Assembly (NCBI RefSeq): GCF_964204645.1
Contig: NC_134025.1
Span: 21,916,001 to 21,980,000, forward strand
Direction of reading: 5' to 3'
From: Tubulanus polymorphus
Lineage: Eukaryota; Nemertea; Palaeonemertea; Tubulaniformes; Tubulanidae
DNA length: 64,000 bases
The first letter of the stretch is position 1. Each line of letters opens with the position of its first letter. The notes beneath the pieces were generated by a model. It was not told the DNA's origin. It ran no database searches and saw only the letters and a list, made by a program, of their open reading frames with translations. The translations under genes were made by a program, and so were the position numbers. Below are positions 1-64,000 of the stretch, piece by piece.

Positions 1-480
1 TTTTATTGTTCGCACAATATCTTCCGTAATAGAAAAACCAACACAAAACTCCCAACTAGCTGTAAGAGCAACCTCAATACATGAGTGAATGAAGCTCACT
101 GTAGCGACGTACGTAACTGGAGCTAACCGAAGCCTTGGAGTAATCATTTGAAATTCAAATTCCAAGCCGAAGCTAAATGAAGCTAACGTAATAATAGATG
201 ATGCAAATTCGGGTTTACTGAGGCACCTTCTTGAACCAAGGTGTGCATTGGATTGATTGAATAACTCATTATTTCTGTATCGTCGTAAGGATATCAAAAT
301 GAACAAGCAAAACGCCCTGTGTTCTCATCGCTGTGGCATACGTAAATATAGAAACGGATACGAAGTAATTGAATGAGATTGAATGTGACGTTTCTAGGAT
401 ATTCAGTCGACCTGATGAAAGGGTAGAAAACGTTTCGGATCTATTCCAGAATAGATAAAGTAGTTCCATCGTGGAGGTTT
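1..480. other. no gene seen
   Basis: No coding exon, RNA gene or repeat is recognised. The antisense frame at 269-469 has no family resemblance. Confidence 0.5.
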
Positions 481-1090
481 ACGTTCAAGGCCAACTTGAA
501 AATTAGTATGTCCAAAATCTATAGGGCTCTTTCCTACATGATCCAAAAACATTTCACTAAATTTCAGATTTCATCCGCCTGTCTCCCGAATTTTGCCTAT
601 TTAGCTAATTTAAGGAATAGATATGGCTGCAAGTCAGCCATCTTGAAAGGTGGAGCCAACATCAACATTTTCCTTCATGTTCCCACCACATGTCAAAGTA
701 TTCAATGATTCCATGCACTGGTTCAGCCTATATCTTGTACACACGAATGGTTGCCGAAATAGCTCCTTAAACACAAAGATGGCCGCTAGTCAGCCATTAT
801 GAAAGGTATGGAACCAAACAATCTACATTTTCCTTCATGAAATAAGAATTGCCAAAGATTCCATCCACTGATTCACCACACAAGGATGGTTGCCAAAATA
901 ATTACTAACAGAACAAAGGTGGCCGCTAGTCGGCCATCATGAAAGGTTCATGATTCGACAACAACAACAAAATTCAAAAGATTCCATACACATGGATGTT
1001 TGAAATAACTACCAATAGAACAAAGATGGCCGCTAGTCAGCCATCTTGATGAAAGGTAGAACCTCCAAATCGCCCAAAAAGATACTATTG
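481..1090. repeat. degenerate tandem repeat with self-complementary core
   Basis: Four copies, about 105-150 bases apart, of a core like GATGGCCGCTAGTCAGCCAT followed by TGAAAGGT lie near 623-655, 776-810, 916-947 and 1021-1057. Intervening text (CATTTTCCTTCATG, CCATNCACTG) also recurs. Each core can fold on itself (GATGGC...GCCATC). The reading frame at 496-708 is inside this repeat and is not taken as a gene. Confidence 0.7.
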
Positions 1091-2680
1091 AATGGTTGAG
1101 CCCTGTATCCCGTACACAATTAAGTGTAACGGACGGGCGGTGAATTATTTCGCCCCACGGAGAACGATCATGGCGTCCAATTGGATATGGATATCTTTAT
1201 ATATTGAATGATTATTAACATCATCAGCACGTCATGTGCGTCGGATTCATCAAGTTATTGGATATGTTATTGGATACGTGAAGTAGCATTTGTGCGGCGA
1301 ATTATGAGCTGAAATTACAGGCGCTAATTGCGAGATTGAACTAAATGGAGTGGTTATTTCAAACGAATCTCTATAATCTCACCCCGTATCGAGAGCGCAA
1401 GGGGAATAAACGTTGTTGATTAACAGCTGAGCTATATTTCGGAATGGACGTTCTGACGTCATGCGCGACTTATCACCTCTCGTTATCCTCGTGAAATACA
1501 TCAAAAACTTCCGACTCGATAGCTGAGTTCAGCAGTAAAGGAATTAGCTGTTCTTTCGAGGCAACTTCCAATTTTTCCAAAAAAGAAAAATTCAAACGTC
1601 GATGAAAATCCCATCGCCTGTCGTAACGAACGTAAATGGTCTGAGTAGCGGACTGATACGTTCGGTACGAGTTTTCCAATCGACCCAGTTATACAAGATC
1701 TGTTTCTTTCCATTCGGTTGTAAGTATTTGTCAGTTCTTCGAGGATGCATTCAGAACCGCTGCAGCATGAACGCGGTTTTATGAGAAGCATCGAAAGGAA
1801 ACAGGCTGAGGACTGAACCATATATAGCGCTTTGCACATGACAAAAGTTTAGGTTAGGCAAATACGGGAATCGCTATGAGGACAGTTAAAATCTGTCAAA
1901 AAAGTTAATTCAGAGAAGCACCTCAGATGATCAAACATATCGATTGAAAAAAATGTGAACAGAATACAGCGGCATTTACTTTTGAAAATAGTTTTATCTC
2001 CAGTTCAAAAAAGTGCGTGCATGGTTTAACGTTAAGCTTTGTCTTAGCTTCCACGTAACTACGAAATTTCTGTTTAAGGCTTATTTACTTTTTCAAACGA
2101 AGCCGTGAGTTATTTATTACGTGTAAACGCTGTAGCGATGTTTTCTTTACGCCGAAGAAGGCAATTAATTAGTTGCGGGCAACCGACCGTGTGCTCATAG
2201 GTGTTTGATCAAACGCACACTATCGCGTGTTGTTGCCGGTTCTTTTCGTTGGTGTAGTTTTTTTCAATCTAATTTCTAATAACGCAAAATGAACATAGGA
2301 CCTTATATTCGCAGCGGAGCCATTCAGGGCGAACGCGAACCGTATTAGGTAATAAATTATATCGAATGCGAATGAAATAACACCGGAGGTGACGGTAACA
2401 ACGGATAACCCCTCGTACATAATATTGGAGCAACGGCTTTAGTACATGGAGAATCCCGCGCTAATTTAACGAAAGATGAAGTCCGAAAAGGTTCATTTAA
2501 GCTTATAATCAATAAATCATCAGCTTAAAGGAACATTTTTCCTGATTTCATCGTTCGTTATATTAGTGGGGGATTCACTTAATATCGTCACAACACGGGT
2601 ACAGTACTTCACCAATGGTTAAACACTTCAGTATTGCAATGAAGTAAGTAAGTGATTCAACTCTTCTATGGTTTGCTTAA
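1091..2680. other. no gene recognised
   Basis: Overlapping open frames on both strands near 1473-1839 look like chance: none has a recognisable domain or splice context. No repeat is evident. Confidence 0.45.
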
Positions 2681-2726
2681 GATACTACGAAAACCACGAT
2701 CGATAAAACATATCCGTGTTGTGAAG

Positions 2727-4815
2727 GAATCCCGCAATAATCGCGAAAAACAGTCCGAACATATGGTGGCTATGGTGGCTGATTAGGGCCAAGTTAAAAA
2801 AAAAAAAATTTCGTGCAATATACCATGCAAAAAATATATTGCTTCGTTTCTGCGTCCGTTTTTGCGGGGCGCCAAAACGAAATTTACCGCGCAGAAACGC
2901 GCCAAAACGAGTGCAGAAACGAACGTTCGTTTTAGCGCCCGTTTTGGCGCGTTTCTGCGCGGTGATTTCTCGTTTTTGCGCCCCGCAAAAACGAAGTTCG
3001 TTTCTGCGTCCGTTTTTGCGGGGCGCCAAAACGAAATTTACCGCGCAGAAACGCGCCAAAACGAGCGCAGAAACGAACGTTCGTTTTAGCGCCCGTTTTG
3101 GCGCGTTTCTGCGCGGTGATTTCTCGTTTTTGCGCCCCGCAAAAACGAAGTTCGTTTCTGCGTCCGTTTTTGCGGGGCGCCAAAACGAAATTTACCGCGC
3201 AGAAACGCGCCAAAACGAGCGCAGAAACGAACGTTCGTTTAAGCGCCCGTTTTGGCGCGTTTCTGCGCGGTGATTTCTCGTTTTTGCGCCCCGCAAAAAC
3301 GAAGTTCGTTTCTGCGTCCGTTTTTGCGGGGCGCCAAAACGAAATTTACCGCGCAGAAACGAACGTTCGTTTTAGCGCGTTTTAGCGCGGTGATTTCTCG
3401 TTTTTGCGCCCCGCAAAAACGAAGTTCGTTTCTGCGTCCGTTTTTGCGCTGCGCAAAAACGAAATTTACCGCGCAGAAACGCGCTAAAACGAGCGCAGAA
3501 ACGAACTTTCGTTTTAGCGCCCGTTTTGGCGCGTTTTAGCGCGGTGATTTCTCGTTTTTGCGCCGCGCAAAAACGAACTTCGTTTCTTCGTTCATGCGCG
3601 GTAATTTTGGTCGGATGGTGGCGCCAGGGTTCATCTCGTGATACTAATTACGGCCTTAAAACGTTGTATTATTATACCAATTATTTTCTAATTAATTTAA
3701 TTTTCAGAGTTACGTTTATACGCAATAAAACTTCCTTTATCGGTGATTTTCTGATTTTTTACGAAAGCCAGTAGCACTGCCTTCACTTAAAAGTAAACAC
3801 ATTCAAATTAAATATTTGTAAAAATTGACGTTTTGATGCGGTAGCCAGTGCGTCAAGAATAGTGGTTATATTCACGGTTGAGAAGAGAGTAGGGCGTGCG
3901 CGTGTAGTTACCACGTGGTGCCGTTGTGACCTAGAATGCACGGCTCGGGACTGCACCACGTGGTAAAAATGGACGCAGAAACGAAGTTCGTTTTTGCGGG
4001 GCGCAAAAACGAGAAATCACCGCGCTAAAACGCGCCAAAACGGGCGCTAAAACGAAAGTTCGTTTCTGCGCTCGTTTTGGCGCGTTTCTGCGCGGTAAAT
4101 TTCGTTTTTGCGCCCCGCAAAAACGGACGCAGAAACGAACTTCGTTTTTGCGGGGCGCAAAAACGAGAAATCACCGCGCTAAAACGCGCCAAAACGGGCG
4201 CTAAAACGAAGGTTCGTTTCTGCGCTCGTTTTGGCGCGTTTCTGCGCGGTAAATTTCGTTTTTGCGCGGCGCAAAAACGGACGCAGAAACGAACTTCGTT
4301 TTTGCGCGGCGCAAAAACGAGAAATCACCGCGCAGAAACGCGCCAAAACGGGCGCTAAAACGAAATTTCGTTTCTGCGCTCGTTTTGGCGCGTTTTAGCG
4401 CGGTAAATTTCGTTTTTGCGCCGCGCAGAAACGGACGCAGAAACGATGCAATATACTTTTTGCATGGTATATTCCACGAATTTTTTTTTTTAAACTTGGC
4501 CCTAATCAGCCACCATACTAATCAGCCACCATACGAACATGTTACTGGAGCTAGTAGTTTATTCGACGTTTCGACTATATTCTAATAGTCATCTTTAGGA
4601 ATACTGATCCGTTTAATGTGAAACTGTATCTATGTTAATTTTTCCCTTAGTTTGTATCACTTTTGATTACCCCATTAGTTTCTTTGTTCTGATTTCATAT
4701 GTTGAAAAAAACCAGTATTCCTGAAGATGACTATTAGAATATAGTCGAAACGCTGAATTAACTACTAGCTCCAGTAACATTTTCGGACTGTTTTTCGTTA
4801 TTATTGTCGGATTCT
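2727..4815. mobile_element. large foldback element with CpG-rich inverted satellite arms
   Basis: Outer ends are inverted: GGAATCCCGCAATAAT at 2727 and ATTATTGTCGGATT near 4798-4811, each next to a shared CAGTCCGAA motif. Inside, 2761-3600 and 3965-4534 are reverse complements: ATGGTGGCTGATTAGGGCC, an A-run, a TGCAATATACCATGC-like block, then an array of a 154-bp CpG-rich unit. The left array has about five units, the right about three. The unit is built from short complementary words such as CGCAGAAACG / CGTTTCTGCG and AACGAACGTTCGTT. The unique spacer 3600-3964 carries a small inverted repeat TTACCACGTGGTGC / GCACCACGTGGTAA (3908-3921, 3953-3966). Open frames on both strands here are repeat artefacts. 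A further stem, 4550-4605 with 4711-4780, belongs to the outer element. Confidence 0.85.
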
Positions 4816-5071
4816 CTCTACATTGACTATGAAAATCGTATTAACAAATCGCCAAGCAAAATTTCATTTTGAGTGTAAGTATCGAAGCCCTTCTGTCTCA
4901 ACGTATTTAGAAGGGTGATGAATGTTGAATCCTTTGAGTAATAATCCAAAATATGGGCATTAATTTTTCTTCATTAGTTGACGATAAAAACGCTGACGCA
5001 AGTCGCATTCGGCGAACTGTTTTTCGCATTACGTGTGCAGCAGCTTTCGTTCGGTTTCGTGTGGTGATTAT

Positions 5072-5475
5072 TTTCACGCCGTTAAAATCGTTACAATAAT
5101 ATTTACAATTGATACCTATTATGCGTTCTGTGTGAGTCGATGTGATGTGCACTACGTCATCAATAATTTGGCGTGTTGGTAATTTTTAATTTTGGCGTTC
5201 ATTTTGTAATTGAATATATTTCATAACCCTTATTTCATTTTTGATAAATCTTAATAACTATTTTGGGAGGATGTGCACTGCGTCATCAATATATTGGGGC
5301 TGGACTGGTTGCCAGTCAATTTAAATCAATGATCTATATATTCAAATCCAAAATAACTTCATTGATCCTCGATATTATTTTGATTTATTATTATATCATT
5401 CATTGTCAACAACATTACGTAATATGCCTGTTATTTTTCAAGCCGTCAATAAACTTTCAAGTTAGTTTTCTCGTT
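5072..5475 (+). repeat. dispersed repeat family A, copy 1
   Basis: About 400 bp. Diagnostic blocks in order: CGTTACAATAA, GAGTCGATGTG, GTGCACTACGTCATCAAT, then a second CACTGCGTCATCAAT, GGGGCTGGACTGGTTGCC, and a 3' end GTCAATAAACTTTCAAGTTA. The two TCATCAAT blocks are an internal duplication. No terminal inverted repeat was found, so a SINE-like origin is as possible as a MITE. Confidence 0.8.
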
Positions 5476-6123
5476 TTTTTTTCGTTTCGCTACTACACAT
5501 TAAGCGGAATAACCTAAATACGTTTGCGATGCTGTTTAGTATATCAAATTTTTAGGTTTTAGAAGCAAGCACATGTATAATGTAGCCATGGTTACCTAGC
5601 TATTATCAGTTGACTATACAAGTCGTTTCTATATAGAAATGTTTGAACACTGTCGCCGCGATCATAATTTCCTATTAAGCGATTCCTTGTTATTAACAAA
5701 ATCCATAATTATATAATTCAGCTAAGCCCGTTAACACCATAAGTCGAAGAGTGGATGGTAATGTTGCCCCATTCATGACAAAATGGCGGAAAAAATCGCT
5801 CTATGATTAATGATAATGGGAAATTCAATCGTTCAATTGAACGCGGTCGCCCATAAACACTGAGTATTGGTCCTGTGACGTAAATCATTTCGAAACCGTC
5901 TATAAAGACCGTTTATTCAAGACAAAACAAATTTGCTATAAATGCCGTTCCAATTCGGATATGGTAAATGACGGTTAAATTACCTTGGTATTTGTGCATT
6001 TTGTACTGTGGCTTTAATTGTCGCATTGAAATAGCTTCAGTGCTGAAACCGTTATGCATCAATTGCGCTGTCAATTTTCTAGCAGACGAATTTGAAGATA
6101 TCTTTTCATCGATTGGTAGTCTC

Positions 6124-6362
6124 TATACGAGAGATATCCCAAAATGGTTCAGCCAAAGATGAAAAGATCTTGAATAGAAGTGTGAATATATTTGAGCAAA
6201 TTTTCGGCTAAAGACTATTGGACATCATCAGGCGCGCTGTACTCAGTACACCTGATGATGGCTAATAGTCGTAAGTCGAAACGTTACTAAAAATACTTAA
6301 ACTTCTATTCAAGGACTTTTCATTTTTTTGCTGAATTATTATGGGATTTCTCTCATATATTC
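6124..6362. mobile_element. foldback/MITE, about 240 bp
   Basis: Two imperfect complementary arms of roughly 110 bp meet around 6240 at CATCATCAGG ... CCTGATGATGG. Matching blocks include GAGAGATATCCCA / TGGGATTTCTCTC and TTGAATAGAAG / CTTCTATTCAA. The frame at 5968-6162 runs into it and is not a gene. Confidence 0.7.
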
Positions 6363-6369
6363 ATCTAAC

Positions 6370-9300
6370 GCCGATATCTCGATTTATTGGTAAAAACTAA
6401 TTCATCGATTCGTTTCAACTTGATAGATTGTTTAATTTCGTCGACTGTAAAAGGGATTTAAGAAAAGAGTGATCGACGTGACACTTGATTTCCTCACCTG
6501 CATCCGATATCTAAAGATATCTACGAAACTGCTCAAGATAAGTTTCTAATGTTCCGAATTACGCGAATTAAACCGATGTTTTATCGGCCGCTTTCAAACT
6601 AACTTAGCCATAGAACCCGCCATTGTAATCCGATTACTAAAAGCAATTGCATTAGATTCTCACATTTCATTTCATTTGCACGACCCCCATCGGTATTCTG
6701 ATAGGGACGATCCCTTAGGAGGTATCAACGGCGAGCGACGCACTGGCCATTAAAACTGTTAAGCTACTCATTGCACCTATTTTCGTCTTACGGATCGAAA
6801 CGTCCTCACGAGGATTCGAAAATGACTTCGATGGGTTTTTCGAATTTCAAGATATGGTTATATGTATATACTACGGCGCGAAGAGCTTTATTCAATTCAA
6901 TTCAAAGTTTATTGCTCAACTAAAGACTTAAGAAATTTGTGCGGATCATGTTACAATAAAATACCAGAAGATTTAAAGTAATTTAATTGAGTAAAAACTG
7001 AAAGCCAACAAACCGATTTCGTGTGTTCAAATAATTTTAAACAAAAATTGTTCTTTTCGAATGTTTGGATGATAAAAGGTAGAAAAATAAGTACCTTTCA
7101 TATCTGAATATCTTGATCAGTCGGAAATACTAAGACGAATGAAACCCGGTTATGAAGCTCATTACGAAAGCCCCGATGGTGAACATAATATGAAGCTTGT
7201 TTCAAGATTACAGATTTTGGATATCGATACCGAAATTGTGATTGTAGGAAAAATTCTATGACTGAGATTAATCGTTATACGAATGGGAGTAGAAACGTCG
7301 AATCAAAATTGAAATAACGAGATGATTAAGAGTATCAACTCCAGTTACGAAGATATCGGTTGTCGCAAATTGTACTTGTGAAAATATAACCAATCGATGT
7401 CGTACAGACAAAACAGTGTCAACAAATTTGGGACAAAATTTTTCGAGATTTAGATACAATTTTCAAGTTTTTTTAATTGAAATTGAAAAGTGTCCATTCT
7501 CAAATGATTCATTCAGGTACCCGGGCACTTCGTATTTAAGATCTGCCCCTTTTTAACAGGAAAGTACCCCTCTTCGTCGTAAAAAGTGCCTTTTTTCTTG
7601 AAATAGAACAGCCCCTAAAAAAAGCTCGGCACGGGCCCGATTTTTAGTTACTAAAAAAACTAACTTATTTCAGTTAGGCGAGACTCGAGAGTACGGTTCG
7701 ACGGCGTGTAATGATAAACGATTATTTACGTGTATTTATATACGGATACATGTACGCGAATAATTAATACCTCTAGGCGGAAATTACATTCGTAGACACG
7801 CAGACACAATGCAGAGAAACGTACGCGCGACGTGCCTTCGTTACAACACGCCTCGCCATCGTCGCGTAGCCAGTTGTTAATTATATTTTCCGATGTTGTA
7901 ATTTCGGCTGAAAAACCGCCTGGCTGAAAATCGATCCGATCCACCTTCATACAAAATATTATGGTTATGCGATCGTTATATGTTCCATTATCGTGTATAA
8001 TAGCGGACTCAGTTCCATGCAGTAACTTGGGAGTAAAAAATTGATTTTATGTACAGTTGTATTTATTGAACTATTTCTAATTATCAGTAAAATCTTACTC
8101 GCAACTGGGGAATTGGGACATGTAAAATCGTTAAAATCGGTAACTTACAACTCTTTTTTAAATTTTTTTAAATCTCAAAATAGGGATTGACCCTGTTATC
8201 AATTTGATTGGTACCCTGGTAGATTTCGTTTGATTCGTTCTGATTTGGCACCCCTTACAAACCGACCGCATCTACCGGGAGCGAAACAGGGCTTTGATTC
8301 TGAAATCGGAAATCGAAGTACGTGACTATCGACAGTCGAATTTACAGACATTTTTGTTACAAAACTTTTAGTATTTGCACCCGGTAAAAAAGAATTGAAA
8401 TGGCAGCCATCTTTCAACAAGTGCCCGAATGGGACCAGGGTGGGTACCCTTCTATAGTTGGAGCCATATAGTTTTACCTCATACAAAGCAATTATATTTA
8501 AAGTGACTAAACATGTATACAAATACATAGGATTAAAAACGATTATGAAATTAAAGAATTTATCATCAAGAATTAAACCATCATATCGGACTCTCTGTAG
8601 AGACCACCGTCATCGTCACTCCTGGTGATTGTCTCTTTTTTAATCTTTCGAACTTGTTTGTATATTGTGGGTTTCTAATCTCATGACCTATTCTCGGCAT
8701 CTGATTGTCTTTTCGACTCATAACGCGCGGTTATTCTGAAAATTGCGATCTAGGTACTAGCCTAATGGTTTAGGGTTTATAAATAAACTAAACGCAATAC
8801 GACGGGAGTGTCAAATAACACAATGATAATAATAGTATTTATTTCGTCATCAATTAAAGGAAATACAAACATTTCAAAAGGAATATAAAAAAAATGTACA
8901 GAATTAGCAGATTGATGATACTTAGAATATTGCATTTAGTCGCAGAGCTTTCGGACAAAAATAGTATCTTAATAATTCTATGAGAAAAAATTCTTATTAT
9001 GCTCCCTCGTTCAAGCTTCGTTTGGTTCAGTTTGCAGTGGTATCGATTCAATCAAGAGCAGATATAGAAATACCCGACAACCTGAACTAAGAGGTGACAA
9101 TTACTATTCTACTATTCTATTTTTAGAAGATTGAAGCAGTTCCTAGCCACCAAATCATCAAGTCCTATGATTGAATTAACCTTCCCCCTTTCATCAGGTG
9201 TATTATCCAAGTCATTTCTCTAGTAATTTACCCGAGCGAATTGTCAATGTTCATTGCAGGTAAATTCGTCTGTTAATTGCTCACACGCTCCGATATTGGC

Positions 9301-10080
9301 AGGGTCATGCAAAGAGTAACTTAGCGCTGTGAAAGAAGAAATTGTCGCTATGAGCGCGAGATCGAAAAACCCGGAACATGCACAAAATACTTAACACAAC
9401 AATTGGAATAATCATAGAAAAGCTCATTGATGTATTTCTACGTTTCGGCTGTTTCCTAACTTAACAGCCATCATCGAATCCGTATCTGCCCTCCCTGTAA
9501 AGTTATTGGCAACGAAACCCATTTTCTTTATATCGTAAACTTCAAGATAACCTAAGAATTAGATATGAAATTGTAGATTTAAACCTAGATACTTTTCATT
9601 CGGCCATCGTTGATCCTAACAAACCAATGTTTTTCATTTACAACCATGTACCTTTTGTTTGATTCATGTCGAATAAAATGAAAATGAAATCGGGTTGAAT
9701 AATGAAACACCGATGAAAATTTGAATACGCTTTTCAAAATCTTTCTCATAAACGTTGGTGTTTCCTAATGATGTCTCTACGTGCTTACTGTAGATAACAT
9801 GCGCTTATTAAAAAAATTCATTCGTGACGAAGGAAAGTGCACAGGTGTATTGAAATATCAGGGTCTAACGATATTGCAATCTATTTATAGCGTTTAATAC
9901 GATGGAAACGAGTGTCGTCGATTTTCTCGATTTTCGTGCTAAGTTGTTTCGTTCATCAATTATGACTGACCGTACTGATGAAACGGCTCCGGACATAGCG
10001 ATATAGCGCTGATTGATCGTCATCTAGTCTTAGCACGTGACAAGGTTTTCGTAGTGCGTAACAGTATGTGTGATGATGAA
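6370..10080. other. no gene seen; AT-rich flank
   Basis: No coding exon is recognised. At 6889-6920 an AATTCAATTCAAAG tract looks like the tail of a retroposed element on the minus strand. At 9445-9475 ACGTTTCGGCTGTT..AACAGCCATCATC is half of a hairpin seen complete at 18022-18220. The missing EAG N-terminal exon could lie here or further upstream, but I could not find it. Confidence 0.5.
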
Positions 10081-10103
10081 CACTACACTTGTCTGTACAA
10101 TGT

Positions 10104-10665
10104 CATCCTCCCCACAGGGATTCGAACCTGATCGAGATTGCCACGGTACGAATCCCTGCCACACTAGGCCGAGTGCGCAGCTACACGCGCAGCTTAGAAA
10201 GTGTTATTATTAGCCAATCAGATATCCCGTCTTATTTTAGCCTTGCCGCGCAAAAACTTGTGGCACCAATCAGATTGCTCGCTGTATAAATGCTGAGGCA
10301 AATTTCAAGGAATGCGCAGTTTAGATGATGTCATTATTACCCAATCAGATACCCCGTTTTATTTTAGCCCGGGTTTTCCCATTTTTAGTTCTTTCGCGAA
10401 ATTTACCTCAGCGCAATCTGATTGATGCCGCAAGTTTTCGCACGGTAAATCTTGCACATGTACCTGTGCACCCTAGTCCAGTGTGGCATGGGTTCGTGCC
10501 GTGACTGAGTTTTAGCAATGCCATCAGGACCCAGTTCCACAGTTGTGAGTTAGAGTTAACTCTGAGTTAAAGTTAGTTCATTTTCGAAGAGTTAATTCAG
10601 AGTCAAATGTTAACTCAGAACTGTGGAACTGGACCCTGGTTAGAATCCCGGCCTAGGCAGGATGG
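10104..10665. mobile_element. element with T-arm-like inverted ends (family T), long copy
   Basis: The left end CCACAGGGATTCGAACCTG at 10112-10130 is inverted relative to a right end GCCATCAGG / GAATCCCGGCC that has been split by a nested element (10525-10639). The interior carries two CCAATCAGATA(T/C)CCCGT blocks. Short direct repeats flank it: TATGTG.GATGATGAACACTAC at the left and TATGTGATGATAAACACTAC at the right. The frame at 10089-10289 is element sequence. Confidence 0.65.
10525..10639. mobile_element. small MITE nested in the family T element
   Basis: Ends are complementary: CAGGACCCAGTTCCACAG at the left, CTGTGGAACTGGACCCTGG at the right. The middle has repeated GAGTTAACTCTGAGTTAA text. 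It interrupts the host's GCCATCAGG-TTCGAATCCC motif, known intact from the copy at 14520-14614. Confidence 0.7.
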
Positions 10666-11250
10666 TAAAGTATGTGATGATAAACACTACCGGTCCGTAA
10701 AAAAAGTTCACACAACAGTATCCACGATGTGAATATATCTGTTTAATACCTCACTTTACGCGGTAATAACTCATTAACAATAACTCGCGTGTCTAAATTC
10801 ACATGCTAGCCCACGCTGCTAAATACTAATTAGCTGCGGATCCTATCGACTATTTGTTACCGAATCGAAGAGGAAAGAAATACCGCCAGACGAACGGTAT
10901 TGAGGGACGTATACGCCGAACGCGAGATGATAGATAAAAAGGACCATGTTTTATAGACGTAAAGGGCGACGAGTCGACCCTTTTTACGATACAGGCTAGT
11001 TACTAGAAAAAATGTCGATGCATTCGTAGATAAGATAGAATATATACATATACACATCAAGTTAATGTGTCTACATATTATCGTTTTGTTGTATTACTCT
11101 TGATAATCACTATGAAAAAGAACTACTATCGTTGATTGGTACTCCTATGTATATCTATTATTCGTTTTTTTGAATGTTATTTGTTGATAATGTGGCGAGA
11201 AACCAAATCCAGCCGTTTGTAATAGTCTGATTTATTCGTGTTTATTGCAG

Positions 11251-14200
11251 ACAGTTCATTTCTTCTGGCGAACGCCCGGATTATAGATTACCCGATTGTT
11301 TATTGTAACGATGGATTCTGCAAGTTGTCCGGCTACAATCGGGCGGACGTTATGCAAAAGAGCAGCACGTGTAAGTTCATGTACGGGGAACTTACGGACA
11401 AAGAAACGACGCAAAAAATTGAAATGTCGCTGGATGCACAGGAACAGGAACAAGTGGAAATACTGCTTTACAAGAAAAACCGTAAGTCTCCCACTCGTAG
11501 CTTCCTACCGATTTAATCAAAGAAATGGCGTCCCAAAAATTTGAGATTTGGTTACCGAATCCTAGGCCTATCCTCCGAATGTATTTTCATAGAAAAATGA
11601 AAAAGAAACCTAATCAGCGGCGAATGTTTCGATTCAATCGTCATTTTTCTGAATTATTTAATGTCTCCGCGGGAATCGCGAATGGCCGGAAATTTAGAAA
11701 ATCACGTTCAATTACCGGAGTGATCTATCTTCAGTCACAGTCACATCTCGAATGGCGAAAAAAAGTCTTAAGAAATAACGGGGCTACCGAAACTAATCGA
11801 TCATTTTGATTTGAACATGCCCATTTGACATTCGAAGGAAATGGTTGAAGAAATCACTTCCTGTGCCTTGGTTATAATCGAAACGGTCACGCATCGCGAG
11901 TGGTAATAGGTCGATGTTGGAATGAAATACTCAGATCGGGGTCAACATCGTTGCTATACACGGCTAGAGCTGGTAACTCGAGGCGTGATTTTTTACTACC
12001 TATGAAGTGAACCTCATCGAAAATATACACACGTATTCTATAGTACAAAGAGAATCCCAAAATATTGAAGAAAAATAAAGTCCTAGAATGTTTCCTTGAG
12101 TTATAGTAGTTTATTCAACGTTTCGACTATATATCTTCAGGAATACCGAATTACAACAGACGCTTATGATGTATATACAATCCAGAACAAAGGCGCTAAA
12201 TTAATCAAAAGTGATGCAATGAACTAAGCAAAGATATAACATATAATACAATACATATTTATTCGTCAAATACTTGTATGACAATCTTTCATTGATTTTG
12301 CAGTTGGCGTTTTACCTCTAAACATACGATTAGGTGACATAGAAACACATGGAGGGAAAACTACTAGCTTAAGGGAAAACTTTCGAACCTTATTTTTCTT
12401 GATTATTGTGGGATTCTATCGTCATAAGACGGACATCGTCTCTTACCATCAATCGTGATACATTTACTGTACTATACACTATGATATCAGGCTTCTCGCC
12501 TGGGGAAACATATACATTTTATTTAGAAATCATATGCATAAATTCCATTTTAGTTAACATCGATCGATAGAAAAACATTATGTCGGTATAGTACATAGTA
12601 TATATAGTATGTAGTATACCTTGCCTAATAGGGGTTAGCCTCCATACAGGTCTCGATAAAAATCCCTCAGTGCACTTAGATAATTGGTGTTTTGATTTAT
12701 TCAAAAGATATCATCGCACATACTCGGAGTATAGATTGACGAGAATACTGCAACGAATACATGAACGAGAAGTCTGATTCTCGATTTAGATGATACAAAC
12801 GAATCGACACTTTTCATTATTTTAGTGATGGAACCGGCAATGGCGGACCAAGGGGGAGACCAAGGGGGTGGTCTCAGGGGCCCAGAGCCCTTCCTTCCCA
12901 TTGAGATTGCCCACTTCGCAAGACAGGATCGTTAAAACCTGGAAATTTGATACTCTTCCTCTCAAAAATTCCAACCTATCTGATATATTTCTTCAAAAAA
13001 TATCTAAAACCCAATAGAGGCATTTGACTTGGCTGCTTTATCTGACTGAGAAATGCCTTTTCTGTTCTTCTGGACCCCGGTCTTCCAATTTTCCTACCCG
13101 GCTCTGGACGGCAGATATGTGATCCATTAGTAGCGATCTCGATGAAACGTCCGCGAAAGATCATCAGATATTCTGATACTAAATAGAACTGAATGCGCTA
13201 TTGTAACCTGTGTGTGAGTTGGTTGAATTCCGGATGAACGACAAAAATAGCGAAATACCCGAGATAACATCGCCACCCTATAATAAAGTACACAAACGAA
13301 CGATAACGAATCCGCAGCAGTTCGGAATGTATACATCTGATTTAGTTTTCCATCGCTTTTCATAACGCACGAACCAACACAACAAAAATGCCCGACGGCA
13401 ATTTTTGTTCCGAACTCCGAATAGATCTAAACGCAGCGCAAAATTCTCGCACAAAAATATTATATTTAGTTTTAAACCTACGGGAAAATTCGTACAATTT
13501 CGGAAATCGATGCCTTTGTTAAAAAAATAATGTATACGCATATGAACCCATGATGCACATGACATGATAATTCCAGTTTTGAAATAACTTGCAATAGACC
13601 TATACGCTGTAAAGCATATTTGGTGTAACTTTCTGTCCCAAAGAAGTTCCAATTTTCTTAGAATAATCGTACGCATTTCTGAGACCGATCTCGGCGACAG
13701 ATTCCTCATAAATTCTAAAGTATGAGCGAATCTCTGATATGATATGGTCGAAATGGTGTTATAACAAATCGGTCAGGTAAAATCGAAAACATTGAGCGAA
13801 AATATGAAATTCCGTAGATATCTTGCCGTGAAACATGAAATATCAAATTTGATGCCTGAATCATATCATTTTCAACTGTGATCGAAAATGAAAATAATAA
13901 ATTACGATTAACTGTCATCATATACAAGAAGAACATCAAATAACATAATGCATCTCGTTAAAGCGTCTTTAGTTCAAATCCCGTCCAAATGCATGCAACG
14001 GAAGTATCAGTAGGAGTTTATGCAAAATCTATCTTACGACCATGGACGTCCATGGTACGACGTACATACCTACTGAATGTACTCGATATGACTTGTTATC
14101 GACAATGTTATCCGCCAAATCCATATCCATCGCAATTACACGCGCTAGCAATTTTTCACTTACTCGAAAATCGGTTGCGTTTTTCACCGGTACCGCACCA

Positions 14201-17200
14201 GATAACGAAAGGATGCCTTAAGAATCTTATCGATCCCTTCAAATCTTCTTATAACGATCATGTACCCACTGCGCATACCACCAAAGCCCGGGCGTATAGA
14301 AAACGCGCTGTTTTTTCAGTCAGTACATTTTTCTATAGTTTCGACAGCGGTGGAGAAGGGATTCACTGCATCGTTCGTACGGGGAGATATACAGAGCGTC
14401 GTAGATTCAACCGCTTACTCGGTAGAAAGAGACCTAAAAAGGCGGCAACATGTAAATAATTCACTCGTAATAAGACCAGCGGATACGACAAGGAAAATGC
14501 CCATCACATAACGAATTCTATCCTCCCCGGCAGGGATTCGAATCTGATGGCATCGAGACTTGCCGTGGCTTAGTGTAGCGATGCCATCAGGTTCGAATCC
14601 CTGCCCAGGGAGGATGCGAATTTCAAGCAAATGCATATTTTGTTGCTCGCCCCTGAAACTTTACATTCTGATGAATACAAGAATGGACAGCTCGCGCGTG
14701 ACTTCTGGTCAATCGGTCGAAAGACTCGGTTTTCTTCTAGGAACGGAGGAAAGAAACACTTAAGTATAGACAAGATCTATGGAAGAAAATGTGTTACGCT
14801 CTAGCACTATGAGCGCGTGAATTGGTGCGATGCTAATTATACTCTGTATTATATTGATATGATATGATTTATTTTCATATAAAATTTTTACAGAATTAAT
14901 GAATAAACAAAGACATTAAAAATCTAATAATGATATTAGATGAAGGACGATCATATCGTCGAGAAAGTTATCTGGGATTTTGCCAACACCTCTTTCTTGG
15001 AACTCGAATAAATAAGCGTCCCGGAACATAAAATCAGAGTGATTGTTAACAATGATAAATTGTTCTTATGGCGCAAGGATCCTATAATAGAGTTCAAATG
15101 CGCCCCTCTGGGAAAATCTTTATATCGTAATAGTCATAAAACAATGCGGTTTTGAGATGTCTTTTCGTACTGATCAAGATTGCGATGACCAACTGGTTTT
15201 GGTGATCACCCTTGTCATTTGCTAACATTAACCTTAACGTTAATTGTTGCTCTGTTGTATACGATTTATTCATGCATGGCGAAGAAAGAATTTGTGTTGA
15301 CTAACCAATTCATTTGCATGCGATGTGCATGATTCTTTTTCATCAACAAAACCGAACACAATCTAAAGCAAGCATCTTTTGATAATCTCGATTCTTTCTG
15401 TAATTCATTGGGTATTCATGTAGTTGTTTCATGACTCAAAACAAACTGCTCGTGATGTTATAAATGTACTATTCTGATTCTAGCATTGAATTACATTTAA
15501 AAAAAGACAAAACGCTCTGTTTCCATCTAATGAATATGTAAATTAGATTGATTTGGGATATCCAATATTTACAGCTGTATCACAACAAAACCAGCCAACT
15601 ACAGCCTTAAGTGAATTACTTGGCAACTCACCGAAAGGTAGGCGATCGTGATGGTGATCTTAAACAGTTCTAGTTTTTTACATATATATTTGAAAACTGT
15701 ACATTACTTTCTTATAATGCACGAGGTAATTTTTGCTCATATATACTGTACTAGTATAGTATTAGTCTGGTTTCGGCGAGTTAATTACACTTTTCTGGAA
15801 GGGAAATATATGCCAAACATATATGCCACCTAACCAAACACAATAGAGCCAGCGTCACTGAAAAGATGGTTAATGCCAATCAATCAGAAAAACCTTTTAC
15901 GGATACGCAATAACCTTAAACCGGGGGTAATAACCTTAACCGGGGGTAATAAATTCGCATCTATTAAGTCTAAGGTAACAACTGAGCTCAAGTTAAAACT
16001 GGAACCCGTTCTAGAATTGTCTGGTAAAATCTAGCTCCTGGGTTGAAGCATCGGATACGAATTTATTTCACTCGATGCGGAACTAGGTCCACAGTGGATC
16101 CAAATAAATGGTCCGATGTGTTAATTCACGCCTATTGGCGGTCAAATAACCCTTGAGCGGCTGGCCCCTGGAAAGTAAAGATTAGACACATTAACGTATG
16201 ACAATATGCAATACGCAGACGACACGCTCGCTGGACTAAAATGATAGGATAGATTTGATAGGATAGATACGAATGAAAATATTCTATTGTCCGAACAAAA
16301 GTTTTAAAACGTTGAATCTTAACAACAGATTTGCTACCATTTGTCCATCAAAAAAGTTAGAATATTCACATTATAATCAAAGCCGTACACATAACTATCT
16401 CCTAACGACCATCAACATATTTGCCCCCACCCAGTGACATAAGAAAAAACGTATCCAATGATTTGACACATGTATTTATTCTTTTTTCAATTTATTTGAT
16501 TGCACTTTGCTTTTGGTCATGTACATTTGCACATTTTGTATAAACAGAATATTTTTAGTCTCTCACCGTTTTTACCGTGCTATTTATTTTGTCTATTTTC
16601 AACTCATTACTTTAATCGTGCGTGGAGCTTTACGGTTTATGCTTTCAGTTGCGTGTCATATCACATCGCATGTAATGTATTCTTTTTTCAGGTAGGTTTC
16701 GATGAGTCGTCATGATATAGACGATATCGATGCGGAAAAGTGCCGGATTGAATCCGAGGGAACCGTGGGACTGGCAATGGACAGGCCTAAATCTGCCCGT
16801 GAACACCGTTGGTTGGGCGAGGGTCACGATGTCGACCCCCCTTCTTATAAAGCCTGGGGTGGGGTTGTAAGGTTCTCATTGAACTCCATATCCCGGAAAG
16901 CCAGATTCTGAATTTTCTATGCGCCGATGTTCTCCCATAGAAAGGGAATACGGAATGGCTGTTCGTGGCCTTTTCTAGATCCACCCATGTGTTCACCAAG
17001 AACCTTAGTGTCTGATGTACCACACTAGGATCGTAGAGCGACGGAGATCTGTGGAAACAACCACACCGACTGGGTGAACTCATGGGGTGTAAATTCCGGT
17101 TCGATTTTAATATAAACCTTATTCACGCAAATGACGGACCTTATTTATAATTCCAATAGTGAAAGTACCCGGCACGTTCTATATATAATGTTGTGATTAA

Positions 17201-20200
17201 ACTATTTGGTGAATCCGTCTATAGCGGAGTGCTCGTGCCAATGAATAACTAACTACTCCAGTGATTGTTTCAGCATAACGAACGTCATATTTCATCGTTT
17301 AGCAAAAACATAATCAATTACGTTGAAAGTCTACTATCCTCCGTGGAAATCCATCGGTAGTAAAATCGGCTGTTGCGATCGCTTCTAGTATTTGCATAAT
17401 TCGAAGGTGTCCAATTACATTGATGGTTTCTGATTTTCCCACAGGGTCGATTTACCTCGGCGTAGAGTCGTCATATTTCGTTTGTATAGTGCGAAACGGA
17501 ACTGTTCGAGTGCGATGACGTTTGCGAATTTCAGGACAAAAATGCTTTACGCTTCGTTCATATGAAATTCCAGTATAGAAATTGAAATAAGTCGATTTCA
17601 TTTGAATGATTGCTCTGTATTTACTTTCGGAGTAAACTGGAAACTTCCCTATTGAAATTATCTAAACATTGGAATTTAATGTATTCTCATCAATATTTCT
17701 TTTTTTATCCATATTGGTTCTCGGGTTTCCGTGAGACCCATATTCTTGTACCGTCTGTCTGTCTGTATCTATGAGTGTCTTTCTACTCAGAGGTCTAGAT
17801 GTGCAGTACAAAGAATGGGCCCAGTGCACCACCTGGCGGTAGAACTAGACACCAAAAAACTTTTTTCAGCTTCATGACCTCGGAGATGACCTCATAACCG
17901 GGAAACGGCGTTGAAATTCAAAAAGTTGTCTTGACAAACTTTAGCTATTGGCCCTAGATACAACGTATCCAAAGTGCAACGAGAACTAACGCATGGTAAT
18001 TTCTAATCCGTGTACACTGTAGATAATCGAAGAAGTCCCACAGTTCGAATTTTCATACGATGTAATTTATCAAAACGAAACCACAACGTTTCGGCTGTTG
18101 ACTAACAGCCATCATCATTCCACCTGATGATGGCTGTTAGTCAACAGCCGAAACGTTGCGGTTTCGTTTTAATAAATTACATCGTAAAAAAATTCGAACT
18201 GTGGGACTTCTTCGATTTTCGGAGTTTGAGTTCGAGCCTGGGGGAGCCCGAGAACTGTTGTCGCCTATGGCTTGTTCGAATATATAAACATATTTGAGAA
18301 TATTCTTAGCCAGACAGGAATTTCTCACAAAACCAGAAAGCATAATTTCTAACGTTTCGTATCTTTTAACTTAAACAACAAGTAAAAAATCTACTCTTAA
18401 TCGTTTTAACAGCTAACAACAATAACGAGGTCTATATGAATCACTGGTTAGGCTATTGAACTTTCATTTTTACTCGGCCATGATATGGCAATTGATTGTG
18501 ACTTTGATTCTTTGCCATATTACGCGCGTCATCATTTTCGCCCAGTGGAATCTGGAACCACGACGCATTAAAACATTTTGATGTAAACTATTTTCCATCT
18601 ACTGCCCATTGCAGGGACGCCGCTGTGGTTGTTGTTACACATCGCACCGATACGTAACGAAAAAGATGCCGTCGTCTTGTTTTTGTGCACGTTCAAAGAT
18701 ATAACTGCCCTCAAACAACCAATCGAAGATGACGCGGGAAAAGGTTCGTAAAATGCCAAGCAATGTACATGTATTCATATACTTGTAGTGAAGCCAAAGA
18801 AACTTGAAATATCGAGGTCTATGAATCACTGGTTAGGCTTCCTGAACTCTCATTTTTACTTTACCATAATATGGCAACTGATTGTGACTTTGATTCAATA
18901 TTTTCGCCCATGGAATCTGCAGCCACAACACATTATAAGATGAACTCATATCATAATAATGTAGCTAAAGAAACTTTAGAATATTAATGGTTTCAACTTT
19001 CTTTTACGCACGGTTAAGATATGCGGTCCTTGGTTTCACATCGTCACTGTTCTCAATTGTTGCGTTCAAAAATTCCAAAAATCGCCAGCAAATATCTGCA
19101 TTTCATTTCCTTAAAAATGCTGTATAGCTTAAGTTCATCGAGCAAGGGGCTGCAGAACTATATGATATTCAATCTAAACTTATGTTTTAAAAATGAGCGC
19201 AAATCATCAACAATGGGGACCTCGCAATCAACAATGGGGACCTCGAGGGACCGCCACAAAATGGCGCCTAGAAACTGGAAACTTCTTTATTGGTATATAG
19301 CAAAAAAAGGACTGGTAATGCTTGAATGCCATTATTAAATTGTATTAATGGATTTTGTGCCTAGCGCTGGACTGTAATAGTTAGGTATATATTTAACCGA
19401 TGCCACATAATTTTCGGGGTTAGTAAACATAGAATTCATTAATCAATGCATCAATATATTTTTCTTTGTTTGTTTAGGTCTTAGTAAATTTGCACGTCTG
19501 GCGAGATCAGTTACGAAAAACAGATCGGTTTTGTTGCAGTTCTCTTCACACGTTCCAAACACGAAGATCGACAACTCGAAACTATCTCAAATTGCGAACG
19601 TGAGTAGACCTACTCCTCTCGGAGAAAGGCCATTGCGTCGTTAACTAGCTGTCATTACGCCTTTAGATAAAGTAGTGTTCTACACATCGCATCAGCGCGT
19701 TGATACAACTGTGCAATGTACAACTTCTACCTGTCGATTGGAATCGCCGCTATTTATTTTGTTCGCTATGAATTTCTACGACAATTTCAATTACAATTCA
19801 ACAAAACTGATAATGAAATTTTCGCGCGATGCTGTTTCGCAAATGAATGCGATTAATCGATATATACTTATTTCATTATGACTACGGCGGCGCCGTACGA
19901 GGCGCTAAAATAAAAATAAGTAATTTCTATATAATTCTTTCGTGACATTTCGCGTTCGGCGACGCATTAGCAAGTTAGGTAACGGCCAATACCCGGTGTG
20001 TCCGCACCGATAGCATTCCGATTCGGCTCGTACTCCTAATTGATGAATGATGTACGATCAGCGTCTAACAACAACACGGTTTAGTTCACGCGTGTTTATA
20101 GCATTTTCGATAGTCGCCGCCTCTGTAGTATGATCTAACCTTGGGAGTTAAGGCTGGCTTATGTCGACAAGCAACGCGACGCCTGCCTACCGACTCCTAC

Positions 20201-23200
20201 CGACGCAACTGAAAGCAACCGCTTTCGCAGCCCAGCTTATGTCGACTGCGCTCCGATTCGCAGCAACTGAGGCCGACTAGCGGGATATGAGATCCTCCCA
20301 GTTGCTTCCCTCCTTATGTCGGTAGCGATTACTAGCAACTGCAACGGCTCAAATGGTCACGTGATAAGCATTTTGAGAATAAATTTGAATAATTAGGAAA
20401 TATACTTCTATTAGAAAAGCTATTTCTTCAAGACTTTGATCTTTCTGATTCTGTTTTGAATACAACGTGCTAGCGACATCTATAAAGATGGCCGGTCACA
20501 CCATAATTCTACCAATTTCGTTTCTAGATCTTCGGTCCAGTCCTCTGCCGTGCTGAAGGTTTGGTTTACGTTTTGAACTACTTGAATTTGAAAGTTTATG
20601 GATAACATAACGACTAATTACGAATGACGCTAACTAGCGGTGATAATTTGTACTATGTATATGCGGTCTCTCATTGGCTGGAACCCCTGCGCTCAGTTCC
20701 GTCGCGTCGCAGATGAGCTTATGTCGGCTGCGATCGAAAGCAACTGCCCGCCTACCGTAGGCCGGAGTAGAACATGGGCAACTAGCCGGATACGGCTTGC
20801 GACGAGTCGGTAGGCGTCGCGTTGCCGTCGCAAGCCGGCTTATGTCGAATCGATTGAGGAGCAACTGGCGGCCTCTCGTAGGCCGCCTGTTGCCGCTAAT
20901 CGGCGATAAACCCAGTTGCGTCGGTAGGCGTCGCGTTGCTTTATGATTTGGCATAACAAAAAACTGAAGACTGAGTGATGAGATGTCGCATATCGATATA
21001 CTCACATGCCCACTTATATTCTACTCGAGTACCGGTGTAGCTATACTGATGCTAGGCGCTGTTTAAGTCTATTGAACGGTTTATGTTTTTTTTTATTTCT
21101 TCATTTAGTTTGCCACTGAAATAATTTTTTCCTCCGATTGCATTTTCAAAACGTAGTGACTTTAACTTGCATTAATTCATTATTGCCATTATTGCTATGG
21201 TAACCATGTATCATAATTCAAACCACGATAGCCTGATCGAAGAAGACGTTAGCTTTTTGTAGTTACGTATAACAAAATCAACTCCTAACGCTAATGGAAC
21301 TGTTTTTCCGACGAAAGCAAAGCACTCTTCATTAAGCAGTTGAATGAGCAACAGACATCAAATATTAATGTCGGTCCGATGGTGATAAAAATCCATGCAA
21401 TTTCTACTAATCGTTGATTAAAAAACGGCCGCATTGGCCCTTCCAGGAAATGGATTATACCACCATAAGATAATTACACCGGAATTAAATTTAGACCGGA
21501 CCAAATTTTGGTGAGCGTTCACACGGCGTTTTGAAACCCGGTGATAAAATCGCTTGTCACCGAGCCCACAAGATGTCGCCAACTGCTAAATAATCAATTG
21601 CGCCTGGGTGAAGTCTTGCTTCCAGATTCGATATATAGCAAGACATTCTTCATTTGACCAATTCATTCCTCTGTCAGGTTTAGACATTTTTGCGAATTCG
21701 ATTTTATTCAATCAGCTGAAACTTCTTAAGAATAATTACATAAACGGTAATAAAATGTCTAAATTGGTCCGGACCAGATTTATACCAGTCTAAATCTATA
21801 GTTTAAAAGTGGCTTAGTCGGCCTGCGACACGACGAACTCCCTGTGACAATCCCGCCAGCCACATGTCGACAAAGTGATAGAAATTCATATGCAATTGAT
21901 AAAATTGAAGTTGAACTTGACAAGAGCCCTCTTGCACTGCCAGTTTAACACCATGGCTACCACCACGAGCTGCTGCGACGCCTATGCTCACCGTAAGCGA
22001 ATTTTTTGTGCACTTATGTGAACCGGCTTTGGCAATCAACTTCTTGCCTCGCTACACCATTGAGAGCTAGGCGCGATCAATTCAAATTAAATTTTTCTTT
22101 CCAATTTAAACTTTATTGTTCTTTAGATAATAAAAGTCGGTTTATATTTTAGTGCACGAGAAATCCGTTCGTCGTTAGTATAGCGGCAGCACCCCACGGT
22201 GCAACGATACATCACTAGACTCGCCTTTAAGTCAACTACCGCACGTCGCAATCAAATTGAGCACCAATTTTCAAACAGTGTTGTAACCGATCGCACCGCG
22301 TTGCAAGCGGTCGCAAGTCGACTAGAGCCTTCCTTATGGTATCAGCATGATAATGGCTTATTACCATAGTAACGCCATTGCCACTGAGTTTTGTTTTCTA
22401 ACTAATCAAGCTGAATCCAGTTCCTCCGCTTGCGAATGGGATCATCACCTCCAGATTCACAGTACTAAAGATATATATCGCTAGGCAAGCGGGATTTTCA
22501 CGGAAGCTGACCACAGCTCGGTCGTATAATAGATTAAGTTGCCATAATATACGGGAGTCTCGGGGAGATTTGCTCATTCGTCAATTTCTACTTTTTCAGT
22601 TGATGAACCTGAATTCGGACATTTTGCCTCAGTATCGTTTGGAAGCGCCTAAAACTCCGCCTCATATAATACTACACTATTGCGCGTTCAAAGCTACATG
22701 GGACTGGATGATATTGTTGCTGACTTTTTACACGGCCGTCATGGTTCCGTTCAACGTCGCTTTCGAGAACAAATCGATGGACGACGTTCCGCTGCTAGTG
22801 GTCGACAGCATCGTCGACGTCGTCTTCTTCATCGATATCATATTGAACTTTCATACGACTTTCGTCGGACCGGCCGGAGAAGTCGTTTCCGATCCGAAGA
22901 TAATTCGAATGAACTATCTGAAGAGCTGGTTCGTCGTCGATTTGCTGTCTTGCCTTCCATACGATGTGTTCAACGCTTTCCAGCATTTAAACGAGGTACG
23001 TATAACGCCTGTCTATCCGCCACACCCACTTCCGCGCCATTGAATCTATACACTAAAATGATTAATCCCCGCACTACTACTCACAGCGTACCACGGCAGC
23101 AACGCGAATTGAAACTATCATTCTTAAAACTATTTTCAGCATATCAGCAGCTTGTTCAGCGCTCTGAAGGTGGTTCGCTTGCTCCGGTTGGGTAGGGTCG

Positions 23201-26200
23201 TTCGAAAATTGGACCACTATCTGGAGTACGGCGCGGCGGTTTTGGTGCTTCTTATATGTCTGTTCTGTTTAATCGCGCATTGGTTGGCCTGCGTCTGGTA
23301 CAGCATCGGGCGCGAAGAGCTGAAGAACGGTGTGACGTACGGATGGATGGCGATTCTGTCCAACGTCACGAACACGAAACGATACAACGAATCCGACTAC
23401 GGTATCGATAAAGCCATGTCTTACGTCACTTCCCTTTACTACACGTTGTCGTGTATGACAAGTGTGGGATTCGGCAACGTTGCCGCCAACACAGTCTACG
23501 AAAAAATATTTTCTATTGCTCAGATGATCCTGGGGTGTAAGTTCTTTTTTTCTATCTATATTGTCCTTAGAAGAATTTGAAAGTTTTATAAAGATACGCA
23601 AGACACAAACGTTCCAATATATATGACAAGAGCGCTTAGAACTGATAAAAACTGATTGAAAATGATATCAATACAGGGAGGTGTTCAGGGGCTCTCGACT
23701 CCCTTGCTCCGTGTTAAAAATTTTCTGATATCAACCGTATTTAACGATGAAACTAACCAAACTTCAAATCTTTATCGATTGCTGTTTCGGCGCGTCTACC
23801 TGAAATTAGGTAATGCACATATTCTTATGAATGCATACTTCATTGAAATTTTAAAATAAAATACTGCGCCTGACCCCTTCTGTAGAAATTCCTGGATCCG
23901 CCCCTGTAATAGTTACCACCCAGTATTCAATAAAATGGAGCCCTCGATTGAAATTGGATTCATTTTTCTTGATTTCAGCCCTTTTGTACGCTACCATTTT
24001 CGGAAATGTCGCCACGATATTCCAGCAGTTATACTCGACGACGGCGAGATATCACGAGATGTTGAACAACGTCCGCGACTTCATGAAACTACACGACGTT
24101 CCTAAAGCTCTCAGCGAGCGGGTTATGGACTATATCGTTTCTACTTGGGCCATGACGAAGGGAATCGATACGGCAAAGGTACAAATCAGCGTCTGATCCT
24201 TAATGTTTAGGTTCACCAGACACGTTCACACGGTGACGAAATGATGGCGAAACAACAATGGGGAACCCGCGACACCACCAATCCCACCAGATAGCGTGCA
24301 CTGACAAGCAATAGGTCTTACGTTGTCAAGATTAGTTCATTTTTCAATGAACTGAATTGAACTGATACCCGAATCCATATATTATCACAGCTTCCACCAA
24401 ATATAAATGAATTCATTTTTGTAATCAGTATATCGGTAGGCCCCTATAGTTTTCATAAATGATTTACTTATTTGAGAAAAGAAGTTCACTCAGTTTGAAT
24501 TGAAATGTAGAAGAAATCGAGCGCTTAAGACCAACTATCTACTAGCGAAAACCTGGCGGATGCTCGATTGCCACGTTAGCGCCGGGGGTACCACATTAAA
24601 CCCCGAGACATATGTAGAAAATTAGCTGTATGTGATTTTACAATGGTTCCCCCATTGTCACTCGTTCTAGGTACTGAATTACTGTCCTAAGGATATGAAA
24701 GCGGACATATGCGTACATTTGAACAGAAAGGTTTTTAACGAGCACCCGGCATTTCGCTTGGCAAGTGACGGATGTCTGAGGTCTTTAGCGATGCACTTTG
24801 GAATGAGCCATAGCGCTCCCGGTGATTTATTGTTCCACCAAGGAGAAAGTTTAGACGCTCTGTGTTTTATTGTATCCGGATCGTTAGAAGTGATTCAAGA
24901 CGACGAGGTAGTGGCAATACTCAGTAAGTATATGACGTCACCAGCAGGCTCTAGATCTGAGCAATCGTATCAATCTATTGTACATGTCATGCCTCACAAC
25001 GGGAAGAGAATGCAAAATCAGTTCTACAGTCGTAAATGCATTCAACAAAAAATACACTCAATTTTGAAATTAGTTCATTTTCAATTAATGGAAGTTTCCA
25101 GTTACCAGGCGCCATTTTGAAGCGGTCCTATTGATCCCACATTGTTATGTTGGACAGATGTTAACATTCTTTTACATTAAAACCTTAAGCGCGATTTTAT
25201 GTCGCCTCGAAATTAAGATTAAAATCCAATGTCGAATCCCAGAACCGTGGGACTGGATCATGGCTTTCATATTAAAAAGGGACTTTTTTAATCGATGTAT
25301 TTTACAATAGTTCATCATTTTTACAGCAAAAGGTGATGTATTCGGCGACAATTTTTGGAAAGAGCCGTCTCTTGGACAATCCACAGCGAACGTACGTGCC
25401 TTGACTTACTGTGATTTACACATTATCAAAAGGGATCGCCTGCTGGAAGTGCTGGACTTTTACCACGCGTTCGCAAACTCATTCGCCAGAAACTTACTGT
25501 TGACTTATAACCTGCGCCATAGGGTAAGAAATATCGTAAAAACATTGATTTCATGTACCCAAGAATCTTCGTTTTAACTTTTGGAATCGGAGTTTGAAAA
25601 ATTGCCTAGTACAATACCATCTAATGCCTATTTCAACTTGAATTGCGAGGACGTCCGGTGGCTCAGCTTAGTCAGTTTCGGTGGTACATACCTTTTACAT
25701 GTTTTTAAAGGACCAGAATGGACGGGCGGTTGAACATCGTTTTTTAATCCATTTTACGCTGTATTGGAGGATTGCAAAAAGTACATACATGTTTTGAATA
25801 TCGTACTGTTAAAAACCAGGTCTCTGTGGGTTCCATAGGGATGTAAATCTCTTAACCCAGAGCAAAAATTTAACTATCGGTTATAACTGTGATTTGCAAT
25901 TTGGTCTAGGTCTAGGTTTATGTTTGGTTAATCCAAAGCAACGGCGTACTGATATCGATCATCATGATTGTGATGTTCTTTGTCTCCTACAAATATCCTC
26001 CAGCGAAAGGATGGATTTCATTTGGATTTGCTCAAAATAAGTAGTAACGTTATTACAAAAAAGTCATTGACATTTTCGAAAACAACAACTGTTAAACGTA
26101 TCCCGAATACTGTATTTCTTTCCAACCAATGCGTGAATATCATTAGTATATCATATTTTAGTAAATTCGCACTGAAATCTATTAATGATTTATGAATTTT

Positions 26201-27564
26201 AGCTGATATTCCGAAAAGTGGCGGACGTCAAACGCGAACGCGAATTGGCCGAAAAGAGAAAAAACGATCCTCCATTAGATTTATCTAGCGACCATCCCGT
26301 GCGAAAGTTGATATCGAAATTCAGGAAAATCAGCGACGGAAAAGTTCTCGGCGGAAGTGACGCGGAGGCCGAATACGACGGAAACTGCGTGAACGACGTT
26401 TCCGACGAACAGAGGCCGAACAGCGCTAAATATACGAATGTGAATGAGATTACCGAACAGCTCGATAACCAGTCGAATCAGGTTAGAACTCCGGCGGCTC
26501 CGAAGCCGACCGCTCTCGCGTCGAAATGGGGACGATTCCTAGCGGGCGGGAGTGATAAAAAAGCTTCCGGCGACGCTAAGAAAGCGGCCAAATCCAACGG
26601 CCCGGACGCGGCGATTGTTTCGACGTCGACGCTCGATAGAAGCGGTAGCGCTGCTGGCGCTTCGGTGGCCGGACAGGAGAAAAATGCGGGAACGGTAACC
26701 GCAGCCAAAGAAGCGGCGCCCTCCAGACAGAAACCGTTGTCGAAATGGAATCGAATGATCGCCGCCCGACAAGAAACGATCGAAGAAACGAACGAGGACG
26801 ACGATACAGGCGCGCGACAACAACACGAGCCTGTAATCAAAAGCACCGATTCGGAAAGCAACGACGTGTCGTTCAACGAACGCCATCATCGGCTGAACAA
26901 CAATCCGTCCACGCGGGAGAATCACAACACAGAGCATGCCGTCTGCGCGATGTTGCCGGCTGCCGACCGGGACGCTCTGTTGAGTTCGCTCATGGACATC
27001 AAAATCGAGATCAAAGACGAAATCGAACTTCTGAATCATAAAATGACTCGGATCGACGACCAGATCGGCGAAATATTCAAACTGTTCTCGCCGACTTCTT
27101 CGCCATATTCGTCGCACATGAGCAGCGGTCATTCTAGAGTTTATTCGACGGCCAGTAGTCAGTCTAGCGGGTCGGAGAGTAACAGCAGTATGCCGTCGCC
27201 GAAAAACTCTCCGCACCGTACATCGTTAGAAAACATTCCGCACACGTACATAGGACCTTCGCATCCGGGGTCGACTTTGCACAGCCACGAGACTGATATA
27301 ATACCCGGTACGGCACAGTCAAGCGACCAGAATCCACCGTCGACATCGACTCCTACGGAAGCGGCGTCTGCTGCAGCGGAGGCGGGTGGCGGTGGATCTG
27401 GCTCTTCGTCGGCCGGTTCTGGTCGGTCGGGGTCTGGCACGCCGACCGGCGTTAGATTTAAAGGGAAGGGTCGAACTAAAGGCCGGGTCCACCCGCAGCG
27501 AGTGTCTCCAGCCGTTGACGACGAAACAGCGCCGGTGAAAGATAGAGACTTAGACATCCTATGA
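11251..27564 (+). CDS. eag: EAG-type voltage-gated K+ channel (KCNH1/5 family), N-terminal exon not found
   Basis: Pore-forming subunit of a tetrameric plasma-membrane potassium channel. Nine exons with GT-AG borders and matching phases: 11251-11481, 18615-18743, 19478-19599, 22600-22995, 23140-23536, 23979-24178, 24671-24923, 25327-25523, 26203-27564; about 1094 residues. Counting from the first residue here: PAS domain about 1-120 (GFCKLSGY, then RTPLW and FKDIT); a basic segment [15 protein letters not shown] at about 122-136, where EAG channels bind calmodulin; S1 about 195-215, S2 227-245, S3 269-284, arginine/lysine-rich S4 301-319 ([11 protein letters not shown]); selectivity filter SVGFGN 401-406; S6 to about 437; C-linker and cyclic-nucleotide-binding-homology domain to about 640, ending in LTYNLR, whose Y and L match the EAG intrinsic ligand; long tail with a tetramerisation coiled coil near 900-940. 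Family members start with roughly 25-30 more residues before the PAS core; that short exon must lie upstream. The donor at 18744 is GTTCGT, weaker than the others. The gene is intact apart from the missing first exon. Confidence 0.95.
12051..12417. mobile_element. foldback/MITE in EAG intron 1
   Basis: Arms AGAATCCCAAAATATTGAAG at the left and CTTGATTATTGTGGGATTCT at the right are complementary over about 70 bp. The interior shares TTTCGACTATAT, TTCAGGAATAC and AATCAAAAGTGAT with the outer foldback at 2727-4815, so both belong to one family. Confidence 0.65.
12430..14500. other. EAG intron 1, no nested gene recognised
   Basis: Several long frames occur on the minus strand (13278-13709) and plus strand (13989-14459), but none shows a family signature or paired splice sites. 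They are treated as chance. Confidence 0.45.
14520..14614. mobile_element. short family T element, near-perfect hairpin
   Basis: Arms of 36 bp, 14520-14555 and 14579-14614, are almost perfectly complementary and contain CAGGGATTCGAAT and GGTTCGAATCCCTG, which resemble a tRNA T-arm. The 23-base loop is CTTGCCGTGGCTTAG-like. Confidence 0.8.
14620..18020. other. EAG intron 1 continued, no gene recognised
   Basis: A 20-base block (ATAACCTTAA.CCGGGGGTA) is duplicated in tandem at 15910-15950. The frames at 16702-17083 on both strands have no recognised family. Confidence 0.45.
18022..18220. mobile_element. near-perfect 200-bp palindrome (foldback) in EAG intron 1
   Basis: Two arms of about 90 bp meet near 18122. 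From the outside in: CGAAGAAGTCCCACAGTTCG / CGAACTGTGGGACTTCTTCG, a GATGTAATTTAT block, AAAACGAAACC, AACGTTTCGGCTGTTG, AGCCATCATCA / TGATGATGGCT. Only a few mismatches are seen, so insertion is recent or the arms are being kept alike. Confidence 0.85.
18427..18938 (+). repeat. direct repeats flanking the second PAS exon
   Basis: 18427-18570 and 18814-18938 share GAGGTCTA(TA)TGAATCACTGGTTAGGC, TTGTGACTTTGATTC and CATCATTTTCGCCC-like text, with gaps and some divergence. The EAG exon 18615-18743 lies between them and is not itself duplicated. Confidence 0.75.
20152..20945. mobile_element. TIR element with MADF-like remnant (Harbinger-like)
   Basis: Left end AAGCAACGCGACGCC...CGACGCAACTG (20169-20211) is inverted at 20913-20943 (CAGTTGCGTCGGTAGGCG, TCGCGTTGCTT). 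Subterminal GGCTTATGTCG words are repeated in both orientations, and a second right-end copy lies at 20807-20830. On the minus strand, about 20600-20480 reads [19 protein letters not shown] followed by CDRPSL and a stop. This has the W...L..LW..RP pattern of MADF/SANT-like domains. Too short to act on its own. Confidence 0.6.
21478..21800 (-). mobile_element. Harbinger-like element, truncated copy
   Basis: Ends carry TTTAGACCGGACCAAAT-like and ATTGGTCCGGACCAGATTTA-like subterminal repeats. The interior, read on the minus strand, matches the copy at 60575-61240, including an ATG frame starting MSKPDRG and continuing NWSNEECLA, plus the block GTGACAAGCGATTTTATCACC. The plus-strand frame at 21608-21793 is its shadow. 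Confidence 0.7.
23676..23908. mobile_element. hAT-like MITE in an EAG intron
   Basis: The right end, on the minus strand, is CAGGGGCGGATCCAGGAATT, a terminus typical of hAT MITEs; the left end begins CAGGGAGGTGTTCAGGGG. It fills most of the intron between the pore exon and the next exon. Confidence 0.55.
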
Positions 27565-27583
27565 ATCATCTTAAATTGTAACG

Positions 27584-27629
<46 letters not shown>
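27584..27629. repeat. (AT)n microsatellite in the EAG 3' flank
   Basis: About 45 bases of alternating AT, interrupted once by a C, start some 20 bases past the EAG stop codon, probably within the 3' UTR. Confidence 0.9.
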
Positions 27630-28248
27630 GTTATAAATGTAAATTGTATCATATTTCCAGTAAGTTTTTAAATCGCGTCTTTATGATTTAGAACTTTTGT
27701 ATCAAATAATGTATATTTTCTATTCAAAATGAATAAGATTAGGTTTCGAGGCAACAAACGGGTTACGAAAGCACCTCTTACACGCGAATTTCAGTCGGCC
27801 ACTGTTGAAAAATTGATGAAAATGTATTTTCGGCACTATGTAGCTATCAATCAATGCACGAAATATCATCACATCGCCTATAATGTATAGGACTTTATTG
27901 TGCTAATGAGCCGTATATTTCAAAATTGTTGGATAAGCCGTTTAATGTCTCATTACTCATCCTCCTGATTAATTAGAGGAGGGGTCGCGTGTTTTTATTT
28001 CCGACTACGCTTCACTGAACACTGTTAACAATATTTCATACTATATATCAATTAATATATTCCATCCATGGGTAAACGAAATATAATTCATGTTCGTTTT
28101 ATGACTGTCTACTTAATGATTCTTAAGATGTGTACGTATCAGTGTATTTTTAAAGACATATCTAACACGCATTCTAAGATCTCTCACGCACAACCTAAGA
28201 TCTCAAAAAAGAAGGGAGAAAAAGGCGAGAGATTTTATACGGCCCGTG

Positions 28249-28486
28249 TTCCCTCGATAGGGATTCGAACACTCCGAAATCCGGTGCGAATAGACCTAGC
28301 GCGCGTGTAGTTGCGCAACATGGCCGTGATGTCACTAACAGCCAATCAGAAATCACGTTTCATTTTCGCCCGGGTCATTGTATCGGCGATCTGATTACCA
28401 TTGGCAGCGACAAATTTTCCGCACTGGGACCTAATCGGCCTGGGTTCTCGATGCCATCAGGTTCGAATCTCTGCCGAGGGAGAATG
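28249..28486. mobile_element. family T element
   Basis: Left end TCGATAGGGATTCGAACAC and right end GCCATCAGGTTCGAATCTCTG are inverted. The interior has CAGCCAATCAGAAATCACGTTT, matching the interior of the copy at 10104-10665. Confidence 0.65.
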
Positions 28487-28489
28487 AAC

Positions 28490-30185
28490 GACAAGTTCAA
28501 ACGTTATCTGAAATTCAAATTTAAAATCAGTCGCAGAAATATCCATTTGAAATGAATAATTAAAATTCTAACTACGGGTCTTGCCTATTAGTGGCTATTC
28601 CAGTTTAAAAATCTTGAATTTGACAAAAAAACTTTTAACTTCAAAGAGCAAGCGAAATTATTGGCACAAACCGATTACAAAACCTTCCTTAATTTGGGAC
28701 CAAACTATCAAATATCCTGACTCGGTATGAATTACGATGTAAAGTGAAATGAATTGATCATATAGCTATATCTATTTTACGATAATTGCGATGTTAACTA
28801 ACGTACACAACTGTCAGCTGAAAAGAGCTCTCGAAAGTGTTTTATTCCAAACTATTTTATTGGTTCTATAACCAACCTGTTTTATCAGTTACAAAAAAAA
28901 ATTTCTCTGTGATAAACTATACTGTATATACATATTATAAAACCACCATTTTCTTGACTTTCCCACCAAAATATGATCGTCTTTATGTTTAGATATATAT
29001 AATATCACCTGTACATATTCAGCTATGCACTGCTAAATCAAATATTGACCGTTTTATACACTGTTCATTCGTTTTAACCGTTGCTGATTATAGATTTGTA
29101 TAACGATATAAAACTCCGTACACGTTATGGGTTACGTTGTTCGTAAACCAGGTTTTCCGTGTTGTGTCTGCTGGTTATTCGTTCACGCTCGCGCATGTTC
29201 ACTTGCTAGAGCACGCCAACACTGAAGGGCAGAATTCATTAGGTTTTTGGCGTACAGTACTGACGAGTGAAACCTGGGGTAGCAAATCAGAACATGACCT
29301 AATCTATACGGAGGCAGTTAACCCTTTCTATATACATTCTTGCATCGAAATATTCCCATTCGGTCCACGCGCTGCTTTTAACCGCGGAAAGACTATTATG
29401 AATCGTTGCATCTTTCGTCCGAACACGAAAGCACCGCACATACCAAAAGTTCTGAAAAGTTCTGAAATTTTCAAATGTATATTGCTTCGGTTCTCGTGAG
29501 TCTTTACCCATATAGTTTTAGATGATAATTTCATCGATCCGGATGCAAATTCAACATTCCTCTCGTTACAAAGAAAAAAAACCGATTTCTACGTCGGATA
29601 AAAACAAAATTATCATTTATTTCAAATGAATAAAATTTCGAGATTCACCCATATATACATGTATCTTAAACGATTCTTTGTAATCTATATTTGACTTTTA
29701 ACATGTGCTCAATAATGTTATTGTATTTCTTTTTAATAAAACGATTTGTTGAAGTTCATTTGACTTACTAAGTTGCACGTAGTCGGTCGTTTCTTTTTTT
29801 TTTACACATGAACGAGATTTCTGAGAGTTGCTTCGGGAACCGAGATTTTTATCTCTCAGGTCCAATGGATTTCATACATAACCGAAATTCGTCACTTATC
29901 CCATTTGCAGAACTGGCAACATTTTTTTTACGGACCTCTTTTGGGATCCAGCTCTTCGCATCTTGAAGTTACTGACCTAATTGTGGCATGATGCTACCAA
30001 CCTCCTGAGAGACCAAAGTAGCCGGTAATCCCACAGCTGACCATAATTTGTAACACCATTTCACAGTAGTTTGTGTTCCGAATCCCAAAGATCTCTTCAA
30101 TTGTCAGTTCCTTTCCAACAGGCTCCGAGGAGAGACTTAAAATTACGTCTCCTCGTCATTATTTGCGAAATATAATCATTTTCAG
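28490..30185. other. no gene recognised downstream of EAG
   Basis: A 120-codon frame at 29137-29499 has no recognised domain. TTTAATAAAACG near 29740 is a possible poly(A) signal, which could serve a long EAG 3' UTR, but nothing shows that. Confidence 0.4.
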
Positions 30186-30390
30186 GGAAATGCCATCTCA
30201 GTTTAGCGAGGATACCCTAACTCATTCATACTCGTCTACATCAAAAGCCTCACTTAATATCAATGGGGATCAAAGCGTAAGTGTAGAAGCCCACAAAACG
30301 AGACAATCTTTCTCTGAGGCGGACAGAGAAACAACTCGAGACTTACCACGCGGCTCACTCGAGGATCAATTTCACATTTCAAAAGACTAA
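30186..30390 (+). CDS. weak candidate terminal exon, unrecognised
   Basis: ATCATTTTCAG looks like an acceptor and is followed by 67 open codons to TAA. The peptide begins near MPSQFSEDTLTHSYSS and is rich in Ser, Glu and Asp, like a hydrophilic tail. The reading frame stays open upstream to 30073. No family is recognised and no partner exon was found, so a chance ORF remains possible. Confidence 0.25.
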
Positions 30391-32010
30391 TAATTTATGA
30401 TATCCTGTGAATAAGACGAAATTCTTATAAATAACTTATCAAGAAGCTGTGGTTGCAATCGCTTTAATTTTCACTATCATCATATTTATGATAATTATAA
30501 GCATCATCATTATCATTGTTACATGAAATATTAATAAACAATAAGTGCGAATTTTACAACTGAAACAATTCTTCTCCTTCAGAACCACCTTTATTCAATC
30601 GTATTTCGTCGGAAACATCATTCATTATTTAAGGGATGAATATCGACAGGCATTTCCGGTACGGTCTTTAACGATGGTGAAATTCTCTAAGGAAAACTAT
30701 AGTGTTATAGTGATTATGGAATCGTTCGTTGTTTTCGTCGTTACATCCGAGGACACTTTTTTGCCCTTAACATCTTCAGACTCGCTAACTTGCATTTTTC
30801 GTCTTTCGAGTTCTACCCTCGGGTCCTCCTTTTTATATACGTATATCGGTGCTCACTTTTACCAAGCAAGCGCTAAGAACCAGTTTTCAGGTATCACTTG
30901 TCAAATCAAGTATTCTTGTTAACAGTTCTAACATGGCTAAAAAAGGTTCTAAATGCTAGCAACTTCTGGCACCAATGTTACTTTCTGAGCTAAAAAAAAT
31001 AAAAACAGAGGACGGCTTTTTTACCATAATGAAAACAGCTTTGTCGAAGAGTTTGCATTTTTGAAATTGTTTTTAGTACAACCCTGGACTCTATACAAAT
31101 TGAACGAGTGTTGAACATACGTAGGTCCATATTCAGGAAATTAACAAAATTACTCACAAATGAATCTTTTTAAGTTCCATGGTGAAACACAGTACCGGTA
31201 AGAAATTGATGATCAGTTGGACGCTAATTACTCATTTTACATACATTGCAACAATGATTTTCAAGAAAGAAATTTATATATTGTCTCTCTACTGGTTGTC
31301 GTTATGAAGTCACCAAATCACTTAATTGAATCTAGAAGCAGTTTGGGGATCATCTTTAATGGGAATCGATGAATAAATACAACGAGGCGGATAATACTTA
31401 ATAAGTTAACTAGTATATTCAAAGCGCGAGCTACCAATAGTAGCTTCATCGGGCGAATGAGCGATGAAGCTACTAAGTAAGTGAAGGCCCGTACTTCAAA
31501 AAACCTATAGTTCACTTATAATGTACTATTGGTCAATAATTTATTCTACCCCAGGTCAACACGTCTCCTCGACAAATCAATCTTCTCATAAGACACGTAA
31601 CACGGTGATGATTCTCTGGTGATCTTGTCAGTGACGTCATTACCACGTTCTGTCATAGAACTTCTTTCGTTCTGGGTAGATCTGTGACGTGACAGGGGCA
31701 GTTTAGTCAGCTCCGGTCGGGTCGCTCACTCGGCTTCACTATAGGCCAAGCTCAGGTCTATTTACGACTCGACTAAGTTGTATATGGTAAATATACATTC
31801 CACTAGTAAAGAAATGTTTTTCTAGTTTAGTCGGTATGTCCGCTATATAAGCGGCTTTGAAGCAATCTATCCAAAATGAACTCCCACAAAGTAGACATTT
31901 TCTTTTTGATACAAGTGTATTTATTTTGATAAAATCCAGTTATTCATATGCGTAAAAATATCGAGATCCGTTCATGATTAAGAAATGGCAATGAAATGAC
32001 TTGAAGTGAA

Positions 32011-32362
32011 TTTTTGACGCCGTAAAAACCGTTACAATAACGTTTTTATTCAAATGCGTTATCTAAGGGCTCTGCGTGAGTCGATGAATTTCGGCATTCA
32101 TTTTCTGATTTGATATATTTTATTACTCTTATTTCATATTTGATAAATTTTGATAATTATTTTGGTAGGATGTGCACTACGCCATCAAAATATCGAGGCT
32201 AGACTGGTTGCCGGCCAATTTAAATCAATAATCTTCAAAATTCAAAACAAACTTTTTGATCCTTGATATCCTATAATTTATACAATATCATTTATCGTCG
32301 ACAATACTGAGCAATATAATTTGTTATTGTTCGAGGCGTCAATATTCAAGATTTCTAGTTTT
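32011..32362 (+). repeat. dispersed repeat family A, copy 2
   Basis: Contains TTTTTGACGCCGTAAAAACC, GTTACAATAACG, GAGTCGATG, GTGCACTACGCCATCAAAAT and GGCTAGACTGGTTGCCGG; the 3' end is more diverged than in copy 1. Confidence 0.75.
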
Positions 32363-32369
32363 ACTTTAC

Positions 32370-32938
32370 TTTCCTAGCATTTTCTCACATAACATACGAT
32401 TAAAGCATAGAACAAGAATCTTTTCGTTTCAACGAATGATCCCGCGTTTTAGACATATGGTGAAATGCAAAGCAGAGTCCAGTAGCTGAAAAGCTGATTC
32501 GAATTAATTGTGGACAGACGCCTTCGTAATACATTGTAATCGAAACTGCTACATTTGTCCACCTGTTTGTTCCAACCGAACAAATCCAACTGATGGTCAC
32601 CAACGCTAATGCAAAATAATAAATGTAGTTTCTTAAGTTTTGGTTGACGACATTTTAAATCGTGAAAACGAATTATAATCTCACTCTTTTAAATTTTGAC
32701 CACACGTACGACGATTCGAGAACGAAAGGCGATTGCCTTTCTATTTCTTTTGACATATTGGAACGAAATGAAATGTCATGCTTTTTACAAAATACATACA
32801 TGTTAAACTATGCAAATTTTTTTTTCCAATTATAAACAAGATATTACAACATTTGTAATTTTAAGAAATATATACTATTTTTGAATGATTTCTAATTCTG
32901 AATATATGTTAAACACAATGTACTACAGCAGTAACTAT
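32370..32938. other. 3' flank of the SLC6 gene
   Basis: No exon or repeat recognised; presumably includes the 3' UTR of the minus-strand SLC6 gene. No convincing AATAAA was found close to its stop codon. Confidence 0.4.
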
Positions 32939-35900
32939 CTAGGCAATAAAATTCTGTTTCTCCACCTTTTCTGGCTCCATCAAAGGATAGTTCTGTTGTG
33001 TTGCTTTTATTTGGCTGCTAACTTTTGGTCCCCATGACGGGTCGGGCTTGCACGCAGTTTGAATCCTCTGAAAGCCGAAAGTCAGTTCAGATGGAAAGTT
33101 CTTATTACGATGATTATCGTCGAACACTTCAATATTTACCTTCATAAAACTGCCTTTGCCTGTGATAAGTTTTTCTATAAGTATACCGGGAATCGGTAAA
33201 ATGGTCACGCCGGCTAGCGTCCAACCAAATGCTAAAGCCCAAACTGGATATGTGTAATCTCCATACGTCGGTGCGACGCTTTTGACGAGCGCAAAAATAA
33301 GAAACATCTGAAACGCATCAAAAAATCTTTATTCAACTATGAACGAGAACGAAGACATGATGAGATTTAAGATAATCAGCTCGAAAAAGCCGTTTGAATA
33401 TGCCCATCTCTATTGAAAGTCGAAGTATAATCGGACTATAACAAGACCTTTTGGCAAAACGAAAACCACACGACCCGCATCTCGTGTCCGATCAGAATGA
33501 ACGATAATTTGTATTCGTCGGGCTGAACGAGTGATTAGTAGACCATTATGATGTGATGTGATTTACATATAGATGTTTAGCATAAATAATCAAGTTAGCA
33601 TATGCCAATTATTGATTACGTACATGTATATACCTACGGAAGCGTCCTGGGCACATATTTATAACAACCGGTTGATGTTTATTCCAGTCAGTAACTCGGA
33701 ATAAACTTATTGTATCACATACAAGTGATAGTTTATTCAGAGTTGCTAATTCGGGATAAACTTCTTATTTCTTTTCCAGTTTTTTTTTTACAGTGAAGGA
33801 GCCTATATTTTGGATTTTCGTATCGTTACAATCAGGCCTACTTACCGACAAAACAAATGGCGTAAAAAAGCACCAACAAACTTTCCATAAAACGAACGGT
33901 TGCTTCCCTATCATCAATTCGATATCTTGGTAGAATCTATTTACACCTGAAATTATGAAACAACGGACCGAAGTCCCAATCTTTAACTCAATGGAATGAC
34001 ATGATTGTGGAGAGAAAAATTGAGAAGATGTCTTATTAGTCTAACAGCCACAAGCGATATAATAAACTGCAAAGATCTACCGTTTGAATTTTGAGAAAAA
34101 ATTGCTTATAGGGATGTCATCATTACAGTTTTGCGTGTGTGTGTACTTAGTTTCCCACAGTCCCTAATTGCTGGTTATGTCACATGACAGTGGATATCTA
34201 TTTACCATATATGCAGCAGACTACCACACATTCCAATATAGCTATAATGAGAACTGTGTAGGTACAGCCGTACCAATCAACGATCTGGAACCAGTAAACT
34301 CCAGCCTGTAATATAAAGAGTTTACAATTAGCTAGCTTCTTGTGAATTTCTTAACGATCTCTACTCATGTCAGAACATTTATACAGTATGGAGTTGTTTA
34401 TAATTAGCTTCTTGTGATCTCTTCTCGTGTCAGAAAATTAACGCTCAGACGACTCATTCTACAGAATTCTTACCTGTGATACAAACAAAAGGCCGACTGT
34501 AAATCCACAAATTATAACAGCAGTCAAGACTAACAGCCTTTTGCGTCTGAGGGTTTCTGGAAACCGGTCAACTATTCCGCTCACAACTGTTTCAACGTAG
34601 ATAAACTGAAATGTATTATCCACACAATTTAATGCCATATTCATGATTTTTTTTTTAAACACGGATGCTCTCACATATAGAATAGTTTTAAAAGATTCTC
34701 CTTACCTGACTGTCGAGACCCATTGTCAGCAGCATGAAAAAGAATAATACAGACCAAATCGCTGCTCCTGGTATTTTTGATAAGGCTTCTGGGTAGGCCA
34801 CGAAAGCAAGGCCAGGACCTTAATAGTTTTAATAAAGAGTTAGTCAAAAACTGAGCAAGGAATTAAAATATTACCACAAGCGACTTATTCGATATGAATC
34901 TGAGGTTGTACCTGAGGTTACAGCTTCGCTCACAGAAACATTTCCTTCGTGAGCGATGTGACCAATGATAGAAAAGATAACAAAACCGGCAAAAAAGCTG
35001 GTGCAGCAGTTGACAATAGGGAAGACGACAGCGTCCCTGGGAGATGGACAGAAATAAAGTATGCATACAATATTAGTATACAGTATTGATACCGACGAAT
35101 CGTGAAAAAAACATCCGATAAAATCAAGATAATGCCTGCGCACCTGTAACAGTTGTGAGAAAATCTGTTGTAGCTCGCCATCGTTATCAGCGATCCCCAA
35201 CCAGGCCCTAATGAGTAGAAAATCTGCAAACACGCTTCAGACCAGATCTGTATGATGAAAAATCGACACAATTTTGAATCATTAAAAGACAGAAAACGTT
35301 ATCAAAATCGCTTTCGGTCGGAAAAAGAGTATCTGGTATACCTTGAACGACCTGAGTTTGTTCCAGTCTGGCGATATGAAAAACATAACACCTTCATGAG
35401 CACCGGGTAGTGTCAATCCTCTGATGAGAATTATGGTCAAAAATATGTACGGGACAGTTGCAGTCACGTACACAACCTGAAACGAGTTGTAAGCAATTTC
35501 TTATAGATTTACCGGCGTTTCTTCACGCTACATACTTTGTAATCTAATATTCAACTAACCTTTCCGGAAGATTTGAACCCTCTTATAACGCAGAGAAAGA
35601 CGATTGCCCAAGCGGCTAATAAACATAGCGCCAATTGCCATCGCAATCCTCCTAAATTGTCGACACCATCGCTCATATCCAAAACGTGAAATCTGTAAGC
35701 AGTCGTTAAGAAATAAATCGTTTTGTCAAATTACATTTCGTGTATATGATCACTATAATCAAAAAATGAAATCCCTCGCCATTTTGAATTTCCGGTATTA
35801 CGGTCGGTTGTCGTGAACTCGTGTGAGGAATCTGACTGCAGTACGGTAGTCGGTTCCATACGTAGTACTTGACCCTACACAATCGAAATGAACTCACATT

Positions 35901-38900
35901 CAAAAACACCAAGCCATTGTCTATTGAACCATAGAACTGTAACTATCCCGTTATAGTTCTATGATTGAACAGTGTAAAAAACTAACTTGATATTCCAAGG
36001 CATGGGATTTATATATGGCATCAATTTTTAAAGGCTACAATATCTAACGTTGAAATTAGATATAGATTTAAAAGAAAAAGCTCTGGTTATGAGAATTACG
36101 ATGTCCTTGCATCCTAATAAAATGTAGCATTTAGTTATTTGTTGCGCTACTTACTTCCAGAATTCTTCTCCGGCAGAGTAAGTTTTAGCGTAAGATATGT
36201 TTGAAGTGTTAGATAAGCTGTTGAAAACATATTGTTCCGTGGAGTTAGATTCAGATGAGTTATTTGTAAAAACCGATTGATTCAGGGCTGCTGAGACTCC
36301 GGGCAGTCGGCAATTTTCGGTATTCCATTCGTTGTCACATTTGGACCACAGCGGCTCCCAACTTCTGAACGCGGATACCAAATAGTACAGTACCCAGGCA
36401 ATGATCGTATTGTAATATGTCATAATGATGAAGTTTACCAGCAGGATAGCAAAGCCGATACCTAAAATGGAGAATAAACGACTATATTTTCTAATTTCTT
36501 CGCCTATTACATTGATTCCCAGCATTTTATTTCCTAAACGATTGGTTGATGGGGAGACATAAATAGATCAGCGTTACAGTAATCAGAAAAATAGGTCATG
36601 AACCTTTCCTCGCTCTAATTAGATGTCTTCTAAAATGGCTGATGTTTGTACTTCATTTTGTTATGATTTTCTTTTAATGAATTTAATGCCTCCTTGTAAT
36701 TATTAACATTTTAAACTATGCTAAAAACTTTCCTACAGTTATTTAGCACCAAAAAATTCTCACGTCAACATGGAACACCCCACCAAATAACCGTGATGTG
36801 TCCTCCAAAAAACCTCCAACCAATTTACATAGTTATCTAGATTCATAAAAATACTTACCCGAAAGTAGCGGACATATCTTGAACACAGTCGCTGCACTTT
36901 CACTTGAGTACTGACCCAATGCAATCTCCATTAAACAGAGTGGAATGCCAGCGATGATCATGAATATGAAATACGGAATCAGGAACGCGCCTAAAAAGAT
37001 AAGCATTCAATTGCAACTTCTGGAAAGGTCGTAAAAGTGGCGGCAATGATCGTCTGTGGGCTTCGAATGTACCGGATTTGGTTTTTGATGCGTGATCATT
37101 GTATTGATGCACAGAACGTGACATTATACACTAGCAAAAACACCCATCTTAGATGGGGTGGAAAATTATGCGAGGCTCCTTTAGTGTGTCAGCCTAATAA
37201 ATCCCATCAAGCGATGTTCCTTCCCGGAAGCCTGACCAGAATGTTCCACATAACACTGCAGTAATAGATATCACAGGACACGCAAATATGTACACGCCAA
37301 CTTCTGGGATCTACCGGGATTTTGGGGATTTAAATCTCTGGTGGAACTTAGACCCTTGATCCAAATAAGATTCATCTTTACCATGAGAATATATTCCTCT
37401 GTGTAAATACCAACGTTTATGACCAAACAATGAATAGATTTCGTACTAAACTGGTTATGAAAAACGAGTTTCCCCTTTAAAGTATAGACGTATATATAGT
37501 ATAGATACATTAAAACATTTACATCTCATCCTGCTTTGGGGTTGATATAACTTCATATTTTTTTAATCTTTTTTCAATCATTTTATGAAGATTCTGCCAT
37601 GGTAAATCAATTTTCTGTAATCATCTTCTTTACAACACACGACTGGATATCCAGTTGATATTATTTAGTTTAGATGGTAGAAATTTCAATAGCAATTTTG
37701 CCAAGCATCAAAGGCGAATATCAACATCAATCGGTATATGACAGTATGGTATTTGTATGATTAGAGGAGATATTGTAAGCGGAAGAGATAAGCGGAAGCG
37801 AGAGCGTAAAAGTACGTTAGAGTGAGCCGTAACAAGCTCTGTGGTTAAGATCTGAAAGTTGTGAGCTGCAGGAAAGAAGAGAAATTAAAAGAATATACAA
37901 GAAAATCAGGCGCTGTTGGCTTGGTTTGCCCTTGGAGTACTCCAAGGTTTGCCTGTATGGTTTTAATAACACCCGGTGATGATTGTATTCTGAATGTATT
38001 TCAAAGTAGTCTCAATGTAAACACGTTGCGAATATTTCACCCCGGCGATTTAGTGCGACTGAAAAATCCCCCGCAGTGAGCGATATTCAGAGCCGAGCTG
38101 ATAGCGCTGTTGGCGCACGCATAGATTTTGTCGGAAAATTTGACCATTTTTGTCAGAAGATTTGATGCCAGCACCATAGTGTTTTTCAAAGAGTGTATTC
38201 GGCGACGTGAATTTCAGCAATCGACGAAAGCCCGACTGCGAGGGGTGTTCGATGGGGTCTCCCCTCGACGAAAGAATGTTTTGGAATTCATTATTGTACC
38301 AATACCAATACCGTGATCACAATACCATTGTATATTCATCATTCAGCACAAGCAAATACCACTTCTGTATTTTTTATAATACACCTTAATTGAAAGAAGG
38401 TCACTTGGACCACCTCCTCCTCCGTAAATCCACCCTGGGATAGTGTGTGCATAAGGGACGCAATGCGAATTTTCTAGAGGAAAAATCGACTGGCACAAAT
38501 CAAACATGATATCATCGTCTGGGCCGGTGTGTCTCACCATGAGAGTCACGGTCTCACCCTCCAAGATCTCATATACCTCTGCTGAATATATTCGGCGAAA
38601 ACGTATACATACTGAATCGTGCGAATAAGCCTTCGCTCCGAGTTCGCCTAAATGTGTCAAACTTGGTCGAAGTAATTTGCCTAGTGTCGGGCCACTGCCT
38701 TTATGCTTTATGTTCATTTCTGTATTTTGGTTTCAAAACATCAACGAAAGATATCATTCAGAAATAAAGTCAAGGGTAGATATGTATTTGAAAGTCGACA
38801 TCGCCGTACTACGTTTCGAAAGTAGTGTTGCGGAAGTTAACGAAAATAAAGGATGATACCGCCGGGGCTGTGATAGTAGAAATTATTAATCATTGACACC

Positions 38901-39348
38901 CGTGATAATCCATTCGTTATACAGGACAGGAATATGGCTAGATATCGCTAAAGTTCACGTACAGGATTGGTACACGTAAAACGTTATAGTGCCAGTGACC
39001 CAATTGATGCGCGATTCATTTAAACCTCCATCATCGTGTTGATCTCTCGGTGAACTCTAAACGATTAGAATCAATGGCTACCCGAACTCTAAATTCTATA
39101 ACTGAACTTGTTCTCGTAAACCACACATTTTACAGCAGTATTAATCAAAATAATACGTAGAATAAGATGCATTCCATAATTTACTCACCTCCTCCGTTTC
39201 TCATACATAGGTACGGAAATCGCCATATGTTTCCAAGTCCAACTGCGTATCCAATACATGATAGCATAAATTCGATGTCTCTTCCCCAGTAACCCCGCTC
39301 GGTCGGCTTGACAACATCCTCGGCGGGTTCGCTTTTACCTTTCGACAT
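32939..39348 (-). CDS. SLC6 Na+/Cl- dependent transporter, amino-acid/GABA/glycine-like, complete
   Basis: Twelve-membrane-segment symporter that moves an amino acid or related solute into the cell with Na+ and Cl-. Exons in gene order: 39348-39189, 36990-36859, 36461-36155, 35692-35560, 35476-35342, 35247-35144, 35036-34912, 34818-34706, 34605-34474, 34305-34206, 33946-33846, 33307-32939. Phases join without conflict and give 636 residues, usual for the family. Residues 33-46 carry the TM1 signature [14 protein letters not shown]. The residue that is Asp in monoamine transporters is Gly37, so a dopamine or serotonin transporter is unlikely. The second extracellular loop has the conserved cysteine pair (WSKC..ENC) and six N-glycosylation sequons. 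TM6 is [16 protein letters not shown], followed by NCYRDA; EL4 has [13 protein letters not shown]. The C-terminus contains [10 protein letters not shown], common in glycine/GABA-type members. ATG 39348 is chosen because the protein then starts 20 residues before the conserved YWGRDIEF. Substrate is not decided by the sequence. Confidence 0.96.
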
Positions 39349-39447
39349 TTTTTTCACAACCTATAATTCCGCGTTCGCGGTACAACCTCTGGAAACTGGA
39401 TAAAAATAAGCGCGACAACCGGCATGAGCACTCCACGCCTGCTTTCT

Positions 39448-39455
39448 TTTGTATA
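39448..39455 (-). promoter_or_regulatory. possible TATA-like box upstream of the SLC6 gene
   Basis: On the minus strand TATACAAA lies about 100 bases before the SLC6 start codon. It is the only TATA-like match close to the start; no further element is evident. Confidence 0.25.
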
Positions 39456-40327
39456 GGAGGGATAGACTAGTGCGCGTTTCAAACATAATGTGAACTTGTT
39501 GAATCCACTTCGACCTCGCTTATTGTTTGACAGCTGTAGCCTATGTATTTGCTACGTTTGAAAATGACATCGATCATCGACGGCTTTATATTTGATACGT
39601 GTACATTCATGTACATTAATAAAGGGTTGAAATCATTCAATAGATTTTATAATATTTGTAGTACAAGACAATATCTCAAACAGCAAAAAATATACCAGTC
39701 TTATGATAGATCCCTAATTACAGCGATAATAGTAATGATGCGATTGTTATGTTATGATATGTTGAGATACAAAAATAGATTTAAAGTGTCCTGGGAACAT
39801 TATCATTATTTCATTATTTTTTACTTTTTTCTCCGAGGTATACTTAGGACATTATCCTTGATTTTTTCATTGCTTTAGATGTTATCTTTTTGGATTTTAC
39901 TTTGTGTGCGAGTAACTGAAGGTAGATAATTGATTAGTTTGTTTATGGTTTAGATTCAACTCCGTGTTTGAAAGGAGAAAAGAATTCTTTGTTAATTTCG
40001 AATATTTGTTCAATATTTTTCAACATGACTAAAAAAAACGGTGGATATTTCTCTAAAAAAAGTTTCCATCTTTTGAGGACTGACGGTTAAAAGATTAAGC
40101 AAAATTATCTTATTAGTTCGCTCGTCGAATATTAAAAAGAAAAATCAATAGGACAATTTCGTATTGAGCACTATAATATGAAATCATTTTATTAGTTACT
40201 CTCTCGGAGTAAAATGTAAAAAATAAAGAAGAATAGGATGATTTCGTATTAAGCACTATTATATAATGAGAATGAATACATATTGTTTTAAACTAATTCA
40301 AAAATTTGTCATAGTAGACCTACACCA

Positions 40328-40728
40328 TTTTTTGACGCTGTAAAAACCGTTACAATAACGTTTATATACATTGATACCTATACTTTATTTAAGGGGTTCT
40401 GTGCGAGTCGACGTGCACAACGTCATCAATATTAGCGTTTCAAAATAACCATTGCAATTATGAATCCTGGCTTTTATTTTTGTAATCAAATATATTTCAT
40501 GACTCTTATTTCATTTTTTATAAATTTCAATTATTTTTGAGAGGCACACGTCATCATTATACCGGGGCTAGACTGGTTGCCGGCCAATTCAATTCAATTA
40601 TCGATATATTCCAATTTAATTGATCCATAACATGAGATATAATTTGTATTATATGTTCTGTTGTCGACAATATTGAGCACTATGTGCTATTTTTAGGGCT
40701 GTCGATAAACTTTCAAGTTAGTTTTCTG
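40328..40728 (+). repeat. dispersed repeat family A, copy 3
   Basis: Runs from TTTGACGCTGTAAAAACCG to GTCGATAAACTTTCAAGTTA; includes CAACGTCATCAATATT and GGGGCTAGACTGGTTGCCGG. Confidence 0.8.
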
Positions 40729-40729
40729 A

Positions 40730-43700
40730 TATGGTATCATTCGAAACGTCCATTAACGGGGGGAGTTGCTTACAGTTCATATAATATGTCAATTCGTCAA
40801 TGCAGCTTGACGAATTGACGAAAAAAATTGACGAAATTGACAAAATTTGTTTAAACGTTGTGACGAAATAAAATCACCCGCAAGCATTTTGATATCGTTG
40901 TGAATGACTGACGAACGGATTTGAAGTCAACGGACGCCTTTATATGTTTTGATTCTATCGAATTTGCCGTAACCTTTGTTATTGGTAGTCATTTCACCAT
41001 CGGGCCCGTGCCCGGTCACTGATTATTTAAATCACACATCTTATATCGTTATAGGCCCCCAGGACCCTGTAGTGCCTTAAAAAAACCCAAAATACGATTT
41101 CTTCAATTTCGTCAATTCGTCAAACTAACTTCTCCTTAGAAATTGTCGAATTTCGTCACTCGTCAATTGAACTTGAACCTTGATTTAACTCCCTTCCCAT
41201 ACGCGAGTGGTTGGCGAGTGTTCAGAATGGCTTCGATCTTTGAAAATGGTATCTTATCGAAGTTATATAATTATAGTTTATATAAAGGCTATATATATAT
41301 ATATATATATATAGCCTTTTAAAACGAATATATGTATAGATAAGGTTTTGGGAGACGGTCGTAGACTTCGAATACGTATCACATGATAACAGCAAAAAAT
41401 AATAAAAACTGTAACCTAGTTAAAGGACGTTTGGAAGATGTCGTTGAGATGTAGGATTGTAGAGCAAAATAGAAATGTAATCTAGTGAATTAGTTATCAT
41501 TATATCATCGTTATATTATACCATTTGTATATGGCGTTAGATTACAAGGCTATTCTTATAATTTTTTTGCAAAAGAACAAAGATTGCCTCGTATTAAACA
41601 TGTGCACGTCTTGTAATTGACGTTACTAAACCTAAGCCTTGACTGTGCAACAGGCCCCATGGGCGATTAAAAAATCATTATCAATTCAACACGCTTATTC
41701 TTTAAGCGCAGTCGAGTAAAGCCTATTGCGCTAGCACGTAACTGTTTTGTGTGTACACTTGTGGAAATAATTGTGATTCGGTTTTATATTTTGCTATATA
41801 AGCTTTATCATTTTCCCAATTGTTGCGAATCGACCAAAGTTGAAGCCTGGATCGACCTGGTCGTCTTGCTGCGTCTCACCGACTTGCTACTGCGTTTTCT
41901 CTCAGGCCCGTAGCCTGGTTGGAGAATCAATGTGCATTTCGATGGAACTCATAGCCCCATGCCCCAAATAATTTTGAATAAAAGCATTAAATATCGGTAT
42001 TGTATTTCCTGGTTTTTGTCAGTTGAATTAGGGAACTAGACACATATTCTTCGTTTACGAGGAAATAAATTATAACATTCTAGGCACTAACATTAATTAA
42101 CATATTAATGTGGCAACATTCTGTCTACTAGCCACATACACCGTCTCCGGAATAGACTTGTTTTTTATTCATCAACTCGCTTAACTATCGCTACCCGATA
42201 CGGGCCTGGGCTCTCTGCGGTTAGATAACGGAAACAGGATTTTCTTACAATTTTCTGAATAGAACGTGGATATTAAGAATTTCAATCACCAATAAATACC
42301 TTTACGTACCTTGTTTTAGTCACCGAGTTGCGCTGTTGTATTATTCCACGCAGACTGGTTACGTACGTACGAATTGTTTCCTGATGTGATAAATACATAG
42401 TAATGATAATAATGATAATGATAAAGATGAACAAGCTATAAGAAAACAAAAAAATGTAAAATTTTCAACATCAATCTTCTTTTTACTTATTTTGTAGACT
42501 TGCCTTTCAACGGATAAACTCCAGAACGAAGTTTTCCACATTTGCGAAAACGCTGGCTAGCGACACCGCACATTCAGTTACGAACATGCGTATATTATGG
42601 TGTACGCTAGGTCATGACAATATTTATCTTGTGAAAACGACTATGTTGACAAACTGGAAATAAGAGGGTTTGCCAAAAAGATAAATTACCCGTTATCAAA
42701 GAAATCTTGTCCTTGGGCCTTTCGCGTCACAATCCTCAACTGTATAAACCGTGAGTTAGACCGTGAGTTCATGAATCTAATCGGGATGATTGAATTGAAT
42801 TGAATTGTAGAATTGACCCGAAAAGCGAGTAAGTCATGGCAACTAGTAATAGATAATCATTCGGCTTTGTAAAGCTGATCGATGCAAGTTTATTGCACGC
42901 TATGGCATAGTGCATAATGATATCAACAAATATAATTCTTTTATTCTTGGCCGCCCCTTGTTTCTATGGAAACCGGGATGACGCTTGGATGCGGCTCGCA
43001 GACGGTGCACGTTAGATGGAACATGGGCCGTGTTGGGGAGGATGAAACGGTCGCACAACGATGTCCGACTTGAAAGCTCGAGGGAAAAAAAGATTATTTA
43101 AACAGCATTTATCAATTGCTTACGACCGACTCATGGGCCTTGGTCGTCGATATTTCTATCGTTTTATTTTTCCAGTTTTGTTTCCAACACGATGAGGCTA
43201 AACGATGTTAATGCAGGTAGCTCCTCGTAAATAGAATATTGGATCGTGGTTGTATACGCCAAATATTCAGTGAAATTCCGTTGAAGAAATTAGCAAATAA
43301 AACGACTTCATTCGTGACATGTTTCCATACAATTATGAGAAGTGCAACCCTTGACATCGATTTGAATCAATTATCTCAACATATTTGAATACATACTTGA
43401 TGATTGTTTAGAGGACAGACCGTGGGAACTACTTAGTGTCGTTATTGGCAGCAGAAGTGTTACGTTCGTTTCTTGATACGCAAAAGCGTGAAAGAGAAAG
43501 TATTTCATAAAATGATGAAGTCCGGTTAAACAAGCCATCAGTAGTTCGTCAATCCGTGGCTCAAATCTTTAAAAGTAATTATATGCAAAAAACCAACTCT
43601 TTTCATCGGAAAAAATGAACGAGAAAATCTTTGCGACTTATTGTCTTTGCGAAGAATTTTCACCATCCTTAATGCGCAGGTGGAGGAGAAATAGATGAAT

Positions 43701-44960
43701 TTAGGTAGCCAGGACGCTGTCGTACGTTTGTCTTTCGTTCATTTATTCTTCGTGTAGCTTCCCCAAATCTGCTCTTTTCGATTTAGTCAAAATATCTTTA
43801 ATGTCACTCCCGCGGTCATTTTTCAGGAATACGACGTGAACCGATGAATGGCGCTACAACATTAATCCTAACACCCACTTTTTTTCAAAGAAAACTTAGT
43901 TTTTCGGTTGTCAGAACAGAAAGTGCCGACATTCTATATTTAGTCCGCCTCTTATTGACTTTCTTCTGAATGAAGATAGCTGAAAAAAATGATTTGTGGT
44001 TGAAATGTGAATGGGCTGCTTTTTACCTGTGCAGGAATCGGCCGCGTGACTGTCCGTAGCGGCCGTATATCACCGAGGAGAGGAAATATTGGAATGGTGT
44101 GATGCTATTTTCACATTAACTTTCCTTACCCACGCGCTATTTATAGCTATAAGTGTTATGGATTTACATTAACCGGATCCGCGGCATGCAATTAATGTTA
44201 TTTGGTGCATGAAACGAATTTGTAGATAACATGTCAAATCTTATGAAATCTTGTTCGGCTGCATTTAAAATCATTTTGCTCCGAACCATTATCAAAATAC
44301 TGTTAAGCTGAGTACGGACAAAGCAGGCGAATTTCAATGACCTTCTTGTATGAATTTCTTGTAATCTGCGGTTTATCAAAAATCCACCGCCCTTAATTGA
44401 TAAAATAGAATAGGCCGCGATGGTTTCCGCGAATTCATAGCGATGACCTTGGCGTCGATGTGCGAAAGATTTCTCAGAGGCTTCTTGATCTGAAGAGCTC
44501 AAAGCCATTGGGGGTTCATAAGGTCTAAACCTAGAAATCAAATTATGAACCTGCCGAAAACGAAAGAAATATTGCGCCCGAATTCTTCTTTGTACAGTAT
44601 GCAAAAAAACTGTGACCTATTAGGAGAGATTTGGGATGGGTTGGTTATTATCACGATAAACTGGTGAATATCTAACAACAGAAGTATCTTGGAATATCTC
44701 CATATTTGAAGCATCATTTGTCGTCGGATTACCTCGAGAGAGTAGACAAGCAACAAAATCCGACCACTCAGAGGATTGAAGCGTGATCCACGTGGGTCAT
44801 CATGGATTAACCTTATATAATGTCATACTCGCTTGCCAGTGTTCGATTGCCTACCGCCGACGCTCACGTCAAATAGTGCCCTGGCATGCAGGGATTATGT
44901 TCCCGGCACGTCTTCGGAGTATTACTCGATGAATTTTGATACATGTATACTGTGTCATAA
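40730..44960. other. gene-poor stretch
   Basis: Apart from the TA hairpin at 41285-41320 and a GAATT tract at 42787-42810, nothing is recognised. The 146-codon frame 44164-44604 (-) has no family signature or splice context. Confidence 0.45.
41285..41320. repeat. (TA)n tract inside a short palindrome
   Basis: AAAGGC and GCCTTT flank about 26 bases of TA, giving a perfect hairpin-forming sequence. Confidence 0.85.
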
Positions 44961-44961
44961 A

Positions 44962-45372
44962 CAAGAAAACTGACTTGATAGTTTATAAAAAAGAATTACA
45001 CATGGCTTAATATTGTCGAAAATAAATGATATAAAGTAAATTTTATATTACGGTATAAAGGATCAATATTTTGGGGTCATCGATAATTGAATTGAATTGA
45101 CAGGCAACCAGTCTAGCCCCGATATATTGATGACGCAGTGCACATCCTTTCAAAAACGATAATTTAGATTTACCAAAAAGATTAAAGTAAGAGTTATGAA
45201 ATATAACTAATTACAAATAAACGCCAAATTGCATAATAGTAATTGTTTTGAAACGCCAATATTTGATGACGTAGTGCACACATCGACTCAAACAGAACCC
45301 CTTAAATAACGCACACTGGGTATCAATGTATATATACAAACATTATTGTAATGGTTTTTACTGCGTCAGAAG
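44962..45372 (-). repeat. dispersed repeat family A, copy 4 (inverted)
   Basis: Same blocks as the other copies in reverse complement: GGCAACCAGTCTAGCCCC, TTGATGACGCAGTGCACATC, TTGATGACGTAGTGCACACA and ATTATTGTAATGG. Confidence 0.8.
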
Positions 45373-45742
45373 GTATCTTTTACTAGACTCCAATCATAGA
45401 CCAGAAGCATACCTTCCATAGTGAGGACACAGTTTACTACTGCTATAAGAGGTTTATTATTATTTGTGTATAAATCATTGATGTATGACTATAAAAATGG
45501 TCCGTATGAAAAGACGCGTAGACGCACTGTAGAAATACGCCAACAGTAGATTTACGATGGAAAAAACTGAAGAAAATTCACCGCTAATGTAACGCCAAAT
45601 TATCAAATGAGTTAGATTGTAGATATATTTTCATATTTCTATATCATTATCATTTCATATAGTAACATATCCACGATGCAAATCTGTACGAATTCAAAGA
45701 AAATGCAAAATACTAATTATCACTGCAGCTCCTTTGACATAA

Positions 45743-46138
45743 TTACAACCAGGAAACACAATTACATTCGGCGTACAATTCCACAGCCGCTTTTAATCGA
45801 ATAAGCTCATGACAAAGCTTGTTAGAACGTCGTAAGCCTGTCTTTTTATCCGGAGGGATATCGCAGTGGTCGCCCTGAGCTGTGGTGATGCTAAACATAG
45901 TCGCTGCATCGCAGGGCTTGAACCGGCTCGATTTCACGCGTTTCAAAATGTTATTAATTGTGTCATCGAAGGTAAGACTGAAGGCGTTAAAAACTGCGCA
46001 GATAATTTCAGCCTCAATAAACAATGCAGATGTATCCCTGACATTTACATCACTAACTACGTCAACGTAAACACGCAATATCCGAGGATAAAGACGATGA
46101 AGTGCGTCGGTGATTGGTTTAGTTTCATATTAGACTGA
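45743..46138 (-). pseudogene. unrecognised cysteine-containing ORF with an out-of-frame signal-like start
   Basis: A 111-codon minus-strand frame (46078-45743) ends in a stretch with KLCHEL and YAECNCVSWL before the stop. Immediately upstream, in another frame, an ATG at about 46128 begins MKLNQSPTHFIVFILGYC, which looks like a signal peptide and runs into a stop a few codons into the long frame. A single shift of frame would be needed between the two parts, so this could be a decayed small secreted-protein gene, or coincidence. No homology is recognised and no splice junction explains the shift. Confidence 0.2.
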
Positions 46139-47726
46139 TCCGTCTGATTACTCCAAGGTTTCATTGATACTATACATCTACCGTTTTGTTTGAGTATGAC
46201 TATGAAGCCACGGTTTCACCAAGCTGTAAGATAAGAAATGTTAAGTATATAAGAATATGTTAAAATATTGTTACTGCTCTTCAATTTTCACAGAGGCAAA
46301 ATACGTATGTGAATGGTAAGTGGGATCAACTAGTCTTCCACAAAACCAGCCCAAGTACACGCAACCCATAATTATGTAACCAAATTTGAGGATCAATTAC
46401 TGCTTCAGAACAAAACATCGCGATACAAGGCCGGTTCGAAAGGCTACCACATGAGGTGACATTGTTTTAGTTGTAGTTGTTGGGGGTACGCCCGTCATTG
46501 AAACCTACTGCGTTTCATCTTTATGGCCATCATAATAATAGACAATGGATATTGTCAACAGGCACATCATTGAGACATTGTCAGTAGTATCGTTAAAAGT
46601 AACAGGTGCGAGGGATATAACCGACACGCAAAATGAAATTTTCGGTTGAAATTTTAAGGAATTCTCAGGTGATGAAACGTTCAAATATCGCGAGAGGATC
46701 ATGGATCTATCATGTAGATCGCAGGAATTGCCTGAGAAATTGCACTAAAAACCGTTATGGTTCTAAATTCTATTGCTGTTCGGGTATTCACGCAATAAGC
46801 ACGCTACAACTACTTCCTGTTGGGCTAAAAAAACCACTGGATGCAGTAATGGATTGGACGCAAACGAAGCCTTCGTGAATAGAAATTTGCGCGTAAAACA
46901 TTCGCGCATGACCGTATAGTAGTGGGAGGAAATCGTAGCAGTTAATTTCTATTTCAATGAAGTTGAATTCAGCGTTCTTAAATAAACGGAATGCTTCACA
47001 CACTCTCCGTCGGCAAAAGTGCGTTGGAAAGGGGATGGTGCCTCATCGGAACTTGAAGATTAGATTTGCACCTTTTTGTTAAGGGACGCAGAGAGCCGGG
47101 TGCAGGCGATCACGGTCCATGAATCCCGCATATCCTTGCCCTAAAGACTGATCAGAAACATCTAATCGCTTGATAACGGCCCTTGCGATGTTTCACCTGG
47201 GCTACCACTGGAAAATTTCGTACGCTGTATATTCGGCGATAAAAGCCCCGTTCATCGATCCAACTGCAATCCCAATCATTAATTTGAATAGACGTTCGAA
47301 AAAATACGTATCAGTAAGTTCAGTACGAAAGTTCCGAGCTGAATGTTTTTGAATCGTACGCTCCGTCATAAATCATCGGGCGTTATAGTGTTATGACGAG
47401 TTAACGGAATGGAATGAAAATACTCGTGTACCCTCACCCGCAGGCGAGTCGTACTTTCCTTTAATCGTCAAATTTCAAATAAACTCTCAATGAAAATCCT
47501 CTCTACGATAGTGGCAACACGTACGTTGCAAAAGATGATTAACACGATTCGGTATTTTCGGCACGCGGAGAATTCTCGTTAAACGAACTAGTCCTAACAA
47601 TTCGCGATTCGCTAAAATTTCACGTAATGTTATAGTTGTACGATGCGTCGGCGGTATAAAAACGAACGATGACGCTGCCTTATACAACCCACTACTGACA
47701 ATCGTTCCGCACAGCGCCTGTCGCCG

Positions 47727-47760
47727 CCAATCACACTTTGATGATAGTTGCTTCTATAAA
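47727..47760 (+). promoter_or_regulatory. candidate CCAAT plus TATA promoter of GPA2
   Basis: CCAAT at 47727-47731 is followed by TATAAA at 47755-47760, about 130 bases before the GPA2 start codon. The order and spacing suit a core promoter with a short 5' leader; no transcript supports it. Confidence 0.35.
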
Positions 47761-47890
47761 TTGAAACGCTAAATAATTCGACCGATCATTATTTAACATT
47801 CCAGGCGTCGGCCGTTACCAGATGGATACGAAGTTAGCGAAAGAAGGAAGTAAATCAAAGAACGCGTGTTATGTTTGTTAACAACGACAG

Positions 47891-50800
47891 ATGAATAGAA
47901 TATTAGGCAGTATGAACTATAAACATGGCTGTTGGTGTAATTATGTAATATTGATAATAACTCTTGTTTTATGTGGAACTCAAGCTTATCAACACACCTG
48001 GGAAAAACCTGGATGCTACAGAATAGGTAGGTCAACAAAATGTTCATCGTAAAAGTCAGTTGTATTGTTTTGTTCGCAAAAAACTTTTAAGTCAGTTTAA
48101 AGTCAGTTTTTGCCATCGATTATATCGCATTCCCCGTTAGAGAAAATTGACTGTTAAGCTGCTATCTACTACTTTATTCAAATATGGAAGATTGAGGGCA
48201 TTTTTCTTTTTTCAATAAATGAAAAAGAAACCGTAAGGCCATTCAAAAATGAAAACCGTGTTTTACGTCACCGCGCGCGTGTTGGAAAAATCATTGACGA
48301 AAATCGGGTAGAAATGAAATAAGCGCTCCCACATTTAGTGTAATAACCTATGTTGGTTTTTATAAAGAATAAAATACCCCCGCCCGCATCAATCGATAGA
48401 TCTTTGTTCTTTTTCCTTTTATCGTGCAAAAATGTCATGAAATGTGCTTTGTCGGCAATGAACGAAACGTTATTGATATGTGTGTTTTGATCGGGGTTCG
48501 ATAATGTCAGGGTGCATTAGCTCGGTCATTTCGATAACGACAATCTAAAAGCAAAAAATCAGAAATCAGAACGCTATCAACGCTACCTTCGGCTATGAAT
48601 AAAAATGCGATCGTTACTGATATAGGTCTGGCGAATTTTACCCATCTCTCAACCTTATAGAAACTTTACCCACACTCGACGCTCGCCGCTCGCAATCTTT
48701 TCCCACTTGCGCGAGCCACACTTACTTCGTTTTGGATGATTTATCTATAAAATCAGTTTACGAATGAGAGGACAAATTATTTGATGTCGTTTCATGTAGG
48801 CGACGGACTACTTTCAGCACACTACTTTCCGTTATGTTTGGCTTCTTTAATTTCCAGAAACTTTTGCAGAGACGAGATGTCATAAAACGGCGGTATCGCG
48901 ATCTTAAAATATCTAGAAAAAAAGATATTTTCCATTTTAGACCCCGGCACGTTCGAGAAACTGATTTGATTCAATTGTCTACGTATATGTGGAATCCTCG
49001 ATTGCCACAGGTTGTGTTGCTGATTAGCAGGCGAATATAAGCGAGATAAAGCGGAATAGACGAGTTTAATAGACGAGTCTTAAACCAGTTTAAGCTCACT
49101 TTGGTTATTTAGGAAATCTAATAACGTAAGACCTGGCAAATTAAAAAAGGGTAATCATGACAGGATAAGGTATGATATCTAACTCCGGTATAGAGGCTTT
49201 CTCGGTATAGACGTGACGACGGACCGAGGATGGATCGCATCAAAAATGAGTCCATCAGTGCTATAAACTTACATCTCTCTGCGGTGTAATAAGTCATGTT
49301 GCCGCTAGGAAACAAAATCCATCTAAAATACTTACATGGTCATTTTATAGGCCGATAATTGACACGCCGTCATAATAAAACCGGGGAACATAGGTTCATA
49401 TTTACCGGGTAATGGTTTTGTTATGTGGTAATACGGGCTCGCGCGATCTCCGCTGTGGGACAGCTTACTCGTTTATTTTCTGGTGTTTGCGAAGCACTAA
49501 ATACTGCGAGCTAGCTGTCTGACACGGTGTTCTTCGCGGAATAAATGCGAATGAAAGCTACATGTCCTAAACAGTCGTACATAACCATCAACCATCTAAA
49601 CGTGATGTGCCATTACGTGGAACTAGAACAAATCTGATTAAATTTTCTTCGAAGAATCTGATCGGATCTTCATTCAATCCCTCCATTTATACATATTGCA
49701 TCTTAATTCGTCTCTGTGTTTAAAGCGAAAATAGGTTTATGACACACATCATATGATATAATACTCCAAACCAATAACATGAATGCACACGCGTTGAGAT
49801 TTGTTTTCCCGTTTGTTTTTTTCCAGGAGTGACGAGAAAGATTAGAATACCTGGGTGCTACGTATTTGACAGTGCGACGAACGCTTGTCGTGGATTCTGT
49901 TCGTCGTACAGTTTTCCTTCTACCTACGAAACGCTAGTCGTGTCCCCGAACCAGATCATTACCACAAGGGGCACCTGTTGTAACATGTTAGAAGCTGAGA
50001 CGGTAAGTAATGCAAACACGGTGCAAAGTTTCCTTATTAGGATCCCTTTTCCCTTTTCCCTAATAGGGCAAAGACCAACGCACACGATTCATGGACACAC
50101 GGAAACACGGAAACACAAAAAAGTGTTTGATTTGTTTTCACAATCAACAACTGACTAAATCTTGCAACTGAATCTTCCAAATACTCCGGGTGTTAAAATT
50201 GGCTCGGGAAAACCGGATTGAATGAGCCTTACTTATTTCGTTACTTATGAAATATCCAATATATACACAATACGTCGCAATAAGATATGATAACCAGAAA
50301 ATATAATTTTGAATTTTGAAAAGGTATTTTGGAAAAGTCTTCAAACTCATTAGGTCGTCAAACATGAATAACAAATCAATACGATCGGTTAGGTTCAAGT
50401 TTTGAATATTGAAATTGCTATTTGCAACGCAGATTATACCATTTTTGATAGTCAAAAAAGTGACGGCTCCGATGATGATGATGCAACGAACGAGTGAGAT
50501 TTTCTCCGAAATTTTTTTTTTATTCAATTCTCAAAGGAGGAAAACGCTTTTTCGCGAATACATAGAAATGACGTTTTAATCATAAACTCTAGTTAACAGT
50601 AATGACTATCCATCATCGCACGCAGATGAGTATATGCCAGTACAGGTAATATAGATAGTCATCTATTCCTCTCTAATCAAAGCGAAACCTCCTGGTGTAT
50701 GACTTATTGCATATTACACTTATATGGCAGTTATGGTGATCTAGGGTAGTCGCACATTCACAGAAATAATTCGTCAACACCAATTATATGGTTATCATCG

Positions 50801-51282
50801 ATGTTTCCCAACAGCTCATTGAGTGCATCTGTCTATTAACACCGAGAAAATCATGATACGTTTTCGCAAAAAGCATCGTCTAATGATGACCAACCCGGTA
50901 TCATAGTTAGTCCAAAACTTAAGACATGAGAGCAAAACCCGTTATAAACACAGATTTGTAAATCAACGAAATGGCAGCTTGGCAATTTTCAACTTGAAAA
51001 TAATAGTTTACCATGGTATATCGGCTTCTGTGTTCGAGAACTGCGAAATTCGGTACGCGTTCGAAACTTTCTGGGCTTCGATCGCGGTTCCTCTCAGTTG
51101 CATCGGTATAGGCATCGCGTCGCAGGTCGACATAAGTCAGCCTTTGAATATCCGTTCAACTGATTTCTTTTTCGTATTTCTTCTTGCAGATACAGTATAA
51201 CGTGCCGTGTTTAGGAGGAACTAGAACGATATACATGAAATCGGCAGTAAGATGTGAATGCTCATTTTGTAGTCGCCATTGA
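47891..51282 (+). CDS. GPA2: Glycoprotein hormone alpha-2 (thyrostimulin alpha subunit)
   Basis: Secreted alpha subunit that pairs with GPB5 to form thyrostimulin, ligand of LGR-type receptors. Exons 47891-48026, 49827-50002, 51190-51282; phases agree; 134 residues. A hydrophobic signal segment (YVILIITLVLCGTQA) ends near residue 32. The mature part has exactly ten cysteines (42, 56, 66, 70, 96, 97, 111, 126, 128, 131), spaced as in GPA2: the knot motif CRGFC followed by SSYSFPS, an adjacent CC pair, and a final CECSFC. A second in-frame ATG at 47912 would also keep the signal. No N-X-S/T sequon is present, unlike vertebrate alpha subunits. GPB5, its expected partner, lies 10.8 kb downstream on the other strand. 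Bursicon or other cystine-knot proteins are less likely because of the CC and CxC pattern. Confidence 0.88.
48027..49826 (+). other. GPA2 intron 1
   Basis: 1.8 kb, GTAGGT donor and TTTTTTCCAG acceptor. No nested gene or repeat recognised. Confidence 0.7.
50003..51189 (+). other. GPA2 intron 2
   Basis: 1.2 kb, GTAAGT donor and CTTCTTGCAG acceptor. A 127-codon antisense frame (50144-50527) has no recognised family. Confidence 0.7.
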
Positions 51283-52477
51283 TATTACTCGACAGTCAGT
51301 TGCTTATATACATTCCATCGATGCTGAACTCTTGTTCTCATTCCAAACCAACCAGACGAACAGACAAAACTGTCATCTGTAGTATTACGTACGTGGCTGG
51401 AAACGCGGCGAAATCTTGCCACAGGGAGGGAATAGTATACTCGTCAAGATTAATGAAATATCCGGGTGAACGCGGTTGACAAAAATTTCACGTGTATATT
51501 TCACTCACTCACTTTGCGACACTTCATCGGTAAATTGTTATGTCGTGAGGGACAGGATCTCAGCATTCAACATGCATCTTATCATTTATATTTTTATCCA
51601 TTAAATCAGGTCTATATTTTGATATGAATTTGTTTGTTTGTAAATCAATCTTTCTCATTTTGTGATTCGACCTCACTTTTTGGTCAAAAGGGGCGAAAGT
51701 GGGTATCTCTAATCTTGCTCGAAGAAATGGAAGCGGGGAGAACCGCAAATTGCCCACGTCGGTGACCTATTTGGAGAGAATACGGTTTCTCTGATTCTCA
51801 ATCGGTTAACTCAGTTAGATACTGTTGAAACAGTTTAAACCAAAAGTCTCTTGATGATTGTGCCTTCAATTCCTTAAAGTCATTTACCACTATCAAGCTA
51901 CTTTGTAGCGCTTAGCATGTTATTCAATACGAAAGACAACACGTTTGTCAAAGGTTTTTTGGTTCGTTGGGTTGATCAAGTGAAACTGTCAGTGTCAATG
52001 ATTCGAATGGTCCACAAGAGTCTGCGGAACATGGAGAAGTTGTTCCTTCAATCGAGTATATCGTAATATACAAGACATCTTAGACACATCACCAATGCTT
52101 CGCAAATGAGCTGCCGTTTAACTAGAGTAAAACCTTGCAAGATATATCATTAGATTTCAATTTCTTTGAAAAGTAATTATGATTATCATTATTCTATTAG
52201 ATTTTTCACTCGTTTCACCGAATCCTTAGAATATCTCTTTTTCCAAATACCGACCTTAAAACTTGCACCGATATTACGACTGTTTTTTCAAAATTACCGT
52301 TTGTTCCAAAACTCTGGGAATAAATAGTCATGTAAACTTGAACTTGAACTTAAAAGATTAGGATATATCTTACACCAAAGTTTCACAATCTATATCAAAT
52401 CAAAGGAAAAACGCATAATTAAACATAGATAAACATAGATTTCTGTTGTTAAAAGAGGAACAACTCGTCAAACAGAA

Positions 52478-52478
<1 letters not shown>

Positions 52479-52508
<30 letters not shown>

Positions 52509-52537
52509 AAGAAGAAGAAGAAGAAGAAGAAGAAGAC
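52479..52537. repeat. (GAA)n microsatellite
   Basis: About 59 bases of uninterrupted AAG/GAA, followed by degenerate GAC/GAA triplets to about 52553. A homopurine tract of this kind can form triplex DNA. Confidence 0.95.
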
Positions 52538-54828
52538 GACGAAGTAGACGAAGAAATACTCTGCCAAAATTGAGTGTTATTCAGCAGCTGTAACATCTCT
52601 TTTTACGATTGTATTCTTTAACACTTAACTATAATTCTAACGATAACTTTGTCAAATCTATGAGCAAACGCCCGCTTAGAGTTGATTTGTTCATCTTGAA
52701 ATGGGATCGTCCATGTTATTCATTTGATTGGTAGATTCTTACCGTATATCAATTTTTTACTTTTATTCACACTGTCTACACGAACAAAGTTAAAAAAACA
52801 ATGCATTGATAAATATGCATACGTACACAAATATATTCGTTGACGCAAAAGAGTACCGATTAAAGTTTACCTTTGAGCCAAAGTATACGGAATTTGAATT
52901 GCACATTATCGACTGAAAAATATCTGCTCGTCATAAATATTCTAATAAGTTTCCTATTACTAGTTTTCGTATTGCGGATACCTGAAGGCAGAGCTATCTA
53001 AACCCGACCAATCCCGCTTGAATACCTAAAGAGTAATTAGAAAAATTCTTGAAGTTCGCAGGATACTAAGATAGAAACCTTAGCGAGGTAGCATTTTCCG
53101 TGATTCTGCACAATTTCTTTTTCTTGGTGGACATTTTCTTCCGTGGAAACTTATCTTTGCGGCGGTTGGTTGCGAGAAAATACGAAACGGAAGCAAGCAG
53201 ATGATTTTGACCACCAATAGAGCTCACGGATAAACTCACGTTTACACGTCATTGCTAGCTCGCAAAGGAGTTTTTTTCTGGATAATTTTCGTTAGAACAC
53301 ATCACCAATTAGATAGTGTATGCGTCATTATCATGCCTTTAAATTGCACTAAGGAAACCACAATTCTGATACAGACCACTTGTGGGTACTTTCGTGGAGG
53401 TACCTTCGTAGGTTTACCCTTGGAGTAATAAGACTGTATTCAGTCACATTGTTCCAAGGTTTATCCTTTTCAAGAAAACCATGGCCAGTTGCGAAGCTAA
53501 AAGATCATTTATTGGTGTCAATATAGTTTCAATTGCGGCCCTTTTTCTCACGGTATTCAAGTGATAGGGCCAGGTTCTTCGAGTTTCACAGTGGTTGTAC
53601 AGAGTAAGTTTCTTTTTTTAGTATCTACACTTGAGTCTAAGTCAAAAGCTGGGAATAAACGATGTTGTGGAAGATATGCCGCAGTGTATCTTTTCATGGT
53701 TAACATTGATCAATGCGACCAAAGGAAACTCTGATAGTATTAAAAACATGTGTAGCTATTCTGGGGAAGATTACATGGACACCACTGATATATGCTTAGC
53801 TATCTGATATTTCAATTCATTCGAAATGCGTCATGCGAGATAAGAGGATTTTCAGTCATTGTTTCTGTCAACGTGAGTCGTTAAATGGACAAGGTCTCGT
53901 AGACATTAACTTATCGCCACACCTTAAGACTCTATTCAATCACTCGCTTACCGTTAAGTCCTAAAACAAAGATTCACGTATCATCTACCAATATGATATA
54001 GTACAGCGACAGATCTGATTATGAAGTGCCGATATTCTATAATCCTCAAACTACTCATGGTAAGTACGTAGTTTTCAGTTCAGTTGAAGGTGATGACGTG
54101 AATACGTGTTATTCCCGTGAGAGCTTGAAATCCTAGTATGTGAACAGTAACAGATCATACTGATGATTACTGATCGGGTGATCGGCCAAATCTCTCACAA
54201 TCGATGCAACGTATTTAGCAACATTTACAACGTATTTAGCCTATCCTGGACCAGTCTTAGGACATAGGCCTACATACAAATCATTTGGCCACACTAAGAA
54301 ATACCGGCCATAGTTTCTCAAGAAAGTTTTTTAAAAGTAATATTGAAACCCGCTCGCCCGCATAGCTGTGTAGTGTATGACAGTGGTATTTTTTCTGCGG
54401 GCGTTTATAATGCTCATCTTCGACGTACTGGTAATCCACATTTACGGTGACAAAAACAGCGCCAGGTTCGTTTTCTTTTACTTCATTTCAAGGAAGGTGA
54501 AGCTAGCGAAAATGATTGTCTCAGCTTCGATTAAACGAGTCGATATAGTTTGATTTTATAGGTTTTGGGGAGCTTCTTTATTCTAAATAAAGTTTTTTGC
54601 ATATGTTCTACTTGCATTACTGGCATTGTAAAAACTTCCCTCCCGCGTCTGTTCAATAAGTCTACTTACAATTGTCTCCAGTCAATGCTATGTCTTGATA
54701 TCAATATGATAGTGATGTAGATTTTTTTTGTATTGTTAGATCGTTATAAATTTAATTTAAATTTAAATTTAATTTTGTACTCCGTACATCTCGACCCGGA
54801 TCGGGTGTATCAGTAAAAAACAGAGTTT

Positions 54829-54853
54829 ATTGAATTGAATTGAATTGAATTGT
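54829..54853. repeat. (AATTG)n tract, possible retroposon tail
   Basis: Five-base repeats follow AGAGTTTATTG and GGATCGGGTGTATCAG; similar tails occur at 6889-6920 and 42787-42810. Such tails often mark the 3' end of LINE or SINE copies. Confidence 0.6.
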
Positions 54854-56418
54854 ATCATTGTGCCAACCATCATTGGATGTCAAGCGTGAGCGGTTAACTG
54901 AAGTAAATTATTGTTTGACAGCAAAAAGACACTTTGAAACGCGTGACGTTTCTGACAGCGCGAACCATGAGCAGTTCCGGTGCAAAATACGCCGCGCGTT
55001 CTAAGTTCTAAGTGAAATCCAGGCATTTCCATTTATGTCAATCATGACGATTCTGCGTGTCCTTTTGAAAAAAGACACTCCAACATTCGGGAGTTTATGT
55101 ATTCGTGGTTTGTCATTCTTGGACGCGTTGCGTGTCGCCTGAGAAATCTCTGAAATATGAAGCACGCTATGGAATGACGGCATAAGCTAATTGGCGCTTA
55201 TGGCATCGTGTCCCGAGATGGTTAGTGAAGAGACAACGAAAGAAATAGACGGTGTTTGGATCATGTAATTCGTTGTCAAATTCCGGGTTACGTCAACTTA
55301 TACTTTACATTATTCAAATTCTGGTGAATATTTCAAATGTTAATTTGTACAGTTTTGGCATTTTACATAACGCTACCTTGTGACGAGCTCTCGATTTATG
55401 AGAAACAATTAAAGTAGTGGATCTAGAAAAATTCGAAGGTCGAAGTCTAGTAAAAGAGAAAAGGCTTTTATTAGATAGCAGCCATGTTAAAGGCCAATAG
55501 TGGGGATCCACCCTTGGGATTAGATAACTTGGGAGAAATAAACGCGGAAAGTTGTAGGAGAGATGTAATTTCCGAGAGAAGGGTGTCAAATACGTGCAGG
55601 TTTTACAATCTATACCTAGATGGAAAGGGCAACCTCATATTGGGAAGGCGAGATCCGGACCAACCGAGACCACCCAGTAAAACCAGAATTATGAACAAAA
55701 TTACGGTAAAAGGCAGATGAGATAACCGTCATATACTTAAGTTATGGTTGACAGGTTGCGGCCTCACTCTAACTGTCAGCAGTGTCAACGGTTATTTGCT
55801 GTAAATACTGGGGGAAGAACGCAGGGTAATTAGTGCGTACTGTATAATGCCGTATATCGGACCAGCGCCGCAAAAGTTTGTTCGAGTTTTCGCCCATAGT
55901 TCATAAATTAATCGATAATTTAGTGTGTAAACCTTGTAAAAAATGCAATAAAAATGCGCGTACGTTACTTGAAACAAACATTCGTTGGTTCAGGATCTAT
56001 TCATAGATATGTATGACGTCATTACTTTCATATATACATAATAAGACCTAAGTGTAATCAAATGAATCTATCGTGTTGTAAATTCCATCCGCTTTTTCTC
56101 GTTCGTATCATATGTGTCTGAAAGCTATTCAATTTTCTACCATTTTTTTTCGCCACGCGGTTGAATTATAAACAAAATTCAAAACAGGCCAAGCAGCATA
56201 GATTTGATAATATGGAAATATCAGATTTTCGCGCTGATTTGACTATAGTATGATGCAAACTTCGTAAGAATAATTGATAACGTAATGCCAGTGCTGTCCA
56301 ATGTAAATTGATGCGAAATCAGCCATATAATTGAAGTAGAATTAAATTGCATCTTGTCCTTTTATACGCGCGGTGAAATGAGTTTCAACAAAAACCTAAC
56401 GCTCAGTGTCACTAACAT

Positions 56419-56517
56419 GCCCTGAACGGCGATTCGGACCTGATAGCATTGCGAGACTGCCACGGCCCGTGGCCGAGTCCCGATGCCAGCAAGTTCGAAT
56501 TCGTGCCGATGGAGGAT
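56419..56517. mobile_element. family T element, diverged short copy
   Basis: CGGCGATTCGGACCTGATAGC at the left and GATGCCAGCAAGTTCGAATTC at the right are degenerate inverted ends of the family seen at 14520-14614, with CTGCCACGGCC in the loop. Confidence 0.6.
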
Positions 56518-57133
56518 GTGTTACTTGAGCTCCTGCGAATTGTTTTCAGATGATACCTAACTGGGCATTGTAGAAAGAGACATTGAGTTATAAGTATAGT
56601 TATAACCGCATGAAAATACGTTTTAATTCGTGAGGCTAGAAGTTAATAGGAATAATTTGCCTCCGCTGTTTGCAAGGTTTTATTGATAAAGTTTCACACG
56701 AGGATGAAACAACATAAAATTGTATCGTGGAAATCGTCACTCTTCGTTAATTATTCATGGCGGAATTGCCTTTTTCGCAACTCGGCCGAGTCATCGAGTG
56801 TTTTGCATCAAGTAGCATATTAAATCGACGTGTCCAGCAGCGAAAAACTTCGCATTCGTCACAGGAGAAACATTCATCAGCTCACCGTGTGGTCTACGGT
56901 GTAATCAGGCAAGATTGGTTGACCGATTCGCCGACCATTTCCAGCGTTTGACACGTCATGCGCAGCAGTCATTCCGGTTACTATATATATACGTTTTTAC
57001 AACGGAAAAGGCGCACCGGGAATCAGGAAAAGTCAGCGTATCAGCGAATAGTCGAGTCGCTACTTCATTAGCCTTAAATCCCGCTGAGTAAATGTATATT
57101 TCCCGAACAATCTGGCGGTGCTAATTTTTGATG

Positions 57134-57523
<390 letters not shown>

Positions 57524-58093
57524 CAAATAGCGTAAGTGGAACGATCGATATATTACACTATTATTACATTATATATTACATTATTACTATCGATATATTG
57601 CACATATATGTCAGCGGGTCAGATAAAATCTAATTTTCACACCTGTCATGCGCGATAGCCAAGTCGTTAAAGGTGAAGATTATTTGCTCATGAAAACATG
57701 ATCTGAATTTTGTTAAGATTGAGTTTAGACGAGATTCACAACACAATCTCTTATATCATCATCGTCACCGGAACTCACCCACTCTGTAATAAAGAGCCGC
57801 CTACTGCACATTGAATTACACGTTGAATCGAAGTCGATGCCACCGAGTAGCCTAACAACTAATGAGTTTCGTGTGGCGGGAAAACAGTCCATATTCAGGT
57901 ATCAAAAAATGCAATGATTTTTAAGGATGGATAGTGAACTACATACAATATCGCCACGATCATCAACGGCGAAACCGTGAAATTACTTGTTTCAGCTCCA
58001 CGATTGTTTCAAACCTGATTTACGCGATTCCCAGCCTACAGCGTCATTTAAACTACGAATCTAACCTTATACTATTCAATTTTTTTACGTTCA

Positions 58094-58600
58094 GTTTTTA
58101 AACCGTTACAAAAGTATCTTCATGCTATGCATTATTCCAGGGATGGCGTGTGAGTCGATGTATCCTACGTCATCAATATTGGGGCTTTACTGGCTGTCGG
58201 TCTAATTCAATTCAATTGTCATTGTATATTATTATAATTATTCTTTATTTACGAATTGAATTACTGGCAAAACCACAAAAAAGGCGTCGGTGAGATCAGG
58301 GACAGGCGCAGAAAAACCCCACGATTTCGTGCGGCCTCTTATTCTAAGCTGGTTAGCCTAACCACGGATAAGCCACTAACCGCGGTTAAGCTAAACAATA
58401 AAAACTGGCGTCTGGGGTGTTACAGCAGTACGCTATGCAACGCGGAAGCGGTTGAATCCTAGCATCATATTTCGTTCAATTGCTCCTTTTATTCCATCAT
58501 CGTTATTTAATTAATTTTATTGAATTATTCATTGTCTACATTGTATTAAGCAATATACGTTATGTTTTTCTAACTTTCAAGCTAGTTTCTTGTTTCTTTC
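58094..58600 (+). repeat. dispersed repeat family A, copy 6 with internal extra segment
   Basis: AACCGTTACAA, GAGTCGATGTATC, TACGTCATCAATATTGGGGC and CAATTCAATTC are followed by about 230 bases foreign to the family (58256-58490). Family text then resumes at TTGTCTACATTGTATTAAGC and CTTTCAAGCTAGTTTCTTG. Confidence 0.6.
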
Positions 58601-59681
58601 TTTTTTATGCGACTGAGAATCAGTTTGTATTTTTCTGCGTTGTGGACCTAACCGTAATTCATGGAATACTCGACCATTCAGCGTAACACAAGGCGAATAA
58701 CGATCGAGTTGATATTAAGTGAAAGCAATAAATGATGATTAGCCTGAAAGTAATGTTTATGAAAATGATACCGCTACAACCAGATAAACGTGAAATAGGG
58801 CTTGTTTGCTCGCCAGGTCATAGATCAATTCATATTTCTACGTCTCGGGAAGCTGTGTAGAAAATCATACGGATTTTCAATTTACAATCCGCGTAACTGC
58901 TACCTGGTATGCATGAACTTTGAAATGACGACGCACATAATGAAATATCATGAATTGGAATACACGTCTGTATATTATTCACCTAGATCGATAGATTAGA
59001 TAGATTAGAACGATAGATTCTATCGATAGATAGATAGGGAAGGTGGAACGTACATCGCTCAACACAAAGCCTACTACAGGAAATACTTCGAAGATTACGA
59101 ATTCTCAAAAGTGCCCCGTTCACTATAGAATTTCGATACAGACAAATCTGTTAAAAATCAGACACCTTCCATTAAGTATCTGAAAGTTTAACGTTAACCC
59201 GAGGCAACTGTTGTCCGTGTTCTTTCATCAGCAGTTGCAGCAGCGATCCATTAATGAGGCAAGTGATCAAGTGAAATAGTTACATATACAGTCTTAAAGT
59301 TAAAGTTATAAACTTTTCTCTTATAAGACCAAGCGACGCGAACAGTTTCGTTAATAACGATGGCATATGAAAAAATTGAACAGCATTCCCTTGATTTCTT
59401 TTAATTTTGGTTTTCTGAGAAATATAATTTTTGCGGGGGTGTCAATGAAGGTTGTTGTTTCTCGTAAATGTCGTCTTGCCATTTGATGAAATAAGCTTTC
59501 TCGATTCGATTGCTGCTGATGGAATTCCATTGGCTATTTTCCGTCTACTGCTAGAGTTTCAGCCGGCTTCTTGGGCTGTCCATCATCGACTATTATCTTA
59601 TAATCTTTTTGAATTGTTTTCTTGTAATGCGCATATAGAAATATAATGTTTGATGTTTTATTCATATCACACATAAGCCGC

Positions 59682-59978
59682 GATCACACGATCACGCATC
59701 TTTGGCCGAACAACTGTTCACACGGGTGTCAAATGGGCAAGTGCCTGTTTGGCCCGACCAAAAAATCGGACCAGACCCGAGCCAAATTTTATGACGGAAC
59801 GATTGCGAATTGAAACTGATTCCGGAAGTGACTCACTTCGCTTTGTTAAAGCATCGTTTGGTATCGAGAGAGTTATTCATGTGCTCTCTAATTTATTCAT
59901 GTGCTCTCTAATTAGGCACTGGCCAGGCTTGGGCCTGATCCGTGTCAATTTGGCCAAATCGTATCCGTGTGATCGTAA
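59682..59978. mobile_element. TIR element (MITE)
   Basis: GCGATCACACGATCACGCAT at the left and CGTATCCGTGTGATCGT at the right are inverted, followed inward by TTTGGCC / GGCCAAAT. TTATTCATGTGCTCTCTAAT is duplicated in tandem at 59873-59912. No coding remnant is seen. Confidence 0.55.
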
Positions 59979-60574
59979 ATGAATCAAATCCAGTGTCGAA
60001 TCGGTGTCAACTTCACAAGAGGGATCGGACACCGTGCATTTGCATGAAATGAGACGTAAGGTAGAGTATTGCGTCATGTATTTGATTACAGCGCATTTTC
60101 GACACAAACTAAATGAAAACAAACGTTATCGCCATTATATTGCCGGCGAGAATGACACGTCGGCAATAAAACTAGAAAATGATACGAGCACACACATAAA
60201 AATTAGTTGTTAGTTTAGCAATTGGATACATTGTTCGATGATCGGTGACACTACTTTTTTGAACCCATAGCATAGGTCTCGTAACTGCACACTAAATTTG
60301 TATGAAGTAAGTTTTTTTTAAGCTTACTTTCAGATAGTGGTCAGATCGTCTGAGATTGATTCACCTAGCCAGAATTAACGATTCAATCAAATAGATAATT
60401 AACGCCTTCCGTCAAACAGATGAATTCAATCATCATTAAACCTTTTTTCTGATTAGTTTATTGAAATACGCAGTCGGTCTCATTAAGGTGCATTTCGAAG
60501 TTTTTATTTAATTAAAATGTTGTCTCATCGTTCGTAAGTACTTTCGTAGCATATCTACATATGTCTCTTAAGGC

Positions 60575-61240
60575 GCGTTCACACGACGAAATTTAGACCG
60601 GTCTAAATCTCGTCTATGCGGGCAAGTGCCATGTCCGGTCCAAATTTTGGACCGGTCTAAATATGTGTGTGTGGACACAAACTGGTACCAGGTCCGGTCT
60701 AAATCGTTATTCTGAATCTCTGCGGTAGATGTCGCGACCTCTGCGGTAGAGTGTGAGTCCAGTTTATTAAGTCATAAATGCTTTTATTACCGTTTATGTA
60801 ATAATCTAAATTCCGGTACTGTTTTTTCCTCCCTATACTATGGATGTTTGGAGCGTAACAAATATTCGTATTCGTATGTCACGATCATTATCCGTTTAAC
60901 TTCCGTGCTTTTCTACACTTAAGAGTTTCAGCGTGATAGAATAAAATCGATTTCGCAAAAATGTCTAAACCTGACAGAGGATCGAATTGGTCAAATGAAG
61001 AATGTCTTGCTCTACTTCAAATCTGCAAGCAAGACTTCTTCCAGGCGCAATTTATTTTTATTTATTTTATTATTTTATTTACACTCAAACCCATTACAGG
61101 TATTAGAGGGACACAGTTATTTAGCAGATGGCGACATCTAGTGGGCCCGGTGACAAGCGATTTTATCACCGCGTGTCAAAATGCGTGGTCTAAATTTGGA
61201 CCGGACCAGATACGAATCCATTTAGACCGGTCTAACTAGT
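60575..61240 (+). mobile_element. Harbinger-like element with Myb/SANT-like frame
   Basis: Inverted subterminal words ATTTAGACCGGTCTAAAT and GGTCCAAATTT occur at both ends. An ATG frame at 60961 begins [20 protein letters not shown], with the W...E...LL pattern of the Myb/SANT-like proteins encoded by PIF/Harbinger elements. An AT-rich insertion of about 60 bases near 61050-61095 breaks the similarity to the copy at 21478-21800. No transposase is present, so it is not autonomous. Confidence 0.7.
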
Positions 61241-61302
61241 CCAGGGTATGCAATTTGGTCAAGGGAGCATCCTGAGATCGATCACGATAGAATAATACAT
61301 AC

Positions 61303-61407
61303 AGGGCCGTACTTAGCGAGGGCAGTTGCACCCCCGCCAGTTATTTCGGAAAAGTGCCCTTTGTAAAGTTATTGTTAATTGTTTTTATCAAACGCCGTAC
61401 GGCCCTG
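61303..61407. mobile_element. hAT-like MITE
   Basis: CAGGGCCGTACTTAGCG at the left and CGCCGTACGGCCCTG at the right are inverted ends. It lies eight bases before the start of the candidate exon at 61416. Confidence 0.6.
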
Positions 61408-61415
61408 ACTTATAG

Positions 61416-63921
61416 CCTGCATACATGACCGGACCCTTCTACTCAAAGTCATCCGCTCCGACTGACCACTCCAAATACTTCAGCCCTTGGAGATCCCATT
61501 TACCCGCAGCTGTTTTCACGCAATCCTTCCCACTACACCCAGACAGACTCCCAGGCAAGCCATCCGATGAGTGGATCCTGCTACGCAAGGTAAGGAAAGC
61601 GAGATAAACCCTACTCATCAGTAACTTAACGCAAAGCTTTCATAGGTTTTTCTCAAATATGCTTGTATTTTTTTGTTTTTCATAAGAAAAATATCATTTC
61701 CATTTACACCGTACCGAACAACATAATCATATAAGTGTGTCTATTCGGGATAAGATGTAAGGCGGTATCATTTGAACGAGGGATCACCTAAAATATGACC
61801 ACCTACTGTAAACACTATCTTGATCTTTATTCGCCTAACGCCTGAAATTAAATAACAACACAAATATCGACACGATTTAGCTCGGCTCTGTAATTCTCTA
61901 CTCACAAATTGTTCTCAAAGCTGGGATGATTAAATCCAACAAATCTCTGTCTGGCGGAGAACAAATTGCCTCGAAACAAATGCCACACGGGCACATGGCA
62001 GAAACCGCAGAAGAATGATAGAAGGGTGAAGGTTACAACACTCTGTAACGATTAGATCCACTGTAACGAATATCCGTCGATTGGATAACAGCCAGGGTCA
62101 GCCTAGTAAACTTTGACAGCTTGCATTGTGAGACGAACATTTTTTGCAGACGCATGTTTCGGCGTCGAACACCGTGTACGAAGGATCCGGGTGGTCGTGA
62201 TGGCAATGTTTTAATCTAACAGTTCGAAATACTTTGTTGTCGTAGGAACACTGAGGGTGGTGACTGATCTTGTATGGACGATGGTAGGTACCCATCTGAA
62301 AAAAAGAAGAAACTATACAATATATGATAACGGCAAGATAGCTTTCTCCGTTCCAGTGTTACAAAATCACGCGCCATGCAGTAGTCAATTCCCAAATACA
62401 ATTAGTCGTTCATCACCGTACTTTGGCGGATGTGATCCCCATAAGTTGCTCATCCAATACAAAAGAAGAAGAATGTTACTACATAGGAAGAGAAAATAAA
62501 GAAAAGCTTGATCATACCAGATAGAAGTGTTAGTAGTTAATATATCTACATAAGGAAGAGGCCGGCCAGCGAAAGGAACCAGTTACATTGAAAATCCAGC
62601 GGCACAGCATAAGTGAGAAGAACGAAGTGACACAAGTGGTGGAGAATCTAGTGGAATAACAAGTGGTACAGATCGTAACCACAACAGATGCCTAGAGCGT
62701 TGTTGTAAGAAACGTATAGCCTACCTCGTGGGAATCGCAAAGCCCCATACATATTTTGACTTTAACTACGTCGTAACAGTCTAATCTTTCGCCATTCGGC
62801 AGAAAGTACGGTTTTTCAACCTGCATTTTACGGGTTTCTACGTGACAAGCTTGTAATAACGGGTCATTAGTTCCAGAAACACACGGCCATATCCACACTA
62901 CACATATTACCATAAGCTGTGTTCTCATTATACCCTACAAAAGATTATGACATACATTACAGAAAATGCGTGGGAAAAGCACTTTGAACGTTTCGTTCTA
63001 AAAAAAAAATTACCTTACACTAATTAAAATTAATTCACGAGGGCGTATGTAAATTCGATATAAGACGGTAAAACTTATCAATACCTTACACAATTCACGC
63101 GCGAGATATACGTAATTTAGTTTAAGCAATAACTGAAATGGGTGATAAGGATTCTGTCAGGGCGCGGGGGTGATGAGCTCGGTAAATATCAATCATCATA
63201 AAAACGTACGACTCCGGATTTTAGCGATTCTGTTGACCAATAAACGATACATTGTTTGAATAGGGTTGTTCAATTCTGCATAAGAGTTATTGGTTGGTAA
63301 ACATAATTTATTGTCGAATAATTCCATTTACACGCGCTCTTACGCGGAACAACGCACAGTACCGACCCATCCCGCGTAGGTAACTTTTGTTTTTGCAATA
63401 TCAAGTTTCCATAGCAATTAAATAGAATAGTGAAAACGAAAATATTTTCACTTGAACGTAGGAAATAATATCCGTGACAAATATCCATTGCTATGTCTAT
63501 GTATATCCAAGTAAAACATACGCTATGGGCGGATTTTAGCCAGGTTCATCCACACAATTACCGACACCTCTGATATTAGAGGAAAAATCGAACTGTTTAT
63601 TCATAATTTTATCGCGGACATTATCATGCAGCATGATTTCTTTCAGAATTTTTCAAGATGTTCTGGATACCAGCTCGTGCTACGACGATATAGTCACCTC
63701 CTTTGCGCAAAAGTACAGTTTCATCAGATTCGGAACAATGGAAGAGTGATTATCTTCCGACCGATTCGGAGTATCAATTTCTTTAGACGATGTCCACGTT
63801 CAGACCTTAACTCAAAGATTGCGGGTTGATATAAGCTCGGCATGTATACACAGCACGTTTTCAGCGGCCACCCACTCTTCAGATTAACATCCCGCCAGTA
63901 TCCAAACCCCCGACTAAGTGA
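61416..63921 (+). CDS. possible two-exon small protein gene enclosing GPB5
   Basis: I do not recognise this protein. Exon 61416-61589 is preceded by TTATAG, contains ATG at 61425 and ends CGCAAG before a strong GTAAGG donor; it is open throughout in phase 0 (174 bases). The first good acceptor in the right phase further on, CGTTTTCAG at 63864, starts a 57-base open stretch 63865-63921 that reads RPPTLQINIPPVSKPPTK and then stops. Starting at the ATG the product would have 73 residues, rich in proline, serine and aromatic residues, with no signal peptide or membrane segment. GPB5 lies wholly within the 2.3-kb intron on the other strand. The upstream acceptor has a poor pyrimidine tract and sits just after a hAT-like MITE, so the first exon could instead be the start of the transcript, or more exons may lie upstream. 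Confidence 0.4.
61826..61831 (-). terminator. candidate poly(A) signal of GPB5
   Basis: On the minus strand AATAAA lies about 270 bases beyond the GPB5 stop codon; it is a well-placed hexamer for this gene. Confidence 0.4.
62098..62928 (-). CDS. GPB5: Glycoprotein hormone beta-5 (thyrostimulin beta subunit)
   Basis: Secreted beta subunit of thyrostimulin. Two exons, 62928-62725 and 62295-62098, joined in phase 0; 133 residues. Residues 1-19 form a signal peptide (VICVVWIWPCVSG). Mature cysteines at 28, 51, 60, 64, 84, 99, 116, 118, 121, 128 make ten, the GPB5 number (classical gonadotropin betas have twelve). The knot is CMGLC. The second exon carries CSYDNKVFRTVRLKHC and CVCKKC, which align with the beta-subunit pattern C-x-(Y/F)...TVR(V/L)..C and C-x-C-x-x-C. 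The intron falls just after the CxGxC loop, close to the intron position of vertebrate beta genes. One sequon, NAS, at 125. A CTTTTGTAG just before the ATG could be the acceptor of an intron in the 5' leader. Confidence 0.9.
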
Positions 63922-64000
63922 CAAAAATCCTCGAGAATTCTAATTTTGTCTAACAGCCGGAAAGGCTTTACACAGTCTTTAGGCACCAAACTGGGCAGCC

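Follow-up and report, generated by a model that had tools for sequence, protein, structure and literature searches.

The large palindrome at 2727-4815 of the DNA analysed here is, with a probability of about 0.86, a non-autonomous cut-and-paste DNA transposon of the superfamily IS3EU with foldback-type ends. The whole stretch under analysis, called the window below, comprises 64,000 nucleotides of Tubulanus polymorphus and lies on contig C1 of the genome that was searched (267.8 Mb in 77 contigs). The element itself occupies 2762-4533 (1,772 bp) and carries the 6-bp target duplication CGAACA on either side. Array-built foldback ends of this kind are uncommon in the superfamily. The parts of the window copy are listed in Table 1.

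Table 1. Parts of the palindromic element and of its target in the window
Feature	Position	Strand	Basis or remark
Left piece of an unrelated target repeat of about 310 bp, palindromic	2727..2761	.	joined flanks give one imperfect palindrome; other copies uninterrupted
Left target-site duplication CGAACA	2756..2761	+	flank comparison
Partial extra terminus copy (9 bp), TATGGTGGC, inside the left duplication	2762..2770	+	
Left terminal segment, beginning TATGGTGGCTGATTAGGGCCAAG	2771..2842	+	at least 41 genome matches; 97% complementary to right end, 37 nt
Left array of the 154-bp unit, 51 CGTTTHNGCG words	2843..3595	+	
Spacer of two fused long-form inner ends (3596-3909 and 3913-3964), ACC at the join	3596..3964	+	junction identical in L026 and L030
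Inner 14-bp inverted pair, left half, across the deletion junction	3908..3921	+	
Inner 14-bp inverted pair, right half	3953..3966	+	
Right array of the 154-bp unit, reversed orientation, 34 words	3965..4446	-	
Right terminal segment, ending CCACCATA	4447..4517	-	
Full extra 16-bp terminus copy, inside the right duplication	4518..4533	-	
Right target-site duplication CGAACA	4534..4539	+	flank comparison
Right piece of the target repeat of about 310 bp	4534..4815	.	at least 141 genome matches

An inverted-repeat comparison within the window revealed two arms, 2799-3325 and 3965-4491, which are 95% complementary over 527 nt. Tandem arrays with a period of 154 bp lie in opposed orientation at 2843-3361 (99% matches) and 3965-4446 (95%), and the array of the left side extends to about 3595 and contains one shortened unit (spacing 120). 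The outer ends (2771-2807 and 4481-4517) are 97% complementary over 37 nt, and an inner 14-bp inverted pair is present with TTACCACGTGGTGC at 3908 and GCACCACGTGGTAA at 3953. The initial annotation, made from the letters of the sequence, had described two facing arrays of one 154-bp unit and this inner pair, and both were borne out. It had also proposed that the unit is built of complementary words, which proved correct. The main constituent of the unit is the 10-bp word CGTTTHNGCG, covering 71% of it; counted in both orientations, the word occurs 51 times in the left arm, 34 times in the right arm and not once in 4901-64000. When folded as DNA, a lone unit forms a nearly full-length hairpin of -72.5 kcal/mol, compared with -32.9 +/- 3.25 kcal/mol for shuffled versions (z = -12.2; none of 200 as good). 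An Rfam scan of the window gave no match at the gathering threshold, and the microRNA and sRNA matches in the arms, all of them under the gathering scores, were set aside because they look like chance products of the hairpin.

With regard to base composition, the arms do stand out, their observed/expected ratios for CpG being 2.34 and 2.40, but the sharp contrast that had been claimed holds on this side only, since the window as a whole reaches 1.33 and the surroundings are not CpG-poor. A second CpG-rich stretch at 26200-27560 coincides with an open reading frame of 453 aa. Elsewhere in the window, the open reading frames at 22402-23580 resemble, by eye, exons of a KCNH/EAG-type voltage-gated potassium channel, and long simple repeats are found at 57135-57285 ((TA)75) and 52474-52555 ((AGA)27).

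The outermost pair of inverted repeats has a different origin. The initial annotation had placed all inverted repeats into one nested series; the outer ends, the arms and the inner pair are real members of it, but the outermost arms, 2727-2761 and 4534-4815, belong to a different repeat which was split by the insertion. After removal of the insertion and of one CGAACA, the flanks rejoin as a single imperfect palindrome of about 310 bp (74% identical), and the repeat is uninterrupted at this site in all 11 other loci compared (L052-L062, two of which overlap), with at most small gaps nearby. Therefore we assign 2727-2755, 4540-4815 and one CGAACA to the target and not to the transposon. Insertion into one arm of a palindromic repeat accounts for the outermost inverted repeats, and the nesting thus has an ordinary cause, the outer repeat being the landing site of the window copy only. 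Likewise, palindromes are indeed present on four scales, as had been stated, but they go back to separate causes, namely the target repeat, the transposon ends, the self-complementary unit and the inner pair.

The target repeat is abundant, with at least 141 matches in the genome when 40 of 1,255 first-look candidates were scored. A self-complementary piece of it, about 65 bp long, occurs in tandem at several loci with a spacing of about 69 bp, for example at C9:14557899-14558238, C8:1768781-1768985 and C11:3573105-3573440. We also considered the target repeat as a hammerhead-bearing retroelement and rejected this, as no hammerhead family was among the 52 Rfam matches (E up to 1) in 2400-5200.

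The genome search for the unit and the outer ends that had been suggested at the outset returned at least 287 matches for the 154-bp unit and at least 41 for the 81-bp outer end. We examined 20 further loci, which together with the window makes 21, and left out eight single-end matches of the outer end. At least one end with no more than one mismatch to GGTGGCTGATTAGGGCC was found in 19 of the 20 further loci; the end of the remaining locus, L036, is doubtful (4 mismatches). Both ends are present at 13 of the 21 loci, the window included. The duplication count refers to these two-ended copies and leaves aside L027, L033, L034, L035, L036, L038, L071 and L072, at which there is a single end, no close end or a set of several ends that cannot be paired clearly. 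An exact 6-bp target duplication flanks 9 of the 13 copies, and four have none, among them the 20.3-kb copy and L026. By comparison, none of 156 pairings of non-cognate ends matches at 6 bp and one matches at 5 bp. When duplication lengths from 3 to 12 were tried, 6 was the only length that matched in any cognate pair. All 13 two-ended copies have the termini TAT...ATA outside the GG/CC, where the GG itself is present by selection, since the ends were located by a motif starting at GG.

In the window the CGAACA duplication is visible only outside the extra terminus copies, a partial one of 9 bp on the left and a full one of 16 bp on the right. The duplication likewise lies outside an extra terminus at L030 and L039, from which we conclude that the extra terminus at these loci belongs to the mobile unit. 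An extra terminus also occurs at L026 and L032, where no matching duplication is present. Near L030 (3936) and L032 (832 and 3029) there are further termini, which read TATGGTG(G/A)CTGATAAGG and apparently mark a related family of short elements; termini of this type flank the L032 copy on both sides.

Three long copies have the same opposed arrays around a common interior. They are located on C6 (14.1 kb, duplication GATTCG), on C2 (12.7 kb, CCGAAT) and on C8 (20.3 kb, no matching duplication). The interior of the C6 copy measures about 11.6 kb, and the main interior pieces are 97.6-99.7% identical among the long copies, with one stretch of about 260 bases at 82%. The greater length of the C8 copy is due to an extra stretch with an open reading frame of at least 1,624 aa (L024-L025), which by eye resembles a BEL/Pao-type retroelement. 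The one-ended locus L034 carries 1.9 kb of the long-copy interior.

The short form in the window is a deletion derivative of such copies. The two halves of its spacer are the inner ends of the long-form halves, and the long copies diverge from it at both points. Over the 46 bp that span the deletion junction, the window, L026 and L030 show no mismatch; the intact duplication of the window differs from that of L030, and L026 has none. One junction at three loci, two of them with distinct duplications, indicates that the deletion form moved after it had arisen, and such movement of the short form would require a transposase supplied in trans. The left half of the inner 14-bp pair spans the junction, and this pair has an origin separate from that of the other palindrome scales. 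A further and different deletion derivative is present at L031.

A six-frame Pfam scan of the C6 interior (L021:2345-8000 and L022:1-5947) detected two families only, HECT and the integrase core PF24764, which are located on opposite strands. The HECT C-lobe exon reaches a Pfam E value of 8e-12, and the region around its active-site Cys can be aligned with HUWE1. When the putative transposase exon pieces were searched separately, three of the six matched PF24764, in order and on one strand, at profile positions 2-32 (E 7e-6), 101-141 (0.0017) and 143-174 (0.0066); the first of these passes the curated Pfam cut-off and the other two are below it. The remaining three pieces gave no PF24764 match, including the RIDAGTEN piece with a putative second Asp. 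Read by eye, HVDGHDK, RIDAGTEN and QRIERWW plausibly constitute the D, D, E set of the enzyme.

A profile search of the genome gave 40 matches to PF24764, compared with none in 14 control genomes, and the split integrase of the foldback family itself is absent among the 40. Elsewhere in the genome, two PF24764 relatives without introns match the NCBIfam IS481 model (E 1.4e-5 and 1e-4), and one of them also the IS3 model (1e-3), all far under the curated cut-offs. Ten short PF24764 loci (L041-L050, about 3.5 kb each) contain neither arrays nor, with up to 6 mismatches allowed, the ends of the foldback family, and probably represent other families. At L073 (C5:13569501-13578500) a PF24764 match and a relative of the last 147 aa of the reading frame described below (50% identity over 85 aa) are separated by about 7 kb. 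Matching ends were not found there within 9 kb, nor was a HECT domain in the final 4 kb, scanned in the three forward frames, and perhaps the locus carries the same gene pair in a family that has diverged.

Upstream of the HECT C-lobe there is a 469-aa open reading frame (L021 4849-6258), for which no Pfam family was detected, nor for its last 147 aa. By eye it looks like the N-lobe side of the HECT domain. Searched against the PDB, the last 147 aa gave three matches, all of them to the HECT ligase E3A (E 0.37, 1.7 and 1.7), which as a sign of the N-lobe side are suggestive only.

The assignment to IS3EU follows from the combination of TAT...ATA termini, a 6-bp duplication and integrase-class exon pieces in the long relatives. 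Elements of this superfamily have TA..TA termini and usually 6-bp target-site duplications, according to the available part of the description (PMC10045372), and the family described here shows both, together with putative exon pieces of an IS3/IS481-like DDE class. The placement thus rests on termini, duplication length and domain class and not on a transposase tree. With long inverted terminal repeats that contain tandem repeats around a variable middle, the element also has the structure of a foldback.

Whether the arrays do anything for the transposon is a separate question, and here we lean only slightly towards a binding or pairing role. Somewhat less probable, and compatible with the IS3EU assignment, is that the arrays are functionless passengers, grown like a satellite within the terminal repeats by unequal exchange. 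Arms differ widely in their number of units, from 1 to 7 when those of at least 140 bp are counted, which fits such growth, as does the existence of a two-ended copy of 0.28 kb, though this copy lacks a matching duplication. On the other hand, the 10-bp words are more conserved than the remainder of the unit, with 191 mismatches in 2390 positions against 115 in 955, and the rate is lower in nine of nine other copies; the sites are not independent and P values from this comparison are optimistic. Also against mere passengers, L040, a diverged copy with a 6-bp duplication, shares the array architecture, which indicates that the arrays are not a recent accident. Gene conversion between the arms of one copy was considered but is not supported. 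Among the 76 units of at least 140 bp and at least 88% identity, mean identity amounts to 96.9% inside an arm, 96.6% across the two arms of a copy and 96.5-96.6% across copies, and 60 of the 76 have their nearest unit in a different copy.

Other classes of element fit much less well than IS3EU. A Maverick/Polinton-type element with deletion derivatives would also produce 6-bp duplications, have long terminal repeats and carry an integrase domain, and the length of 12.7-20.3 kb would suit the 12-20 kb of such elements. However, the six frames of the one interior of about 11.6 kb that was scanned with Pfam contain no DNA polymerase B, packaging ATPase, protease or capsid, and the termini fit the TAYGG..CCRTA of IS3EU, so that we regard this as very unlikely. 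We give as little credence to a foldback element of the Mutator type or of the P type (Galileo-like). Such elements share the architecture, the deletion derivatives and the occurrence of some copies without matching duplications, as far as the available parts of the reports describe them (PMC4079207, PMC3573991), but the duplications here measure 6 bp, none of the 13 cognate pairs matches at 7 to 12 bp, and no Mutator or P/THAP domain is found in any frame of the scanned interior. The least credible explanation is a host satellite folded back by inverted duplication, or a misassembly, with no transposon at all; it would agree with the satellite-like unit and its opposed orientation, but these ends and arrays are found again, with 6-bp duplications, at independent loci, and the target repeat is unbroken elsewhere.

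For an IS3EU foldback, we propose that a long copy supplies the transposase, which binds the ends common to the short and long forms, cuts at the TA and inserts both forms alike through 6-bp staggered cuts. The arrays would have expanded within the long form's terminal repeats and then been carried along. They probably offer many secondary binding sites, given the 10-bp word in both orientations and its 85 occurrences in the window copy, and/or they may form a stem by which the two ends are drawn to each other. The window copy landed in the palindromic repeat of about 310 bp. A bolder scheme, drawn by analogy with the TET/JBP and alpha-kinase cargo of fungal elements, appears improbable to us. 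According to it, IS3EU evolved foldback ends independently, CGTTTHNGCG, repeated in both orientations, would be a dense binding platform for the transposase, and the HECT ligase of the long form would act as a counter-silencing or copy-control factor on the proteins gathered there.

The initial annotation knew of no described element that matches the palindrome. This no longer applies to its components, since the foldback architecture is known from Galileo and Tetris, and the termini, the 6-bp duplication and the transposase class are known from IS3EU, but the combination was not found in print. In the accessible portions of the literature searched, neither foldback tandem-array ends nor a HECT gene is described for IS3EU, and the available part of PMC4255032 contains nothing relevant on HECT with DNA transposons; a relative catalogued in Repbase or Dfam may exist.

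Going by the parts of the sources at hand, our family resembles IS3EU/GingerRoot in its termini, its 6-bp duplications, the IS3/IS481-related DDE class and the presence of accessory genes beside the transposase (PMC10045372, PMC12730594, PMC10853768). Fungal IS3EU elements end in TAYGG..CCRTA and have TET/JBP and alpha-kinase genes aboard (PMC12730594), and the fungal element Styx, tied to IS3EU through its transposase, also carries extra genes (PMC10853768). Our family differs from these elements, as they are described there, in its long terminal repeats of 154-bp tandem arrays and in an accessory gene with a HECT C-lobe. Repeated DNA has been linked to IS3EU before. TCAST10 of Tribolium (PMC5844308) and CgiSat35 and CgiSat47 of the oyster (PMC8268682) are satellites similar to or annotated as IS3EU; in the parts of these reports available to us the link consists of similarity or annotation only, and no array-ended foldback transposons are described. 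Transposon ends of the kind described here are one route by which a satellite-like unit can be scattered through a genome.

Among foldback elements, Galileo of Drosophila, a member of the P superfamily, is similar in its long terminal repeats, its deletion derivatives and its copies with unmatched flanks, which in Galileo are chimeric (PMC3573991, as far as available). One of its subfamilies has internal tandem repeats, up to three of about 210 bp, and tandem repeats in the terminal repeats have been proposed to serve as multiple secondary binding sites. Galileo differs in its 7-bp duplications and its P-type transposase. Tetris, a foldback of Drosophila virilis, has a variable number of tandem repeats of about 220 bp in the terminal repeats around a middle domain (PMC4079207, in the part consulted). 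Its duplications are 8-10 bp long, Mutator has been suggested as its origin and no autonomous copy is reported, whereas the family in T. polymorphus includes copies with transposase-class exons. According to the same part of that paper, most foldbacks seem to be Mutator elements, with exceptions such as Galileo in P, and the view is cited that the foldback form may arise in different lineages through loss of the transposase and growth of the terminal repeats. With IS3EU, one more superfamily joins those with foldback architecture. Moreover, foldbacks are often met without a transposase, while here the short form and long copies with transposase-class exons occur in one genome, which makes the family a system for testing how satellite-like ends are used.
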